DNA of 64,000 nucleotides from Candidatus Alcyoniella australis (GTDB lineage: Bacteria; Lernaellota; Lernaellaia; JAVCCG01; Alcyoniellaceae). Where the stretch lies: NCBI GenBank assembly GCA_030765605.1, contig JAVCCG010000133.1, positions 15,139-79,138 of the forward strand, written 5' to 3'. Positions 1 to 64,000 of the stretch are shown one piece after another. Numbering within the stretch: the stretch's first letter is position 1; the number at the start of each line of letters is the position of its first letter. The notes beneath the pieces were generated by a model. The model worked only from the letters and a program-made list of their open reading frames with translations. It ran no database searches and was not told the DNA's origin. The position numbers and the translations under genes are program-made.

Positions 1-68
1 ATGTGCGCCAGCAGTCCCGCCAGTGCGGTGGAGACGATCATATGTAGAACGAACAGCAGGCCGCGCAT
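1..68 (-). CDS. Start of an unidentified membrane or exported protein (cut by window edge)
   Basis: On the minus strand an ATG at 68 opens a frame to the window edge with no stop, giving 22 residues: a short basic start followed by a hydrophobic run (LLFVLHMIVSTALAGLLAH). A good ribosome binding site (GAGGGG) lies 5-10 bases upstream, inside the 10-base gap after the lptG stop. This is therefore probably the third gene of the lptF-lptG operon, beginning with a signal peptide or membrane segment. Too little is present to name the product. Confidence 0.5.
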   Translation of the reverse strand, partial: MRGLLFVLHMIVSTALAGLLAH

Positions 69-78
69 CGTCAGCCCC

Positions 79-1191
79 TCATTGCTGCATGTTGACCATC
101 ATCAGCACGCCGATCATGCCGAAGGCGATGTGGCTCGACCAGGCCGCGGCGGTCGGCGGCAGCACGCCGGAGTGCCCCAGCGAGAGGCTCAACGCGAGCA
201 CGATCCAATAGACAACGCCGATGGTCAGGGCCACGCCGATCCCCAGGGCCACGCCTCCGCTGCGGCCGGTCTTGAGCGCAAAGGGGATGCCCAACAGCGC
301 CATGACGAAGCTCACCAGCGGGAACGAGAGTTTGCCCTGCAGGTCGACCTCGTAGCGCGTGGCATCGTCGCCCGACTCGCGGACCTTACGCACGTGGTCG
401 CGCAGCTCGGCAAAGCCCATCTCCTCGGGCTTTTTACGCTCGATTTTCAAATCGTCGATAGTCTCGGCCAGGACGAACCGGTAGCGGGTGAACGTCGTCT
501 GCATCTCCACTTCGTCGCCGACGAATCGGCGATAGACGCCGTCGTAGAAGGTCCAGGCGCGGCCCGCCTCGGCCGAGGGATCGTATTGTGCGAACTGGGC
601 ATGGCCGCGACGGATCAGCCGGAACTGCTCGTCGAAGCGGAACAGCGAGACGTTCTCGATCCGCCCCTTGTCCGGGTAGAGGTTGGCGATGTAATAGATC
701 GACTCGGGCCAGCCCTCGGCCCGCGAGCTGCGGTACCAGATCCGCTTCTTGCGGAACTGCGCCCGCGGCTCTTTGCCCTTGATCTCCTCGCGCCAGACCT
801 GCTCGCTCATCGCGTTGGTGTAGGGCACGACGAACTCGTTGACCGCGAAGCTCACGCCGGAGATCATCAGCGCGAAGAGCAGCACCGGCGAAGTCACCCG
901 CAAAATCGAGACGCCGCCGGCCTTCATCGCCGTAATCTCGGAGTTGCGGCTGAGGATCGAGAGCGAGATCAGCGTGGCCAGCAGTACGCTGACCGGGATC
1001 ATCTGGAAAGCGATCAAGGGCACCTTGTAGCCGATGTAGCGTGCGATCTCCGAGGCCGTGGCCTGATTTTTGAACATGATGTTGCTGCGGTCGATGAAGT
1101 CGACCAGCATGTAGATCAGAATGAAGGCCAACAGGCACATCACAAACAGCTTGAGGAACTCGGCCAGTACGTAGCGCGTGAGTACCCTCAT
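79..1191 (-). CDS. lptG: LPS export permease LptG
   Basis: 370-residue inner-membrane half of the LptB2FG transporter, which extracts LPS from the inner membrane and passes it to the LptC/LptA bridge. The protein has the family layout: three N-terminal membrane helices (about 12-34, 56-80, 100-120), a periplasmic beta-jellyroll region (about 125-265) and three C-terminal helices. The family signature SEITAMKAGGVS follows TM2. The longer open frame upstream of the ATG at 1191 is antisense-like, so I chose 1191, which overlaps the lptF stop as ATGA and implies translational coupling. LptG rather than LptF is assigned from its second position and shorter length; the two paralogues are otherwise similar. 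Confidence 0.9.
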   Translation of the reverse strand: MRVLTRYVLAEFLKLFVMCLLAFILIYMLVDFIDRSNIMFKNQATASEIARYIGYKVPLIAFQMIPVSVLLATLISLSILSRNSEITAMKAGGVSILRVTSPVLLFALMISGVSFAVNEFVVPYTNAMSEQVWREEIKGKEPRAQFRKKRIWYRSSRAEGWPESIYYIANLYPDKGRIENVSLFRFDEQFRLIRRGHAQFAQYDPSAEAGRAWTFYDGVYRRFVGDEVEMQTTFTRYRFVLAETIDDLKIERKKPEEMGFAELRDHVRKVRESGDDATRYEVDLQGKLSFPLVSFVMALLGIPFALKTGRSGGVALGIGVALTIGVVYWIVLALSLSLGHSGVLPPTAAAWSSHIAFGMIGVLMMVNMQQ

Positions 1192-2447
1192 TGGCTGTCG
1201 TCCTTGCGATCGGAGCGCTTGCTGCTGTAGATCTTGGTCGTCATCAACTCGACGATCTTCTCGCCGATCGTGCCGATCCAGGTCAGCAGTTTGATCTCGC
1301 GCTCGGTGGTGCGGGCCCACAGCAGGTAGACCCCCAACATCAGGAACATCACGTTGGGCACCCAGAGCATTACCGCCGGGTGCAGCCAGCCGCGCCAGCC
1401 GACGTTCTCTCCCACCCGGAACAGGACGTAGTAGACGCACAGCACCAGCAGCCCGACCGTGAAGCCGCGGCTGCGCCCCGAACGCACCGGCGCGATCCCC
1501 AGCGGGATGCCGGCCACGGCGAACACCAGGCAGGCGAAGGGAAAGGCGAAGCGCCGATGGAACTCGGTGAGCGCCCGGCGGTATTTGTAGGCCAGCCAGG
1601 CCCGGCGATCCTCGTCGGAGTTCGGGTCGGGATTTTGAACCACCTCGAGCCGCCGCTTGATCTCGCGGGCGAGCTCGAGCTGTCCCATGTGCAAATACTC
1701 CTTTTCGAAGTCCTCGCCGCCCAGCGGCAGGTCGACCTTGAAGTTGGTGTCGTAGACGTCGAAGCGCACGATCTCGTACTCGTCCTGGTTTTCGGAACTG
1801 CGGTGGATCGAGCCGCTCTCAAGGCGGATCGTCAGCAGGTCGGTGCCGGGGCGCGGAATCAAGCGACCGTACTCGGCGACGACGATCGTCGGCGCGCGCT
1901 CGTCGCGGGTGTCCGAGACAAAGACCTGCTCCATCCGCTCGTCCTTGGGGTTAATGCGGTTGACGTAGAGCACCAGGTCCTCGAGGTCGGTCTTGAACAC
2001 CCGCTCCTCCAGGGCGATCAGCACCTTGGAGCGCGCGAGCTTGAGCTTGAGCAGCTCGAGATTGTACAGTCCCGCGGGCGCGGCCTGCAGCGTGATGAAC
2101 GCCGCGAACGCGGTGACGATCAACCCCAGCAGCAATACCGGCCACAGGTGCTTGTGCAGACCAATGCCGCTGGCCTTCATCGCGATGATCTCCGAATCGC
2201 CCGAGAGCCGGTTGAATGCCAGCAGCACGGCGAGCAGAAACGAGATCGGCATGGTGAACACAGTCAGCGGCAGGATCAGATAGAGCAGCAGCCGCAGCAC
2301 GTCGGCGACCTCGACCCCGTAGCTCACCACCAGGTCGACCAGCTGCAGGATCTGGAACATCATCACCACGAACGTGAAGATGAACAGGCCCATGATAAAC
2401 GGGACCAGCACCTCGCGGATTACATACCAAGTGAGGGTGCGCGACAT
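1188..2447 (-). CDS. lptF: LPS export permease LptF
   Basis: 419-residue paralogue and partner of LptG. TM1-TM3 fall in residues 10-125 with the signature SEIIAMKASGIG. A periplasmic jellyroll domain follows (about 140-300), then three helices (about 315-390) and a charged cytoplasmic tail. It is the promoter-proximal gene of the lptFG pair and overlaps lptG by four bases. The ATG at 2447 has no clear Shine-Dalgarno sequence: the repeat-A element starts only 3 bases upstream (2451), so the leader and any promoter lie inside or beyond that repeat. This may mean unusual translation initiation or a later start. The family assignment is firm, the exact start less so. Confidence 0.9.
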   Translation of the reverse strand: MSRTLTWYVIREVLVPFIMGLFIFTFVVMMFQILQLVDLVVSYGVEVADVLRLLLYLILPLTVFTMPISFLLAVLLAFNRLSGDSEIIAMKASGIGLHKHLWPVLLLGLIVTAFAAFITLQAAPAGLYNLELLKLKLARSKVLIALEERVFKTDLEDLVLYVNRINPKDERMEQVFVSDTRDERAPTIVVAEYGRLIPRPGTDLLTIRLESGSIHRSSENQDEYEIVRFDVYDTNFKVDLPLGGEDFEKEYLHMGQLELAREIKRRLEVVQNPDPNSDEDRRAWLAYKYRRALTEFHRRFAFPFACLVFAVAGIPLGIAPVRSGRSRGFTVGLLVLCVYYVLFRVGENVGWRGWLHPAVMLWVPNVMFLMLGVYLLWARTTEREIKLLTWIGTIGEKIVELMTTKIYSSKRSDRKDDSQ

Positions 2448-2450
2448 CGA

Positions 2451-2636
2451 TTAACCCGGAATATTCATGAAGCTCCTACTGCGGCGCACAATACGCTCGC
2501 AATAACTTCGTCATCCTCACCGATCCGTCCTCGACGTACCGTAGCGGGTACGCCTGCGGAGTATCGGCTCGGCTTTCTCATTCTTGCGGTGTCTTGTGTG
2601 CCTCGTCAACGAACCCTCATGAATAATCCGGGTTAA
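2451..2636. repeat. Repeat family A, copy 1 (fold-back element, 186 bp)
   Basis: The element is bounded by near-perfect 20-bp terminal inverted repeats (left 2451-2470, TTAACCCGGAATATTCATGA; right 2617-2636). The interior is itself imperfectly self-complementary, with a central hairpin around CGTACC..GGGTACG. Two relatives lie at 28567-28750 and 54829-55010. It separates the divergent lptF and ftsK genes and forms the immediate leader of lptF. No protein is encoded. Confidence 0.85.
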
Positions 2637-2689
2637 GTGTAGGTAATGCGCCGAAGCTGTGCAATCGAAGGTAGCGCGCCGCGCGCACG

Positions 2690-2717
2690 TTTACATTGCA
2701 CGCTGATCGGGTAGAAT
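2690..2717 (+). promoter_or_regulatory. Candidate sigma-70 promoter of ftsK
   Basis: TTTACA (2690-2695), a 16-base spacer and TAGAAT (2712-2717) lie 30 bases upstream of the ftsK start and outside repeat A. The match to the -35/-10 consensus is good. This is by inspection only. Confidence 0.5.
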
Positions 2718-2747
2718 CGGCCGCGGGCCTGTTTATCGGATAGGGTG

Positions 2748-5445
<2,698 letters not shown>

Positions 5446-5465
<20 letters not shown>

Positions 5466-6108
5466 CGCGGTGCTGGCGTGGCTCACCGTGCTGGCGCTGC
5501 TGACGTTGACGGCTGCGGCGCTCGCGCAACAGGACGAGCTGATCGATAAGCTGCAGCAGAGCTACAGCAACACCAAGACCTTTCGCGCCAAGTTCACCCA
5601 GGAGTCGACCAACAAGCAGACCGGGCTGACCTCTGTGGTCAGCGGCAGCGTGGCTTTTAAAAAGCCGGGCATGATGCGTTGGGATTACGACGAGCCGCAC
5701 GCCAAGAGCATGATCACCGACGGCTATACCCTCTGGATCTATCTGCCGGCGCAAAAGCAGGTGTTTATGGAGCGCTTCAACCGGCACTACTCCAGCCAGC
5801 TGCCGGTGCTGTTCCTCTCCGGCGGCGCTGACCTGCGCGAGCAGTTCGAGATCCAGCCCGGACCGGCTGCAGACGACGGCGTCCAGGCCTATACGCTCAA
5901 TCCCAAGGTGCCGACGCCGGGCTTTTCGCAGATGACGCTATTAATCGATCCGCAGAAAATGCACGTGGTGGGGACAATTTTCATCGACGCCTACGGCAAC
6001 ACCACCAAGGTCGGCTTCTCGAAGATCGAGACCGACGTGCCGTTACCCGAGGGATTCTTTATCTTCACGCCGCCCGCGGACGTGGAGGTGATCACCTCGC
6101 CGCAATAA
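5446..6108 (+). CDS. lolA: Outer-membrane lipoprotein carrier protein LolA
   Basis: 220-residue periplasmic chaperone that carries lipoproteins from LolCDE to the outer membrane. A signal peptide (about 1-28, ending AAALA/QQ) precedes the LolA fold. The family-typical stretches FRAKFTQE, a Phe-Lys-Lys-Pro-Gly-Met-Met-Arg-Trp-like segment (about 67-76) and a late beta-sheet with the aromatic ..GFFIFTPP end are visible. The TTG start at 5446 is supported by GGGAGGTGA six bases upstream, inside ftsK. A GTG at 5470 is the alternative start. The 20-base overlap with ftsK suggests co-transcription, an arrangement common in proteobacteria (ftsK-lolA). Confidence 0.93.
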
Positions 6109-6123
6109 AATTAGGGGGCAAAG

Positions 6124-6609
6124 ATGCCGAGCTTCGACGTAGTGAGTCAGGTGGACCTGCAAGAGGTGCGCAACGCGGTCAACAACTCCAATAAAGAGAT
6201 CAGCACGCGCTACGACTTTAAAAAGAGCAACAGCAAGATCGAGCTGACCGACGACGGGGTCTGGCTGTACTCGGACGACGAATTCAAGATCAAGGCTGTC
6301 GAGCAGGTGCTCAAGGAGAAGCTGGTCAAGCGCCAGGTTCCGCTGCGCGCCATGAGTTTTGGCAAGATCGAGCAGATGGGACTGCGGCAGGTCAAGCAGC
6401 TGGCCAAGATCCAACAGGGTATCCCCGAGGAAAAGGCCAAGCAGATCGTCAAGCTGGTTAAGAAGACCGGCCTGAGGGTCCAGTCGCAGATCATGGGCGA
6501 CCAGGTGCGGATCTCGGGCAAAAAGCGCGACGCCCTGCAAGAGGTGATCGCCCTTCTCAAAGACCAGGACCTGGGTATCGACATGCGTTACATCAATTTC
6601 AGGGATTAG
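6124..6609 (+). CDS. yajQ: YajQ family nucleotide-binding protein
   Basis: 161 residues, the normal length for the family, with the hallmark N-terminus MPSFDVVSQVD, the N-x-S-x-K-E-I-S-x-R-Y-D-F stretch (about 20-33) and the C-terminal D-I-D/G-I-D-M-R-Y-I-N-F-R-D-type ending. YajQ proteins have two ferredoxin-like domains. In some bacteria they bind cyclic di-GMP and modulate transcription factors, but their role is not settled in general. The ribosome binding site TTAGGGGGCAAAG lies just before the ATG, 15 bases after the lolA stop. A strong terminator follows, so it is the last gene of the ftsK-lolA-yajQ unit. Confidence 0.92.
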   Translation: MPSFDVVSQVDLQEVRNAVNNSNKEISTRYDFKKSNSKIELTDDGVWLYSDDEFKIKAVEQVLKEKLVKRQVPLRAMSFGKIEQMGLRQVKQLAKIQQGIPEEKAKQIVKLVKKTGLRVQSQIMGDQVRISGKKRDALQEVIALLKDQDLGIDMRYINFRD

Positions 6610-6631
6610 GCTCTTCCTGGGCGGAAAAAAC

Positions 6632-6660
6632 GGGCGGCCCCAGGCGGGCCGCCCATTTTA
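6632..6660 (+). terminator. Rho-independent terminator after yajQ
   Basis: A perfect 9-bp stem GGGCGGCCC/GGGCCGCCC with a 5-base loop (6632-6654) is followed by ATTTTA. It lies 22 bases after the yajQ stop and between convergent genes, so it may also serve the minus-strand gene. Confidence 0.85.
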
Positions 6661-6680
6661 TTGGATGTTCGTGGACAGGA

Positions 6681-7115
6681 TCAGGAAGCTGGAACGTCCG
6701 GGCACGCGTCCCAGCACTCGACGAAGTCCGAGTAGCACTGCTGGTCGTCGGCCCCCAGATCAAGGCAATCGTTGAGCGCGTCAGTGCAGTCGGAAAGGCA
6801 ACTCACCCACGGCGCATCGCCATAGCCGTTGGCCTCGAGGCAGTCCAGATAGGGCCCCAGATCTTCGGCGTAGCAATCCAGGGCGTCTTCCCAATTCGCA
6901 CCCGCGGCATCCAGGCAGGCGATCAAGGCGTTGTACTCGGTGTCGCACTCGCCCGAGTACTCGTCGTCGTCGTCATCGTCGTCGTCGTCGTCATCGTCAT
7001 CGTCCAGGGTGTCGTCGTCGTCATCATCGTCGTCGTCGCCACCGCAGGAGATCAGCGGAACAACTGTCAGCGCCAGGCCCAGCACAAAGGCCAGTAACAG
7101 CCACCATTTTTTCAT
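6681..7115 (-). CDS. Poly-Asp, Cys-rich lipoprotein of unknown function
   Basis: 144 residues. The start at 7115 is chosen for the GGAGGAAAC site just upstream; an in-frame ATG at 7130 is earlier. A signal peptide (KKWWLLLAFVLGLALTVVPL) leads to a lipobox ISC, so Cys25 or so is probably lipidated. Directly after it come two runs of aspartate totalling more than 20 residues, then a compact domain of about 85 residues with ten cysteines in C-x(n)-C spacing, which probably form five disulfides outside the cytoplasm. I recognise no family. The Asp run looks like an extended anionic tether holding the Cys-rich domain away from the membrane. The coding microsatellite (GAC/GAT)n is prone to slippage. 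Confidence 0.8.
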   Translation of the reverse strand: MKKWWLLLAFVLGLALTVVPLISCGGDDDDDDDDDTLDDDDDDDDDDDDDDEYSGECDTEYNALIACLDAAGANWEDALDCYAEDLGPYLDCLEANGYGDAPWVSCLSDCTDALNDCLDLGADDQQCYSDFVECWDACPDVPAS

Positions 7116-7210
7116 GCCTGTTTCCTCCATTTATGAGTCGATTTTAATCATTGTACCGCGCCGGCGAGCTGTCAACAGAAAACAGGCGCGGCGCTTAATC
7201 GTTTGGGGAT

Positions 7211-7242
7211 AAAGAAAAGCCCGCAAGGCGATGCTTGCGGGC
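7211..7242 (-). terminator. Terminator of the tRNA-Lys transcript
   Basis: Read on the minus strand, an 8-bp stem GCCCGCAA/TTGCGGGC (7219-7242) is followed by CTTTTCTTT. It lies just 3' of the minus-strand tRNA gene. Confidence 0.75.
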
Positions 7243-7255
7243 TCGAAGTGCAGTG

Positions 7256-7328
7256 TAGGACTGCGGGGACTCGAACCCCGAACAAATGGATTAAGAGTCC
7301 ACTGCTCTACCAATTGAGCTACAGTCCC
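7256..7328 (-). tRNA. tRNA-Lys (anticodon CTT)
   Basis: The 73-nt cloverleaf reads GGGACTG acceptor, TA, D-arm GCTC..GAGC, anticodon stem GTGGA/TCCAT with loop CTCTTAA (anticodon CTT, decoding AAG), then T-arm CGGGG-TTCGAGT-CCCCG and the acceptor return CAGTCCT with discriminator A. The first acceptor pair would be G-U. The CCA end is not encoded. A strong promoter and a terminator flank it, so it is a single-gene transcript. Confidence 0.93.
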
Positions 7329-7344
7329 GGGCGAATACTGGCGA

Positions 7345-7373
7345 ATATTACGGAAGCGAGCTACTTAGGTCAA
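7345..7373 (-). promoter_or_regulatory. Promoter of tRNA-Lys
   Basis: On the minus strand TTGACC (7373-7368), a 17-base spacer and TAATAT (7350-7345) end 16 bases before the mature tRNA 5' end. This is the best sigma-70 match seen in the window and fits a stable-RNA gene. Confidence 0.75.
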
Positions 7374-7388
7374 GCCCCCGCAACCCGA

Positions 7389-8288
7389 TCAATCGGCGGG
7401 TGGTTCAAAGGGGTCCGGCGCTTGGGTAAACGGATCGACCCGGCGTAAATAGGCTTTACCGCCGAGCAGCCAGGCGAAGCGCCGCACGCTGCCCATGTCC
7501 TTGGCCTGGGTGCGGTGCTGCCTGGTGAACTCGGACATCATCTTTACGCAGCTCATGCCCTCGGCGCAGGGCTGTTTGATATCGAAGGTCTCGGTGTACG
7601 GCCCGGGGTCGGCCTTGCCCACCATGCGCATCGGCCAATAGCGGTTGAGCATGTAGTAGCAGTTGGGCACGTGGTACGGCGCAAGCCCCCCCAGCTCGCG
7701 TTGCGGGTCGTCGGCCGCGACCACGGCCTGCATTGCCAAGCGCGATGAGAGCTGATGCTCAGGGTGTCCGGTGAATCCGCGGTCCGGACTGAAGGTCAGC
7801 AGCACGTCGGGCCGAAAGTCGCGGATCGCCTCGGCGATAACCTCGATCGGGTCGCCGATCCCCTGGTCGGTCCAGATCCGCGCGATCTCGTCACGCGGTG
7901 GAAAGCTCTTGGCGGGTAGCGGCGCGTTCCAATATTCGCGGTGGTCAAGTTGCGCGTGGTACAGCTCGGCGACTCGTTTCATCTCCTCGTGACGTACAGC
8001 GCCCAGGCTTGGCTCGCAGCCCTCGGGCAGCAGACACTCGCCGCCGTCGCCGCGGGTCAGCACCAGCATGTACACGCGATTGCCCAAGGTCGGCCCGGCC
8101 AGGGCCAGCACCGGCCCGGACAACGCCTCGTCGTCGGGATGCGGAGCGACCCACATCACCGAGGCTCCGGCCTCGATCAGCTGTTGCAACGTAGGATGCT
8201 CGGCGTCGGCGGCTGCAACGGATAGCGGCAAGAACAGAGCGGCCAGCGCGGCCGCGACTGCAAAATTAAGAATCGAGCGGAATCTCAT
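7389..8288 (-). CDS. Secreted PIG-L/LmbE-type deacetylase
   Basis: 299 residues with a signal peptide (FRSILNFAVAAALAALFLPLSVAAA) and the zinc-binding HPDDE motif in WVAPHPDDEAL (about 49-59), the mark of N-acetylglucosaminyl-PI deacetylase/LmbE hydrolases. A second His-containing element (FTGHPEHQLSS) supplies the third metal ligand. Family members remove acetyl groups from N-acetylglucosamine-type sugars; an exported member probably acts on surface glycans or antibiotics, but the substrate is unknown. The ATG at 8288 has CGGAGGTGCC upstream; the frame can extend two codons further to a GTG. It appears to be transcribed alone. Confidence 0.85.
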   Translation of the reverse strand: MRFRSILNFAVAAALAALFLPLSVAAADAEHPTLQQLIEAGASVMWVAPHPDDEALSGPVLALAGPTLGNRVYMLVLTRGDGGECLLPEGCEPSLGAVRHEEMKRVAELYHAQLDHREYWNAPLPAKSFPPRDEIARIWTDQGIGDPIEVIAEAIRDFRPDVLLTFSPDRGFTGHPEHQLSSRLAMQAVVAADDPQRELGGLAPYHVPNCYYMLNRYWPMRMVGKADPGPYTETFDIKQPCAEGMSCVKMMSEFTRQHRTQAKDMGSVRRFAWLLGGKAYLRRVDPFTQAPDPFEPPAD

Positions 8289-8383
8289 CGGCACCTCCGA
8301 GTATGCAATATACGCCCGGAGACACCTTGAACCAAGTAATGACGCAGCGCGTCATGAGGCGAGGGGAATCCGTTCGACGATGC

Positions 8384-8584
8384 TCAATTGGCCAGCAGCT
8401 CGGCGGTGCGCTCCAGACGCTTTCGCTCGGTGATGTGCTTGCGCTCCATATCTTGCTGGATCTGCGCGGTGAACAGCACGATGTTCTCCCCGCAAACCGG
8501 GCAGGTGATGGTAATCCGTGGCTTGTTCGTTTTCAGCTTGATGATGACTAGTCTCTCTTGGCAACGTTCGCAGGTGATTATCAT
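8384..8584 (-). CDS. Small zinc-ribbon protein
   Basis: 66 residues with two C-x2-C knuckles (CERC at about 5-8 and CPVC at about 28-31), enough for one treble-clef or ribbon-type Zn site, followed by a charged helical tail rich in Arg, Lys and Glu. The ribosome binding site GGAGGAGGAACC is very strong. No enzyme domain is present. Proteins of this shape often act as nucleic-acid or protein-binding adaptors, but the function here is unknown. It stands alone, with about 95 bases to the deacetylase gene downstream. Confidence 0.75.
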   Translation of the reverse strand: MIITCERCQERLVIIKLKTNKPRITITCPVCGENIVLFTAQIQQDMERKHITERKRLERTAELLAN

Positions 8585-8901
8585 TGGTTCCTCCTCCTGG
8601 AATCCGACTTGTTATGGCCATTACAATTCATGGATCGTGCCAAGGGTGTAAAAGGGAACCTGCCGGCGGCTGGGCTCTAAGCGAGATCAGCAAATAAAGA
8701 ACTAAATATCAAGGTGATAGGAGGTGTCGCCGCATTTGAGAATGATGCTTTGGACGCCCCTGTTTAGGTCTGCGACCCCCCTACTCCGGCCAGATCGCGG
8801 CGCAGATGGGATGTAGAATCGTAATTGTAAATAGTAAAAAGTAAGGTGCTGATACCGCGGGGCAATCAGGGTCGGAAGGGCGCTTGTGCGGCTTGGGCCC
8901 A
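8585..8901. other. Intergenic region, nothing recognised
   Basis: 317 bases between the divergent zinc-ribbon and SGNH-hydrolase genes. I see the RBS of the former at its left edge and AG-rich, AT-rich tracts near 8700 and 8820-8850, but no convincing promoter, RNA or repeat. The hydrolase frame is open back to a TTG at 8884, preceded by GGAAGGG, so the gene may begin there. Confidence 0.4.
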
Positions 8902-9954
8902 ATGGATTACTATGACCGGGATTTGAGGATGGGACGTTTTCGCACGCTGTTGTTCGCGCTGGTCGCGGTGTTGCTGTTTTTCGCGGCGGTGGAGGGACTG
9001 CTGCGCCTCAGCGGCTGGGCCCGTTCGCCCTTGGACGAGGTCTACTCGGACATCTACGACGTGGAATACGTGATGAGTCCGGGCAGCCCCAATCCTTACA
9101 ACGAACACAAGCCCGAAAAGCTCAATATCGTGGGCTTGCGCGGCGAGACCTTCCCCATTGAGCGCGAGCCGGGCGTGCTGCGCGTAATCTGTCTGGGCGA
9201 CTCGACCACCTTTGGCATGGGCGAGCTCGAGGAATGCTATCCGTACATGCTGCAAGAGCAGCTTGAGCAGCATCTGGGCTCGAACAAGGCGCAGGTGCTC
9301 AACGCCGGGATTCCCGGGACCGGGTTCACCCAACAGTTGTTGTTTTTTCAACGCCGGATGCGGCCCTATCGGCCCGACGTTGTTGCTCTGACCGGTGGGC
9401 CAAATTACCGTCCTGATATCAAGCAGTACCGTGATAGATTGAAGTCGGAACGCTTCCAGCGGCTGTACTCGATGCGCGGATGGTTTTCGCGGTTCGACAC
9501 ATACCGTTTGTTACGGCGGTTGGTCAAGGGTCCGGCCGTGCGGTTCGCCATGGACGACTCGCAGATCGATCCGGCGACCATCGAGACCGGCAGCTATCTG
9601 ATGGATTATTGGGAAGATTTAGCGCACATGCGCGAACTGTCGCAGCAGGACGGCTTTAAATTGGTGTTTCTCAACGTGCCGCACCTCGAGTTGATTCAGG
9701 AGATGCAGAGCAGGGGGGTCCAGCCGGGGACCGAGCAGTACCGTGAAGTGTTGTGGATGTTCACGCCGGACCACGTAACCCCCCGATTTGCAGAGAAATA
9801 CGGCTGTCAGTTTGTGGATTCGGTTCCGGAATTTTTGTTGATTAAGGCCGACGAAACACTGTTTTTCGATCCCAATCACCCCGCGGCCAAGGGCAACCGG
9901 ATTATCGCCCGCGCCGTGGCCCAAGGGATTTTACAGGCCATCGCCCAGCCTTAA
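8902..9954 (+). CDS. Membrane-anchored SGNH/GDSL-type hydrolase
   Basis: About 350 residues. An N-terminal membrane segment (FRTLLFALVAVLLFFAAVEGLL) acts as an uncleaved anchor. The SGNH blocks are visible: CLGDSTTFG (block I, nucleophile Ser), NAGIPGTGF (block II, oxyanion Gly) and FFDPNHPAAKGN (block V, Asp-x-x-His). Relatives are esterases or O-acetyl transferases/esterases acting on surface polysaccharides or lipids; the substrate is not evident. The start is uncertain: TTG 8884, ATG 8902 and ATG 8929 are all in frame, and I chose the ATG that leaves a short basic N-terminus before the helix. Confidence 0.8.
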   Translation: MDYYDRDLRMGRFRTLLFALVAVLLFFAAVEGLLRLSGWARSPLDEVYSDIYDVEYVMSPGSPNPYNEHKPEKLNIVGLRGETFPIEREPGVLRVICLGDSTTFGMGELEECYPYMLQEQLEQHLGSNKAQVLNAGIPGTGFTQQLLFFQRRMRPYRPDVVALTGGPNYRPDIKQYRDRLKSERFQRLYSMRGWFSRFDTYRLLRRLVKGPAVRFAMDDSQIDPATIETGSYLMDYWEDLAHMRELSQQDGFKLVFLNVPHLELIQEMQSRGVQPGTEQYREVLWMFTPDHVTPRFAEKYGCQFVDSVPEFLLIKADETLFFDPNHPAAKGNRIIARAVAQGILQAIAQP

Positions 9955-9971
9955 CCCGTTGGGCGAAAAGT

Positions 9972-9998
9972 AAAGATCGATTTCTCGATCTTTCCACC
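9972..9998 (+). terminator. Hairpin after the SGNH gene
   Basis: A perfect 9-bp inverted repeat AAAGATCGA/TCGATCTTT around a TTTC loop lies 18 bases after the stop. The T-tract is weak, so termination strength is uncertain. Confidence 0.5.
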
Positions 9999-10013
9999 CC
10001 CTCTTAATCCGAT

Positions 10014-10029
10014 TGTTCCACGTGGAACA
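10014..10029. promoter_or_regulatory. parS-like centromere site 1
   Basis: The 16-bp perfect palindrome TGTTCCACGTGGAACA matches the parS consensus bound by chromosomal ParB proteins. The symmetry extends to 18 bp here (10013-10030). A second identical 16-mer lies exactly 100 bp downstream. Identification rests on the known parS consensus; no parA or parB gene is in the window. Confidence 0.85.
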
Positions 10030-10031
10030 AC

Positions 10032-10152
10032 TGTGGAAAAGATGTTGCGCACAGGTATTCACACAATGTGGATAGATTCTATAACTAGATGATTAATAAG
10101 GGGAAAGTCGCTGTGTTCCACGTGGAACAACTGTGGATGGAGCTGTGGGTAG
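10032..10152. other. Cluster of DnaA-box-like 9-mers between and beside the parS sites
   Basis: Relative to TTATNCACA or its complement, TGTGGAAAA (10032-10040), GTATTCACA (10055-10063) and TGTGGATAG (10067-10075) each differ at one base, while TGTGGATGG (10132-10140) and TGTGGGTAG (10144-10152) are weaker. An AT-rich stretch (10072-10100) could be an unwinding element. Together with the parS pair this resembles part of a replication-origin region. Chance matches cannot be excluded by eye, and dnaA, dnaN and mnmG are not nearby. Confidence 0.45.
10114..10129. promoter_or_regulatory. parS-like centromere site 2
   Basis: Second exact copy of the 16-bp palindrome, again followed by AACTGTGGA as at site 1. 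The shared right flank suggests duplication or a conserved adjoining box. Confidence 0.85.
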
Positions 10153-10168
10153 TCAATCAACAGTCCGC

Positions 10169-11215
10169 TTAGCACTTCATCGGGCAGCGGCCGATCTTCT
10201 CGCGGGTGATCAGGCCCGCTAGACGACCTTGATCGATAACCGGCAGGGCGAAGAGGTTGCTGTTGCGCATCCGCCGCAGCACATCCACCAGCGGCTCGGC
10301 CGGGCTCGCCGGCTGGGGAATCTGGCGCACGATGTCGCTTACTCGCACGTCGAACTCCTCGCGCTTGAGCGCGGGAATCAGGTCGACCCGCGAGACCATG
10401 CCCACCAGGCGTCCCTGGTCGATTACCGGCACGTCCTCCTGCATCGTGTGGCGCAGGCTCGAGGACAGGGAGCCCAGGGTTTCCTCGGGAGTGGTCCAAT
10501 AGACCGGCGCGAGCATTGCGCGCCAGGCGGGGATGTCCTTTAACGTGCGCTCGAGCTCGGCCTCCTGACGCTCGGCATTGGCCCCGAGGTAAACGAAGAC
10601 CGCGATCAGCATCAGGAAGAAGTTGCCGCTGAACAGACCGATCACGCCGAAACCGATGGCAACCACTTGGCCAACCTTGCCCGCCACTTCCGTGCCCCAG
10701 GTGTGTCCTTTGGCTGAAGCCAGGATGCCGCGCAGAATGCGGCCACCGTCCATCGGCAGGGCTGGAACCAGGTTGAATGCTCCGAGAAAACCGTTAATAA
10801 ACGCCAGGGTGGACAGATAATGGGTCAAGTAGCTCTCGGCGCCCAACGTGAAGTACGAGCCTGCGGCGATTCCGCCGAGCAGCAGGGCCAGGCCGAAACT
10901 AGTCAGCGGTCCGGCGGCCGCGACCACGATCTCGCCTGAGGGCTTGGTCGGCATGCGATCGAGTGCAGCCACTCCGCCGATAGGCAGCAAGGTGATGCTG
11001 CGGGTGTTGATGTCGTAACGCCGCGCGGTCAGCGCGTGGCCCAATTCATGAATCACCACGCCCACGAACACGCCGAGTACGATCAGCAATCCCTCGGGTC
11101 CGCCAAATCCGGTGCTGGCCGGGCTCAGCAGTACGAACAGCAGCAGCAAGAAGAACGTCAGGTGAATTCTTATTGGAATTCCAGATATTTGCATTATCGT
11201 GAACGACCACTTCAC
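10169..11215 (-). CDS. Site-2-type (M50) membrane metalloprotease with CBS pair
   Basis: 348 residues. The zinc motif HELGH lies in the helix VVIHELGHALTARRY (about 55-69). The second metal ligand motif is in LVPALPMDGGRILRG (about 152-166). Several membrane helices surround them, and a C-terminal tandem CBS domain (about 235-345) follows. This is the rhomboid-unrelated SpoIVFB/Rv2625-like group, which cleaves substrates within the membrane; CBS domains usually sense adenine nucleotides. The GTG start at 11215 is preceded by GAGGAGAGG. The gene ends only about 40 bases from parS site 2. Its substrate is unknown. Confidence 0.88.
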   Translation of the reverse strand: MKWSFTIMQISGIPIRIHLTFFLLLLFVLLSPASTGFGGPEGLLIVLGVFVGVVIHELGHALTARRYDINTRSITLLPIGGVAALDRMPTKPSGEIVVAAAGPLTSFGLALLLGGIAAGSYFTLGAESYLTHYLSTLAFINGFLGAFNLVPALPMDGGRILRGILASAKGHTWGTEVAGKVGQVVAIGFGVIGLFSGNFFLMLIAVFVYLGANAERQEAELERTLKDIPAWRAMLAPVYWTTPEETLGSLSSSLRHTMQEDVPVIDQGRLVGMVSRVDLIPALKREEFDVRVSDIVRQIPQPASPAEPLVDVLRRMRNSNLFALPVIDQGRLAGLITREKIGRCPMKC

Positions 11216-11390
11216 TGGAACCTCTCCTCTTTTTATTCAACTCACTAGACAACAATATAGTGACGAAGTTGCGGATATTCAACCATGACGCAGATCAGAA
11301 GGACGAAGATTTATAAAATAACCCGGGCCGGGCTTGAGCATTGACGCGCTGCTTAGCATGAATTAATGTAATCGGCAATAAGAATCGAGA

Positions 11391-12593
11391 TTGGACGTGT
11401 TGGGAAACAAACCCTCCAGACGCCGTTTTTTACGCATGTGCAGCTACAGCGCACTGGCCGTGTCGCTGACGGGCTGCAACGATCAAGATGAGAGCTCAAG
11501 CGCGCGCGGCGGGGGAGACGACGACGATTCACCCTATCAAGCGGATCAGGCTGGCATTGGCAGAAGCTTCGACGCCGACTGCCCGAACGTAACGCTCCGG
11601 CTAGAGGATGGACGGATCTCGCACTGCGGATTCAACCCATACGACCTCAACGGCGACGGGCCGTTTATCACGGATTGCCCACAAGATTATTTTGATTTCT
11701 GCAATCTGGCCGGGGATTACGCGCAACCGTGCAAGGCTGAGGACATCGCGGATTTGCTGCAGCGCATCGCCACGGGCGAGGTGGACCCGTCCGACCCGCT
11801 GGACACTAACGAGTTGCAGCATGAGCTTTGCACGCGGCTCAACATCGAGTTTTTACTGGACAATTTCGACTCGCGGCCGTTGACCGTGACCACCACCAGG
11901 GTCGAGCGCTATGCTGACTATGAGCTGCGCTCGTTGTTGTTCGAGGACGAGTTCGTCGGCGAGTTCAACGGTTTCCTGCTGCTGCCCAATGATGCGTGCA
12001 ACGTACCGGCGGTGGTCGTCTCTCCCGGACACGCCGGCAGTTCCAAAGCCTGGATCGATGTCTATTTCGGCAATTATTTGCCGCAAAACGGCTATGCCTT
12101 GTTGGCGCTTTCCATGCGCTGTATGGCTGCGCCCAATGTGCCGGCAGAATACGATGTGACCCGTGCCCTGACCCTCGATGGCTTCACGTTTATCGGACTG
12201 CAGGTCTATGAACAGTTGCTGGGATTGAAGTACCTGCGCTTCCTGGGTTGCCGCGATGTCGCTGTCGACGGCAACCGCCTGGGACTGATCGGCCACTCGG
12301 GCGGCAGTACTGTCGGCAACTTGCTGATTCGTGCAGCGCCGGAGGCGGTAAAGGTTTATATCTCTGATTTTAAAAGTGAATATATCAACAGCGGTGAGAG
12401 CTGGAATCTCGGTAAAGTACCCCATGACTTTGCGCCTGGGGCCTGGCAGCTACACTATCTGATCAACAATTTTGATACCGCGACCATGCCTGTGCTCGAG
12501 CTGCCCTACGGCTATGCCGAGGATGGACAGTCAATACCCGATGGCACGCGGCGGATAATCGAGTTTTTGGATCAGGAGTTGAAAAAGCGATAG
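11391..12593 (+). CDS. Exported alpha/beta-hydrolase lipoprotein (Tat-type signal)
   Basis: 400 residues. The N-terminus carries a twin-arginine-like motif (SRRRFLRM) and then a hydrophobic stretch ending in a lipobox (LTGC), so the protein is probably Tat-exported and lipidated. A short Gly/Asp spacer follows. The C-terminal half has an alpha/beta-hydrolase fold with the nucleophile elbow GLIGHSGGS and an oxyanion region (VVVSPGHAGS). It is probably an esterase or peptidase of unknown substrate. Start codons are weak: TTG 11391 or GTG 11397. The gene converges on the acyl-CoA ligase with 7 bases between stops. Confidence 0.75.
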   Translation: MDVLGNKPSRRRFLRMCSYSALAVSLTGCNDQDESSSARGGGDDDDSPYQADQAGIGRSFDADCPNVTLRLEDGRISHCGFNPYDLNGDGPFITDCPQDYFDFCNLAGDYAQPCKAEDIADLLQRIATGEVDPSDPLDTNELQHELCTRLNIEFLLDNFDSRPLTVTTTRVERYADYELRSLLFEDEFVGEFNGFLLLPNDACNVPAVVVSPGHAGSSKAWIDVYFGNYLPQNGYALLALSMRCMAAPNVPAEYDVTRALTLDGFTFIGLQVYEQLLGLKYLRFLGCRDVAVDGNRLGLIGHSGGSTVGNLLIRAAPEAVKVYISDFKSEYINSGESWNLGKVPHDFAPGAWQLHYLINNFDTATMPVLELPYGYAEDGQSIPDGTRRIIEFLDQELKKR

Positions 12594-12600
12594 GCGGCGG

Positions 12601-14391
12601 TCAATCGTTGTACATCGCATCGATCAGATCTTTGTAGCGTTGATTGACCACGTTGCGCTTGACCTTCTGGGTGGGCGTAACCTCGCCGCGCTCGATGGTC
12701 AGCTCCTCACCGAGCATTTGGAAGCGCTTGATTGTCTCGTAGCGCGGCAGGTCGGCGTTGACCTTGTCGACCATGCTTTGCACGAACTCGAGCACCATGG
12801 GGTGGTGTACCAGCTCACGCGGCTCGATTTTGCCGATTCCCGTGGTCTTGGCCCACTGAACGATCTCGTCCGGGTCCAGAGCGATCAGTGCGCTCAAATA
12901 TTTACGCCGGTCGCCGATGACCACGGCTTGGCTTATATAACCAGTTGATTTTAAAGCATTTTCTATCGGTTGCGGTGCGATATTCTTCCCCCCGGCCGTG
13001 ACGATGATGTCCTTTTTCCGGTCGGTGATCCGCAGGAAGCCATCGTCGTCGATCACGCCGATATCGCCGGTGAGGAAATATCCCTGATCGTCAAAGGCCT
13101 CGGCAGTGGCCTCGGGGTCGTTGTAATATTCGCTGAAGATCGATTCGCCACGCACGCAGATCTCGCCGTCCGCTGCAATTTTGATCTCCACACCGTCGAT
13201 GACCTGTCCCACCGTGCCAAATCGCAGGCTATCGGGTCGGTTGACCGTGCAGGGGGCGGCGGTTTCGGTCAGGCCGTAGCCCTCGAGGATCGTCAGGCCG
13301 CAGGCGTCGAAAAACTCGATGATTTCAACCGAAAGCGGAGCGCCTCCGCTGATCATTGTCCGCACGCGGCCGCCGAAAACCTGCTGGATCTTGTTGTAGA
13401 CCAGCTTCTGGGCCAGTCCGTGCTGGAGATTGAGTCCCAGGGGAATGGCCTTGTTGTCGCGGTTTAGCTCTGACCAGCGTTTGCCCACACTGACCGCCCA
13501 GTTGAAGATCGCCCGACGTCGGGGATTGGCGCGGGAGATCTCGGCCAGTACGCGGGCGTGGATCTTCTCGTAGAGCCGCGGGACCATACTGAAGGTCGTG
13601 GGCCGGACCTCTTGGAAGTTTTCCACCAATTTATCCAGGCTCTCGGCGTAGGCACCGCTGATGCCGATGTAGACCCCGGCGTAGTTGCTGGTGCGCTGGA
13701 GGATGTGCGCCAGTGGGAGCACCACAAGGCCCAGGTCGTCGGGCCTGATGCCCACGGCCTCGACCGAAGCCTTCATCACCGCGAGCATCGTACGGTGGGT
13801 CAGCACCACCCCTTTGGGATCGCCCGTGGTGCCCGAGGTATAGACGATGATCGCCTTATCCTCAGGCTTGATCGATGCCAGAGTCTCGTCGAACCATTGC
13901 CGCAGCTCGCCCTCGTAGAGCGACTTTCCCAGGTCCAACGCGTTGTCGAATGAAATCAGTTCCAGGCCCTGGGCCTGGGGCGGCTCGCCGTTGAACAGCA
14001 CAATTCGTTTGAGCGTGGGCATCTGCTCGCGGGCGTTGATCAGCTTTTGCGCTTGGTCTACATCCTCGACAAAGCACGTGCCGACCAAGGCGTGGTTGAC
14101 GATGAACGCGCACTGTTTTGCAGTCGATGTCTCGTAGATGCCGATGGTGATCAAGGCGGCGGCCATCACGCCCATGTCGGCCGTGGACCACTCGAGGTTC
14201 GAGTGGGAGATCACGCCGACACGGTCGCCGCGCTGATGACCCCAGTGGTGCAGTGCACAGGAGACGTAGCGCGCATTGAGCTGGGTGGTGGCGTGCGGCT
14301 GTTCGATCCATGTGCCGTCGCGCTTGACCAGGGCATACCCCTGACGGCCTTCGCTCTCGAACAGGGCTGACGGGACGCTATTATATTCCAT
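12601..14391 (-). CDS. Long-chain fatty acyl-CoA synthetase (AMP-forming)
   Basis: 596 residues of the ANL superfamily, which activate a fatty acid with ATP and CoA through an acyl-adenylate. The P-loop-like motif YTSGTTGDPKGV (about 183-194), the A5 motif EGYGLTE (about 367-373), the adenylate-binding TGDIG (about 445) and the DRKKDIIV hinge (about 457-464) are all present, so it should be active. Length and the SNY..H gate region resemble the FadD15/ACSL-like group. GGAGGTTGC precedes the ATG. It may feed lipid synthesis or beta-oxidation; no other fatty-acid genes are adjacent. Confidence 0.9.
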   Translation of the reverse strand: MEYNSVPSALFESEGRQGYALVKRDGTWIEQPHATTQLNARYVSCALHHWGHQRGDRVGVISHSNLEWSTADMGVMAAALITIGIYETSTAKQCAFIVNHALVGTCFVEDVDQAQKLINAREQMPTLKRIVLFNGEPPQAQGLELISFDNALDLGKSLYEGELRQWFDETLASIKPEDKAIIVYTSGTTGDPKGVVLTHRTMLAVMKASVEAVGIRPDDLGLVVLPLAHILQRTSNYAGVYIGISGAYAESLDKLVENFQEVRPTTFSMVPRLYEKIHARVLAEISRANPRRRAIFNWAVSVGKRWSELNRDNKAIPLGLNLQHGLAQKLVYNKIQQVFGGRVRTMISGGAPLSVEIIEFFDACGLTILEGYGLTETAAPCTVNRPDSLRFGTVGQVIDGVEIKIAADGEICVRGESIFSEYYNDPEATAEAFDDQGYFLTGDIGVIDDDGFLRITDRKKDIIVTAGGKNIAPQPIENALKSTGYISQAVVIGDRRKYLSALIALDPDEIVQWAKTTGIGKIEPRELVHHPMVLEFVQSMVDKVNADLPRYETIKRFQMLGEELTIERGEVTPTQKVKRNVVNQRYKDLIDAMYND

Positions 14392-14637
14392 TGCAACCTC
14401 CGGCGCTGCCCGCCAGTTTAGTCTCGATCATTAGGTTAGTCCATTGCTCGGATTTCCCCGATGTTATGTTTTGTGAATCACCGCTTGAATGATAGAGTTA
14501 ACAACCAAAAACCTCGATCCGTAATACATAGAGATTCTCCATCCAACATTGACGTCGGGATCGCAGCATCTCGACGTTGCAGGCCTTGACGAAGATCAAG
14601 CAGGCCAGGGTGGAGACGACGACCGAGGAGACCGCCG

Positions 14638-14895
14638 ATGGATGATTGGAAGAGTCTTCATAGTACATCCCAGAACGGCTCGGGCGGCAGGATCATTATC
14701 TACTCGATGCTCTCGTCGGCGATCGCGTTGATGGCCCTGGCCGTGCTGCTGGCAAACGGTACTCTGGGCGCGCCGCCGTGGCTGCTGACCATGGGAGTCG
14801 GCTCCGGTGCGCTGATCCTGATTTTCGCCCTGACGGCCTTTGGCCTGTCGGTGGGTGCCGGCTTGCTTTCCTACCTGCGCTACCGCGGCCGTTAA
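14638..14895 (+). CDS. Small two-helix membrane protein
   Basis: 85 residues with a polar start, two hydrophobic segments (about 21-42 and 50-77) and a basic end (YLRYRGR). A ribosome binding site (GAGGAG) lies 8 bases before the ATG, and a terminator follows. No family is recognised. The 246-base gap before it (14392-14637) holds no gene that I can support, though part of it (14560-14630) has coding-like base composition. Confidence 0.65.
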   Translation: MDDWKSLHSTSQNGSGGRIIIYSMLSSAIALMALAVLLANGTLGAPPWLLTMGVGSGALILIFALTAFGLSVGAGLLSYLRYRGR

Positions 14896-14903
14896 TAAGC
14901 AAA

Positions 14904-14928
14904 GGGCAGGTCCCGGCGGGACCTGCCC
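14904..14928. terminator. Bidirectional terminator hairpin
   Basis: A perfect 11-bp stem GGGCAGGTCCC/GGGACCTGCCC with a 3-base loop lies between convergent genes. The T-rich side (TTTGCTTATT) is on the minus strand, so it mainly suits the response-regulator gene. Confidence 0.75.
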
Positions 14929-14954
14929 CTATTGAACATCTGGTTTGGCTGGAA

Positions 14955-15623
14955 TCAGTCGGAACGGCGGCGCATCAAGCTGAGCTTCAGCCCGTGCTTG
15001 CGCATCATCGCCTGGAAGTTCGGTCGCTGCATGCCGACCTGTTTGGCTGCCTTGGTTACGTTGTATTCGTTGCGCTGCAGCGCATCGACCACGAACGCCT
15101 TTTCGATCGGCACGACGGCGCTTTCGCGCAGCACCTTTTTGGCGCGCTTGAGCTGCTGGCTGTCGACGGGGACCTTGTCGGGCATGTTGGCCATGACAGT
15201 ATCCGGGCCGCGTAGCTCGAGCTGCTCGGAGAGCTTGAGCTTGGCCAGCTTGAGCTGGCGGACTTCCAGTGCGCGCTCGGCGGCGACCATCAGCTCCTCG
15301 TTCATGAACGGGCGTACGAGCATCTGGCAGGAGTGGTCCTTGAGCATCTCAAGCGATCCTCCCAGATCCTGCTCGTTGATCATCGCGATCACGGCGATGT
15401 TCGGCTGGACGTTGAAGACCTTCTTGATCAGCTCACCGCCCTTGTAACCGTTCATTCCCAGGTCTACTACCGCGATGTCGAACCCACCGCTCTCCAGCGA
15501 CTTTAAAAGTTCGTCGCTGACCGGAGTGGCTACTACTTTCTCGACACGGCCCTTGAGGGCGTCCATCAACATCCCGGCGAGGCTGACTTCACTGTCGCCG
15601 ACAATTATCCTGATTCGCTCCAT
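14955..15623 (-). CDS. Response regulator with Fis-type DNA-binding domain
   Basis: 222 residues. An N-terminal receiver domain (about 1-120) has acidic residues near its start (GDSEV) and a putative phospho-acceptor Asp in IAVVDLGM (about residue 53). The C-terminus is a Fis/NtrC-type helix-turn-helix (NVTKAAKQVGMQRPNFQAMM). It resembles an NtrC regulator without the AAA+ sigma-54 module, so it should bind DNA but not activate sigma-54 by itself. The start at 15623 is set by AGAAGGAGC upstream; the longer frame to 15677 lacks a site. No histidine kinase is adjacent. The long AT-rich upstream region may hold its control sites. Confidence 0.82.
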   Translation of the reverse strand: MERIRIIVGDSEVSLAGMLMDALKGRVEKVVATPVSDELLKSLESGGFDIAVVDLGMNGYKGGELIKKVFNVQPNIAVIAMINEQDLGGSLEMLKDHSCQMLVRPFMNEELMVAAERALEVRQLKLAKLKLSEQLELRGPDTVMANMPDKVPVDSQQLKRAKKVLRESAVVPIEKAFVVDALQRNEYNVTKAAKQVGMQRPNFQAMMRKHGLKLSLMRRRSD

Positions 15624-15970
15624 TGAATGCTCCTTCTGCTGAAACAAATAATTTTGTTCGCCAATGTAATGCAACATCAGTGCCGTTTGCGTTTTTACAA
15701 GATATTTATTGCAACTGTATATTAACCCTGGATTTTATGCAAAAGAAAATCATGACTTAAAATGCCAATAATGTAATTAATGTAACATTAAAGAGTCACG
15801 TTGTCTCAATTATGGTGCATAAAACGCTGGAAAAGGTCAAGGAAGGCTCCGATGCTTAATACTTAAATAAACACAAAAAACAATGGTTTATTATCGATGT
15901 GGTCGAGAATAGCTCTTTTTTTTAACCTTCTGACGCATAAATTTCCTTAACATCAAGAAGGTTCGTATAT
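15624..15970. other. AT-rich upstream region of the response regulator
   Basis: About 350 non-coding bases, much more AT-rich than the surroundings. I see short inverted repeats (TAATGT..ACATTA near 15768-15789; AACCTTC..GAAGGTT near 15924-15963) and an eight-T run near 15914. None is convincing as a terminator or riboswitch. It could be a regulatory or transferred segment. Confidence 0.4.
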
Positions 15971-15974
15971 TTAG

Positions 15975-16350
15975 AATGAGACATTACGATTTGAAGGATC
16001 GCCAGCCTGCAAATGGGAAGAGGGCGGGAGGAGGGATAATATTGCGGTTAACAATATTGTATGGAGGCTCGCGGAAAGCTGATTTGAGCAGCGGCAAGGT
16101 GCGCGAACAACGCTGGTTGCAATGCGATGACTCGCCCCACGACAGCGCCCTTGGAGGCGGCTTGGAGTCGCTACAAAACACGCGCAGTACGCTGGTTGTA
16201 ATGCCAATATCCACTCCGCAGCGAAAGTAGGGTGGTGGGTAATAGTGCCGCTACAAAACACGCGCAGTACGCTGGTTGTAATGCCAAGATCCACTCCGCG
16301 GCGAAAGTAGGGTGGTGGGTAATAGTATTGAGCAACAATATTCCCACAAT
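15975..16350. repeat. Repeat family B, locus 1 (several degenerate half-units)
   Basis: At least three related units of the family-B sequence: a degenerate one (about 15985-16060), another around 16090-16140, and two clean ones in tandem. Each clean unit runs from AAAACACGCGCAGTACGCTG through GATCCACTCCGCGGCG to a GGGTAATA..AATATT end. The AATATT-type ends near 16038, 16056 and 16338 match the centre of locus 2. No protein is encoded. Confidence 0.75.
16169..16326. repeat. 80-bp tandem direct repeat (two units)
   Basis: 16169-16246 and 16249-16326 are identical at 76 of 78 positions, with a period of 80 bp. The near identity implies a recent duplication of one family-B unit. There are only two units, with no spacers. 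Confidence 0.9.
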
Positions 16351-16371
16351 ATTTCAGGATAGTTGTCGGGC

Positions 16372-16400
16372 TTGACTTGGGCGCGTGTCTCTGCTAATTT
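16372..16400 (+). promoter_or_regulatory. Candidate promoter of the rnf operon
   Basis: TTGACT (16372-16377), a 17-base spacer and TAATTT (16395-16400) lie 70 bases upstream of rnfA and just outside the repeat array. By inspection only. Confidence 0.5.
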
Positions 16401-16470
16401 TTGGCGCGTTTCAGGCACCCCGCCGCCCGCTGAAATACGTATGATAACCACTAGAGTTTAAGACAGCATT

Positions 16471-17046
16471 ATGGGCACCCTACTGCTGGTCATCGTCTCT
16501 GCCGTTCTGGTCAACAACTTTGTCTTGGCGAAATTCCTCGGGATTTGCCCGTTCCTGGGCGTGTCGCGCAAGGTCGAGACCGCCCTGGGAATGTCGATGG
16601 CCGTGCTGTTCGTGATGACCGTGGCCGGCGTTGTCACCTATTTCGTGCAGCAGGTGTTGGTCCGTTTCCAGATCGAGTACCTGCAGACCATCGCTTTTAT
16701 TCTGGTAATCGCCACCTTGGTGCAACTGGTCGAGATCGTATTGCAGAAGATCTCGCCGGCGCTGTACCAGGCACTGGGAATCTTCCTGCCGCTGATCACC
16801 ACCAACTGCGCGGTGCTCGGCGTGGCCGTAATCAACGTACAAAAGGATTACGACTTCGTCACCACGCTGGTGCACAGTCTGGGCGCGGCCATCGGCTTCG
16901 GTCTGGCGCTGGTGCTGTTTGCCGGCATCCGCGAGCGAATCGAGAGCGCGGATGTGCCTGAGAGCTTCAAAGGCACGGCCCTGGCCCTGGTTACCGCCGG
17001 ACTGCTGAGCTTGGCGTTCATGGGCTTCAGCGGCCTGGTGCGCTGA
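16471..17046 (+). CDS. rnfA: Rnf complex subunit RnfA
   Basis: 191-residue integral membrane subunit with six helices and the family N-terminus ([21 protein letters not shown]) and the conserved [12 protein letters not shown] segment (about 109-120). The conserved Cys residues in GICPFLG and TTNCAVLG correspond to the ligands of the intramembrane iron-sulfur centre shared by RnfA and RnfE. Rnf couples electron flow between ferredoxin and NAD to ion pumping. This is the first gene of the operon. The order ABCDGE is that of proteobacterial rnf/rsx clusters and differs from the clostridial CDGEAB. Confidence 0.95.
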
Positions 17047-17057
17047 GGGACGCGCGC

Positions 17058-17915
17058 GTGCTGGCCTCGATCCTGACCCTGACGATCCTGGGACTGACCG
17101 CGGCTCTGGGCCTGGCCATCGCCAAGAAGAGCTTTGCGGTCCAGCGCGACCCGCGGGTCGAGCAACTGATGCCGATCCTGCCCGGGGTCAACTGCGGCTC
17201 GTGCGGCTATCCGGGCTGCAACGGGTTTGCCGAGGCCCTGGCCGCAGGCAAGGCCGAGATCAACCAGTGCCCGGTGGGCGACGCGGAGCTCAAGCGTCAG
17301 ATCGCGCAGATCCTGGGCGTGGACTACTCCGCGGCCCAGCGCCGCGTGGCGCTGATCATCTGCGGCGGGACCTTTACCCACGCCAAGCACGGCTACGAGT
17401 ACGACGGCGTGCGCTCGTGCCGCGCGGCCCAGCTCGTGCTCGGCGGCGACAAGGAGTGCCCCTACGGCTGTCTGGGCTACGGCGACTGCACCAAGGTCTG
17501 CCCCTTCGGCGCCATGGAGATCCGCCAGGGTGTGAGCTTCGTCAACGAGGAGCTGTGCACGGCCTGCGGCAATTGCATCCGCGTCTGCCCGCGCAACGTG
17601 ATCCGCCTGGTCGACTACCCGGTGGAGCGGGTACACGTGATGTGCAACAGCGTGGACAAGGGCGGCCTGGTGCGCAAGTACTGCGACGTGGGGTGCATCG
17701 CCTGCACCAAGTGCGTCAAGGCCTGCCCCGAGGGGGCGATCGTCTTTGAGAACAACCTGGCGCGTGTCGACTATTCCAAATGCACGCGTTGCGGCGAGTG
17801 CGTCAAAGTCTGCCCGACCCACGCGATCATCGACCTCGATCCCGAGGGGACGTCGCATCTTGCGCAAGTAGAACCGTCGACGCGTCAACCCGATCAGGCC
17901 CAGGCCGCGGGATGA
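17058..17915 (+). CDS. rnfB: Rnf complex subunit RnfB (multi-ferredoxin)
   Basis: 285 residues. An N-terminal membrane anchor (about 1-22) precedes a four-Cys cluster domain (NCGSCGYPGCNGFAEAL.., about 45-75) of the RnfB/CO-dehydrogenase type. Further [4Fe-4S] motifs follow: CPYGCLGYGDCTKVCP, CTACGNCIRVCP, CDVGCIACTKCVKACP and CTRCGECVKVCP. This is longer than the roughly 190-residue E. coli RsxB with its two ferredoxin motifs, and resembles the longer versions of anaerobes. It is the likely ferredoxin entry point. The GTG start at 17058 has a modest upstream site. The stop overlaps the rnfC start (ATGA). Confidence 0.94.
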   Translation: MLASILTLTILGLTAALGLAIAKKSFAVQRDPRVEQLMPILPGVNCGSCGYPGCNGFAEALAAGKAEINQCPVGDAELKRQIAQILGVDYSAAQRRVALIICGGTFTHAKHGYEYDGVRSCRAAQLVLGGDKECPYGCLGYGDCTKVCPFGAMEIRQGVSFVNEELCTACGNCIRVCPRNVIRLVDYPVERVHVMCNSVDKGGLVRKYCDVGCIACTKCVKACPEGAIVFENNLARVDYSKCTRCGECVKVCPTHAIIDLDPEGTSHLAQVEPSTRQPDQAQAAG

Positions 17916-19249
17916 GGCTCTTCGAGTTCCCCGGCGGCGTCCACCCGGACGACCACAAGGAGCTGACGCGCTCCAAGCCGCTCGAGGCGCTGAGCGCGCC
18001 CGAGCTGCTCAACGTGTCGATGGCTCAACACCTGGGCGCCCCGGCCCAGCCGTTGGTCAAGCCCGGAGAACGGGTGCTGGTCGGCCAAAAGATCGGCGAG
18101 CCGCGCGGCTTCATCTCGGCGGCGGTTCACAGCCCGGTCAGCGGCAAGGTCAAACGCCTGACCCAGGTGCCGCACCCGGAGCTCGGCCGTTGCCAGGCGG
18201 TGCTGATAGAGAACGACGGCGAGGACGAGCGCGGCTATCAGCCGCCCGAGCGTCCGTGGTCCGAGCTCGAGCCCAAACGCTTGGTCGAGCTGCTGGCCGA
18301 GGCCGGAGTCGTGGGCCTGGGCGGCGCAACCTTCCCCTCGCACGTCAAGCTCTCGCCGCCGGAGAACAAGCCGATCGACACGGTGATTCTCAACGGCGTG
18401 GAGTGCGAGCCGTACTTAACCTCGGACCATCGGCTGATGCTCGAACGGCCCGACGACGTGGTCCTAGGACTTAAAATTGTCCGCAGCATACTGGGGGCCA
18501 AGCAGGCGCTGATCGCCGTGGAGTCCAACAAGTCCGACGCCGCGGCCAAACTCTCGGCCAAGCTGATCCACGGCGACAGCGGGATCGAGATCGTAGTCCC
18601 GCGGGTCCGCTATCCCCAGGGCGCCGAAAAGCAGCTGATCTACGCCTGCACCAAACGTCGCGTGCCCAACGGCGGCCTGCCGATGGACGTGGGCTGCGTT
18701 GTGCACAACGTGGGCACCGCCGTGGCGATCCGCGACGCGCTGGTCGATGGGCGACCGCTGATTTCGCGCGCGTTGACGATCACCGGCATGGGGGTCGACA
18801 CTCCCAAAAACCTGTTAGCGGCCATCGGCACGCCACTGAGCGCGCTGGTCGATGCCTGCGGCGGACTGAAGAGCGGCACAGTTAAGGTGATCAGCGGCGG
18901 CCCGATGATGGGCATCGCGCTGGGCACGTTGGACCAGCCGATGATCAAGAGCACCGGCGGGCTGCTGTGCCTGACCGCTTCGGAGACCTTCAAGCCCGAG
19001 CAGGGTCCGTGCATCCGTTGCGGCCGCTGCATTCGCGCCTGCCCGATGCGGTTGCAGCCGACCCTGATCGCCGCCCGCACTAAACTCGACGACTTCGACG
19101 AGTGCCTGCGGATCGGTGCGCGCGATTGTATGGAATGCGGTTGCTGCGCCTATAGCTGCCCGGCGGGCATCCCGCTGGTGCAGTACATCAAACTTGCCAA
19201 GTCCGAGATCGCGCAGCTACAGCGCCGCCGCAAAGAGGAGGCGAGGTGA
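17912..19249 (+). CDS. rnfC: Rnf complex subunit RnfC (NADH-binding)
   Basis: 445-residue peripheral subunit that binds NADH and FMN. The N-terminal PGGVHPDDHK, the glycine-rich GVVGLGGATFPSHVKL (about 133-148, nucleotide/flavin binding) and two C-terminal four-Cys clusters (CIRCGRCIRACP about 367-378, CMECGCCAYSCP about 405-416) are all intact. The longer upstream frame overlaps rnfB and was rejected in favour of the ATG at 17912, which overlaps the rnfB stop. The stop is coupled to rnfD as GTGA. Confidence 0.95.
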   Translation: MRLFEFPGGVHPDDHKELTRSKPLEALSAPELLNVSMAQHLGAPAQPLVKPGERVLVGQKIGEPRGFISAAVHSPVSGKVKRLTQVPHPELGRCQAVLIENDGEDERGYQPPERPWSELEPKRLVELLAEAGVVGLGGATFPSHVKLSPPENKPIDTVILNGVECEPYLTSDHRLMLERPDDVVLGLKIVRSILGAKQALIAVESNKSDAAAKLSAKLIHGDSGIEIVVPRVRYPQGAEKQLIYACTKRRVPNGGLPMDVGCVVHNVGTAVAIRDALVDGRPLISRALTITGMGVDTPKNLLAAIGTPLSALVDACGGLKSGTVKVISGGPMMGIALGTLDQPMIKSTGGLLCLTASETFKPEQGPCIRCGRCIRACPMRLQPTLIAARTKLDDFDECLRIGARDCMECGCCAYSCPAGIPLVQYIKLAKSEIAQLQRRRKEEAR

Positions 19250-20274
19250 GCCAGCCCGCGCAGCTGTTCCACGCCGGCCCCTCGCCGCATATCAGGCAGC
19301 CGGAGAGTACCCGGCGGATCATGCTCTGGGTGATCGTCGCCCTGCTGCCGGCCGCGCTCTACGGCGTCTACCTCTTTGGCGCCAACGCCGCGCTGGTGCT
19401 GGTGCTATGCACCGGGTTCGCGGTGGTGCTCGAGGCGCTGTGGCAGCGGATGATCGGACGCCCGATGGTGGTCGGCGACGGCTCGGCCGCACTGACCGGA
19501 CTGCTGCTGGCGCTCAACCTGCCGCCTAACGCGCCGTGGTGGATGTGCCTGATCGGCGCGGCCGTGGCCGTGATCGTGGCCAAGGGCGTGTTCGGCGGAC
19601 TGGGGCAGAACGTATTCAACCCGGCGCTGGTCGCGCGGGTCTTTTTGCTGATCAGCTTCCCGGTGCAGATGACCGACTACGCGCCGCCCGCCGCGCCGTT
19701 CGGCACGGGCGCTGCCGTGGACGCGGCGAGCTACGCCACGCCGCTGGCCGCAATGAAGGAGCAACTGCTGACCAGCGGTGTGCTCGGGCCGCTGGAGCAC
19801 GGATTCACGCGGCTGTCCGGGATCACCGGCAACATGGGCGGCAGCCTGGGCGAAATGTCGTTCCTGCTGCTGCTGCTCGGCGGCGCGTTCCTGCTAGTGC
19901 GGCGCGTAATCACCTGGCAGATCCCGGCAAGCTTTATCGGCACGGTAGTCGCGCTGACCGGCCTGATGCACGTAATCGATCCCGCGCGCTACGCCGACCC
20001 GCTGTTCCACCTGGTTACCGGCGGCCTGATGCTCGGCGCGTTCTTTATGGCCACCGACTACGTCACCAGCCCGATGACCGCCAAGGGACAGCTGATCTTC
20101 GGCGTGCTGTGCGGCCTGCTGACCGTGGTGATCCGGCTCTGGGGCGGCTACCCCGAGGGCGTGAGCTTCGCGATCCTGCTGGGCAACGCGGCCGTGCCCT
20201 TGATCGACCGCTACACCATGCCCAAGGTCTTCGGCTCGACGCGCGGCAAGCCGGCCAAGGAGGCCCGGGCATGA
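19246..20274 (+). CDS. rnfD: Rnf complex subunit RnfD
   Basis: 342-residue membrane subunit related to NqrB, with about nine helices. The motif SYATPL places Thr165 at the position that carries covalent FMN in RnfD/NqrB proteins (usually S-x-A-T). The other hallmark is the long extracytoplasmic segment before it. The GTG start at 19246 overlaps the rnfC stop. RnfD and RnfG hold the flavins of the ion-pumping electron path. Confidence 0.94.
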   Translation: MSQPAQLFHAGPSPHIRQPESTRRIMLWVIVALLPAALYGVYLFGANAALVLVLCTGFAVVLEALWQRMIGRPMVVGDGSAALTGLLLALNLPPNAPWWMCLIGAAVAVIVAKGVFGGLGQNVFNPALVARVFLLISFPVQMTDYAPPAAPFGTGAAVDAASYATPLAAMKEQLLTSGVLGPLEHGFTRLSGITGNMGGSLGEMSFLLLLLGGAFLLVRRVITWQIPASFIGTVVALTGLMHVIDPARYADPLFHLVTGGLMLGAFFMATDYVTSPMTAKGQLIFGVLCGLLTVVIRLWGGYPEGVSFAILLGNAAVPLIDRYTMPKVFGSTRGKPAKEARA

Positions 20275-21056
20275 GGGGCATGGCCAAGATGGTGCTGGTG
20301 CTCAGCGCGATCTGCCTGTGCGCGGCCGCGGGCCTCTCCGGGGTCTACGCCCTGACCAAGGGACCGATCGCCGAGGCCCAACGCCAGGAGAAGATTGCCG
20401 CGATCAGCCAGGTGATGCCCGAGGGTCCGGCGCTGAGCAACGACCCGTTGGCCGACGTGCTCTACATTAACGAGTTCGACGGCAAGGTCGCGTCCGAACG
20501 GCCGGCCGATCTTGCGGGCTGGCGTACGCTGCACATCTGCCGCCGCGGCGATCAGATCGCCGGGCTGGCGATGGAGATCGCGAGCAAGAACGGCTACTCG
20601 GGATCGATCAAACTGATCGTCGGCCTCGACCTCGAGGGCCAGGTGCTCGGCGTGCGCGTGTTGCAGCATTCCGAGACTCCCGGGCTGGGCGCCAAGATCG
20701 AGCAGGGCTGGTTCCTCGAGCGCCTGGTATGGGTCGATCCAAAAACCAAGGCCGAGCGCTGGTCCACGGGCAACCTCGACCGGCTCTACGTGACCAAGGA
20801 CAACGGCGCGGTGGACGCGATCTCCGGCGCGACCATCAGCCCGCGCGCCGCGTGCGAGGCGTTACGCCAAGGTTTGGAGCTCTACGCTCAAGCCCTGCCC
20901 AAAATCAAACAACTTTTGAAACCGCAGCCCGAACCGCCCGCGTCCGACGCCACGCTCGAGGGTGCGGGCGATACGCTGCACGCGGCGATGCAGAGCTTTT
21001 ACAGCCGATCGATCGCCGGGCCGCAGGCCGCCACAGAGCAGGAGGCGGGGCAGTGA
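20271..21056 (+). CDS. rnfG: Rnf complex subunit RnfG
   Basis: 261-residue subunit with one N-terminal membrane helix (about 4-25) and a periplasmic flavin domain. SGATIS supplies Thr188, the usual covalent FMN site. The segment [13 protein letters not shown] is typical of the RnfG/NqrC family. FMN attachment requires an ApbE flavin transferase, which is not in this window. The protein is longer than usual at its C-terminus: about 45 residues beyond the FMN domain form a Pro/Glu/Ala-rich tail of unknown role. The ATG overlaps the rnfD stop. Confidence 0.93.
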
Positions 21057-21661
21057 ATACGCTGGCCAGGGAATTCAGCAAAGGGCTGTGGGCCGAGCAC
21101 CCGATCTTCCGGCTGGTGCTGGGCATGTGCCCGACTTTGGCCGTAACCACCTCGGTTGAGAACGGCCTGGGCATGGGCCTGGCCACGACCTTCGTGCTGC
21201 TGTGCTCCAACACCTTGATTTCGGCATTGCGCAAGATCATCCCCTCGGGCGTGCGTATCCCGGCGTTTATCGTGGTCATCGCCAGCTTCGTCACCATCGT
21301 CGACCTGGTGATGAAGGGCTACTTCCTCTCGCTGAACAAGGCCCTGGGCCTGTTCATTCCGCTGATCGTGGTCAACTGCATCATCCTGGGTCGGGCCGAG
21401 GCATTCGCCAACCGCAACCCGCTGCTCCCCAGCGTGCTCGACGGCCTGGGCATGGGCGTGGGCTTCACCCTGGGGCTGGTGGTGCTCGGCGCAATGCGCG
21501 AGGTGCTGGGCAACGGCACGATTCTCGGGGTCTCGCTGTTCGGCCAGGGCTTCCTGCCGGTGTTGGTTTTCGTACTGCCGCCCGGCGCGTTCATTGGTTT
21601 GGGATTGCTGCTGGCGGCGATGAACCGCCTCAATCGACCGCGCTCCGGCAAAATCTATTAG
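21053..21661 (+). CDS. rnfE: Rnf complex subunit RnfE
   Basis: 202-residue membrane subunit, paralogue of RnfA with inverted topology. The conserved [20 protein letters not shown] and [17 protein letters not shown] segments hold the Cys residues expected to share the intramembrane iron-sulfur site with RnfA. The GTG start at 21053 is preceded by GAGGCGGGG and overlaps the rnfG stop (GTGA). It is the last gene of the operon; a family-B palindrome follows and may act as the end of the transcript. Confidence 0.94.
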
Positions 21662-21667
21662 GCAGCT

Positions 21668-21840
21668 TGGAGCTGCACAAAAACTCGCACAGCACGACCA
21701 TCATTGTTCAACGCCAAGCCCCGCGTCGCGCCTACTCAAATATTGTCATCACAATATTTAATCCCCACCTTCATCCGACGCGGAGTGGATCGTTGTATTA
21801 GGACTAGCGGACTGCGCGAGTTTTGCTCCGGCTCCAAGCC
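21668..21840. repeat. Repeat family B, locus 2 (complete palindrome, about 170 bp)
   Basis: Left arm 21668-21732 (GGAGCTGCACAAAAACTCGC...) and right arm 21776-21840 are imperfect reverse complements. They surround a centre with two converging AATATT motifs (AAATATTGTCATCACAATAT). This looks like the full element from which the half-units at the other loci derive. It lies 7 bases after the rnfE stop. Confidence 0.75.
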
Positions 21841-21882
21841 GGGCGCGTTGACGAAGCTCGTTAAATATTCCAGGCTAGCCCC

Positions 21883-22296
21883 ATGAAACGGGTAGACATG
21901 ATCCGCTGCACTCTGCTCGATCGCGACAACGACGAGCGAGCTGCGTACTACCTGCCCAAGGCGGTGTACGACATGTGGAAGTACATCGTGACGCAGCAGG
22001 GCGCTTACGAAATCGAACAAGTGTTGATTTCCAGCTGGGTCGATGAGGAGGGCTATTCCTACGAGCGCGGTCTGCGCGGCGACCATCACGTGGAGCCGGT
22101 GGTTGAGGTCTGTTTAAACGTGCGCCGCATGGCCGAGGAGGACGAAGCCAAGCCGACCATGCGCTACATTGCCGCCTCGCGCTTTGACAAGGCGCTGGAA
22201 TACCTCAAGAGCTCGGGCCTCGATCAGATCACGTTCGATGGCAGCGAGGTCACACGCGGCTACTTTTTGGTGGTCGAGGAACTGCCTCTGCCTTGA
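21883..22296 (+). CDS. Unknown cytoplasmic protein
   Basis: 137 residues, no signal peptide or membrane helix, acidic, with mixed alpha/beta character (MIRCTLLDRDNDERAAYYLP at the start). I recognise no family. The coding signal is fair: codon-position GC bias is like that of its neighbours, and it starts with ATG after a short AGG site. It sits between repeat B and an SHOCT-tailed lipoprotein 62 bases downstream. A function cannot be proposed from sequence. Confidence 0.65.
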   Translation: MKRVDMIRCTLLDRDNDERAAYYLPKAVYDMWKYIVTQQGAYEIEQVLISSWVDEEGYSYERGLRGDHHVEPVVEVCLNVRRMAEEDEAKPTMRYIAASRFDKALEYLKSSGLDQITFDGSEVTRGYFLVVEELPLP

Positions 22297-22358
22297 TGGC
22301 CACCTTGGGCAGGGGCTAGAATACACAGAATATTCCGATTGTCTGAAAGGTACCTCTG

Positions 22359-23183
22359 ATGTCAGCTATGTACCGGCCGTTCACCTATGCGGCGCTGATG
22401 GCTCTATGCGTGCTATTCATCTTCAGCGGACTGGGCTGCAGCAAGGCCGGTCCGCGTTACGACGAGGTGTTCAGCTCGGGCCAAGCGTTCGTCAAGCTGT
22501 GCCACGACGTGGACAAGCTCGAGGCGATCGTGCCGCTGGGCATGGAGCATCCCTACGAGATCGACGCCGAACACCTGGCGTTTGTGCTCGAGCAGGTGAC
22601 GTTTCAGGAGTACGGATTTTTAAAGTGGCGCGACCGCGGCCGCCTGTTCTACGACGAGGAGGTCGCGGAGTTGGCCCAGCCGCTGAGCCAGGCCCTGGCC
22701 CAGGCCGGTCCGGACCAGGTGATTGTCTTCCGCAGCTCGGCGCGCAAGCGCGATCTGCTGCTGCCCACCAATCGGCTGACCAGCGGCATGCTGTTCCACT
22801 CCGGCGGCGAGCTGCAACTGGTGATCGGCAACCTCAATTGGGAGCAGATCGATCCGGACGCCGAGTACTATCAGGACGACCCGCGCGAACGAACGCTGCT
22901 CACGCCCTACCGGCTGGTCGTCGACGAGCTGATGACCCGGCCGCCGGTGGACAAGAACGAGCGTCTTCTCAAGCGCGAGCACAACAACTGGCTGCAGTTC
23001 GACGTCCAGGCGCTGCTGGCGCTAGCCCAGCCCGAGGAGGAACCTGCGTCGCCTGTGGTTGTCGTACCTGTGGCGCCCAATGTGGAGCAGCGACTGCAAA
23101 CACTCAAGGAGCTGTACGAGCAGGAGTTGATCACCCAAGAGGAGTACGAGCAGAAGCGGCAGGAGATTCTCGACGAGCTGTGA
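22359..23183 (+). CDS. Lipoprotein with C-terminal SHOCT-like domain
   Basis: 274 residues. The signal peptide ends in a lipobox (FSGLGC, Cys about 27), so the protein is probably lipid-anchored. The middle is an unknown acidic alpha/beta region. The last 30 residues (QRLQTLKELYEQELITQEEY and following) match the SHOCT pattern (L-x-x-L-x-x-G/E-x-I-T-x-x-E-F/Y), a short helical module found at protein ends and thought to mediate oligomerisation. It lies 21 bases upstream of alr and may share its transcript. AAAGG precedes the ATG at 22359. Confidence 0.78.
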   Translation: MSAMYRPFTYAALMALCVLFIFSGLGCSKAGPRYDEVFSSGQAFVKLCHDVDKLEAIVPLGMEHPYEIDAEHLAFVLEQVTFQEYGFLKWRDRGRLFYDEEVAELAQPLSQALAQAGPDQVIVFRSSARKRDLLLPTNRLTSGMLFHSGGELQLVIGNLNWEQIDPDAEYYQDDPRERTLLTPYRLVVDELMTRPPVDKNERLLKREHNNWLQFDVQALLALAQPEEEPASPVVVVPVAPNVEQRLQTLKELYEQELITQEEYEQKRQEILDEL

Positions 23184-23204
23184 GACGCGCAGCGTAGGAT
23201 TGCG

Positions 23205-24344
23205 ATGAACACCAATCGACCGACATTCGCCAACATCGACCTCAGTGCGCTGGAGCACAACTACCGTGCGATCCGCGAACGGATCGGCCCCGACGTGGGA
23301 ATGATGGCGATCGTCAAGGCCAATGCTTACGGTCACGGAGCGGTGCCGATTGCCTCGAACCTCGAGCGGTTGGGCGCCGACGCGTTTGGCGTAGCGTTTG
23401 CCGAGGAGGGGATCGAGCTGCGCGAGGGCGGCATCACGCGGCCGATCGTGGTCCTGGGCGGGCTGTACTTCGGCGAGACGGGCAAGGCGGTGAAGTACGG
23501 CCTGACCCCGGTCGTGCACTCGCTGGAGAACGCACGCTCGTTGGCGCTGCAGGCTGCGGAGCTCGGCGTGCGACTGGACGTCCACGTCAAGATCGACACC
23601 GGGATGAACCGCATCGGCCTGCGCGCGCCGGATTGCGTGGACGAGGTGCTGCACATCGCGGCGCTGGGCAGCCTGCGCGTGCAGGGGCTGCTGAGCCATC
23701 TGGCCACGGTCGAGCCGGACTTCGGTGGTCCGGGAAAAAATCAGCACGAGCTGTTTATCGAGACGATCGGCCTGCTCGCCGAACGCGGCCTGACCCCGCC
23801 GCTGGTGCATATGGACAATTCGATGGGCGTGATGGCCGCGCCCCACGAGCGTTTCGTGATGGTGCGGCCGGGGCTCTCGCTTTACGGCGCGTGGGCCGAT
23901 CCGGCATTTGTCGGCAGCATGGACCTACGTCCCGTAATGAGCCTGACCACCGAGATCGTGCATCTCAAGACAGTGCCCCCCGGATCGCCGATCAGTTACG
24001 GCGGAACTTTCGTTACCAAGCGCGAATCACGGATCGCCACGATCCCCATGGGCTACGCCGACGGCCTGCCGCGCAATCTGGGCAACCGCGGCGAGGCGCT
24101 GGTGCGCGGGCGGCGCGCGCCGATCGCCGGAGCGGTCTGCATGGACATGGCGATGCTCGACGTCAGCGACGTGCCCGATGTGCGGCGTGGCGACCGAGCC
24201 GTGCTGATCGGCTCCCAGGGCGACCAGCGGATCACGGCCGACGATTGGGCGCGGGCGCTGGACACGATCTCCTACGAGGTCTTCTGCAACATCGGCTCGC
24301 GGGTCTCGCGGCTCTACGTGCAGAGCGACAGCGCGGAGCTTTAA
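23205..24344 (+). CDS. alr: Alanine racemase
   Basis: 379 residues, fold-type III PLP enzyme that makes D-alanine for peptidoglycan. Lys38 in IVKANAYGHG is the PLP lysine and Tyr265 in ISYGGTF is the second catalytic base; both are present. The N-terminal barrel and the C-terminal beta-domain (CMDMAMLDVSDVPDV) are complete and the length is normal. The TAA stop is followed without a gap by the TTG start of mlaE, so the wall gene and the lipid-transport genes probably share one transcript. Confidence 0.95.
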   Translation: MNTNRPTFANIDLSALEHNYRAIRERIGPDVGMMAIVKANAYGHGAVPIASNLERLGADAFGVAFAEEGIELREGGITRPIVVLGGLYFGETGKAVKYGLTPVVHSLENARSLALQAAELGVRLDVHVKIDTGMNRIGLRAPDCVDEVLHIAALGSLRVQGLLSHLATVEPDFGGPGKNQHELFIETIGLLAERGLTPPLVHMDNSMGVMAAPHERFVMVRPGLSLYGAWADPAFVGSMDLRPVMSLTTEIVHLKTVPPGSPISYGGTFVTKRESRIATIPMGYADGLPRNLGNRGEALVRGRRAPIAGAVCMDMAMLDVSDVPDVRRGDRAVLIGSQGDQRITADDWARALDTISYEVFCNIGSRVSRLYVQSDSAEL

Positions 24345-25115
24345 TTGCTGAGGCCAATCGAGGCTCTGGGCAAGGCCCTGATCGACATGGTCGAGCAGGT
24401 CGGCCAGATCGGCATCGTGTTTCTCTGGACCCTCTATTGGTTGTTCCGTCCGCCGTACCGCCTGCGCCTGCTGGTTCGACAGTTCGATTTCGTCGGCGTG
24501 GGATCGATCTTCATCATCACACTCAGCGCGGTGTTCACCGGCGCGGTGTTCAGCCTGCAAAGCAGCTACGCCTTTCGGATGTTCGAGGCCAACACGATGA
24601 TCGGCCCCACGGTGGTGCTCTCGTTGACCCGCGAACTAGGACCGGTGCTCGCGGCGCTGATGATCGCCGGCCGCTGCGGATCGTCGATGGCCGCCGAGCT
24701 GGGCACGATGCGCGTTACCGACCAGATCGACGCGTTGGAGTCGATGGCCGTCAACCCGATACATTACCTGGTCGTGCCGCGAGTGGTGGCCAGCGTGGTG
24801 ATGATGCCGATCCTGGCCTCGTTGTTCGACTTCGCGGGCACCATCGGCAGCTATTTCGTTTGCACCAATCTACTGGGCCTAAGCGCGGTGGAGTTTCTCA
24901 ACGACGTGATTTACTACGTGGACGTGGACGACTATTACAACGGGATTATCAAGGCCGGATTCTTCGGTTTGATAATCTCTGTAATCGGTTGCTACAAAGG
25001 CTATTATGTCGAGGGCGGCGCCGCGGGCGTGGGTCGTGCAACGACCCAGAGCGTGGTGATCGCCTCGGTGACAGTGCTGGTTTCGGATTACTTTCTCAGC
25101 GCATTATTGTTTTAA
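24345..25115 (+). CDS. mlaE: MlaE-type permease of an MCE lipid transporter
   Basis: 256 residues, the YrbE/MlaE membrane subunit. The conserved features are the N-terminal amphipathic region, five or so helices and the family motif LTRELGPVLAALMIAGRCGSS (split here at 20: LTRELGPVLAALMIAGRCGS). MlaFEDB-type complexes move phospholipids between the inner and outer membranes to keep outer-leaflet asymmetry. The TTG start directly abuts the alr stop, with GGAG about eight bases upstream in alr. It is followed by mlaF after 11 bases. Confidence 0.92.
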   Translation: MLRPIEALGKALIDMVEQVGQIGIVFLWTLYWLFRPPYRLRLLVRQFDFVGVGSIFIITLSAVFTGAVFSLQSSYAFRMFEANTMIGPTVVLSLTRELGPVLAALMIAGRCGSSMAAELGTMRVTDQIDALESMAVNPIHYLVVPRVVASVVMMPILASLFDFAGTIGSYFVCTNLLGLSAVEFLNDVIYYVDVDDYYNGIIKAGFFGLIISVIGCYKGYYVEGGAAGVGRATTQSVVIASVTVLVSDYFLSALLF

Positions 25116-25126
25116 GGCAGGGCAAG

Positions 25127-25990
25127 ATGGGCATGAGCGAACCACGCAGCCGCGACAACATTATCGAGCTGATCGAGCTTGAGAAGAGTTTCGGCGACAA
25201 GCGTGTGCTCAACAAGCTGAGCCTCGAGATCCCGCGCGGCTCGATCACGATTTTGCTCGGCCGTTCCGGCGGGGGCAAGTCGGTAACGCTCAAGCACATC
25301 ATCGGCCTGTTGCGGCCCGACAGCGGCCGGGTGCTGATCGACGGCGAGGAGATCACCGACCTGGCGCCGACCGAGATCAACCGCGTGCGGCGTAAGTTCG
25401 GCGTGCTGTTCCAGGGCGCGGCGCTGTTCGACTCGATGAGCGTCGGCGAGAACGTGGCCTTTCCGCTGATCGAACACGCGCGGCTGTCGCGGGCCAAGGT
25501 CGCCGAGAAAGTGGCCCAGGCCCTGTCCAACGTCGGCCTGGCCGGGGTGGAAGCGATGTGGCCCTCGAACCTCTCCGGCGGCATGGCCAAGCGGGTGGGG
25601 CTGGCGCGGGCCATGGTGCTCGAGCCCGAGATCATCCTCTTCGACGAGCCGACCAGCGGCCTGGACCCGCTGATGGCCGACGCGATCTACAAGCTGATCT
25701 CGGATACCCAGCACCGCAACAACCTGACCAATTTTATCATCTCCCACGATGTGCAGCTGGCGATGACCATCGCCGACAAGATCGCGCTGATCCACGAGGG
25801 ACGGATCATCGAGCAGGGCGACCCGCAGAGCTTCAGACTCTCGACAAACCCCTATGTGCGGCAATTCCTCGAGGGCAGCAGCACGGGGCCGATCGACGTG
25901 GTTGCCGAGTCCAAGGGCCTCGACGGTAAAACCCCGTTGCCGCTGGACGCCGAGCAGGCAATCCGCGAACACGCTGAGGGACCGCGATGA
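25127..25990 (+). CDS. mlaF: MlaF-type ATPase of an MCE lipid transporter
   Basis: 287-residue ABC ATPase. Walker A GRSGGGKS (about 45-52), signature LSGGMAKR (about 149-156), Walker B ILFDEPTSGLDP (about 169-180) and the H-loop ISHD (about 205-208) are intact. MAKR in the signature is typical of MlaF/Mkl proteins. The ATG at 25127 is preceded by GGCAGGGCAAG. A C-terminal tail of about 40 residues is longer than in E. coli. The stop overlaps the mlaD start (ATGA). Confidence 0.93.
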   Translation: MGMSEPRSRDNIIELIELEKSFGDKRVLNKLSLEIPRGSITILLGRSGGGKSVTLKHIIGLLRPDSGRVLIDGEEITDLAPTEINRVRRKFGVLFQGAALFDSMSVGENVAFPLIEHARLSRAKVAEKVAQALSNVGLAGVEAMWPSNLSGGMAKRVGLARAMVLEPEIILFDEPTSGLDPLMADAIYKLISDTQHRNNLTNFIISHDVQLAMTIADKIALIHEGRIIEQGDPQSFRLSTNPYVRQFLEGSSTGPIDVVAESKGLDGKTPLPLDAEQAIREHAEGPR

Positions 25991-27504
25991 AACGCCGCTT
26001 TTCCACCGAGCTCAAGGTCGGACTGTTCTTCATCGTGATGTTATTGATGATCGCCTTTATCAGCCTGCGGCTGGGCAACATCAACCTGTTCGAGGAACGC
26101 GGCTACGTGGTCTGGGCGGTGTTCGACACCGCCGCCGGCGTCAACCCCGAGACCGAGGTGCTCTACGCCGGAATCCGCATCGGCCGGGTCGATGCAATCA
26201 AACTGCACGAGGGCAAGGCGCGGATCGAGATGCTGGTCCTGCCCGGGGTCAAGCTCGAGCGCGACTGCTCGATCGCGCTGATGAGCAAGGGATTCCTCGG
26301 CGCGCGCTACATGGAGATCTCGCCGGGCACTGTCGGCGCCGAGCCGCTCAAGGACGGCGACCAAATTAAGAGGGTCACCGCGCCGTTCGATATTTCATCT
26401 GTGGGCGGAGAGCTCAACGTGGTGGTCGACGATATTCAGGCGATTACCGCCAACTTGCGCGACGTGCTGGGCGACGAACAGGGGCTGGTGGCACTCGAAC
26501 AGATTTTGGAGAACGTGCGCGGCGTAACCGAGCAGGCCAACCAGATGGCCACGGACAACCAACGCGAGCTGCACCGCATCCTGAGCAACCTGGCGGTGAT
26601 CACCGAGAGCCTGGCGCGGGTCAGCTCGGCCAACGACGATGCGATGTCCGCCGCCCTGGGCGACCTACCCGAAATCACCGAAAACCTGCGCGTGATAACC
26701 GAGAACCTCTCGCGCATCGTGCAGAACAACTCCGATGGCATGGACAGCGCCATGTCGCGCATCGCCGACTCCTCCGAGCAGCTGCGCGGTACGCTGAGCA
26801 ACCTCAACGAGATCACCGCCAAGATCAACGCGGGCGAGGGCACGTTGGGCAAGCTGGTCAACGACGAGGAGACCATCTCCAAGCTCAACGAGACCCTCGA
26901 CGGCGTCAAGGAGCTGGTGAGCACCGCGCGCAACACGCGCACCGAGGTCGGCTACCGCGCCGACTACTACGCCGACCCCGAAGATTGGCGGCACTCGATC
27001 GACCTGCGGATCAGCCCGCGGCCGGATAAGTACGTGCAGATCGGCGTGGTCAGCTCCGAGATGGGCTCGACCAAGCGCACCGATACCCGCACCGAGACCA
27101 CGACCAACCCCGGCGAGGACGACGAGAAAAAAGTCGTTGAGGAAGAGATTAAGACGGTCACCTCCGACCAGTACCGCTTTACCGCGCTCTACGCCCGGCG
27201 CTTCCACGACTTGGTGGTGCGCGGCGGGCTGATCGAGAGCGAGGGCGGCGTGGGGTTGGACTACTACTTCTTCCAGGACCACCTGCTGCTCTCGGCCGAG
27301 GCCTTTGACTTTGACGCGGACCGCGATCCGCGGCTGCGCGCGGTGCTCAACCTACGGCTGCTCGAACACATCTACCTCGGCGGCGGAGTCGACGACTACA
27401 CCGACAACTTCGAGGACCCACTGTGGTTCGTCGGCGCCGGACTGATGATCCGCGACGACGACCTGTCATGGCTACTGACCCGTATTCCCACTCCGGGATT
27501 CTAA
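25987..27504 (+). CDS. mlaD: MCE-domain lipid-binding protein (MlaD-like) with long C-terminal beta domain
   Basis: 505 residues, against about 180 for E. coli MlaD. An N-terminal membrane anchor (about 9-31) is followed by a single MCE domain (about 38-120), then a long heptad-like helical region rich in Asn/Glu (about 140-325) resembling the needle of PqiB/YebT proteins. About 180 residues of strand-rich sequence follow (SIDLRISPRPDKYVQIGVVS, LLEHIYLGGGVDDY), looking like part of a beta-barrel or OM-facing sheet and ending in Phe. It may thus span the periplasm and contact the outer membrane, instead of relying on a separate MlaC shuttle; that is inference. ATGA overlap with mlaF. Confidence 0.88.
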   Translation: MKRRFSTELKVGLFFIVMLLMIAFISLRLGNINLFEERGYVVWAVFDTAAGVNPETEVLYAGIRIGRVDAIKLHEGKARIEMLVLPGVKLERDCSIALMSKGFLGARYMEISPGTVGAEPLKDGDQIKRVTAPFDISSVGGELNVVVDDIQAITANLRDVLGDEQGLVALEQILENVRGVTEQANQMATDNQRELHRILSNLAVITESLARVSSANDDAMSAALGDLPEITENLRVITENLSRIVQNNSDGMDSAMSRIADSSEQLRGTLSNLNEITAKINAGEGTLGKLVNDEETISKLNETLDGVKELVSTARNTRTEVGYRADYYADPEDWRHSIDLRISPRPDKYVQIGVVSSEMGSTKRTDTRTETTTNPGEDDEKKVVEEEIKTVTSDQYRFTALYARRFHDLVVRGGLIESEGGVGLDYYFFQDHLLLSAEAFDFDADRDPRLRAVLNLRLLEHIYLGGGVDDYTDNFEDPLWFVGAGLMIRDDDLSWLLTRIPTPGF

Positions 27505-27525
27505 ATAATTATTGAGGAGGCCCAG

Positions 27526-28473
27526 TTGAGAAGAAATCTGATTTTGATCGTTGTGCTGATCGCCTCGATCGTCGTGGCCGCGGTTGTGGTCTCGGCGCAG
27601 GACAAGGTATTCGAGGTCAAGTTCACCCCGCGTTGCACCAACGGCACCAAGATGATCCCGGATTCGGCCGGGTGGGAATTTGTGCCCGATCGGCCGATGA
27701 CGATCTCGATTCCGGACATTCCGCTGAGCGCGGATGAGAAGGAACAGCTCTACAGCGGCGAGCCGATCTGCAAGATGTTGCCCGGCCAGGGCGACAAGAA
27801 GATCGGTTGGATGCGCTTTTTCGCGCCGTTCGACCCGGTGACCGCCTACTGGGTAATCACCGACTCGGGGCGATTCAGCCAGCAGGACGAATCGTTCCCC
27901 TCCACCGGCTCGCTGTTCCGCAAGCGCCACACCTTCATGCCGTATTGCTTTGACAACGCGATCTGCCCGGCCGAGGACATGCTGTGGAACCTGCAGTACC
28001 TGGTGATGCCGCTGGTCAAACCGCGGATGGTCTGCACCTCGCTGTGCCGCAACCGCGACAACTTCCCCTGGGAGTCGGCCTGGTGGTCCAGCCCAAACTT
28101 CTATTGCATGGACAAGATCGAGGCCGAGCTGCAAGACGAGCTCAAAGAGGCTGTGCGCATCTCACGCAACCGCGGCGCCTGGCATGTGAGCATGCTGCCG
28201 CAGGAGTTCCGCCGCACGGCCGGCGATCTCAATCGTGCGCAGATTCTCTACATCGTCGATACCGAGGCCGGCGGCTCGCTGGGCAACCTGCAGAGCATTT
28301 CCAACGCGGCCACCCAGAAGGCGCTGCCCAACCTGGCGGCCAACGTGACGTTCATCGGCGAGCGTTGGGAGTGGTTCATGAAGAAGTACCATCCGGCGGA
28401 TGATCTGCAACGCTTCCACGCTGAGCAGACCGAATATCGCAGCATTTGGGGTCCGCAGTTCAACGCCAAATAG
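27526..28473 (+). CDS. Exported protein of unknown function, end of the mla operon
   Basis: 315 residues with an N-terminal signal peptide or anchor (RRNLILIVVLIASIVVAAVV, then VSAQ). The mature part holds eight or so Cys residues in clusters (PYCFDNAICPAED, CTSLCRNRD), probably disulfide-bonded. No family is recognised. The TTG start follows GAGGAGGCCCAG, 21 bases after mlaD. Position and export suggest a periplasmic partner of the lipid transporter, perhaps in the place of MlaC, although it does not resemble MlaC by eye. A strong terminator follows. Confidence 0.75.
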   Translation: MRRNLILIVVLIASIVVAAVVVSAQDKVFEVKFTPRCTNGTKMIPDSAGWEFVPDRPMTISIPDIPLSADEKEQLYSGEPICKMLPGQGDKKIGWMRFFAPFDPVTAYWVITDSGRFSQQDESFPSTGSLFRKRHTFMPYCFDNAICPAEDMLWNLQYLVMPLVKPRMVCTSLCRNRDNFPWESAWWSSPNFYCMDKIEAELQDELKEAVRISRNRGAWHVSMLPQEFRRTAGDLNRAQILYIVDTEAGGSLGNLQSISNAATQKALPNLAANVTFIGERWEWFMKKYHPADDLQRFHAEQTEYRSIWGPQFNAK

Positions 28474-28500
28474 GCGGCAAAGAGACAATGCATCTGTTCC

Positions 28501-28535
28501 GCGCCCCCGGAGATCTGGGGGCGCGTTCTGTTTTT
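28501..28535 (+). terminator. Rho-independent terminator of the alr-mla operon
   Basis: The 8-bp stem GCGCCCCC/GGGGGCGC (28501-28524) with loop GGAGATCT is followed by GTTCTGTTTTT. Confidence 0.85.
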
Positions 28536-28566
28536 GAGGCTAAGTGGCGATGATTATCACGCGTCC

Positions 28567-28750
28567 TAACCCGCATTTCTCACGAGGGGTCTACTGCGGT
28601 GCACAATCTGCTCGCAATAACAGCGTCATCCTCGCCGATCCATGCTCGACGTACCGCAGAGGGTACGTCTGCGCAGAATCGACTCGTCTTCCTTGTTCTT
28701 GCGGCATCTTGCACGCCTCGCTACGAACCCTCGTGAGAAATGCGGGCTAA
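28567..28750. repeat. Repeat family A, copy 2 (184 bp)
   Basis: Terminal inverted repeats TAACCCGCATTTCTCACGA (left) and its near-perfect complement ending at 28750. The termini differ in sequence from those of copies 1 and 3, yet match each other. The centre has an exact 9-bp stem GACGTACCC-like pair (GACGTACC/GGGTACGTC region, about 28648-28670). The right end contains the ATG of the next gene. Confidence 0.85.
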
Positions 28751-29105
28751 ATTCGAGCGCATTGTTCAGCGCGCGCTGGACACGATCCCGGACGAGTTCC
28801 AGGAGTACATCGCGCAGGTGCCGGTGCTGGTCGAGGATCGGCCGGACCCCGAGCTGCTGGCCGAGCTGGGCATGGACCCGGACGAGCTGCTGTTCGGGGT
28901 GTTCCTCGGCGTGCCCGTGGGCGAGCTCAGTGTGTTCGACGTGGTAACCGACGTGCCGCGGATCGTGATCTTCCGCGAGGATCTGAGCCAGGCGTTCCCC
29001 GACGAGGCCGAGCTTTGCCACGAGATCCAGACCACGGTGCTGCACGAGGTGGCGCACCTGTTCGGCCTGGACGAGGCGCGGCTGGATGAACTGGGGTTCG
29101 GTTGA
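28740..29105 (+). CDS. Zincin-like metallopeptidase family protein (DUF1025 type)
   Basis: 121 residues. The C-terminal motif VLHEVAHLFGLDEARLDELG holds H102-E-x-x-H and the downstream Asp/Glu of the metzincin-like zinc site; it is the hallmark of the small cytoplasmic 'Zincin_1' proteins, whose substrate is not established. The middle (ELLFGVFLGVP, VVTDVPRIVIFREDL) is also typical. The chosen ATG at 28740 lies within the right terminus of repeat A, so the repeat supplies the start codon and leader; no Shine-Dalgarno is clear. An in-frame later start is not obvious. Confidence 0.85.
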   Translation: MRAKFERIVQRALDTIPDEFQEYIAQVPVLVEDRPDPELLAELGMDPDELLFGVFLGVPVGELSVFDVVTDVPRIVIFREDLSQAFPDEAELCHEIQTTVLHEVAHLFGLDEARLDELGFG

Positions 29106-29124
29106 CGCGGGAAAGAATCCGGAC

Positions 29125-29748
29125 TTAGCCCGCGTTGAGTTCGAGCTCCACCGCGGCATGCAGCAGCTGCAACACCATGCGTTCGTTTGGATCGTCCGTA
29201 TTCTTCAGCAGCATACGCAGATGTTTGCGCGCGGGCTCATAGCGGCTCAGGGCATAACTGAGAAAGGCGACCCTCCACCGGTAACGGCGGACTTGGGCCG
29301 TGTTGCTTTCCGGTCGTTTCAGCGTGTCTTGCAGCATTATCCGGTAATGCTGCAATGATGAGCGATAGTCGCCGGTGCGGAAGTACATCGAGGCCAGACC
29401 GCGATGTGGGCAGTTGGCGAATCCTTTGCCCGCGTTGACGTCGATCGCTTGGGTCAGCAGCTCCTCGCCCAACTTCTCGAATCCCTCCTCGTGGGCATAC
29501 TCCATGCCCAGAGTGACCAACGGAGCATAGGCCCCGCGCTGTGTGGCCGTACGCAACATGGCCTGGATCTCGGGTTGCGATGTGTCGTGGAGGTCGAATC
29601 CAACGTAATACAGGAACGAGTCAAAGCCGTCCTTGGCCTTGCCCTGAGGAGTGCTTTCGATCTGGAGCGGCTCGTGCAGCAGGTTGTCCGCCGCAGCCAG
29701 GCTGGCGGCGAGCAGCCGACCGACGTACGGCCCAATAAGGGCGCGCAA
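29125..29748 (-). CDS. TPR-like helical protein
   Basis: 207 residues, nearly all helical, with pairs of helices reminiscent of TPR or Sel1-type repeats (APLVTLGMEYAHEEGFEKLG, YFRTGDYRSSLQHYRIMLQD, SYALSRYEPARKHLRMLL). There is no signal peptide in the frame shown. The start is a TTG at 29748 without a clear ribosome site, so the real N-terminus could be internal. It converges with the zincin gene (20 bases apart). Proteins of this kind are scaffolds; no partner is evident. Confidence 0.6.
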   Translation of the reverse strand: MRALIGPYVGRLLAASLAAADNLLHEPLQIESTPQGKAKDGFDSFLYYVGFDLHDTSQPEIQAMLRTATQRGAYAPLVTLGMEYAHEEGFEKLGEELLTQAIDVNAGKGFANCPHRGLASMYFRTGDYRSSLQHYRIMLQDTLKRPESNTAQVRRYRWRVAFLSYALSRYEPARKHLRMLLKNTDDPNERMVLQLLHAAVELELNAG

Positions 29749-29804
29749 TGTGGCGCACCGTTGATTTGTCCATCTAGATAAAATTGTCTAGATACGGCTA
29801 TAAA

Positions 29805-31142
<1,338 letters not shown>

Positions 31143-31247
31143 CGTTTGGCTCCCAGGAAAACGGGTCGTCTATTTTTCTATTATAGCATCTCTGGACGAT
31201 GATTCGTGGGTGACCGTTGTGACTTGGTCGGTTTTCCGAGGTAAAAT

Positions 31248-31823
31248 TTGATTATGAAAACACGAGCGCTGTCGATCTTCGTCTCCGGTCTGATCCTAGC
31301 CTCGCTGCTGCTTGGCGCCTGCGGCCAAAAGGAGCGCGAGGCCCTGACCCTGGCGCGGGGCGAGGGGACCTACCAAGCCTATCGACGCTTTGCCGCCGAG
31401 TATCCCAGCAACTCCGACGGCCAATATTTCCTGGCCGTAGTCGGCCTGGTGACCGGCCGCGACCCGATCACCGATCCGGTGTTGCAAACTGCGGTGGAGA
31501 CCGCGCCGGACAGGGTGCGCAACGGCTACGAGCTTCGCGCGCAGTATCGCGCCGCGGTTGCTGAGGCCGACAGTTGCGTACTTCATTGTTCGGATGCGTT
31601 CATTGACTGTTCGCTGGCAGCCAAGGATCCGGCGGGGGAGGTCGACTACCCGGCCCTGGACAACTGCACGGGCGGCCTGGGCGTGTGCACCGACGCCTGC
31701 GATCCGCTGGTTGAAACCGCGCGCGAACACGCCGAGGTCTATTCCGTTGAGTTGGGGCTGATCGAACACGACGCCTCGCTGACGATCCTGGTGCTCGAAC
31801 GCGAGCAGATCGAGACGCCCTAA
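31248..31823 (+). CDS. Lipoprotein of unknown function with Cys-rich middle
   Basis: 191 residues. The signal peptide ends LLLGACG, a good lipobox. Residues about 30-90 look helical and TPR-like (YQAYRRFAAEYPSNSDGQYF resembles a tetratricopeptide unit). About 100-145 holds six Cys (CVLHCSDAFIDC, CTGGLGVCTDAC) in C-x3-C spacing. The GAGG ribosome site fits the TTG at 31248 best; an ATG two codons on is the alternative. The gene overlaps the convergent cupin gene by 4 bases. Confidence 0.75.
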   Translation: MIMKTRALSIFVSGLILASLLLGACGQKEREALTLARGEGTYQAYRRFAAEYPSNSDGQYFLAVVGLVTGRDPITDPVLQTAVETAPDRVRNGYELRAQYRAAVAEADSCVLHCSDAFIDCSLAAKDPAGEVDYPALDNCTGGLGVCTDACDPLVETAREHAEVYSVELGLIEHDASLTILVLEREQIETP

Positions 31824-32185
31824 CGCTGTTTGCGGTTGTAGTCGTCCTCAAGGCGGACGATGTCGTCCTCTTCCAGGTAGTCGCCGCGCTGGACCTCGAT
31901 GAAAATCACGGTCTGATCGCCGGGGTTGGCGATGCGGTGGGCCGCGCCCACGGGAATGTCAACGGCCAGGCCGGGCTCGAGATCGAGCTGTTCGCCCTCA
32001 AGGATCACCAGGGCCGTGCCGCGCACCACGAGCCAGTGCTCGCTACGGCGCCTGTGGAACTGATAGCTCAGCCGATGGCCGGGCTCGACCTCGATCCGCT
32101 TGACCTTGAATCCGGGCTGGTGCTCAAGCACCTCCCAGCGTCCCCACGGCGCTGTCGATTTTAGCTTGTCGTGCATGCCTGGCAT
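31820..32185 (-). CDS. Stand-alone cupin related to the mannose-6-phosphate isomerase II domain
   Basis: 121 residues of the cupin fold. The segments PGHRLSYQFHRRRSEHWLVV, IPVGAAHRIANPG and VQRGDYLEEDDIVRLEDDY closely follow the C-terminal isomerase domain of bifunctional ManC/AlgA enzymes. The metal-binding His/Glu/His set is visible (H in QFHRR, H in SEHW, H in AAHR). Alone, without the guanylyltransferase half, it may be a monofunctional mannose-6-phosphate isomerase or an altered sugar-binding protein. The start at 32185 is one of several close ATGs (32176 is next). Confidence 0.8.
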   Translation of the reverse strand: MPGMHDKLKSTAPWGRWEVLEHQPGFKVKRIEVEPGHRLSYQFHRRRSEHWLVVRGTALVILEGEQLDLEPGLAVDIPVGAAHRIANPGDQTVIFIEVQRGDYLEEDDIVRLEDDYNRKQR

Positions 32186-32253
32186 TGTCCGCGAGGCCCA
32201 ACGGCTAGTCAACCACTGCAACAACCGCCTCTCTTGGTTTATGATTGCGCCCG

Positions 32254-33141
32254 ATGCGCTACGAGGGGACCGTCTACCGACCGCCGAGCGAGGCCAACAG
32301 CCTGTTGATTCAGGCCACTGTTGGCTGTCCGCACAACCGTTGCGCTTTTTGCGAGATGTACCGCGACAAGCGCTTCCGCATCCGGCCCACCGCTGAGCTG
32401 CTCGAGGATCTGCAAAGCGCGCGCGAGGTCTACGGCAGCCAGGTGCGCTCGCTGTTCTTTCCTGACGGCAATTCGATCGTGCTCAAGACCGACGAGCTGG
32501 CGCGCGTGATCCAGCGCGCCTACGAGCTGTTCCCGCGCCTGGAGCGGGTCACGACCTACGGCAGCGCCAAGTTCCTGATCCGTAAGAGCTTCGATGATCT
32601 GCAACGCCTGCGTGCCGCCGGGCTGACGCGGATCCACGCCGGCATGGAGTCCGGCGACGCAGTCACCTTGGAGCGGATCAACAAGGGCGCGGACCCGCAG
32701 ACCATGATCGAGGCCGGACGCCGCGTCAAAGAGGCGGGGATCGAGCTCAGCGAATATGTGATGATCGGCATCGGCGGGGTCGAGCGCACGCGCGAACACG
32801 CCATTGCCAGCGGCCAGGTGCTCTCGGCCGTGGACCCGGACTTCATCCGCATCCGCACCTTTGTGCCGCGGCCGGGCACGCCGCTTTATGAGCGGTGGCA
32901 ACGCGGCGAATTCGCGCTGGTCGACGCCTACCAGGCGCTGGACGAGACCGCGTTGCTGATCGAGCACATCGACGGAACCTCCGAGCTGCACTCGGACCAC
33001 ATCAGCAACTTCATCGACGTCGCGGGCCGTTTCCCCGAGGACAAATCCGCAATGCTCGCGGTCCTACAGCAGGCCAAAACCCGGCCGCGCTCAGCCTTTC
33101 GCCCTCCCACCGAGGAGCTGATTCACCTGATGAGCCTCTAA
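32254..33141 (+). CDS. Radical SAM protein with Cx4Cx2C cluster motif
   Basis: 295 residues. The [4Fe-4S]-SAM motif reads CPHNRCAFC, that is C-x4-C-x2-C where the canonical spacing is C-x3-C-x2-C; this variant occurs in a described group of radical SAM proteins with Elp3/HemN-like barrels. Later motifs (RIHAGMESGD, the SAM-ribose region, and YVMIGIGG) support an intact core barrel. The reaction is unknown. The ATG at 32254 begins MRYEGTVYRPPSEANS; a TTG at 32245 is in frame but less likely. No partner gene suggests a substrate. Confidence 0.85.
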   Translation: MRYEGTVYRPPSEANSLLIQATVGCPHNRCAFCEMYRDKRFRIRPTAELLEDLQSAREVYGSQVRSLFFPDGNSIVLKTDELARVIQRAYELFPRLERVTTYGSAKFLIRKSFDDLQRLRAAGLTRIHAGMESGDAVTLERINKGADPQTMIEAGRRVKEAGIELSEYVMIGIGGVERTREHAIASGQVLSAVDPDFIRIRTFVPRPGTPLYERWQRGEFALVDAYQALDETALLIEHIDGTSELHSDHISNFIDVAGRFPEDKSAMLAVLQQAKTRPRSAFRPPTEELIHLMSL

Positions 33142-33253
33142 CGCGTCCCGCCTGGGGAACGCGAACCGAGTTGTTGACAACTCCAGTTGGAGCCGACAGG
33201 ATGCTTTTGGCAACCCGAAAAAAAGACACCGCTTTTCTATCCCGGGAGGTCAG

Positions 33254-33970
33254 ATGAGACCGACCATTTTGATCATCGCCCTGGCGTCCGCGTTGCTATT
33301 GCTGGTGGCCGCCCCGGCCCAAGCGCTGCATGTGCAGATGGATCTGCCGCAGATCGTTGAGCAGGCCCAGCTGGTGTTCATTGGAACGCCGGTCGAAGTC
33401 AGCTGCGAGCACAACCACGCAGGCGCGATTCAGACGCGCTATCGGCTGGACGTGGAGCGCACGCTCAAGGGGTCCGGGCTGTTGTCCGACCAGAACAGCC
33501 TGGAGCTGACCTTTGCCGGCGGCGAGATCGGCGAACAGGCGATGGTGGTCAGCGGCGTGCCTCAACTGGCTCTGGACCAGCGCTACGTACTGCTGGTGCT
33601 GCACGACGGCCAATCCTACCTCAGCCCGATCGTGGGCCAGCATCAGGGATTGTTCATGGTGCAGACCGAGCCGGCCACCGGCCGCGAGCTGGTGCTGACC
33701 GCCGATGGCCGGATGATCGAGAAGATCGAGAACGGCCGGTTGGTCGTCGGCGCGCGGGTGGAGCTGGACCAGCTCGGACGGCTGCAGGCGGTCGTCGAGC
33801 AGACCCCGCAGGCCAACCCAGAGCCGCCGGTCAGCCTGGACCCGGACAAGGTGCGGGTGCTCGACCACCGCTCGGCCGAGCAGCCCTTTGTTGACACGCA
33901 ACGCGCCATGCCCCTCAACGAGTTTCTCGAGACGCTGTCCGCGATGATCGCGCAGGACCAGGCGCAGTAG
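33254..33970 (+). CDS. Exported protein of unknown function, partner of the metalloprotease gene
   Basis: 238 residues with a clear signal peptide (RPTILIIALASALLLLVAAPAQA). The mature N-terminal half looks like an OB-like or beta-sandwich domain (LVFIGTPVEVSCEHNHAG, TRYRLDVERTLKG, QRYVLLVLHDGQSYLSP), a pattern I have seen in small bacterial extracytoplasmic proteins near matrixin-type proteases. A GGGAGG site precedes the ATG, and the downstream protease starts 9 bases after the stop, so they form an operon. It may be a cofactor, inhibitor or substrate of that protease; this is inference. Confidence 0.75.
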   Translation: MRPTILIIALASALLLLVAAPAQALHVQMDLPQIVEQAQLVFIGTPVEVSCEHNHAGAIQTRYRLDVERTLKGSGLLSDQNSLELTFAGGEIGEQAMVVSGVPQLALDQRYVLLVLHDGQSYLSPIVGQHQGLFMVQTEPATGRELVLTADGRMIEKIENGRLVVGARVELDQLGRLQAVVEQTPQANPEPPVSLDPDKVRVLDHRSAEQPFVDTQRAMPLNEFLETLSAMIAQDQAQ

Positions 33971-33979
33971 GGGGAACGG

Positions 33980-35269
33980 ATGAGCGACCGAGCATCGAAG
34001 ATAAAGATCGCGCTGCTGTGCTTTGCCCTGCTGCTGGCCGCAGGCCTGGCTCTGGCCGACGTGCCACACAGCCGGACCCGCGACGTGCCGTACACCATCA
34101 ACCAGTTCCCGTCGAGCTATGATCCCTGGGAGCAGTACGACGAGTCGTTGATGTATCAATGGGACACCTTTGCCAACGTGATGTATCCCGCCTCAAGCCC
34201 GCCGGGCACATTCGGGGCGGGCAATGGCAAGAACGAATACGCCGGGTTTCTGACCAACTCCCAGGTGGACTCGTACTATGGCTTCACCTGGGGCGGGGCC
34301 GCGGCCATGACCATTAGCTGGTGGGATCACACCGGACACATCTCGGAATCGGACATCGCCTGGAACGCGCACCTGAATTGGACAACCGATATCGAGGATT
34401 ACCTGGAAGACTCCTCGATTTTGCCCTATCAGCTGGCCACGATCCACGAGCTGGGGCACACCTTCGGCCTGGACGACTACGACTATGACAAGTCCGATGA
34501 TAAGTCGGTCGGCTACGAGACCGTGATGAACTACTCACACCCCTGGCACAACTACGCTCTGGGATTGGACGATGGCCAGACCGTGCAGAAGATGTACCCC
34601 AGCCGCCAGAATACGGTGCACGACCTCGGAATTTACGACTTCCACTGCACCAGCCAGTTCTCCTGCCCGGACGCGAGCAAGTCCACCGGCTCGGTGGCCT
34701 GCGGCCGCTCGTTCGAGATCGACGGCATACAGATCGCCAACCTGGGCAATTACAGCGAGTCCAACGTCTCGGCCACGTTCTATCTTTCCGAGGACATCAA
34801 TATCAGCTCCTCGGACGTGAAACTGGGCACGATCAGCTTCGGCAGCCTGGCCAGCCGCTCGCGCAGTATCGTCGATGTGGAGTTGACGGTCCCCTCCGAC
34901 ACTGACATCGACACCTACTACGTGGGCGCGATCATCTCCGGCGCTTCGGGTGACGCGCTGTCGGAGAACAACTCGATGTTTCTGCCCGGGCAGATCAGGG
35001 TCACCTCAAGCGGCGGCGGCGGTGGCGACGACGACGAGCCCAACGACCCGCAGGACTGCGAACGCTTCTGCGAGGTGATAGATAGCTGCTCCCTGGCCTC
35101 GGAGATCGACGTTTCGTCCTGGGACGAGTGCGTGAACCTGTGCGAGATCATTCGCCATTCGGTGCTCGAGTGCGTGCTCGATGCCACCTACTGCTCCGAG
35201 GTCGCGGACTGCATCGGTGCAGGCGACGACTCAAGCTCCGACGATGAGGAAGACGCCTGCTGCGGCTGA
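33980..35269 (+). CDS. Secreted metzincin-type protease with Cys-rich, acidic C-terminus
   Basis: 429 residues. A signal peptide (about 1-27) is followed by a matrixin-like catalytic domain with the zinc signature HELGHTFGLDDYD (HExxHxxGxxD) and the Met-turn candidate VMNYSHP. A CARDB-like beta domain (about 215-335) follows, then a GGGGGDDD linker, an eight-Cys module (CERFCEVIDSC, CVNLCEIIRHSVLEC) and an acidic tail ending DACCG. The Cys at the extreme C-terminus after Asp/Glu residues parallels the phosphoesterase at 29805-31142. It is probably exported and perhaps surface-held; the substrate is unknown. Confidence 0.85.
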   Translation: MSDRASKIKIALLCFALLLAAGLALADVPHSRTRDVPYTINQFPSSYDPWEQYDESLMYQWDTFANVMYPASSPPGTFGAGNGKNEYAGFLTNSQVDSYYGFTWGGAAAMTISWWDHTGHISESDIAWNAHLNWTTDIEDYLEDSSILPYQLATIHELGHTFGLDDYDYDKSDDKSVGYETVMNYSHPWHNYALGLDDGQTVQKMYPSRQNTVHDLGIYDFHCTSQFSCPDASKSTGSVACGRSFEIDGIQIANLGNYSESNVSATFYLSEDINISSSDVKLGTISFGSLASRSRSIVDVELTVPSDTDIDTYYVGAIISGASGDALSENNSMFLPGQIRVTSSGGGGGDDDEPNDPQDCERFCEVIDSCSLASEIDVSSWDECVNLCEIIRHSVLECVLDATYCSEVADCIGAGDDSSSDDEEDACCG

Positions 35270-35354
35270 TTGATCTTCAGCCGTGGCGAGGAACGCCCCA
35301 CGTACTATAGAATTATGGGTGTCCCCGAAACTTCGGATCTCTTCCCTTGAGCAT

Positions 35355-35380
35355 GTCAGAATAAGGTGCTAAATTCTGAC
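35355..35380. promoter_or_regulatory. Candidate operator of the phd/relE-type module
   Basis: An exact 8-bp inverted repeat GTCAGAAT/ATTCTGAC with a 10-base spacer lies 32 bases before the antitoxin start. Such palindromes upstream of Phd/YefM genes usually bind the antitoxin, giving autorepression. Confidence 0.6.
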
Positions 35381-35411
35381 CTGTCGGAAGCGTGAACGAG
35401 GAGCGGGGCTT

Positions 35412-35699
35412 ATGAACCTGAAAGACGACGTTAGGCCGATCACCTACCTAAAGAACAACACCGCGGAGTTGGTGCGGGACGTTTCGCAGGACGGCCGAAC
35501 CGTGCTGATTACGCAGAACGGCGAGGCCAAGGTCGTGGTGATGGACGTGGATACCTACTCCCGTTGGCGCAATGCCCTGGCGCTGATGAAGATGATCTCC
35601 CAGGGCGAGGCTGATGTTGACGCGGGCCGGGTGCTGACCCAGGACGAGGCGTTCGCAAGGGCGGAAAGGACAATCGAGCGGGCCACCGCCGATGAGTGA
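35412..35699 (+). CDS. Antitoxin of the Phd/YefM family
   Basis: 95 residues. The N-terminal half is the Phd fold: PITYLKNNTAELVRDVSQDG, then VLITQNGEAKVVVMDVDTYSRW, which forms the DNA-binding dimer. The acidic helical C-terminus (about 60-95) would wrap the toxin. It precedes its toxin, the usual order, and overlaps it by 8 bases, which keeps expression coupled. The ribosome site GAGGAGCGGGG lies upstream, and the palindromic operator further up implies autoregulation. Confidence 0.88.
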   Translation: MNLKDDVRPITYLKNNTAELVRDVSQDGRTVLITQNGEAKVVVMDVDTYSRWRNALALMKMISQGEADVDAGRVLTQDEAFARAERTIERATADE

Positions 35700-36039
35700 G
35701 CGTAAATATAAAGTGCTCTGGGCTGAAAGCGGAGCACGCGACCTGGAGGAGATCGTCCTGCACATCGCCCAGGACTCTCCGGGCAACGCGCGCAAAGGAC
35801 TCAAACGGCTGAGGGACAAGGCCGCGGCCCTGGAGACTCTTCCCCTGCGCGGTCGGGTCGTGCCCGAGCTGGCCCGCCTGGGCCTGCGCTCCTGGCGCGA
35901 GCTGATGTTGAAACCCTATCGCATTGTCTATCGCGTTGATTCCCAAACCGTGCTGGTCCTGGCGCTCATCGACTCCCGCCGCGACCTGGAAGACCTGCTG
36001 CTCGAACGCATGGTAAGACCGGCAGATTTACAGTTATAA
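35692..36039 (+). CDS. RelE/ParE superfamily toxin
   Basis: 115 residues with the ParE/RelE fold: VLWAESGARDLEEIVLHIAQ, KGLKRLRDKAAALETLPLRG and the late strand YRIVYRVDSQTVLVLALIDSRR. The YRIVYRV..I.SRR pattern is the family signature. ParE members inhibit gyrase and RelE members cleave mRNA on the ribosome; sequence by eye does not settle which (the long N-terminal helices and lack of an obvious RelE triad favour ParE). It is followed 290 bases later by a second, unrelated module. Confidence 0.87.
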   Translation: MSERKYKVLWAESGARDLEEIVLHIAQDSPGNARKGLKRLRDKAAALETLPLRGRVVPELARLGLRSWRELMLKPYRIVYRVDSQTVLVLALIDSRRDLEDLLLERMVRPADLQL

Positions 36040-36288
36040 CGTCCGGTAGATTAATCGTTTGATATCAATCGCTTTCCGTCATCCTGAAACGGAGGCGAAG
36101 GATCTACGCGCGCATGGTGAATTTTGTTGTAACCAGGAGAGGGAAAATTGAGGGCTCATCCCTACCACTCCGTCTGGAAATCCAATCCGAAAACACGAAT
36201 GAGATTAAACATGATGGCTTCTAAAGATGGTTTATTTTATAATAATATCAGTGTGGGTAGCCACGAATAGAAGACTCGCTGTAAGTAA

Positions 36289-36315
36289 TTTGATTTACCT
36301 TATAGGTTAATCAAA
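36289..36315. promoter_or_regulatory. Candidate operator of the higBA-type module
   Basis: A 27-bp palindrome: arms TTTGATTTACCT and AGGTTAATCAAA match at 11 of 12 positions around a TAT centre, 17 bases before the toxin ATG. It is the expected binding site of the downstream HTH antitoxin. The region 36040-36288 upstream is AT-rich and holds no gene I can support. Confidence 0.65.
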
Positions 36316-36332
36316 CTTGACAAAGGCTTCCT

Positions 36333-36674
36333 ATGGAAATAATATATAAGTCGAAAAAGCTAGAAAATGCTTTCATGAAAAGGAAACAAGGCGTGCAGGA
36401 GTGGGGTGATCAAAACGCAAAGAAACTATTCCTGAGGCATACACAACTACAAGCTGCTGACAACCTGGCAATTTTCAGCACATTACCCGCAACTGGCTTC
36501 GAACAATTGAGAGGCGACCGAAAAACTCAGTTCGCCTGTTACGGGAAACACCCCTTCCGGCTCATTTTCGAAGCAGCCCATGATCCGGTACCTAGACAAT
36601 CAGATGGTGGTGTGGACTTGGTTTTAGTGACAAGAATCCGAATCATTGAGGTGGTCGACTATCATGGCGACTGA
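36333..36674 (+). CDS. HigB-like toxin (RelE superfamily)
   Basis: 113 residues. The start MEIIYKSKKLENAF, the central LRHTQLQAADNLAIFSTLP and the strand GKHPFRLIFEAAH correspond to the HigB/plasmid-maintenance killer fold, which cleaves mRNA on the ribosome. It comes before its antitoxin, the order typical of higBA and the reverse of the preceding module. The AT-rich codon use differs sharply from the surrounding genes, a sign of horizontal transfer. The stop overlaps the antitoxin gene by 11 bases. Confidence 0.8.
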   Translation: MEIIYKSKKLENAFMKRKQGVQEWGDQNAKKLFLRHTQLQAADNLAIFSTLPATGFEQLRGDRKTQFACYGKHPFRLIFEAAHDPVPRQSDGGVDLVLVTRIRIIEVVDYHGD

Positions 36675-37764
36675 ACGACAAAAAAAAGCCAAACCCGACT
36701 ATGCGATTCCTCCTGGAGAAACGCTGTCTGAAACGCTCCATGCCTTGGGTATGACCCAGAAGGAATTTGCGATCAGAACGGGGCTTTCGGAAAAACATAT
36801 AGTGTCCATTCTTCAAGGCAACGCTCCGATAACGCCTGAAACTGCATTGAAATTTGAAACGGTTCTGGGAGTTCACGCTAGCTTTTGGAACAACCTTGAG
36901 AGAAATTACAGAGACACCCTAGCCCGATTGGAGAAAGAGAAACGACTTCAGCAGGATATCGCATGGCTCGACAATATTCCTGTTGCCACAATTGTTAAGC
37001 ATGGATGGATTAAAAAAAACAAAGAAAAATCTATGAAACTTCAAGAGGTTCTCTCATTTTATGGCGTCTCGTCGCCAAAGGAATGGGATAAGCTTTGGGC
37101 AAATGTCCGTTTCGCCGCGAGGCAAAGTAAGGCTTTTGAAACTGACCCCGGTGCAGTATCCGCATGGATGCGGATTGGTGAGCTTCGTGCGCAAGATATT
37201 GCCTGTCAACCATATAACCATGACCGGTTCCGTGAGGTTTTAGGGGAAGTCCGAGATTTAACTGTAAGAAGTGCAAGAGACTTTCAGCCGAGAATAATCC
37301 AATGGTGCGCAGAGGCCGGCGTAGCTGTCGTTTTTGTAAAAGAGCTCCCGAGAATACGCCTAAATGGTATTACTCGCTGGCTAAACCCCAACAAGGCGTT
37401 AATCCAGCTCTGCCTACGTCACAAAAGCAACGCCCAGTTATGGTTTACTTTCTTCCACGAGGCCGGGCATATCCTTAAGCATGGGAAAAGAGACCTTTTT
37501 TTGGAGAACGATGAATACCAAGATAGTCAAAAAGAAAAGGAGGCAGATAAATTTGCCTCCGATTTTTTAATTCCACCTCGTGAATGGGACTCTTTTTTAT
37601 CCGAACACATCGATTGCTCTTACTCTAGGGATGATATTAAAACGTTCGCAGCAAGGGTCGGCATTGCACCGGGGATCGTTGTCGGTAGGCTTCAGCACGA
37701 GAGGCTTATTCGTTATTCTCATTGCAATGACTTGAAGGTTAAGCTGGTCTGGAGTTCCAACTAA
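36664..37764 (+). CDS. HigA-like antitoxin fused to an ImmA/IrrE metallopeptidase
   Basis: 366 residues. The N-terminal XRE-type helix-turn-helix (about 20-75: LGMTQKEFAIRTGLSEKHIV) is of the HigA/VapI kind. A linker region follows, then an M78 peptidase domain with the zinc motif FFHEAGHILKH (His265, Glu266, His269) and a later acidic helix (EKEADKFASDFLIPP) giving the third ligand. ImmA/IrrE peptidases cleave repressors, so this protein may be its own switch: repressor and peptidase in one chain. HTH-M78 fusions are known, including in phage and TA loci. The ATG at 36664 is chosen; the frame extends 6 codons further. Confidence 0.87.
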   Translation: MATERQKKAKPDYAIPPGETLSETLHALGMTQKEFAIRTGLSEKHIVSILQGNAPITPETALKFETVLGVHASFWNNLERNYRDTLARLEKEKRLQQDIAWLDNIPVATIVKHGWIKKNKEKSMKLQEVLSFYGVSSPKEWDKLWANVRFAARQSKAFETDPGAVSAWMRIGELRAQDIACQPYNHDRFREVLGEVRDLTVRSARDFQPRIIQWCAEAGVAVVFVKELPRIRLNGITRWLNPNKALIQLCLRHKSNAQLWFTFFHEAGHILKHGKRDLFLENDEYQDSQKEKEADKFASDFLIPPREWDSFLSEHIDCSYSRDDIKTFAARVGIAPGIVVGRLQHERLIRYSHCNDLKVKLVWSSN

Positions 37765-37767
37765 TAA

Positions 37768-38742
37768 TCAAGGCCCTTCCGAGCTTCCGCGGGTTTTATC
37801 GGGTTCGGCGGGTTGGGGCAGGCCGGGTTCATAGAGGGTGATGGTCAGGCCGTCGCGGTCGCGGGCGCCGATCACGTATTTGCGCAGGCGAGGCCAGATT
37901 TGGTCCATGGTCTGGTAATAAAGTCGGGTGTAGGCGTTGCGGCGGTCGGTTCCGACCTCAGCGGCGAGCAGTTTGAAGCGTTCGGCCTCGCCCGTGGCGC
38001 GGTTGACGCGTTCTTGCTGGTAGGTCTCGCCCTCGCTACGGGCGCGGTTGGCCTCGGCGCGGGCCCGGGGCATGGCCTGGTTGGCGTAGCCGTCGGCCTC
38101 GTTGATCAGGCGACTGCGGTCCTCGCGGGCGCTGGAGACCTCGTTGAACGAGGCGGCCACCCCGCGCGGGTTGATGATCTGATCGACCTGCATCGAGCTG
38201 ATGCTCAGGCCGCTGGAATAGGCGTCCATGTCGGCCTGGATGTCGCGCATCACCTCGGCGGCGATGATCGACTTATCGGTGGTCAGGGCGTCGTCTACGG
38301 CCATGGCGGCCAGTCGGCGCGTGACCGCGGCCTCGCCGCTGATGCGCACCAGCTCGTGGGGATCAAAGGTGTTGAGCAGGAACGCAGCCGGGTCGTTGAT
38401 CGTGTAGCGCACCACGAGCATCACCACGATCCAGTTGCGGTCGCCGGTGAGGAACTGGCGTTGGAATACGCCCGCGATGTCCGAGACTTGTTCCTGGCCG
38501 ACCTCGAAGCCGATGCCGCGCTGTTTGAGGTCGGTGACGTTGGGCCGGTCCACGCGCTCAACGGGCCAGGGCAGGTGGTAGTGGATGCCCGGCGGCACGC
38601 GGTTTTCGGTCACCGCGCCGAAGCGCCGCACCACGCCCTGCTGGTTGTAATCCACGATGTACAGGCCCGAGGCCAGGTAGATCAGCAGCAGCGCGGCCGC
38701 GCATAGCAGCGAGAGCAGGCGTAGCCGGCGGCTTTGGGCCAC
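37768..38742 (-). CDS. SPFH/Band-7 protein, HflK/HflC-like (third of cluster)
   Basis: 324 residues. An N-terminal membrane helix (about 8-28) is followed by the SPFH domain (VDYNQQGVVRRFGAVTENRV, HYHLPWPVERVDRPNV) and a helical coil with alternating Ala/Arg/Glu. The VVRRFG..PG.H..LPWP pattern is closest to HflK. HflKC complexes enclose and restrain the FtsH protease in the inner membrane. The GTG start lies one base after the stop of the HflC-like gene upstream. The Pro-rich tail is not conserved in the family. Confidence 0.87.
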   Translation of the reverse strand: MAQSRRLRLLSLLCAAALLLIYLASGLYIVDYNQQGVVRRFGAVTENRVPPGIHYHLPWPVERVDRPNVTDLKQRGIGFEVGQEQVSDIAGVFQRQFLTGDRNWIVVMLVVRYTINDPAAFLLNTFDPHELVRISGEAAVTRRLAAMAVDDALTTDKSIIAAEVMRDIQADMDAYSSGLSISSMQVDQIINPRGVAASFNEVSSAREDRSRLINEADGYANQAMPRARAEANRARSEGETYQQERVNRATGEAERFKLLAAEVGTDRRNAYTRLYYQTMDQIWPRLRKYVIGARDRDGLTITLYEPGLPQPAEPDKTRGSSEGP

Positions 38743-38743
38743 G

Positions 38744-39688
38744 TTAGTCGACCTTTCCCGAGACCAGTAGCTTGAGCACCTCGGCGTCGGAATCGAGCAC
38801 TATCACGGTCTGTTCGTCGAGGAACTTGCGGTAGCTCTCCAGGGTGCGCGTCAGCTTGTACAGTTCGGGGTCCGAGCTGTAGGCCTCGGCGTAAATCCGG
38901 GCCGCAACCGCGTCGCCCTCGCCCTTGGTCTGCTCGGCGTCGCGATAGGCCTCGGTGAGAATCCGGCTGACCTCTTTGTCGGTCTCGGCCTTGATCTTCT
39001 CGGCCTCCTCTTCGCCCTCGGCGCGGTACTTTTTGGCAATGCGCTGGCGCTCGGAGCGCATCCGGCGGTAGACCGAGGCGCGCGTGCCCTCGGGGAAGCC
39101 GAAGCGCCGCAGGCCGACGTCGACGACCTCCACCCCCAGCTCCTCGCGGGCCGCGGATCGGCAGCGCTCGGTTGCGACCTGCATGATCTGCTCGATCTGC
39201 ACGCCGTCGGGCTCAACCGAGAGCAGGACGGAGAGCTCTGACTTGCCCAGCACGTCGCTGACCTCGCTGAGCAGCATCGAGCTTAAGCGCACCTCGGCCG
39301 TGCGCCGGTCCTTGACCGTGCGGATGAACAGTCGCGGATCGGCGATGCGCCAGCAGGCGTAGGCCTCGTAGACCAGCGGTTTTTTATCTTGGGTCAGCAC
39401 CTCGGCCGGCCGCGCGTCGAGCACCATCAGCCGCGCGTCAAAGCGGTGCACCGACTGGATCGGGTCGGGCCACTTGAAGTACAGCCCGGGCTTGTCCAGC
39501 ACGCGCACCGGGTCGCCCAGGAACGTCAGCAGCCCCAGCTCGGACTGGTCGATGGTGAACAGCATGTTGTTCAACAGCAGGAAGCAGATGATCAGCAGGC
39601 CGACCACGATCAGCCAGGTCCGGGCAGCCCCCGCGGTCGCCGCTGCCGGGCCGGGGTCGGGCCCGCTGTTTGTCGCATCGTGGCTCAT
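38744..39688 (-). CDS. hflC: SPFH protein HflC-like (second of cluster)
   Basis: 314 residues. The sequence is HflC-like: after a membrane helix (about 25-45), DQSELGLLTFLGDPVRVLDK PGLYFKWP appears (the family's F-G-x..PGLHFK-P pattern), then YEAYACWRI, RRMRSERQRIAKKYRAEGEE and the AYSSDPELYKLTRTLESYRK stretch, which is specific to HflC. HflC normally pairs with HflK, and here two HflK-like genes flank it. The start overlaps the upstream stop (ATGA), so all three genes are coupled. Confidence 0.88.
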   Translation of the reverse strand: MSHDATNSGPDPGPAAATAGAARTWLIVVGLLIICFLLLNNMLFTIDQSELGLLTFLGDPVRVLDKPGLYFKWPDPIQSVHRFDARLMVLDARPAEVLTQDKKPLVYEAYACWRIADPRLFIRTVKDRRTAEVRLSSMLLSEVSDVLGKSELSVLLSVEPDGVQIEQIMQVATERCRSAAREELGVEVVDVGLRRFGFPEGTRASVYRRMRSERQRIAKKYRAEGEEEAEKIKAETDKEVSRILTEAYRDAEQTKGEGDAVAARIYAEAYSSDPELYKLTRTLESYRKFLDEQTVIVLDSDAEVLKLLVSGKVD

Positions 39689-41400
39689 CGTGTCCTCCTC
39701 TGGCCATCGGGCTCGGTCATGCGCAAATCGATTGCACCGGGGCTTAGGTGCGAGGGCACGATCACCTTGCGCCGCCCGGCCAGTGCCGCCTCAAGGGTCT
39801 CGAGGGTCAGTCGGTATTCGTGCAGCCGCCGCTGTCCGCGGATCGCCGCGGCAAGTTGGGTGAAGCGCGAGGCCTCGCCCCCAGCGCGCATGGTCGTGCT
39901 GGCGCGGTAGCCCTCGGAGTCGAACAGGATGCGCACCGCATCGCCGCGGGCGCGGGCGATTTTCTCGTTGTTGTAGCCCTGGGCGTCGTTGATCGCTTTC
40001 TCTTTGTCCTCGAGGGCCGAGTAGACTTCGCGGAAGTCCTCGACCACCTGCACCGGCGGATGCACGTCCTGCAAATAGACCGCGAGGATCGACAGGCCGG
40101 TGCCCATGGCCGTCAGACGGCATTGGGCGCGCGCGGCCACGGCCTGCTCCACGTCGCGGCGTTCCCAGATCAGCGCCTGCTCGAAGTTGAGTCCGGCGAC
40201 CTCGCCGTGCAGCGCCGACTCCACTGCCGCGGTCACCATCCGCTCGATGTCGGCCACTCCCAGCAGCGCCGCCGCCGGGTCGGAGAGGCTGTACTGCACC
40301 ACGAGGTTGACGTCGAGCATGTTCTCGTCGCCGGTGAGCACCAGCGCCTCGTCGATCTTCTTTTGGTAGACCCCTGCGGTGTGCAGGCTATCCCACTCGT
40401 AGTTCGAGCGCAGGCGTACCGTGCTTACCGGACCCTGGGGCAGGCTGCGGAAGCCGACCTCGAGTTGGCGTACCCGTTGCGGCTCCACGGTGATCACGCG
40501 CTCAATGGGCGCCGGGGCCAGCCAGTGCAGTCCGGGCTGTAGCGGCTGGCCTTGCAGGCCGCCCCAGCGCAGCCGCAGGCCGACCTGGTCCGGGCCGACC
40601 ATGGTCAGTCCGCTGAGCACCCACAGCACGAGCACCAGTAGCGCCGTGCAGGCCAGCAGCCCGCGCCGACGGACGGCCACCCGTTCCCAGAGGCGTTCGC
40701 CGACCAGCTTGCGGCCGACCAGCCCCAGGAAGCCGTAACGCCGATGCTGCTCAGCCCCGTGTTTGGAGCGGGTCAGCAGGCCCAGCAGCGCACCGATTCC
40801 CACGTCAAGGCCGATGCCCGCGACCAACACCACGATCAGCGCGGCCACCGGCCGATCGAGCCGCAGTCCGATCACCTGGCCCATCAGCGCTAAAATCACG
40901 GCCAGCGAGGTCATTACGTCCATGCTGGTATGGCGGCTGTCCGCGGTCAGCGAGGGCGAGCCGGTCTCGCGTCCGGCGCGCGCCTGATAGCGCGCCAAGC
41001 CCCAGTTGATCAGCGCGAAGCAAAAGGTGGCCACAATCGCTGCGGGCAGCCATTCGCCGCGCACTTGCAGCGAGGGGCGGCCGATCATCAGGCCGATGCG
41101 CAGGGCCGCGCCGAGAATCATCAGCGAGATCAGCAGCGCCACCAGGTTTTCGATCAGCACCGCTTGGCTTGGACGACGCTCGCCCAGCCGTACGCCGACC
41201 AGCACCATTGCCGAGACCACCATGTCCGAGAGGCTGTGCAGCGCGTCGGCGACCATCGCCATGCTGCCCACCAGCAGGCCAAAAAGCGCCTCGCCAAGCA
41301 CCAGCAGCAAGTTCACCGCGATGCTCACCTTGGCCACGCGGGCGCGGCGCGGCGCATCCGTAGTCTGTGGCTGCTGTTGCGTCGGGTGGCTCGTTGACAT
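39685..41400 (-). CDS. Fusion of a cation diffusion facilitator membrane domain to an HflK-like SPFH domain
   Basis: 571 residues. Residues about 20-215 are a CDF-type transporter core: six or so helices with ADALHSLSD (Asp52, His55, Asp59) and ADSRHTSMD (Asp154, His157, Asp161), the paired H-x3-D metal site of ZnT-type exporters. In place of the usual CDF cytoplasmic domain come a further helix (about 250-270) and an HflK SPFH domain (VGPDQVGLRLRWG, QPGLHWLAPAPIERV, AVYLQDVHPPVQV, EKEKAINDAQGYNNE-like coil). Both halves look intact. It is the first gene of a three-gene SPFH operon. A metal transporter physically built into an FtsH-modulating scaffold would be unusual; the role is inference. 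Confidence 0.87.
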   Translation of the reverse strand: MSTSHPTQQQPQTTDAPRRARVAKVSIAVNLLLVLGEALFGLLVGSMAMVADALHSLSDMVVSAMVLVGVRLGERRPSQAVLIENLVALLISLMILGAALRIGLMIGRPSLQVRGEWLPAAIVATFCFALINWGLARYQARAGRETGSPSLTADSRHTSMDVMTSLAVILALMGQVIGLRLDRPVAALIVVLVAGIGLDVGIGALLGLLTRSKHGAEQHRRYGFLGLVGRKLVGERLWERVAVRRRGLLACTALLVLVLWVLSGLTMVGPDQVGLRLRWGGLQGQPLQPGLHWLAPAPIERVITVEPQRVRQLEVGFRSLPQGPVSTVRLRSNYEWDSLHTAGVYQKKIDEALVLTGDENMLDVNLVVQYSLSDPAAALLGVADIERMVTAAVESALHGEVAGLNFEQALIWERRDVEQAVAARAQCRLTAMGTGLSILAVYLQDVHPPVQVVEDFREVYSALEDKEKAINDAQGYNNEKIARARGDAVRILFDSEGYRASTTMRAGGEASRFTQLAAAIRGQRRLHEYRLTLETLEAALAGRRKVIVPSHLSPGAIDLRMTEPDGQRRTR

Positions 41401-41470
41401 TCAGGACCGCATCCTATTATGAAAAACGTGCTACCTGTTGTACACGCTGCCGATCATGCTGTCCAGACGG

Positions 41471-42517
41471 CTATTTAACGCTGATGGCTCCAGGTTCGCC
41501 GTCAATGATTTTGCCGACAACCCAGCCGGGGAACGGCCCTTGCGCGAGCCCTTCGAGCATCTTTTCGGCGTTGCCCGGCGGCAGTGCGGCCAGCAGTCCG
41601 CCCGAGGTCTGGGCGTCGGCCGCCAGCATCAGCAGGTCCGGGTCGGCTCCGGGCAGACGGATCAGGCCGGGTTCGACGTACTTAAGGTTGGCGTGGGTGC
41701 CGCCGGGGATCAGCCCCTCGCGGATGAGCTCGAGCACGCCGGGCATTTGCGGCAGGGACGCGAGATCGATTTGCGCGGCCACGCCCGAGGCGTTGCACAT
41801 CTCCCACAGGTGGCCCAGCAGGCCGAAGCCCGTGACGTCGGTCAGCGAGTGCACGTCCGCGGCGATCGCCGCGCGCATCCCTTGCTCGTTGAGCAGGCAG
41901 GCGGATTGCACCAGCGCGTCGATCTGTTGCGGCTGCGCGGACTCGGCCTTGATTGCCGTGGCGATCAACCCGGTTCCCAGGGGTTTAGTTAATACCAGCA
42001 CGTCGCCGGGACGCGCCGTGGCGTTGGTCAGCACGCGATCGGGGTGCACCAGGCCGACCACGGCCAGGCCGTACTTGGGTTCGGGATCGTCCACGGTGTG
42101 GCCGCCGAGCACCATGCAGTGCGCCTCGGCTGCGGCGTCGTACCCGCCGCGTAAAATCGCCGCGACCAGCTCGTCGGGCAGCTTGCCTTGGGGAATCGAC
42201 AGCAGGTTCAGCGCGGCGAACGGTTCGCCGCCCATGGCGTAGACGTCGGAGAGCGCGTTGACCGCGGCAATGCGGCCGAACAGGTAGGGGTCATCGACGA
42301 TCGGCGTGAAGAAGTCGGTGGTCAGCACCAGGGCGCGCTCGTCATCGAGGCGCACCACCGCGGCGTCGTCAGGCACGGCCGTGCCGACGATGATCCGCGC
42401 GTCCTGCGGTACGGGCAGGTGCTTCAGTATCTTTTGCAGCGCTCCCGGCGCCAGCTTACAGGCTCAGCCTGCGCCGTGAGAAAGCTGCGTGAGCTTGATC
42501 CGCTCCATCCGCTCCAT
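41471..42517 (-). CDS. selD: Selenophosphate synthetase (SelD), predicted selenoprotein with in-frame UGA
   Basis: 348 residues if the TGA at 42466-42464 is read as selenocysteine. Translation upstream of the shorter frame gives LTQLSHGAGUACKLAPGAL, which aligns exactly with the SelD active-site loop (E. coli ..SHGAGCGCK..), with U at the catalytic Cys position (Cys17 in E. coli). The rest is normal: VPDDAAVV, LVLTTDFFTPIVDDPYLFGRIAA, NALSDVYAMGG, VTGFGLLGHL. SelD makes selenophosphate from selenide and ATP for Sec and selenouridine synthesis; Sec-containing SelD is known in bacteria and archaea. The start is ATG 42517 or 42508. It lies 22 bases after acd. Confidence 0.93.
42438..42463 (-). 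promoter_or_regulatory. Candidate bacterial SECIS hairpin of selD
   Basis: Directly after the UGA codon, minus-strand GGCGC (42452-42448) can pair with GCGCU (42442-42438) around a five-base CGGGA loop, 16 bases after the UGA. The position fits bacterial SECIS elements, which bind SelB. The stem is short and was found by eye; folding could differ. Confidence 0.4.
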
Positions 42518-42539
42518 CCGCTCCGATTGGTTGTTGCGT

Positions 42540-44654
42540 CTATGCGACGGGGATGATCCTGGCGTCTACCGCCAGCACCCCCTTGCCCTTGGGATACACC
42601 CGCAACGGGTTGATGTCCATCTCGCTGATCCAGGGCTGCTCCGCGGCCAGTATCGAGAGCTTGACCAGCGTCTGCTCCAGGGCGGCCAGGTCGGACGGGC
42701 CGCGGCCGCGCGTGCCGTGGAGGATCTTGGAGCCGCGCAGTTGCTCGACCATACTGCGCGCCTCGGCGCGGTCGAAAGGCGCCACGCGCAGCACCGTGTC
42801 GCCGAGCACCTCGGTGTAAATCCCGCCCCAGCCGAGCATCACGATCGGACCGAAGTCGTTATCCTGCTTGAATCCCAGGATCAGCTCCAGGCCCTGGTCC
42901 GCGTATTTTTGCACCAGCGCGCCGCGGATTTGGGCTCGGGGGTAGGCCGTGTTGATCGCAGCCATCATTTTGTCCCAGCCCTCGCGCACCTCGGCCACGG
43001 TGCGCAGGTCGAGCAGCACGCCGCCGCAATCGCTCTTGTGGGTCACGTCCGGGCTCTCGACCTTAAGCGCCACGGGCAGGCCGATCTCGCGCGCGGCCTT
43101 GACCGCGCCTCCCACGGACGTGGCCAGCTTGCCGCGGATCGCCGGGATGGCGTAGGCCTCGAGCACCTCCAACGCCTGGCGGTTCAGCGATGCCTGGCCG
43201 CGCGTGGACTCGCGGATCGCGTCCACGCGCTCAAGGTCGCGCCCCTTGATCTTGGGCACGCGGTACGCGCCGCAGCGCTGCTGCAGATTGACGTGGTTGT
43301 CGCGGCTGATCGCCAGGGCGCGCACCGCCTCCTCGGGCGTGGTGAAGATCGGGAAGTCGAACATCTCCTTGAGCCGCCGCGCCTCGGAGTGCCAGGAGAT
43401 CAGTCCCATGGCCACCGGCTTGTTGTGCTTGCGGTTGAGCTCGGCCAGGAAGCTGATCATCTCCTCGGGGATGCGCGGGTCGTAGCGGCTGATGTAAGTG
43501 AACAGGAAGCAGATCGCGTCGAACTGCGGACGCGAGACCACGTCGGCCAGGATGTGCTTGTAGGCATCCAGGTCGTACAGGTCGCCCAGGTCCATCGGGT
43601 TGTCCAGCTTGATTACCTTAGCGCGCAGCTTCTCCTCGGCGTTGGCGATCACTTCGCGCGGGAACGGCGGCAGCTCGAAGCCGAACTTTTCGCAGTGGTC
43701 TGCGGCTATAATCGCGTGGCCGCCCGAGCGGCTGATGATCGCCAGCCGGTTGCCCTTCATTGCCGGCAGCGAGAGCGCCTTGGCCGCGTCGATCATCTGG
43801 TTGATCTCGTCGCAGCGCAGGGCGCCGGCCTGCTTGATCGCCGCGTCGACCACCGCGTCGTCGCTGACCATCGCGCTGGTGTGGCTGGCCGCGATCTTCT
43901 GCGCGGCCCGGCCGATGTTCGACTTGTGCACGATGATCGGCTTGCGGGCCTTGCGCATTTCGAGGAAGAACTCGCGGCCGCGGCTGAAGCCCTCGAGGTA
44001 GACGCAGATCGTATGCGTCTGCTCGTCGCGCAGCAGCACCGGCAGCAGGTCGACCTCGTCGACGTCGAGCTTGTTGCCCAGCGAGGCGAACTTGGCCATG
44101 CCCACGTGCTCTTTGAGAAACTCCTGGATGTAGGAAATGCCCACGCCGCCGGACTGCGAGAGCACCGAGACGTGCCCTTTGAACATCTGCGGCATGGTCG
44201 GGAAGGGCACGCACAGGCCGTTGTCCATGTTGATCACGCCGATGCCGTTGGGCCCGACAAAGCGCATGCCGTAGTCCTGCGCGATCTGGGCCGCGCGATC
44301 GGCGAGCAGCGCGCCCTTGCGGCCGTACTCGGAGAATCCCGCCGACTGCACGTAGGCGAACTTGACGCCGTGGCGGCCGCACTGTTCGAGGATGTCGGGT
44401 AGCGTATGCGCCGGGGTGAGGATCGCGGCCGCGTCCAGCGGTGCCGGAACGTCGGACACGTTGCGGTAGATCTTCATTCCGAACACCACGCCGCCCGAGC
44501 GCCCGACCGGATAGATCTCGCCGGTGAAGCCCATGGTCAGCAGGTTTTCGACGATGCCGCGGGCCAGGTTGGTCTTGCGCGGACTGACGCCGATCACTGC
44601 CAGGCGTTGGGGATTGAAAAGGTTGTCCAGGGGCTCGGCTGCGCGTGCAGTCAT
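42540..44654 (-). CDS. ADP-forming acyl-CoA synthetase, fused alpha and beta parts
   Basis: 704 residues of the NDP-forming acyl-CoA synthetase family (Acd). The N-terminal CoA-binding domain (AVIGVSPRKTNLARGIVENL) leads to a succinyl-CoA-synthetase-like middle with the swinging loop IAASHTSAM, whose His is the phosphorylated residue. A C-terminal ATP-grasp domain (about 480-704: VALKVESPDVTHKSDCGGVL, ..GFKQDNDFGPIVMLGWGG) completes it. The enzyme converts acetyl- or acyl-CoA plus ADP and phosphate to acid, CoA and ATP, a way to gain ATP in anaerobic metabolism. GGGAGGTGTC precedes the ATG. The gene sits between an SRPBCC-like gene and selD. Confidence 0.92.
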   Translation of the reverse strand: MTARAAEPLDNLFNPQRLAVIGVSPRKTNLARGIVENLLTMGFTGEIYPVGRSGGVVFGMKIYRNVSDVPAPLDAAAILTPAHTLPDILEQCGRHGVKFAYVQSAGFSEYGRKGALLADRAAQIAQDYGMRFVGPNGIGVINMDNGLCVPFPTMPQMFKGHVSVLSQSGGVGISYIQEFLKEHVGMAKFASLGNKLDVDEVDLLPVLLRDEQTHTICVYLEGFSRGREFFLEMRKARKPIIVHKSNIGRAAQKIAASHTSAMVSDDAVVDAAIKQAGALRCDEINQMIDAAKALSLPAMKGNRLAIISRSGGHAIIAADHCEKFGFELPPFPREVIANAEEKLRAKVIKLDNPMDLGDLYDLDAYKHILADVVSRPQFDAICFLFTYISRYDPRIPEEMISFLAELNRKHNKPVAMGLISWHSEARRLKEMFDFPIFTTPEEAVRALAISRDNHVNLQQRCGAYRVPKIKGRDLERVDAIRESTRGQASLNRQALEVLEAYAIPAIRGKLATSVGGAVKAAREIGLPVALKVESPDVTHKSDCGGVLLDLRTVAEVREGWDKMMAAINTAYPRAQIRGALVQKYADQGLELILGFKQDNDFGPIVMLGWGGIYTEVLGDTVLRVAPFDRAEARSMVEQLRGSKILHGTRGRGPSDLAALEQTLVKLSILAAEQPWISEMDINPLRVYPKGKGVLAVDARIIPVA

Positions 44655-44687
44655 AGTCCGACACCTCCCTTGTGCCTTGGGGAACGG

Positions 44688-45263
44688 CTATTTCTTTGTC
44701 TTTTTGGCTTGCTTGCTCTGCTGCGCCGACTGATCGTCGAGAAAGCGCTCCAGTCCGCGGTTGATCTTCTTTAGGTTGGGCTCGATCATTTTCAGCACGA
44801 ATTTCTCGGTCTGCCCAATCAGCCGGTTGGCAACCAGTTTGGGCATGAAGCGCACCGAGCTGAAGTCCAGTAGGAGTTCGCCGTTGACGGTGATCACCGT
44901 CTGCTCGCCGTCGGGTTCCATCACGTTGCAGCCGCTGGCCTCGACGTATTGCTTGAGCAGCGGGAATTCCATCCGCCAGTAGACCGCGTTCTCGGACGCG
45001 ACCCAGCGGGCGTGGTCGAGCCAGGTCAGGCGGCTGACGTCGTAGCGCTTGGCCAACGGCCGTAGGAACGAGGGGATCTTGCTGCCGCTGGTCCACTCGT
45101 TGAGCAACTTGATTTGGTCGGGATCGGTCTCGTCGCGCTCGAGCAGCGTGATTGTTTCGATGTCGTCCATGTACTCGGAGAACTCGTCCAGCCGGTCACG
45201 GTAGGTCTGGTAGACCGTATCCCGCGGGTGGCGGATGCGATCGCTGAACTCGAACTTCATCAT
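44688..45263 (-). CDS. START/SRPBCC-like protein
   Basis: 191 residues with the layout of a polyketide-cyclase/START fold: an N-terminal strand and helix (FEFSDRIRHPRDTVYQTYRD), a curved sheet (ISTVNGE.. VNGELLLDFSSVRFMPKLVA), and a long C-terminal helix (TEKFVLKMIEPNLKKINRGL) that would close a hydrophobic pocket. No catalytic residues stand out. Such proteins bind lipids or other hydrophobic ligands. The C-terminal basic tail (SKQAKKTKK) is low-complexity. GGGAG lies before the ATG pair; either could be used. The gene is 33 bases upstream of acd. Confidence 0.7.
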   Translation of the reverse strand: MMKFEFSDRIRHPRDTVYQTYRDRLDEFSEYMDDIETITLLERDETDPDQIKLLNEWTSGSKIPSFLRPLAKRYDVSRLTWLDHARWVASENAVYWRMEFPLLKQYVEASGCNVMEPDGEQTVITVNGELLLDFSSVRFMPKLVANRLIGQTEKFVLKMIEPNLKKINRGLERFLDDQSAQQSKQAKKTKK

Positions 45264-45297
45264 TACTCCCTGCGGTAATTATTGGGTCGGCCGCCGA

Positions 45298-48126
45298 TCA
45301 TAGCGGCGGCGGCGAGACAGCCCGCATCTTTACATCCGAGGGCAGCACCAGCAGTCCGCCGAGCATGCTGATGTCGGACTGTCCGCTGATCAGCACCTCC
45401 ATTCGGCCGTCGTCGTTGAAGAACATCCGGCCGGTTTGCTCCAGGGCCAGCTCGTGCTCGAGTAGCGCGTTGAGGATTCCGTTGCGCACCGTGAAGTAGG
45501 TCATCATCGAGATGTTCATCTGCGGCAGACCGTCGTCGGCCTCGACCACCGGGGCCATACCGGTCTGGAAAACGTCGATGGTGATCGGACCCATGCCCAC
45601 GGGCCCGGGATCGCCCGGCGACTTGTCGTCGTCGTCCATCGTCAGGCCCATTGAGGTGGAGGTGGCGTAGAGCACGATGCCGCTGGAGAGCGAGATGTCC
45701 AGGTACGGCTCGCCGTCGCGGTCGTAGGCCAGCCCCCTGACGAACGAGACCATCTCGCCGCTGACGTAGCTGGGCCAGACGATCAAGGCGGAGAGGATCT
45801 CAATTTGATTCTCGGGCGTGGGCGTTTCGGTGTCGTCGAAGAAGCCGTTGCCGTCGGTGTCGGAGATCGGGTCGGCGTGTAAAAACAGCTCGACGTCGGC
45901 CGTGGGCTCGACCGCGGTGAAGTCCAGGCGGTAGTCCTCGCCGCCGGGCTCCAGGTCGTTGTCCGTGTCGAGCTGCGCGCTGCCGTAGGAACGGATTTCC
46001 TCGCTGAGCTGCAGGCGGTAGCGCCGCCCGGGGGTCAGCGGCTCGTCGGGGATGATCACCAGCTTGCGCCAGTCGACCACGCTGGTGGCGTTCACCAGGG
46101 TGCCCGCGTCGATGTCGTAGAGCAGTACGGTGTCGCCGTAGTACATCGTTTCGCGGTTCATCACCTGGGTGAAGAACACCGTGGGCCACAGGTTGCACGG
46201 GTAGGTCGAGCCGTACTCGTTGGGCACGTCCATGGTCCCCAGCTTGGGCGGCCAGTACGACCAGGCGGCCGCGTTGGTCGAGAACGTCGTGCCCCAACGC
46301 TCGGTCAGGGCGTTGCCCGCCAAGTCGCAAAGTCCGGGTTCGGCGAACACGCCGTAGGCGGAGGAGGGCTCAAGCGGCTCGATCGGCCGCAGCGCGACCT
46401 TGGCGCCGTCCACGCTCACCGCGCAGGGCACCTGCTCTTCGTCCGCGTTGTAGAGCTTGACGAACTCGATGGTCGTCGGGTCGAGCGCCTCGTTGAAAAA
46501 GACGATCACCGGCGACTCGACCGGCACCAGCTTGGACGACTGCTGCGGCAGGCTCGAGAGCGCCTGCGGCGGCGTGCGGTCGGCCTTGCGCTGCGGCGTG
46601 CCGGGGTAGGGAATCTGGTAGAGCGAGATCGTGGTCGGGATCGACTCGCCGGCCAGCTTGAGCTCGGAGTAGCCCATCAGCTCGAGCACCATCTCGCCGT
46701 CCTCGCGCACGTAGCTCACGCCCACCAGTTCGACCCCCAGGATCTGCTGGGTCATGTTCGAGTTGGCGGTCGGATCCTCGGCCGTGAGCGAGATGTCCAT
46801 CACCAGGGTCAGCGCGGGAAGCACCTCGGTGTTGCCAACATAGTCGCGGCTGTCGCGCAAATAGCCCGACACGTCGCTGAGCATCTCGATGGTCAGCGGG
46901 CCGGTGACCAGCCCGGCGGGAATCTTGCCGCCGAGCATCGCGCTCATGCTGCTGGTGATCAGTTTTTCGCCGGCGCGGATCGTCAGCGGAATCTGCGAGA
47001 AGTCGCCGGTCTCGCCCAGCTCGCTGAACAGCGCGCCGCCCACGTACAACACGGACTCGCCCAGCAGTTTGCTGTCGGCGATCATCGTGTTCGCCGGACG
47101 GCCGGTCAGCGGGCTCAGCGGCATGTCTTCCGGGTCGAGGGCCTCGTGCAGGTCGCCGTCCGCGGCCGAGGGCCAGGCGTCGGTGATCAGCCGGCGTCGC
47201 GGCTCAGTGCTTTGCGGGTAGAAGCTCCAGACGAACGCCTGCTGCAACCCCGCGCCGTTCAGATCGTGGATCGCGGCAACGGCCACATCGTCATCGTCGT
47301 CGTCATCATCGTCGTCGGCCTTGGATGATTCATCGTCGTCGGCGTCCGGGTACTCGAAGGGGTCGGCCTCGATGGTCAGCTCGTAGGGCAGCTTCGGGTT
47401 GAGGTCGTCGAGCGGATCGATCACCACCAGGTTGCCCTGCACAAAGACCCGCGCTGCCACCAGCTCGCCGGGCTCGTCCGCCGGACCCTCGTCCTGTTGG
47501 TCGTCGTCATCATCATCGTCGGCCTTGGCGTCTTCGCCGGCCACGCGCAGATGCACGCTTTGGCCGTAGATCACGCTTTGGGCAACGATGGGCTCGGAAA
47601 ACGCAATGCGGAAGGTCGAGATGTCCAGCACCTCGTCCTGGGCCGGGTTGGTGTAGGCGACAGTGGGGAAGGCGCTGGAGTCGGGCCGGTCGGGCTTGGT
47701 CTGGAACACGATCTGCTGGATCTTACCGTCCATCAGCGGCGCGCGTCCCTGGAAGTCGCGCACGCCGTTGCGCAGTCGCACGCGGTAGCTCTGGTTGCCG
47801 CGCAGGGGGACCAGCGGAGTCAGTTCCACCGAGCTGCGGTGTAGGGTCAGCTTGTGGTCCACGGACTCGGTGCCGCCGCGCTCGAGCAGCCGCACAAAGC
47901 TCACCTGCCCCTCGACGGTCGCCGGGTCGATCGGCGCGGAGAACGCCAGGTGCACCCGGGCATGCACCGGCACCTGCTGCATCCCCTGATAGGGGTAGGC
48001 CGCGAGCAGGGTGAAGTTGTCGATCTTTGAAGTCTCGAGCCCGGCGTCGTCGTCCTTTTCGGAGCAGGCGGCGAACAGGGCCAAAGACACAATCAGCAAG
48101 ATGCAGATCAATCCGCGCTGATACAT
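45298..48126 (-). CDS. Large lipoprotein with Ig-like (Big_5-type) domains and poly-Asp inserts
   Basis: 942 residues. The signal peptide ends FAACSE, a lipobox. At least three bacterial Ig-like units are visible from the recurring pattern 'P-x-x-x-A-x-V..F-S/N-E-A/P-I/L-D-P-x-T' (AFSAPIDPATV, RIAFSEPIVAQ, VFFNEALDPTTI, FFTQVMNRETM). Three long Asp runs sit within loops. The last third (DLEPGGEDY, DTDGNGFFDDTETPTP) has a dockerin/thrombospondin-type calcium-like motif. It looks like a large surface protein. GGAGG lies six bases before the ATG at 48126. It is 10 bases after the FadL-like gene, so both are one operon. Confidence 0.82.
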   Translation of the reverse strand: MYQRGLICILLIVSLALFAACSEKDDDAGLETSKIDNFTLLAAYPYQGMQQVPVHARVHLAFSAPIDPATVEGQVSFVRLLERGGTESVDHKLTLHRSSVELTPLVPLRGNQSYRVRLRNGVRDFQGRAPLMDGKIQQIVFQTKPDRPDSSAFPTVAYTNPAQDEVLDISTFRIAFSEPIVAQSVIYGQSVHLRVAGEDAKADDDDDDDQQDEGPADEPGELVAARVFVQGNLVVIDPLDDLNPKLPYELTIEADPFEYPDADDDESSKADDDDDDDDDDVAVAAIHDLNGAGLQQAFVWSFYPQSTEPRRRLITDAWPSAADGDLHEALDPEDMPLSPLTGRPANTMIADSKLLGESVLYVGGALFSELGETGDFSQIPLTIRAGEKLITSSMSAMLGGKIPAGLVTGPLTIEMLSDVSGYLRDSRDYVGNTEVLPALTLVMDISLTAEDPTANSNMTQQILGVELVGVSYVREDGEMVLELMGYSELKLAGESIPTTISLYQIPYPGTPQRKADRTPPQALSSLPQQSSKLVPVESPVIVFFNEALDPTTIEFVKLYNADEEQVPCAVSVDGAKVALRPIEPLEPSSAYGVFAEPGLCDLAGNALTERWGTTFSTNAAAWSYWPPKLGTMDVPNEYGSTYPCNLWPTVFFTQVMNRETMYYGDTVLLYDIDAGTLVNATSVVDWRKLVIIPDEPLTPGRRYRLQLSEEIRSYGSAQLDTDNDLEPGGEDYRLDFTAVEPTADVELFLHADPISDTDGNGFFDDTETPTPENQIEILSALIVWPSYVSGEMVSFVRGLAYDRDGEPYLDISLSSGIVLYATSTSMGLTMDDDDKSPGDPGPVGMGPITIDVFQTGMAPVVEADDGLPQMNISMMTYFTVRNGILNALLEHELALEQTGRMFFNDDGRMEVLISGQSDISMLGGLLVLPSDVKMRAVSPPPL

Positions 48127-48136
48127 CGCCAACCTC

Positions 48137-49426
48137 CTAGAAGCCGAAGGAGAAGGTCAGTGCGCCGGTGTGGACTGTGCCCTCGCTCTGGAATTTGTAG
48201 CCGTCCGAGGTCTTGGTGGTCCGCGGAACCAGGTAGTGGAACTGGTAGGCCAGGTCGACCTTGATCGGCTGATTGAGCTTGGGAACGTCGATCCAACTGA
48301 AGCCGTATCCCAGGGAGGCGGCGTGCTTGTCGTTGTCCACGATCACGAAGCCCAACACGTTGGGCATGTCCTCGTAGGGCCGGTAGGTGCCGATGCCGTC
48401 CACTGGGGTCATGTCGTAGAAGTAGCCCGCGCGCAGGGTGTGGGCCTCGCTGATGTTCCACTCGATCCCTAGGCGCGGCACGAATGTGTCGCGGAAGTCG
48501 AACTGCGAATCGCGCCGGGCGTCGTCCTTCTCCTCGACGATGTCGACAAAACGCGACCACTGGTGCCAGGTGAAGTCAAAGGCCAGCAGCAGCTCCGGGG
48601 AGATGTCGTAGGCCACGCCCAGGGCGACCTGCATCGGGATGAACGCGTCGCGGTAGCTCAGCTTGAGCGGCAGGGTCGCCAGCGGCGAGCCGCCCACCGT
48701 GGCCAGGGTGTCGGCGGTGATCGGTCCCATCTCGCCGAAGTTCTCCGCGCGCCAGGTCAGCCCGATGTTGATCGGCTCCAGCCGCACCAGCGCCGAGACG
48801 ATCGGCGTGGGGTAGGTGTCGGAGCCCAGGCTCATCGATTCGTTGGTGGCGTTGCCGCCCAGGTCGGTGTTGACCGCCAAGGCCGTGCCGCCGTGAAGTT
48901 GCAATATAATTCCCGCGCCCAGGTTGAGCATCGGGATCACCTCGATCCCCGCGCCGGCGACGATCGCCGCGCTGGTCGAGCCGTAACGCAGAAACTGGCC
49001 GTCGTCCGAGCGCCGATCCTCAAAGCGGATGAACGCCTTGCCGTTCTCGTCGATGGTCAGTCCCAGGCCGAAGCCCAGGCCGCGGCCGCTGGTGAACAGC
49101 TTGTGCATGTCCAGGCTCATCCCCACGGTGACGACCTCGTTGGACGAGTCGAACTCCATCTTGCCGCCCGGACCCTCGCTGCTCAGGAACGGAGCGCCGT
49201 AGATGTAGCCCAGTCCCACGCGGCTGCTTTTGGGGATCGCCAGGCTGGCCGGGTTGAAGAACACCGCCCCCACGTCGTCGGTCACCGCGGTCAACGCGTT
49301 GGCCATGCCCACACCGCGCGCCGAGAGGCCGTAGGTGTTGGGAACGTAACTCAGCCCGGCCACGGCCGAAGTGGCCATGACGAACAAAGCCGCCGCACAG
49401 ATCAGCAAGCAAATCCGAATTCTCAC
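48137..49426 (-). CDS. OmpP1/FadL-type outer-membrane transporter
   Basis: 429 residues. A signal peptide (about 1-23) is followed by GLSYVPNTYGLSARGVGMANALTA, the plug-domain pattern of FadL/TodX proteins (..GAAxAGxGxA..), then ..VFFNPASLA.., another hallmark, and alternating hydrophobic beta-strands to a C-terminal Phe (ALTFSFGF). Such barrels import hydrophobic molecules like fatty acids or aromatic compounds. The GTG start at 49426 has GGAGGAGC upstream. The long-chain acyl-CoA ligase at 12.6 kb is a possible user of imported fatty acids, though it is far away. Confidence 0.87.
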   Translation of the reverse strand: MRIRICLLICAAALFVMATSAVAGLSYVPNTYGLSARGVGMANALTAVTDDVGAVFFNPASLAIPKSSRVGLGYIYGAPFLSSEGPGGKMEFDSSNEVVTVGMSLDMHKLFTSGRGLGFGLGLTIDENGKAFIRFEDRRSDDGQFLRYGSTSAAIVAGAGIEVIPMLNLGAGIILQLHGGTALAVNTDLGGNATNESMSLGSDTYPTPIVSALVRLEPINIGLTWRAENFGEMGPITADTLATVGGSPLATLPLKLSYRDAFIPMQVALGVAYDISPELLLAFDFTWHQWSRFVDIVEEKDDARRDSQFDFRDTFVPRLGIEWNISEAHTLRAGYFYDMTPVDGIGTYRPYEDMPNVLGFVIVDNDKHAASLGYGFSWIDVPKLNQPIKVDLAYQFHYLVPRTTKTSDGYKFQSEGTVHTGALTFSFGF

Positions 49427-49808
49427 AACGCTCCTCCAGTGAATGACCCTGATGCGGGCACAAGTGCTGTAAGTTCTAGGTCAATGATCCCCGGTGCAGG
49501 GACCGACGCCACTCTTCGCATTCAAGTGCGGTATTCTAATAAGTTCAAGATTAAGAATCTACCTTGAGCGGCGTTGAGCCGTCATAAAACCCGCGGTGCA
49601 TTCAAGGTGCAGCAAGCACGTGCAGCACCAAGGTCGCAATGCATTGACGCGCTCCGTGATGCGAAAAGGATCATTGGGAAACGACCAGATGAATGCGCGA
49701 GCATCGCGGCAACCTAAAGTCGCCCGAATCGATAGCGGGAACTCCATGAAGACCACGGGCCAAGAATGACAATTTGGCGGGGTGCTGGATCAACAGCAAC
49801 TCTGATCT
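49427..49808. other. Intergenic region, nothing recognised
   Basis: 382 bases between two minus-strand genes. The first 120 bases hold the leader of the porin gene. The rest has short inverted repeats (for example TGCAGC..GTGCAGC near 49608-49626) and no open frame with a ribosome site that I would support. No repeat-A or repeat-B copy is present. Confidence 0.35.
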
Positions 49809-50534
49809 CTAGCGGCGCAGATTCGAAAGCGGTTCCCATTGGCCGTTGGCTGTCCGGTATTTCCAGAGGTTCCAACCGTTCACATTGCGGCGGCAGACAG
49901 CCCGCCCTGCGCCCGAGGGGGTGTTGTAGAGTGCTCCGTTGAACTGGATTCTTCCGCTGTACAACACATGTGCCTTGTACTCTTTTCCCTTGTACGTGGC
50001 CTTGATCGTCTTGCCAGATAACAGCCCTTTGAGAACAGGCTTGGCGCTCTTTGCTTTTATCCTGGAAGTTGCTCCCTTTTTCCCCTTGCCCTTGGGATTT
50101 TGCGCGTTGGATCGTTTGTTGCCAAAAATGATATCTTCTTCTCGGCGTTTGACCTCCTGGTATCTGCTCTTCAAAACCTTTTTCAGATCCTCCGAGTTTT
50201 TCAACTTGCCCAAGGAAATATTTGCTTTGGGGTTGGCAATGCGCAACACGAAGGTTTCAAGCTCTCTCATATGCTCGGACTTGCGGGTGATATAGAGACT
50301 GAAGTGATCCCATTTCCCTGCCAGCTTATCTCGCTGGTGTTGCTTAAGGCGTTTTTTAAGGTCGCGGGCCAGGCCGACGTAGACCAGTCGGTGGTTCTTT
50401 CCTTTATATAGGGCATATATCCCATGTTGTTCGCCGATCAACTCTGCGATTAACTCAGGGTATTTCTGGAAGACGGTGCTGGTAATCAGCTCGAGGTGCC
50501 CGGTAATAAGCGTCTGCGAGAAAAAGCTGAGCAT
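49809..50534 (-). CDS. GIY-YIG nuclease-type domain protein with C-terminal RAMA-like domain
   Basis: 241 residues. The N-terminal GIY-YIG module is recognisable as GIYALYKGKNHRLVYVGLAR followed by DLKKRLKQHQ, with the catalytic Arg, and ELETFVLRIANP holding the conserved Glu. A basic Lys/Gly linker (about 145-180) leads to a domain ending GRIQFNGALYNTPSGAGRAV and NGWNLWKYR, the pattern of RAMA/restriction-associated domains found with methylases and nucleases. The protein could be a DNA endonuclease for modified DNA or a repair/defence factor. Base composition is lower in GC than the neighbours. No methylase is adjacent. Confidence 0.8.
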   Translation of the reverse strand: MLSFFSQTLITGHLELITSTVFQKYPELIAELIGEQHGIYALYKGKNHRLVYVGLARDLKKRLKQHQRDKLAGKWDHFSLYITRKSEHMRELETFVLRIANPKANISLGKLKNSEDLKKVLKSRYQEVKRREEDIIFGNKRSNAQNPKGKGKKGATSRIKAKSAKPVLKGLLSGKTIKATYKGKEYKAHVLYSGRIQFNGALYNTPSGAGRAVCRRNVNGWNLWKYRTANGQWEPLSNLRR

Positions 50535-50712
50535 TACTTACCTCCCCCAAGGCGATCTGGTTTTAACGATTAACTTATTAGTAATCTAAACATCCTTGAT
50601 ACGTCAATTGGCGGCGCTGAAAATGCTACAGAGATTCGATATTGCCTGCATCCGTCTTGCCCTATGATTCAGCTCATGTAGACTCCCGCGATTCGGCAGG
50701 AGAATCTGATAC

Positions 50713-52836
50713 GTGGACTTGATAGAGCACAGCTACCGAATTTTGGGTATGGACTGCCCGTCGTGCGCGTCCAAGGTCGAGCGCACGTTGGCTCAGGTCG
50801 ATGGCGTGCAGTCCGCGTTTTGCGATGCGACTTCGGGTTGGCTCAAGGTTCGGCTGAGCAACGAGGAGGCTGCCCAACGGGTCGAGCGCGCGGTGCGCGG
50901 CCTGGGCTACCAGCTCAGTGGCGAGGGCGGACGCCAGAATGTTCGGGAACAGGAACAGGGCGATCTGCGCGGACAGACGATCCAGGTGCTCTCGGCGTTG
51001 TACCTGATCGTGCTCGCCGCACTGGGCGGAGTGCTGTCGATCCCCGCTCAATACACGGTGCCGTTGTACGTGGTGGCAATACTGATCGGCGGCGCGCGGA
51101 TCTTCCTCAAAGCTTTCGGGTCGGTGCGCAGGCTCGACCTGGACATGAACGTGTTGATGAGCGTGGCCGTAATCGGCGCGGCGATCCTCGGCGAATGGTT
51201 CGAGGGCGCGGCGGTAGTCTCGCTGTTCTCCTTGGCCGAGCTGCTCGAGGCGCGCAGCATGCGTCGCGCCCGCGGCGAGATCGGCAAGCTACTCGATTTG
51301 GCGCCGCCGATCGCGGTGGTCAGGCGTCGCGGGTACGAGCTGGAGTTGCCCGCGGACAAGGTCGAGATCGGCGAGACGGTACTGGTCAAGCCCGGCCAGC
51401 GCATCCCGGTCGACGGCGTGGTTTCCGGCGGAGCGTCCGAGGTCAACCAGGCGCCGATCACCGGCGAGTCCAAGATGGTCGATCGCTACAAGGGCGACGA
51501 GGTGTTCGCCGGCACGCTCAACGGCTCGGGCTTTCTCGAGATCACCAGCACCCACCGCGCGCAAGATACCGTGCTCTCGCGAATCATCCATCTGGTCGAG
51601 CAGGCCCAGGAATCGCGCGCACCGGTGCAGCGCACGGTCGAGCGCTTCGCCCGGATCTACACGCCGCTGGTGATCGTCGCGGCGCTGCTGGTCTTCTTGC
51701 TGCCGCCGCTGCTGCAGGGCGGCGCGTGGGCCGACTGGTTCTACCGCGCGCTGGTGTTGCTGGTAATCGCCTGTCCCTGCGCCCTGGTGATCTCCACACC
51801 CGTGGCGATTATCACCGGCCTGACCGCCGCGGCGCGTAGCGGCGTGCTGATTAAAGGTGGATCGTTTCTCGAAGCTCTGGGCAAAATCGACGCGATGGCG
51901 CTGGACAAGACCGGTACCCTGACTTTTGGCGAGCCACGGCTGACAGATGTGATCCCGCTGACCGGAATGCGTGAACGCGAGCTGATGCTGATCGCCGCGG
52001 CGCTGGAGAAGCGCTCGGAGCATCCGCTGGCCAGGGCGATCCGCGCCAGGGCGATGGAGATGGGATTGGCCGTGCCCGACCCCGAGCAGTTCAAGAGCAT
52101 TCCGGGATTGGGAGCGCACTGTGTGATCGAGGGCCAAGGCTACACCATCGGCTCCCATCGCATGCTGCACAACAGCGGACTGTGCAACAAGGATCTGCAC
52201 AAGCAGGTCGAGCATCTTGAGCTCAGCGGCAACAGTGTGTTGCTGCTCAGCAGCGAGCAGGAACCGCTGGCGATCCTGCTGGTCTCGGACAACATGCGAC
52301 CCGAGGCTCCCCGGGCAATGCAGGAGCTCAAACGCGCGGGGATCAAACGCCTGGCCTTGCTCACCGGCGACAACCAGGAGAGCGCCGAGGGCGTGGCCTA
52401 CAACGCGGGCATCGACGAGATCTACTCCAACCTGCTGCCCGAGGATAAGCTCGAGCAGATCTACCAGCTAAAACGCCGTTACCACATGGTCGGCATGGTC
52501 GGCGACGGGGTCAACGACGCCCCGGCCCTGGCCGCTTCCTCGGTCGGATTCGCCATGGGCGCGGCCGGAACCGACGTGGCCATCGAGTCCGCCGACGTGG
52601 CGCTGCTCTCGGACGACCTGTTCGGGCTGGCGCGGGCGGTACGCCTGGGCCGACGCACCCTGACGGTGATCAGGCAGAACGTGGCCCTGGCGATCGGCAT
52701 CAAGGCCGTGGTGTTCGCCCTGGCATTGCTCGGAGTGGCGACGCTCTGGCTGGCGGTTCTGGCCGACATGGGCGCCAGTCTGCTGGTGGTGGCCAACAGC
52801 TTAAAGTTGATAAAAGAAGACAACATCAAGCCGTAG
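50713..52836 (+). CDS. Heavy-metal-translocating P-type ATPase (Zn/Cd/Pb type)
   Basis: 707 residues. One N-terminal HMA domain has GMDCPSCASKVE (Cys15, Cys18). About eight helices follow, with the CPC metal-binding motif (Cys354 and Cys356 in IACPCALV), the phosphorylation motif DKTGTLT (Asp398), the HP-motif (EHPLARAI) and GDGVNDAPALA. The CPC together with the C-terminal MGASLLVVANSLKL points to the ZntA/CadA zinc/cadmium/lead exporter class rather than the copper class. The GTG start is preceded by GGCAGGAGAA. It stands alone; no adjacent metal regulator is seen. Confidence 0.93.
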   Translation: MDLIEHSYRILGMDCPSCASKVERTLAQVDGVQSAFCDATSGWLKVRLSNEEAAQRVERAVRGLGYQLSGEGGRQNVREQEQGDLRGQTIQVLSALYLIVLAALGGVLSIPAQYTVPLYVVAILIGGARIFLKAFGSVRRLDLDMNVLMSVAVIGAAILGEWFEGAAVVSLFSLAELLEARSMRRARGEIGKLLDLAPPIAVVRRRGYELELPADKVEIGETVLVKPGQRIPVDGVVSGGASEVNQAPITGESKMVDRYKGDEVFAGTLNGSGFLEITSTHRAQDTVLSRIIHLVEQAQESRAPVQRTVERFARIYTPLVIVAALLVFLLPPLLQGGAWADWFYRALVLLVIACPCALVISTPVAIITGLTAAARSGVLIKGGSFLEALGKIDAMALDKTGTLTFGEPRLTDVIPLTGMRERELMLIAAALEKRSEHPLARAIRARAMEMGLAVPDPEQFKSIPGLGAHCVIEGQGYTIGSHRMLHNSGLCNKDLHKQVEHLELSGNSVLLLSSEQEPLAILLVSDNMRPEAPRAMQELKRAGIKRLALLTGDNQESAEGVAYNAGIDEIYSNLLPEDKLEQIYQLKRRYHMVGMVGDGVNDAPALAASSVGFAMGAAGTDVAIESADVALLSDDLFGLARAVRLGRRTLTVIRQNVALAIGIKAVVFALALLGVATLWLAVLADMGASLLVVANSLKLIKEDNIKP

Positions 52837-52904
52837 CGCTCGGCACTTCATTGTAATACAAAACTAAATATGATTATAATACGACCCATGTATATGTTTT
52901 TCTC

Positions 52905-52932
52905 TTGACCTGCGTTTTCGATGTGGGATAAT
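52905..52932 (+). promoter_or_regulatory. Candidate promoter of the PilZ gene
   Basis: TTGACC (52905-52910), 16-base spacer and GATAAT (52927-52932), 41 bases before the start. Matches the sigma-70 consensus well. Confidence 0.6.
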
Positions 52933-52973
52933 TAAAGGCCCTCTCTAAAAACCTTAAACCGAAGAGTGGACCA

Positions 52974-53675
52974 ATGTTCACAAGAGACGGCTGTCGCTGC
53001 AGGATTCGTATCAGGGCGCGTTTTGGCTTGAACAAACCCTCGGTGCTTGGCGTTACCAAGAACGTGTCGAGCAAGGGCCTGGCCCTGGACGCGCCGATGT
53101 ATTTTGATACCGACCAGCAGCTAGCGCTGTTGCTCGATTGGCACAGCGGGGCGATCTCCGAGGTTGGCCGCGTGCGGTGGTTTGCCGGGCAGCGTTTTAC
53201 CAACTCGGGACGTCCGGAGTTCGGCCTGCAGCTCATCGAGCCCAATCAGGGCTACCTCAAAATGCTCGAGGAGGTGGTCTACCTCAGCTATGTGCGCGAG
53301 CGCAACGGCGGCGTGCGTTACGTCAATCCCGTGCGACTGACCTGTTGCAATACCCGGCAATTGATCGATCAGTACGACCGCAACATCCACCAGGGCGGGA
53401 TGTTCGTACCCACGCGCCATCCGCTGCACGAGGGGGCCCAGGTCGGATTGCACCTGATTATGCTCGACACGATGGAGCTGTTGGAGCTCGGCGGCCGCGT
53501 GGTCAGCACGGTCGACGCCGAGACCGCCCAGCGGCTGGACGTACAACCGGGCATGCAAGTCCGCATTGAAAGCTTCCCCGCCCAGGACAGCGAGCGGCTG
53601 CGCGAACACGTCGAGCGCCTACGCCAAGGCGACTTCGACGTCACCTCACAGGACGAGACGGAACTCGCACCTTAA
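52974..53675 (+). CDS. Double PilZ-domain protein
   Basis: 233 residues with two PilZ-like beta-barrels. The first (about 8-110) has an Arg-rich entry (CRCRIRIRARFGLN, RxxxR-like) and NVSSKGLAL (N-x-S-x-x-G), both residues needed for cyclic-di-GMP binding. The second (about 120-210) has YDRNIHQGGMFVPT, where His replaces the usual Ser, and VGLHLIMLD, so its binding capacity is doubtful. PilZ proteins couple c-di-GMP to motility, secretion or polysaccharide output. The ATG at 52974 lies 41 bases after the promoter. A repeat-B half-unit follows the stop, between this gene and convergent gpsA. Confidence 0.83.
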   Translation: MFTRDGCRCRIRIRARFGLNKPSVLGVTKNVSSKGLALDAPMYFDTDQQLALLLDWHSGAISEVGRVRWFAGQRFTNSGRPEFGLQLIEPNQGYLKMLEEVVYLSYVRERNGGVRYVNPVRLTCCNTRQLIDQYDRNIHQGGMFVPTRHPLHEGAQVGLHLIMLDTMELLELGGRVVSTVDAETAQRLDVQPGMQVRIESFPAQDSERLREHVERLRQGDFDVTSQDETELAP

Positions 53676-53694
53676 AAGCAGACACATTGTTAAA

Positions 53695-53752
53695 CGATGC
53701 TCTCCGCGACGCGGGGTGGATCGTTGGTCAACGACCAGCGTACTGCGCGAGC
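53695..53752. repeat. Repeat family B, locus 3 (half-unit)
   Basis: GCGACGCGGGGTGGATCGTTGGTCAACGACCAGCGTACTGCGCGAGC-type sequence, reverse orientation relative to locus 4. It lies between the convergent PilZ and gpsA genes and touches the gpsA stop. The internal CGTTGGTCAACG is a perfect short palindrome. Confidence 0.75.
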
Positions 53753-54777
53753 TATGAGCTGTCGACGCGCACGATCCCCATCAGCTCGTCCTTGAACTCG
53801 CGTTTGAGTAGATCGCGCAACGCGTCTTGGAGCGGCTTGTCCTCGTGCAGCACCTTATAGACCTGTTCGGTGATCGGCATGTCCACGCCAAGCTGCTGCG
53901 ACAGCCGATACCCGGCCTTGGCCGCGTAATACCCTTCGACCACCGCTCCCTGGGACTCGATGATTTCCAGCGGGCCTTCGCCGCGGGCCACGCGCTTGCC
54001 GAAGGTGCGATTGCGCGACAGCTCGCCGGTGCAGGTCAGCACCAGGTCGCCGATTCCGGCCAGACCCAGGAAGGTCAGCGGGTTGGCCCCTTTGGCCACT
54101 CCCAGGCGCGTGACTTCGGCCAGCCCGCGGGTGATCAACGCGGCGCGGGTGTTTAGCCCCAGCCCCATGCCGTCGATGCCGCCGGCGGCAATGGCGATCA
54201 CGTTCTTAATTGTGGCGCCGACCTGCACGCCGATGGGGTCGTCGCTGGTGTAGACGCGGAAGAACGGCGTGTGGAACTGCTGTTGCAGCTGTTTGGCCAC
54301 GGCGTTGTCGAGCGCCGCGAGCACCACGTCGGTGGGCTGACCCTCGGCCACCTCGCGGGCGAAGCTCGGGCCGCTGAGCACGGCGATGCGCGCGGCGCGT
54401 TGGGGATCGAGCATCCCGACGAGCACCTCGGTCATCAGTTCCAGGGTCTGCTCCTCGAGCCCCTTGGTCAAAATCACCAGCGGCGCATCGTGCGGCGTGT
54501 GCTCGACCGCCTTGGACGCCACGGCGCGGAAGTGGTTTGACGGGCAGGCCAGCACCACGATTTGCACGTCGCAGGCCTTGGCCATCTCGGCGGTCGGTGT
54601 GACGGTTTCCGGGATCTCGATCCCCGGAAGGTACAGGTCGTTCTCGCGAGTTTGGCGCATGGTCTGCACCAGGTCGGGCTCAAAGGCCCAGAGCCTTACC
54701 GCGTGGCCGTTCTTAGCCAGCTGCACTGCGAACGCGGTTCCCCAAGCGCCGGCTCCCACGACTCCGATTACGGCCAT
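53752..54777 (-). CDS. gpsA: NAD(P)-dependent glycerol-3-phosphate dehydrogenase
   Basis: 341 residues. The Rossmann motif GVVGAGAWGTAFAVQLAKNG (GxGxxG) opens the N-domain, and the C-domain has the catalytic ATIKNVIAIAAG (Lys) and the conserved GLAGIGDLVLTCTG. The enzyme reduces dihydroxyacetone phosphate to sn-glycerol-3-phosphate for phospholipid synthesis. The ATG at 54777 was chosen since AGGAGG lies 8-10 bases upstream; the frame continues 13 codons to 54816 without a ribosome site. The length is normal. Repeat A copy 3 lies just upstream. Confidence 0.95.
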   Translation of the reverse strand: MAVIGVVGAGAWGTAFAVQLAKNGHAVRLWAFEPDLVQTMRQTRENDLYLPGIEIPETVTPTAEMAKACDVQIVVLACPSNHFRAVASKAVEHTPHDAPLVILTKGLEEQTLELMTEVLVGMLDPQRAARIAVLSGPSFAREVAEGQPTDVVLAALDNAVAKQLQQQFHTPFFRVYTSDDPIGVQVGATIKNVIAIAAGGIDGMGLGLNTRAALITRGLAEVTRLGVAKGANPLTFLGLAGIGDLVLTCTGELSRNRTFGKRVARGEGPLEIIESQGAVVEGYYAAKAGYRLSQQLGVDMPITEQVYKVLHEDKPLQDALRDLLKREFKDELMGIVRVDSS

Positions 54778-54828
54778 CGTCGATCCTCCTGTATCTGGAA
54801 CATCGACAGTATACATCCCGGTTCCCCC

Positions 54829-55010
54829 AGCCTGAATTATTCATGAAGCTTCTGCTGCGGCGCACAATCTGCTCGCAATAACGGTGTCATCCTCGCTGAT
54901 CCGTCCTCGACGTACCGCAGAGGGTACGCCTGCGGAGTATCGACTCGGCTTCCTTGTTCTTGCGGCATCTTGTACGCCTCGCGACGAACCCTCATGAATA
55001 ATTCAGGCTT
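54829..55010. repeat. Repeat family A, copy 3 (182 bp)
   Basis: Terminal repeats AGCCTGAATTATTCATGA and its complement at 54993-55010 match each other, but differ from copies 1 and 2. The interior is about 85-90 percent like copy 1 by eye. It lies between the divergent gpsA and glycosyltransferase genes, again next to gene starts. Confidence 0.85.
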
Positions 55011-55075
55011 GGTCGAGAAATTGATGGGTGCACGGCGCTTGCGGTTCGCCAGCGGCTTGGGCGATGCTGGGCCCG

Positions 55076-56080
55076 ATGCGGATCACCGTTGTTATCCCGT
55101 TTCGCAATGCCGAGGCCACCATCGAGCGTTGCGTCGAGCGCCTGCGCTCCTCGTCGCGTCCGCCGGACGAGATCGTGCTGGTCGACGACGCGAGCGAGGA
55201 TCAAGGCTTCGAGCGCCTATCGCAGATCGACGGGCTGATCCACATTCGCAATCTCGATCCGCGCGGTGCGGCATATGCGCGCAACGTCGGGGCCGCGGCC
55301 GGCAGCGGCGACGTGCTGCTGTTCGTGGATGCCGACGTGCTGGCGCAGCCCGACGCCATCGAGTTGATCGAGCGTCGCCTTGAGCAGGACCCGACGCTTG
55401 GCGGCGTGTTCGGCGCCTACACCGCGCACACCGAGCCGCGTAATTTCGCCTCGGTCTACAAGAACCTGGTGCATCACTACACCCACCGGCAAAGCGCCGG
55501 GCCGATAGACACCTTCTGGGCGGGCTGCGGCGCGTTGCGGCGCGAGGCGTTCCAGGCAGTGGGCGGGTTCGACCAAAGTTTTGCCGCGGCCAGCGTGGAA
55601 GACATCGACCTGGGATACCGGCTGAGCGCCGCGGGGATTAAGGTCGAGATCGATCCGCGCATCCAGGTCACGCACGTCAAGCGCTACACCCTGGCCGGGT
55701 TGATCATCAGCGACCTGAAATTCCGCGCCGTGCCCTGGACCGCGCTGATGGTCCGTCGCCGCCGTTTTACCCCGGTGCTCAACCTCAAGCCGCACAATCT
55801 GATCGCCGCGGGATTGGCCGCGGCCGCGCTGCCGGTGCTGGCCGCGCTGCTGCTGTTGGGGCTGTGGACCTGGGCCGTTGCGCTGCTCGGCGCGACTCTG
55901 ATCGGCTGGGCAGCGCTCAACCGCGGGCTGCTGGGATTTGTGTTGCGCACCCGCGGGTTGCCCTTCGCCGCGAGGTTCGCGCTGATGCATTTGCTGAGTC
56001 ACGTCTACAGCGCGCTGGGGTTGGCCGTGGGCCTGCTGATGGCGGCTTTGAGCCGCCCGCAAAACTCGCGTCCTGCGTAG
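55076..56080 (+). CDS. Family-2 glycosyltransferase with C-terminal membrane segments
   Basis: 334 residues. The GT2 core begins ITVVIPFRNAEATIERCVER and has the DD and metal-binding DAD motif (LLFVDADVLAQPD). GCGALRREAFQAVGGFDQSF is the family acceptor-side pattern and VEDIDLGYRL the catalytic E/ED-D. Two or three C-terminal hydrophobic helices (about 245-325) tether it to the inner membrane, as in lipid-linked sugar transferases. The donor and acceptor are unknown. ATG 55076 is preferred; ATG 55064 is possible. Its last residues lie in repeat B locus 4. Confidence 0.87.
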   Translation: MRITVVIPFRNAEATIERCVERLRSSSRPPDEIVLVDDASEDQGFERLSQIDGLIHIRNLDPRGAAYARNVGAAAGSGDVLLFVDADVLAQPDAIELIERRLEQDPTLGGVFGAYTAHTEPRNFASVYKNLVHHYTHRQSAGPIDTFWAGCGALRREAFQAVGGFDQSFAAASVEDIDLGYRLSAAGIKVEIDPRIQVTHVKRYTLAGLIISDLKFRAVPWTALMVRRRRFTPVLNLKPHNLIAAGLAAAALPVLAALLLLGLWTWAVALLGATLIGWAALNRGLLGFVLRTRGLPFAARFALMHLLSHVYSALGLAVGLLMAALSRPQNSRPA

Positions 56081-56120
56081 GTCGTTGAGCAACGATCCTC
56101 CCCGCGTCGCGCAGAGCGTT
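56060..56120. repeat. Repeat family B, locus 4 (half-unit)
   Basis: CAAAACTCGCGTCCTGCGTA followed by GGTCGTTGAGCAACGATCCT and CCCCGCGTCGCGCAGAGC. It matches the reverse complement of locus 3 over about 45 bases. It overlaps the last codons and the stop of the glycosyltransferase gene. Confidence 0.75.
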
Positions 56121-56208
56121 TAATCTTTTTGCAAGACCGGCAGCAGGGGATCCGTAAACGGTTCAGGCTAATGGCCCCCTTTCCCAACGTGAGCTAAGAT
56201 CGGGTGCA

Positions 56209-56667
56209 ATGGAAGAGCAGGGAACAGTAATCGAGATACAGGGTGAGCTGGCTGTGGTCCAGGCGCGGCGGGGACAGGCCTGCCAGGGCTGTCACGCCGA
56301 GGCCGGCGGGCACTGCGGCTGCGAGATGCTCGGGCCGGAGAAGAAGCTGATGCACCTGCGCGCGCTCAACCGCGCCGGGGCTCGTAAGGGCGATACGGTG
56401 GAGGTATCGGTGGGCGCGCCTAACGTGCTCAAGGTCAGCGCGCTGCTCTACATCACGCCGTTGATCGGACTGATCTGCGGGGCGCTGCTGGGCCGCACTC
56501 TGGCGTCCGCCATTGCCTTGGGGCTGCCCGAGGAGCTGGTTGTGGGCTTCAGCGGCATGCTCGGGATGGCGCTGGTCTTCGTCTTTTTAAGGCTGGTGCT
56601 GCGCAGGCTCGAGACCAACGCGGAGTACGTTCCGGTGGTCACCCGCGTAATCCACAGCGTCCCGTAG
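56209..56667 (+). CDS. rseC: RseC/MucC-family membrane protein
   Basis: 152 residues. The cytoplasmic N-terminus has the family pattern GTVIEIQGELAVVQARRG followed by the Cys set ACQGCHAEAGGHCGC, which may bind a metal or redox centre. Two membrane helices follow (about 79-97 and 106-126). In E. coli RseC works with the Rsx (Rnf) complex to reduce SoxR and modulates sigma-E. A full rnf operon is present 35 kb away, so a functional link is plausible. The ATG lies after a weak AAGATCGGGTG leader. The gene stands alone. Confidence 0.88.
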   Translation: MEEQGTVIEIQGELAVVQARRGQACQGCHAEAGGHCGCEMLGPEKKLMHLRALNRAGARKGDTVEVSVGAPNVLKVSALLYITPLIGLICGALLGRTLASAIALGLPEELVVGFSGMLGMALVFVFLRLVLRRLETNAEYVPVVTRVIHSVP

Positions 56668-56691
56668 GGTTTATTCTGGATCGTATTGCAG

Positions 56692-58437
56692 ATGTCTTCG
56701 CAGCCAGCTGAGGGAACCGCCCGGTCGTTGTTGCCGTTGTGCCTGCTGATCGCGGCGCTGACCTGCCTGGCCTACCTGCCGACCCTGGCCGGCGACTTCG
56801 TCTGGGACGACTTGAGCCTGATCCGCGACAACCCGCATCTGGGGAACCCGGCCAACCTACCGCGCTACTTCACCAACGACCTGGGGCGCTTCAACCAATT
56901 CCCGCATTCGATGAACTTCTATCGGCCGCTGCAGCCGTTGACCTTTTTTGTCGAATACCGGCTGTGGGGACTCAACCCGTTCGGCTTTCACCTGACCAAC
57001 CTGTTGCTGCACATCTGCGCCAGCTTGGCGGCGTTTAAGCTGCTGCTGCTGCTCGCCCCGGGCCGCATTAAAGCTGCGGTGTTCGGCGCACTGCTGTTCG
57101 CATTACACCCGGTGCATGTTGAGCAGGTGGCGATGGTCGGCAACCGCGGCGGGCTGCTCGCAACGCTGTTTGTCCTGCTGAGTCTGATCTACGGCGTGCG
57201 CGCGCTTGGCGGCGAGCGCCGGGCCTACGCTTGGTCGCTGATTACGATGACTCTGGCGCTGTTGTCCAAGGAAAGCGCCATCGTGTTGCCCGCGCTGCTG
57301 ATGCTCTGCGCGCTGATCTTCCACCGCGAGCTGTGGCGCCGCGGGACGCGCGGCAAGCTGGCGCTGTTCGCCGCGGGCCACTGGCTGCTGGCCGCAGCCT
57401 ACCTGGCTTGGCGCTCGCTGCTGGGTATCGCGCTGGTGGGCCAGGGCAGCGGCTTGGACCTGGGCAGGCAGCTGGCCGCGACCCCGCCGCTGCTGTTCGA
57501 TCACCTGCGCGTGCTGCTGCTGCCGTTGTATCTGCGCCCCTACTACAGCATCGCCGCACAGAGCCCGGCCGCGACGCTGTGGTGGATCAAGCTCGCGGTG
57601 CTGATTCTGGTCGCCGTGCTGCTGTTGCTCGCGGCGCGACGTTCGCGGATCGCGGCCTTTGGCGTCGGATTTTACATTTTGAGCGTGGCGCCGTTTCTCA
57701 ACGTGGCCTCGCTCAACAAGCTGTTCGTCGAGCACTATCTTTACTTGCCCAGCCTGGGCCTGGCCGCGTTGTGCACGGCCCTGCCGCTGGACCGTGCGTC
57801 GCGCTTTAGCAAAGCGATCGGCGCTTTGGTCGCAATCAACCTGCTGTTGTTCGGAGCGATCAGCTTCGACCGTAGCCTGGACTGGCGTAGCGACATTCGG
57901 CTCTGGACCCGGGCCGTGGCCACCGACCCGGGAAGCCCCGAGGCGTTCAACAATCTGGGCTCGGCCTATTACCAATTGGCCAAGGCCGGAGGCGAACGCT
58001 CGGATGAACGGTTGATCCTCGCCGCCGATGCGTTCAACCGCAGTCTGGAACTGTTCCCGGCCAACCCCGAGGCCGCCTACAACCTCGGCCTGTGCCAGTT
58101 GGCGCTGAACGATCCGACGGCGGCAATCGTCTCGATGCGTCACGCCCTGCGCTTTAACCCGGACTACGATCGGGCGTTGATCGGCCTGGGCCTGGCCGCG
58201 GTACGATCCGATATCGATAACGCCCATCAGGCGCTGGTCGGCATTGATCAGCCCTATCGCGCGGCGTCGGTCCACCTGGGATTGGCAACGGGCTATGGCG
58301 GGGCCGGGCGCAACGACCTTGCCATCGAGCATTTCCGCGTGTTTCTGGACGGCGCCGCGCCGGATCATCCCCAACGCGAGCGCGTTGAGCGCCACTTGCT
58401 GTACCTGGTTGAGCGCCAAGAAAAGCTGCGAAATTAG
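56692..58437 (+). CDS. GT-C-like membrane protein with C-terminal TPR repeats
   Basis: 581 residues. About ten membrane helices fill residues 14-410. The first extracytoplasmic loop has FVWDDLSLIRDNPHL with the acidic residues typical of GT-C glycosyltransferases, and HPVHVEQVAMVGNRGG matches the TMTC/O-mannosyltransferase-like group. Three to four TPR units follow (about 415-560: AFNNLGSAYYQLAK, AAYNLGLCQLALND). Such proteins may glycosylate exported proteins with a lipid-linked sugar. The ATG at 56692 follows a TTG in the same frame; neither has a strong ribosome site. Confidence 0.8.
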   Translation: MSSQPAEGTARSLLPLCLLIAALTCLAYLPTLAGDFVWDDLSLIRDNPHLGNPANLPRYFTNDLGRFNQFPHSMNFYRPLQPLTFFVEYRLWGLNPFGFHLTNLLLHICASLAAFKLLLLLAPGRIKAAVFGALLFALHPVHVEQVAMVGNRGGLLATLFVLLSLIYGVRALGGERRAYAWSLITMTLALLSKESAIVLPALLMLCALIFHRELWRRGTRGKLALFAAGHWLLAAAYLAWRSLLGIALVGQGSGLDLGRQLAATPPLLFDHLRVLLLPLYLRPYYSIAAQSPAATLWWIKLAVLILVAVLLLLAARRSRIAAFGVGFYILSVAPFLNVASLNKLFVEHYLYLPSLGLAALCTALPLDRASRFSKAIGALVAINLLLFGAISFDRSLDWRSDIRLWTRAVATDPGSPEAFNNLGSAYYQLAKAGGERSDERLILAADAFNRSLELFPANPEAAYNLGLCQLALNDPTAAIVSMRHALRFNPDYDRALIGLGLAAVRSDIDNAHQALVGIDQPYRAASVHLGLATGYGGAGRNDLAIEHFRVFLDGAAPDHPQRERVERHLLYLVERQEKLRN

Positions 58438-58442
58438 CCTGG

Positions 58443-58766
58443 TTAGTCCAGGTGAAAGACCTCGGTCAGTTCGAGCATCCCCTGGTCCGGGTTGCGGCCG
58501 TCCAGCGCCTCGAAAAAGGGGGCCATGGTTTTTTGCCAGCGCGCGTTGATCTCTTCACTGGCCATGCCCTCCAGCGCTGATTGGAAGTCGCGCTGCGCCT
58601 CGAAGTAGCCGAACAGCAGCCCGTCGTCGTGCATGAACAGCGAGTAGTTGTGCCAGCCCTGACGGCTTAGCGCTTCGAGCATCTCGGGCCAGACCTGCTC
58701 GTGCTTTTGTTTGTACTCCGCGAGCATCTCCTGCCGAACTTTCAGAATGAACCCAACCCGTTTCAT
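58443..58766 (-). CDS. rhaM: L-rhamnose mutarotase-type protein
   Basis: 107 residues, the usual length. The pattern FILKVRQEMLAEYKQKHEQV, then WPEMLEALSRQGWHNYSLFM and LLFGYFEAQ matches RhaM/RhaU, a ferredoxin-like dimer that interconverts alpha- and beta-L-rhamnose. The putative catalytic His and Tyr (KHEQVWPE; NYSLF) are conserved. No rhamnose isomerase, kinase or transporter gene is near, so here it may act on another deoxysugar. AAGGAGC lies before the ATG. The gene converges with the GT-C gene. Confidence 0.87.
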   Translation of the reverse strand: MKRVGFILKVRQEMLAEYKQKHEQVWPEMLEALSRQGWHNYSLFMHDDGLLFGYFEAQRDFQSALEGMASEEINARWQKTMAPFFEALDGRNPDQGMLELTEVFHLD

Positions 58767-58786
58767 TGCTAAGCTCCTTGTGAGCG

Positions 58787-60157
58787 CTAATTAAAAAAGG
58801 CGATGGAGATTCCCTCTGAGCGCGAGGGCCAATTGCGCACGGCCAGGGGGCGACCGCTGAACTCGAAGTTCGTCGCGGCCTGCTGGTCGCCGGCCACACG
58901 CATGTCGAAAACGCGGATGAACGGCACCATGTCAAACGGGAATCCGGCCATTGTCAGGTCGCTGACGCCGTTGAAGTTGGAGTCGATGAATCCCACAACG
59001 ATGGTCGAGGCCTGCGGATCACCGATGGGCGTGGCCGCGAGGTCCAATCCGTTGACCAGCAGCGTGTCGCGGCCCGCGACCAGCGAGCGGTTGAGGTTGA
59101 GGTAGGCGACCAAGGCCAACTCGTCGTCAAAGGGGATCAGCCGGAACACGTACCCAAGGAAGCTCTCCGGTCCGGGGAATGAGCGGAAGTGGACCTTGTC
59201 GCTGGAACGCACGAACGGCTCGCGGTAGTAGTGCACCGGCGGCAACTCCGGGTCGGGGTCGATGTAGACGAACTCGTAATAGGCCTCGGGCTCGGCAATC
59301 AGCTCGCCCCAATATCCGTTGTCGTCGACCTGAAATACGGCCAGCGGCTGCTCGCTGTAACGCATCGCGTTCGCCGGATCGACCTGATAGACACGCAGTT
59401 CGATGCCCGCTTTGGGCAGGTTCTCGCCCAGGGTCAACACGCGACCCGCGAGGCGGATCGGGCTGTGCGGCTCGATTTGGGTGGTGCGCGGCTCACGGTC
59501 GTTGAAGAAGCGATAAATCTCGTCAAACGTCTGGGCCGAGGTCGCCAGTTGCAGATGATCCAGGCCAGGCAGAACCACATTTTGCGCACCCTCGATCTGG
59601 GTGACGCCGCCGATGATGTAGTCGTCGGGCGATGAGATGTTGAGCGTATCGACCAGCGCGGGGAAGTCCTGGTAGGGGAGCGCGGCAAGGTTGGCGTAGT
59701 GTGCCACCAGCGCCGGATTGCCGGGCCGCGAGAGGAACTCGTGACACAGGTAGCCGCCCATCGAGTGCCCCAGCAGGTCGATCTGCTGCGCGCCGCTACG
59801 TTGCATCACCTCGGCTACGAAGCCCTCGAGGCGCAGGGTTTCGTACTTCACATCGCCCAGGGTGTTCCAGTCGAAGCTGTGGATTTGCTCCGGGCAGTAG
59901 CCGTTGGTGGTCAGGCGCTGTGTCTGGGTGTGGAACGCGTCGCCGTTCTCGATTAATCCGTGGGCAAAGACGATGGGCAGCAGCGTATCGTCGCACTCGG
60001 GCTGACCGTCGTCGTCGCCATCGTCGTCGTTGCCGGAATCATCGTCGTCCTGCGGGTCCTGGTCGTCATCATCGTCGTTGGAATCGCAGGCTGTAAGCGC
60101 ACAGCACAGCAGCACGAATATCAAAACGGCAAGCAGGGCTGCGGTCGGACTACGCAT
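58787..60157 (-). CDS. Lipase-type alpha/beta hydrolase lipoprotein with poly-Asp spacer
   Basis: 456 residues. The signal peptide ends LTACDS, a lipobox. An Asp/Asn-rich spacer of about 30 residues comes next. The hydrolase domain follows: VFAHGLIENGDAF (oxyanion region), DLLGHSMGGYLCHEFL with the nucleophile Ser in G-H-S-M-G, and a later segment with the acid and His. The C-terminal half (about 260-456) looks like beta-sandwich accessory domains. It resembles bacterial surface lipases. The ATG at 60157 (MRSPTA) is chosen because GGAGAAG precedes it; ATG 60169 is the alternative. Confidence 0.83.
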   Translation of the reverse strand: MRSPTAALLAVLIFVLLCCALTACDSNDDDDDQDPQDDDDSGNDDDGDDDGQPECDDTLLPIVFAHGLIENGDAFHTQTQRLTTNGYCPEQIHSFDWNTLGDVKYETLRLEGFVAEVMQRSGAQQIDLLGHSMGGYLCHEFLSRPGNPALVAHYANLAALPYQDFPALVDTLNISSPDDYIIGGVTQIEGAQNVVLPGLDHLQLATSAQTFDEIYRFFNDREPRTTQIEPHSPIRLAGRVLTLGENLPKAGIELRVYQVDPANAMRYSEQPLAVFQVDDNGYWGELIAEPEAYYEFVYIDPDPELPPVHYYREPFVRSSDKVHFRSFPGPESFLGYVFRLIPFDDELALVAYLNLNRSLVAGRDTLLVNGLDLAATPIGDPQASTIVVGFIDSNFNGVSDLTMAGFPFDMVPFIRVFDMRVAGDQQAATNFEFSGRPLAVRNWPSRSEGISIAFFN

Positions 60158-60179
60158 GATCTTCTCCATTGCCGATTGC

Positions 60180-60692
60180 TCAGTCGAGCAGGTAGACCTC
60201 CACGCGATATTTGAGATGCTGCCCCTTGTGCTTATCGGCGTTCATCGGCCTGCCGTGTACGAACAGCAGGGTGCTCGGCGGAAAGCCTCCCTCGGGAGCG
60301 ACGTCGAGTACGAGCGGGCCTTTTTTCGATACGATCCTTTCGCCGTAGACCTTGCCGCGATGGGGGCAAAATCCGCTGCCCACGCTCAGCTCGATCTCCC
60401 AGGGCTCGCCCTGGTCCGGCTGCTCCCAGTTGATCACGGCGATCACGCGGCCAAAGCCGTCGGCGTCGCTGTTCCAATGGTGCTTAATGTCGATCTCTTG
60501 GCTGCCGTCGTAATCCGCGGCGATCAGGAAGGACCCCGAGCCGCCCTCTTCGAGCACGACCGGATCGAGCCCGGCGATCAGCGCCGCCACATCGGCCACG
60601 CTGGACGCTTCGTCATTCTGTTCCGCAGCGGCCGCGCTTGCGCACAGCGCAAAGACCATCAGGATCGACAGCAGGGTTCGGACGGATCTCAT
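60180..60692 (-). CDS. Exported protein of unknown function
   Basis: 170 residues. A signal peptide (RSVRTLLSILMVFALCASAAAA) precedes a mature domain with mixed beta pattern (GSGSFLIAADYDGSQEIDIK, PWEIELSVGSGFCPHRGKVY). The only two Cys of the mature part do not pair clearly. The AAGGAGACTCCG site fits the ATG at 60692; a longer frame upstream to 60764 lacks a site. It is 22 bases upstream of the lipase gene on the same strand and is likely co-transcribed. No family is recognised. Confidence 0.65.
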   Translation of the reverse strand: MRSVRTLLSILMVFALCASAAAAEQNDEASSVADVAALIAGLDPVVLEEGGSGSFLIAADYDGSQEIDIKHHWNSDADGFGRVIAVINWEQPDQGEPWEIELSVGSGFCPHRGKVYGERIVSKKGPLVLDVAPEGGFPPSTLLFVHGRPMNADKHKGQHLKYRVEVYLLD

Positions 60693-60821
60693 CGGAGTCT
60701 CCTTAACTTGTAAAGCAATAATCTGCCATCGACCCCCAGCCCGGTCAATCCGGCGCATTGCCACGGGCTCGTTCAGCTGATAAGAATCGTATCCTTTCCG
60801 TCCTTCCCGGGGGTAATTGCC

Positions 60822-62063
60822 ATGAGAGTTCCTCGTCTAAAAACGGCGCTCGCCGCGGCGCTGCTGTGCAGCGTATTGTTTGCATCGCTTGCCGCGTCGG
60901 CCCAATCGCCCACGCTGCTGGACCAGCGCAAGGCAGCCGATGCGCTCAACGCTTTCGGCCTGGACCTGGCGCGCAAAATCCTCGCGGACCAGCCGCTGCA
61001 AAACGCCTTGATCTCGCCCTACAGCATCAGCAGCGCCCTGCTGATGACCTACAACGGCGCGGACGGCGCGACCAAGGAGCAGATGGCCGCCGTGCTGCAC
61101 CTCGAGGCCGCGACATTGGATCAGATCAACGCCGAGCAGCAGGCGCTGATGAACACTTTGCAAGGGGCCGACCCCGAGGTGACGATGAACATCGCCAACT
61201 CGCTGTGGGCCCGTCAGGGGCTGGAATTCGATCGCGGGTTCGTAGGGCGCAACACCGAATTTTTCAAGGCCGAAGTGCGCGTGCTGGACTTCCTCAGTCC
61301 CTCGGCCGCGAGCACGATCAATGCCTGGGTTAAGCAGTCCACCAACGGCAAGATCGCGGGCATCGTCGACAAGGTGCCGCCCGACGCGGTGCTCTATCTG
61401 ATCAACGCGATCTACTTCTACGGCCAATGGGCCGAGCCGTTCAAACCCGAGCGCACCAGCGACCAGCCGTTCAAAATGCCCGGCGGAGCGATCAAGCAGG
61501 CTCCGCTGATGTCGCGCCACGGCGACTTTCCGTACTACGAGAACGAGCAGTTCCAGGCCGTGGCCCTGCACTACGGCGAGAGCGAGTTCAGCATGCTCTT
61601 GCTGCTTCCCAAGGACGAGGACGGCCTAGCCGCACTGCAACAGCAGCTTACCGCCGAGAACTGGCAGTCCTGGCGCGGCAGACTCTGTACGCGCGAGGGC
61701 TCGGTGCAGGTGCCGCGCTTTAAGCTCGAATACGACAACGAGCTCAGCGACGAGCTCAAGGCACTGGGCATGCCCGTGGCCTTTGACAAGCGCCAGGCCG
61801 ATTTCATGGCGATGCTCGCCAATCCCGACCCTGCGAATAATCTCTACATCAGCCGGGTCAAACACAAGACGTTCGTCGAGGTCAACGAAAAGGGGACCGA
61901 GGCCGCAGCCGTGACCTCGGTTGAGATCTCGATGACCTCGGCCGTGCCCGACCGGCCCAGGCCGTTTGTTTTCCGGGCCGATCATCCGTTCCTGTTCGCA
62001 ATCCAGCACAACGCCACGGGCGCGCTGCTGTTTCTGGGCTCGATAGTCGAACCGCAAGAATAA
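60822..62063 (+). CDS. Secreted serpin-family protease inhibitor
   Basis: 413 residues with a signal peptide (about 1-27). Serpin motifs are complete: NALISPYSISSALLMTYNGA, FNIANSLWA-like NIANSLWARQG, and WVKQSTNGKI. The hinge of the reactive loop reads VEVNEKGTEAAAVTS; its small residues after the Thr (P14) are those of inhibitory serpins. C-terminal FVFRADHPFLFAIQHNATGA is the family's shutter/C-sheet segment. P1 is probably Thr or Met in SMTSAV, so the target protease is hard to predict. Bacterial serpins are uncommon but known; this one would act outside the cytoplasm. Confidence 0.88.
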   Translation: MRVPRLKTALAAALLCSVLFASLAASAQSPTLLDQRKAADALNAFGLDLARKILADQPLQNALISPYSISSALLMTYNGADGATKEQMAAVLHLEAATLDQINAEQQALMNTLQGADPEVTMNIANSLWARQGLEFDRGFVGRNTEFFKAEVRVLDFLSPSAASTINAWVKQSTNGKIAGIVDKVPPDAVLYLINAIYFYGQWAEPFKPERTSDQPFKMPGGAIKQAPLMSRHGDFPYYENEQFQAVALHYGESEFSMLLLLPKDEDGLAALQQQLTAENWQSWRGRLCTREGSVQVPRFKLEYDNELSDELKALGMPVAFDKRQADFMAMLANPDPANNLYISRVKHKTFVEVNEKGTEAAAVTSVEISMTSAVPDRPRPFVFRADHPFLFAIQHNATGALLFLGSIVEPQE

Positions 62064-62097
62064 ACTTCAACACACTGAGCCATCGCAGGGGGTGTCG

Positions 62098-63189
62098 ATG
62101 CTCGCATTACTCATCATTGTAGTAGTCATCTGGCTGGTTATCGCAACGTCCAAACTGCGCTACGGGCCGGTTCCCAAGCCCGACGAGGTGCACTACACCA
62201 CGGCCCGCGACGGCCGTAGGCTGGCCCTGCACCGCTATCGTCCCCAGGGCGAAAATCCCTGCGGCGAGCCGGTGCTGATCCACCACGGATTCACCGGCTC
62301 GCATGACGCGTTCGACATGGGATTGAGCACGCCGCAATACCCGGTGCCCTCGCTCTCGCGCTGGCTCTCGGAGCAAGGCTACGACGTGTATGCCTGCGAT
62401 CTGCGCGGCCGGGGTTTCAGCGAGAAGCCCAAGCCGTTCGGCGACATGAAGTGGGATTGGACCCTGGACGACTACGTGCATCAGGACGATCCGGCGTTTC
62501 TCGACTACGTGATCGAGCGTTCGGACTTCAGCAACGCGCATTGGGTTGGCCTGAGCATGGGCGGCGTGCTGCTGTTCTGCCACTGCGCGCTGCACGGCTC
62601 CGATCGTCTGGCCTCGGGCGTATCCCTGGGCGGCGGCCTGGACTACTCGGGCACCGGCTCGGCCTACGAGGGCCAGCTCAAGGCGCTGCCGATCCTCAAC
62701 TACATTCGACGCATGCCCGTGGGCAAACTCAGCCGCTTGATCGCTCCGTTCTGCGGCCGCTGGGAATTGGATATGGAGCGCTTCAACTACAATCCGCCCA
62801 ACATCTCGCCCCGCGCGCAAAAGGCAATGTACGGCGGACTGATCAGCGACGTGTCGAGCAACGTGATGAAGCAGCTCGCTACAATGTTCAGCGCGCCGGG
62901 CCTGCGCACCTTCGACGGCAAGACCGCCTACATCGACATGGCCGGAAACGCCTGCACGCCGATTTTGAACATCCACGGCACGGCAGACCGCCAAGCCCCC
63001 CCGGCCCTGGGCCAGCGCAACATGTCGATGCTAAAGGGCGACCAACACAAATTGGTAGTCGTGGGCAAGGAACACGGCCAACTCGAGGACTACGGCCACA
63101 TCGACCTGGTCAACGGCATGCACGCCGACACCGAGGTCTACCCGCACATCCTTGATTGGCTCAAAACCCACCCGGCGGAAAAAAAGTAG
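62098..63189 (+). CDS. Membrane-anchored alpha/beta hydrolase
   Basis: 363 residues. A single N-terminal hydrophobic segment (LALLIIVVVIWLVIATS) anchors the protein. The hydrolase core has IHHGFTGSHDAF (oxyanion), YACDLRGRGFSEKP, HWVGLSMGGVLL with the nucleophile Ser in G-L-S-M-G-G, and a late IHGTADRQAPP (acid) and HGQLEDYGHID (His). This is an epoxide-hydrolase/lipase-like fold; the substrate is unknown. The ATG at 62098 has AGGGGG five bases upstream, better than the GTG at 62092. It is co-directional with the serpin gene 34 bases upstream. Confidence 0.85.
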   Translation: MLALLIIVVVIWLVIATSKLRYGPVPKPDEVHYTTARDGRRLALHRYRPQGENPCGEPVLIHHGFTGSHDAFDMGLSTPQYPVPSLSRWLSEQGYDVYACDLRGRGFSEKPKPFGDMKWDWTLDDYVHQDDPAFLDYVIERSDFSNAHWVGLSMGGVLLFCHCALHGSDRLASGVSLGGGLDYSGTGSAYEGQLKALPILNYIRRMPVGKLSRLIAPFCGRWELDMERFNYNPPNISPRAQKAMYGGLISDVSSNVMKQLATMFSAPGLRTFDGKTAYIDMAGNACTPILNIHGTADRQAPPALGQRNMSMLKGDQHKLVVVGKEHGQLEDYGHIDLVNGMHADTEVYPHILDWLKTHPAEKK

Positions 63190-63280
63190 GGGCGGGCAGA
63201 AAATATAAACATTTGGTGTATGCTTTTCGTGGTAACTGCTATATTGTTTCCGCATTGTTTAGGGATGGGTTGAGGAAAAA

Positions 63281-63733
63281 ATGTCGGAAGACAAGACACA
63301 AGACATGCAAGGTATTGATGTAGGGGAGAAATGTTACCTAGATCATCGCAAGGTATTAGTAGAGGGAGAAGCCGAGCAATGCACTTTATTCGATAAGACG
63401 GTTATCTATCTAGCAGGAGGCGCGTTTGGAATTTCCCTCCTCTTTTTAGGTAACATCGCACAAACAAACATCTTTTATAAATGGAGTCTTATCACGTCAT
63501 GGGTTTGCCTCGGTGTCAGTATTAGTTGCACGTTGTTTTCATTTAAAACAAGCGAACTATCATTTAGATATGAAAGAAAAAACTTAGACCAAACTTATAA
63601 AAGAGGCAAAGATAGCGGTGCTTCTTGTAATAGATGGACATTATTAACTGATATTTTTAACTGGTTCTCGGCAATAGGACTTATTGCCGGGTTGGTCTTT
63701 TTGTCTGTTTTTTGTATCATCAATTTGAACTAA
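63281..63733 (+). CDS. Unknown membrane protein in AT-rich tail
   Basis: 150 residues: a soluble start, two hydrophobic helices (about 40-59 and 69-87), a charged loop (KTSELSFRYERKNLDQTYKR) and another helix (about 125-147). The AT-rich codon use differs strongly from the upstream genes, which suggests later acquisition. The AAGGAG site of the next small gene overlaps its stop region. I recognise no family. Confidence 0.7.
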   Translation: MSEDKTQDMQGIDVGEKCYLDHRKVLVEGEAEQCTLFDKTVIYLAGGAFGISLLFLGNIAQTNIFYKWSLITSWVCLGVSISCTLFSFKTSELSFRYERKNLDQTYKRGKDSGASCNRWTLLTDIFNWFSAIGLIAGLVFLSVFCIINLN

Positions 63734-63744
63734 GGAGAAAGGTA

Positions 63745-63885
63745 ATGAAAGAATCAAGTACTACGAAGGCAATAACGTCTGTCATTAGAGGAAGAAAACC
63801 ACCAAACCAACCAGTAAAAAAACCTCCGGATGCGGGTCGAAAACCGCCACCGCCACCGATACCGGAGAAAAGAAAAGAAAAATAG
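63745..63885 (+). CDS. Pro/Lys-rich 46-residue protein
   Basis: 46 residues, ATG at 63745 with GGAGAAAGG just before it, 11 bases after the previous stop. The sequence is strongly basic and Pro-rich in its second half (GRKPPNQPVKKPPDAGRKPP), which resembles an intrinsically disordered or SH3-ligand-like peptide. Its fixed pairing with the membrane protein upstream suggests a two-gene unit. The coding signal is short, so confidence is moderate. Confidence 0.55.
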   Translation: MKESSTTKAITSVIRGRKPPNQPVKKPPDAGRKPPPPPIPEKRKEK

Positions 63886-63896
63886 AGATATTCTAT

Positions 63897-63912
63897 TAGA
63901 CACTTATGTCTA
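63897..63912. terminator. Hairpin after the small Pro-rich gene
   Basis: A 6-bp stem TAGACA/TGTCTA with loop CTTA, 11 bases after the TAG stop. There is no long T-run, so it may be a transcript-end structure rather than a strong terminator. Confidence 0.4.
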
Positions 63913-63940
63913 GCTGAAAGAGTTACATCTCTAGGATGAT

Positions 63941-63960
63941 TATAGAGGTACGCCTCTATA
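63941..63960. terminator. Perfect 8-bp hairpin near the window end
   Basis: TATAGAGG (63941-63948), a TACG loop and CCTCTATA (63953-63960), followed by TTTCC. It could end the small operon on the plus strand. Its function is not certain. Confidence 0.5.
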
Positions 63961-64000
63961 TTTCCGTATAATCGGCTAATCGCTATCCACATTCGCCCCC

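Follow-up and report, generated by a model that had tools for sequence, protein, structure and literature searches.

The locus

The window analysed here, a stretch of 64,000 nucleotides from Candidatus Alcyoniella australis, contains a tight triad of genes on one strand, in the order fusion, HflC-like and HflK-like. All triad features given below lie on the minus strand. The first gene (39685..41400, ATG start, 571 aa) encodes a CDF-type transporter fused to an HflK-type SPFH protein, and the observation of this fusion in the window is confirmed. The second gene (38744..39688, 314 aa) is HflC-like and reaches 207.2 bits with TIGR01932 against a cut-off of 134.4. The third (37768..38742, 324 aa) is HflK-like and unfused, with 179.9 bits for TIGR01933 against a cut-off of 159.4. 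The ATG of the HflC-like gene overlaps the stop codon of the fusion (ATGA), which suggests that the translation of the two genes is probably coupled.

The front half of the fusion is a CDF transmembrane domain of six helices (residues 16-210, 40771..41355). It was recognised by the Cation_efflux profile of Pfam at residues 24-208 (E 1.1e-23, 84.5 bits against a cut-off of 26.6) and by the NCBIfam CDF model TIGR01297 (96.5 bits against 82.35). Both H-x3-D metal pairs reported in the earlier note are present, namely H55-x3-D59 (41224..41238) and H157-x3-D161 (40918..40932). Such an H-D/H-D site is also found in ZnT-type zinc transporters. CDF proteins usually, but not universally, end in a cytoplasmic dimer domain. 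As the earlier note had proposed, this sensor domain is missing: Pfam found no match to the CDF dimerisation domain in the fusion, and a linker seen in both the sequence and the model (residues 211-244, 40669..40770) and the SPFH helix stand in its place. Residues 208-247 include 11 Lys/Arg versus 3 Asp/Glu, and the linker is therefore predicted to lie on the cytoplasmic side of the membrane.

Behind the linker, hydropathy and the model place a seventh helix (residues 245-262, 40615..40668), the counterpart of the single HflK membrane anchor. It is followed by the SPFH/Band 7 domain (residues 265-449, 40054..40608; Pfam Band_7/SPFH at residues 267-475, E 2.4e-19) and by modelled coiled-coil helices (residues 450-539, 39784..40053). 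The fusion passes the HflK equivalog model TIGR01933 marginally (161.7 bits against 159.4), in agreement with the HflK-type assignment made earlier for this half. However, the model and hydropathy give seven helices for the whole protein, versus the one expected of an HflK.

The immediate upstream neighbour of the fusion is selD (41471-42526, minus strand), with an in-frame TGA within HGAG-U-ACK. It probably encodes a selenocysteine-containing SelD; in the program's list of open reading frames it was shortened to 41471-42376. About 9 kb from the triad, a gene (50713-52836, plus strand) encodes a P-type ATPase of the heavy-metal kind that bears a GMDCPSC motif near its N-terminus. Long aspartate runs occur in secreted-looking proteins encoded elsewhere in the window (45298-48132, 58787-60169 and 29805-31142). 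In the genome from which the window comes, one FtsH scored over the cut-off, and the triad is the only HflK/HflC set besides a 262-residue stomatin-like protein.

Predicted structure

An AlphaFold model of the fusion was built from 44 relatives (mean pLDDT 82.4, pTM 0.52). With a pTM of only 0.52, the model does not fix how the two halves lie with respect to each other. In order, it comprises six long helices (residues 16-210), the linker, a helix at residues 245-262, an SPFH fold and a long coiled coil. Predicted residues 13-211 can be superposed on YiiP, a zinc transporter, with a Z of 21.9 (2.7 A over 196 residues). For predicted residues 247-549 the best fold match is E. coli HflK/HflC; the superposition on HflK gives a Z of 16.0 with an rmsd of 10.7 A over 266 residues, and the long coiled coil of the model is probably the source of this large rmsd. 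Thus, the structure prediction called for in the earlier note gives a YiiP-like front and an HflK-like back.

Compared with YiiP/FieF and the ZnT CDF transporters, the fusion shares the six-helix fold, a conserved Asn30 and the two metal pairs, but where these have a cytoplasmic C-terminal domain it has a charged linker and an SPFH protein. Like E. coli HflK/HflC, which form a cage around FtsH (PDB 7vhq, 7wi3, 9cz2), the triad combines SPFH domains, a coiled coil, a single membrane helix and adjacent hflK and hflC genes. It differs in that its SPFH genes number three and not two, and the first of them adds six transporter helices.

The CDF-SPFH fusion in other genomes

When one genome per species was scanned for a ten-residue SPFH motif, 80 loci came up. 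From these and from loci found in other searches we collected 63 CDF-SPFH fusions, so that the fusion does exist elsewhere, as the earlier note had allowed. They are spread over about a dozen phyla, and the carriers include Eisenbacteria, Zixibacteria, Chloroflexota, NC10, Rokubacteria, Alphaproteobacteria, Spirochaetota, Neomarinimicrobiota and Auribacterota. Among named isolates, the fusion is present in Rhizobium metallidurans, Oricola indica, Chelativorans multitrophicus, Nitratireductor indicus, Tianweitania sediminis, Aminobacter aganoensis and Allosediminivita pacifica. It is also found on a complete circular conjugative plasmid of Aquibium oceanicum.

The counts that follow are not independent trials, since the CDF fusions are kin to each other and were collected by similarity. 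The family, the gene order and the ligands are established at the level of sequence. An hflC gene comes next in all 62 evaluable cases (the contig of the 63rd stops at the stop codon of the fusion), which answers the question of whether this domain order always precedes HflC. An hflK-like gene then follows hflC in 58 of the 58 loci that reach that far. All four metal ligands are present in 56/63 fusions (H55 in 60, D59 in 60, H157 in 63 and D161 in 59). Hence neither refutation named in advance came true: the metal residues are not lost in most relatives, and the same join in dozens of independent genomes rules out an assembly error or a chance join.

At least one ligand is lost in 7/63 CDF halves (L073, L080, L081, L095, L108, L110 and L120). 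Three of these fusions, L073, L081 and L095, are related and have the changes H-x3-G and H-x3-H in common, which may reflect a different ion or lost transport.

A literature search brought up no description of CDF-, ATPase- or transporter-HflK fusions; most subscription papers lay outside the search, and this absence is not proof.

Other exporters in the same position

In sister triads, the slot of the CDF half is occupied by P1B-type heavy-metal ATPases (8) or by SO_0444-type Cu/Zn permeases (12). To our knowledge, no SPFH fusion of either family has been known. The ATPase-fronted triads come from Acidobacteriota, Planctomycetota, Aminicenantes and Armatimonadota. Three members of the class to which the window belongs carry a triad whose front is a PF03773 permease and not a CDF. 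The four permease fronts that we tested all passed the cut-off of the NCBI family 'SO_0444 family Cu/Zn efflux transporter', and the four ATPase fronts tested all passed that of heavy-metal ATPases. Among the P1B fronts, CPC is present in all seven complete ones and DKTGT in 8/8, while GDGxND is kept in the complete ones; the CSC motif was found in 11 of 11 ArsP_1/SO_0444 permease fronts checked.

Of 386 mostly unrelated genomes searched with a profile, at least about 25 have long fused frames. The loci fetched from this search proved to be triads too, fronted by a CDF, a permease or an ATPase; at one (L151) the fused gene alone was recognised.

In general, the first gene is fused in every triad where that gene is intact. 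This count covers 67 CDF loci (the table has 70 entries, but three are duplicates), 11 permease triads, 8 ATPase triads, one of which is front-truncated, and 2 Burkholderia types whose six-helix front has no assigned family. Three seemingly unfused triads have their first gene cut by the contig start. By contrast, 0/22 ordinary hflK-hflC pairs are fused (23 entries, one locus having been entered twice), and their hflK genes encode 329-437 residues. Two genomes (G030 and G061) carry such an ordinary pair besides the triad. The second, unfused HflK-type gene and the two other exporter families were overlooked in the earlier note, the interpretation of which is partly supported.

Trees and history

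In a quick HflC tree whose root is not known, a single group (SH-aLRT 99) unites the ordinary pairs, and no triad falls within it. In a quick HflK-type tree, likewise with its root not known, the third triad genes group with ordinary HflK (SH-aLRT 99), and the fused first genes fall outside the ordinary-HflK group. The fused subunit is thus placed in an SPFH lineage separate from ordinary HflK. From these groupings, we conclude that the triad is an old and separate system with a third type of SPFH subunit.

The permease-type triads appear in separate places of the HflC tree, but AU tests gave no rejection of a single group for the permeases (p 0.51) or for the CDF triads (p 0.52). With three unrelated front domains, replacement or fusion must still have happened at least twice.

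Gene neighbourhoods

Neighbouring genes were scored in the same way at the 67 CDF loci, the permease and ATPase triads and the 22 ordinary pairs. Near the CDF loci we found P1B ATPases (14 loci), PCu(A)C (10), SCO (7), a PpiD-like peptidyl-prolyl isomerase (28) and a response regulator (24). None of the P1B ATPase, PCu(A)C, SCO and isomerase genes was found near the 22 ordinary hflK-hflC pairs. The permease and ATPase triads have almost none of the scored metal neighbours, so the argument from neighbourhood is confined to the CDF group.

The larger CDF group, which includes Chloroflexota and Alphaproteobacteria among others, has a two-component system upstream and the PpiD-like isomerase directly downstream, with genes for P1B ATPases, PCu(A)C, SCO, MerR and Nramp close by. 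Some other CDF triads stand immediately behind a FeoB-type gene; at several of five loci (L063-L067), such a gene, with GTPase and gate domains, lies within about 20 bases upstream of the fusion. In the recurrent annotated neighbour clusters of the triads, ftsH is absent.

Relatives in Burkholderia and Pseudomonas

Burkholderia and Paraburkholderia plasmids carry a row consisting of a long HflK gene, HflC, a third SPFH gene and a P-type ATPase, and one such row adjoins genes for a metal ABC transporter and PCu(A)C. The long HflK genes lie in a zinc-operon-like cluster (L141, 6011-7831; L142, 5904-7799). Their six-helix front matched no Pfam family and is a candidate for an unknown membrane domain; unlike the front of the window's fusion, it has no detectable CDF similarity. 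A degenerate CDF was considered for this front and rejected, as a profile comparison based on two sequences only gave a probability of 0.1% and no similarity. We infer from gene order and product names that this row corresponds to the PA2439-PA2435 operon of Pseudomonas aeruginosa.

The P-type ATPase of that operon, HmtA, is described as an importer. The operon, which joins SPFH genes to HmtA, is zinc-responsive (PMC4542158, PMC8531726, PMC11761036): in a znuA mutant its SPFH genes rise 9- to 14-fold, its promoter is bound by Zur (PMC4542158, PMC8531726), and the SPFH proteins are raised in zinc-depleted proteomes (PMC11761036). According to passages of a 2026 survey of P. aeruginosa SPFH proteins, the three-SPFH operon is grouped as PaFlo5-7, its deletion gave no strong phenotype in the conditions tried and indicated no essential role, and these passages draw no link to metals (PMC13086221). 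We take PaFlo5-7 to be the same locus as PA2439-PA2435. The region PA2439-PA2434 (PaFlo5-7 and HmtA) resembles the triads in its three SPFH genes and nearby P1B ATPase, but here the ATPase is a separate gene and not, as in the ATPase-fronted triads, part of a fusion.

Discussion

We think it probable, although far from settled, that the product of the operon is a membrane assembly akin to HflK/C, one subunit of which carries a metal exporter, and that it handles zinc or copper and does not just modulate FtsH. Subunit A consists of the exporter, the HflK-type helix, the SPFH domain and the coiled coil, subunit B is HflC-like and subunit C is the unfused HflK-like protein; the order A-B-C is fixed. 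In E. coli, HflK and HflC alternate in a periplasmic cage of 24 subunits, for which an open form is known too (PMC12048511). In a mixed cage of this type, A and C would take the HflK positions and B the HflC positions, and some of the HflK positions would thus bring a pump. The six helices, the Arg/Lys-rich cytoplasmic linker and the HflK helix fit an SPFH domain on the outside, as in HflK. The SPFH walls would then be periplasmic, with the exporters in the membrane inside the cage or at its wall. That SPFH proteins are able to associate with transport proteins is illustrated by stomatin bound to aquaporin 1 (PDB 9zd2).

The exporter would move zinc, copper or a similar ion outward from the cytoplasm, and the H-D/H-D site together with the sister exporter families suggests zinc or copper. 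The ion would be discharged into the periplasmic chamber or next to it, and not into the periplasm at large, so as to be disposed of safely or handed to periplasmic chaperones. The scaffold may also cluster the pumps and take over the holding role of the missing CDF dimer domain. More tentatively, and with the balance of our judgement still against it, we propose that an SPFH cage with interchangeable metal exporters, pumping ions into a walled chamber on the outer face, is a widespread class of machine.

Some observations count against a cage-bound exporter. CDFs normally work as dimers and would have to pair within a ring. At least one ligand is missing from seven of the 63 CDF halves, and the Burkholderia front belongs to no recognisable transporter family, so that transport may not be universal in triads. 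The permease and ATPase triads are almost devoid of metal neighbours. The Pseudomonas branch answers zinc starvation and HmtA is described as an importer, which points to uptake there, and deleting the Pseudomonas genes caused, in the survey passages cited above, no strong phenotype (PMC13086221).

Another explanation is that the triad is a metal-responsive FtsH adaptor. The exporter half would bring FtsH to metal-stressed proteins or be itself under FtsH, and metal flux would control membrane proteolysis. In agreement with this, the C-terminal half of the fusion exceeds the HflK cut-off, and in the window's genome, with one FtsH and the triad as its sole HflK/HflC set, the triad may do the ordinary job. 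However, ftsH does not recur among the annotated neighbours, G030 and G061 hold separate ordinary pairs, and the fused subunits branch separately from ordinary HflK. Moreover, three interchangeable exporters suit transport better than the control of proteolysis. We therefore consider an adaptor role unlikely. The earlier proposal that metal flux is tied to proteolysis thus stands in so far as it linked metal transport to an SPFH scaffold; for the first three reasons just given, its FtsH-modulating purpose is not supported so far.

The triads might instead serve metal uptake or allocation, bringing in zinc or copper or loading cuproproteins under scarcity. In favour of this, the Pseudomonas relative is bound by Zur and raised in the znuA mutant (PMC4542158, PMC8531726), and the copper-delivery genes PCu(A)C and SCO adjoin many CDF triads. 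Against this, the fused families are known as exporters, other regulators (two-component systems, MerR) lie near the CDF triads, and the Pseudomonas branch is remote and has no recognisable fused exporter. For the triads, we find uptake rather improbable.

It is also conceivable that the front half no longer transports and acts as an anchor, sensor or spacer that sites the scaffold in particular membrane regions. The seven CDF halves with ligand losses and the Burkholderia front of no known family speak for this. As a general explanation it is very doubtful, however, given the four ligands in 56/63 CDF halves, CPC, DKTGT and GDGxND in the complete ATPase halves and CSC in the permease halves. 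Finally, although the genome behind the window is a draft in 157 contigs, an assembly or gene-calling artefact uniting two neighbouring genes can be dismissed, as 62 further loci show the same join in a continuous frame, among them one on a complete circular plasmid and several in named isolates.

Returning to the exporter-bearing assembly, it is worth stressing that the sharing of one scaffold slot by unrelated exporters would be difficult to account for if export were unimportant. What SPFH cages do beyond enclosing FtsH is an open question, and the fused exporters address it: three unrelated Cu/Zn exporters joined to one cage subunit name a likely cargo, which can be tested in culturable bacteria. 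The same arrangement could explain why the zinc regulon of Pseudomonas contains a three-SPFH operon with a metal ATPase. If our reading is true, metal export in these bacteria would be organised within a membrane enclosure.
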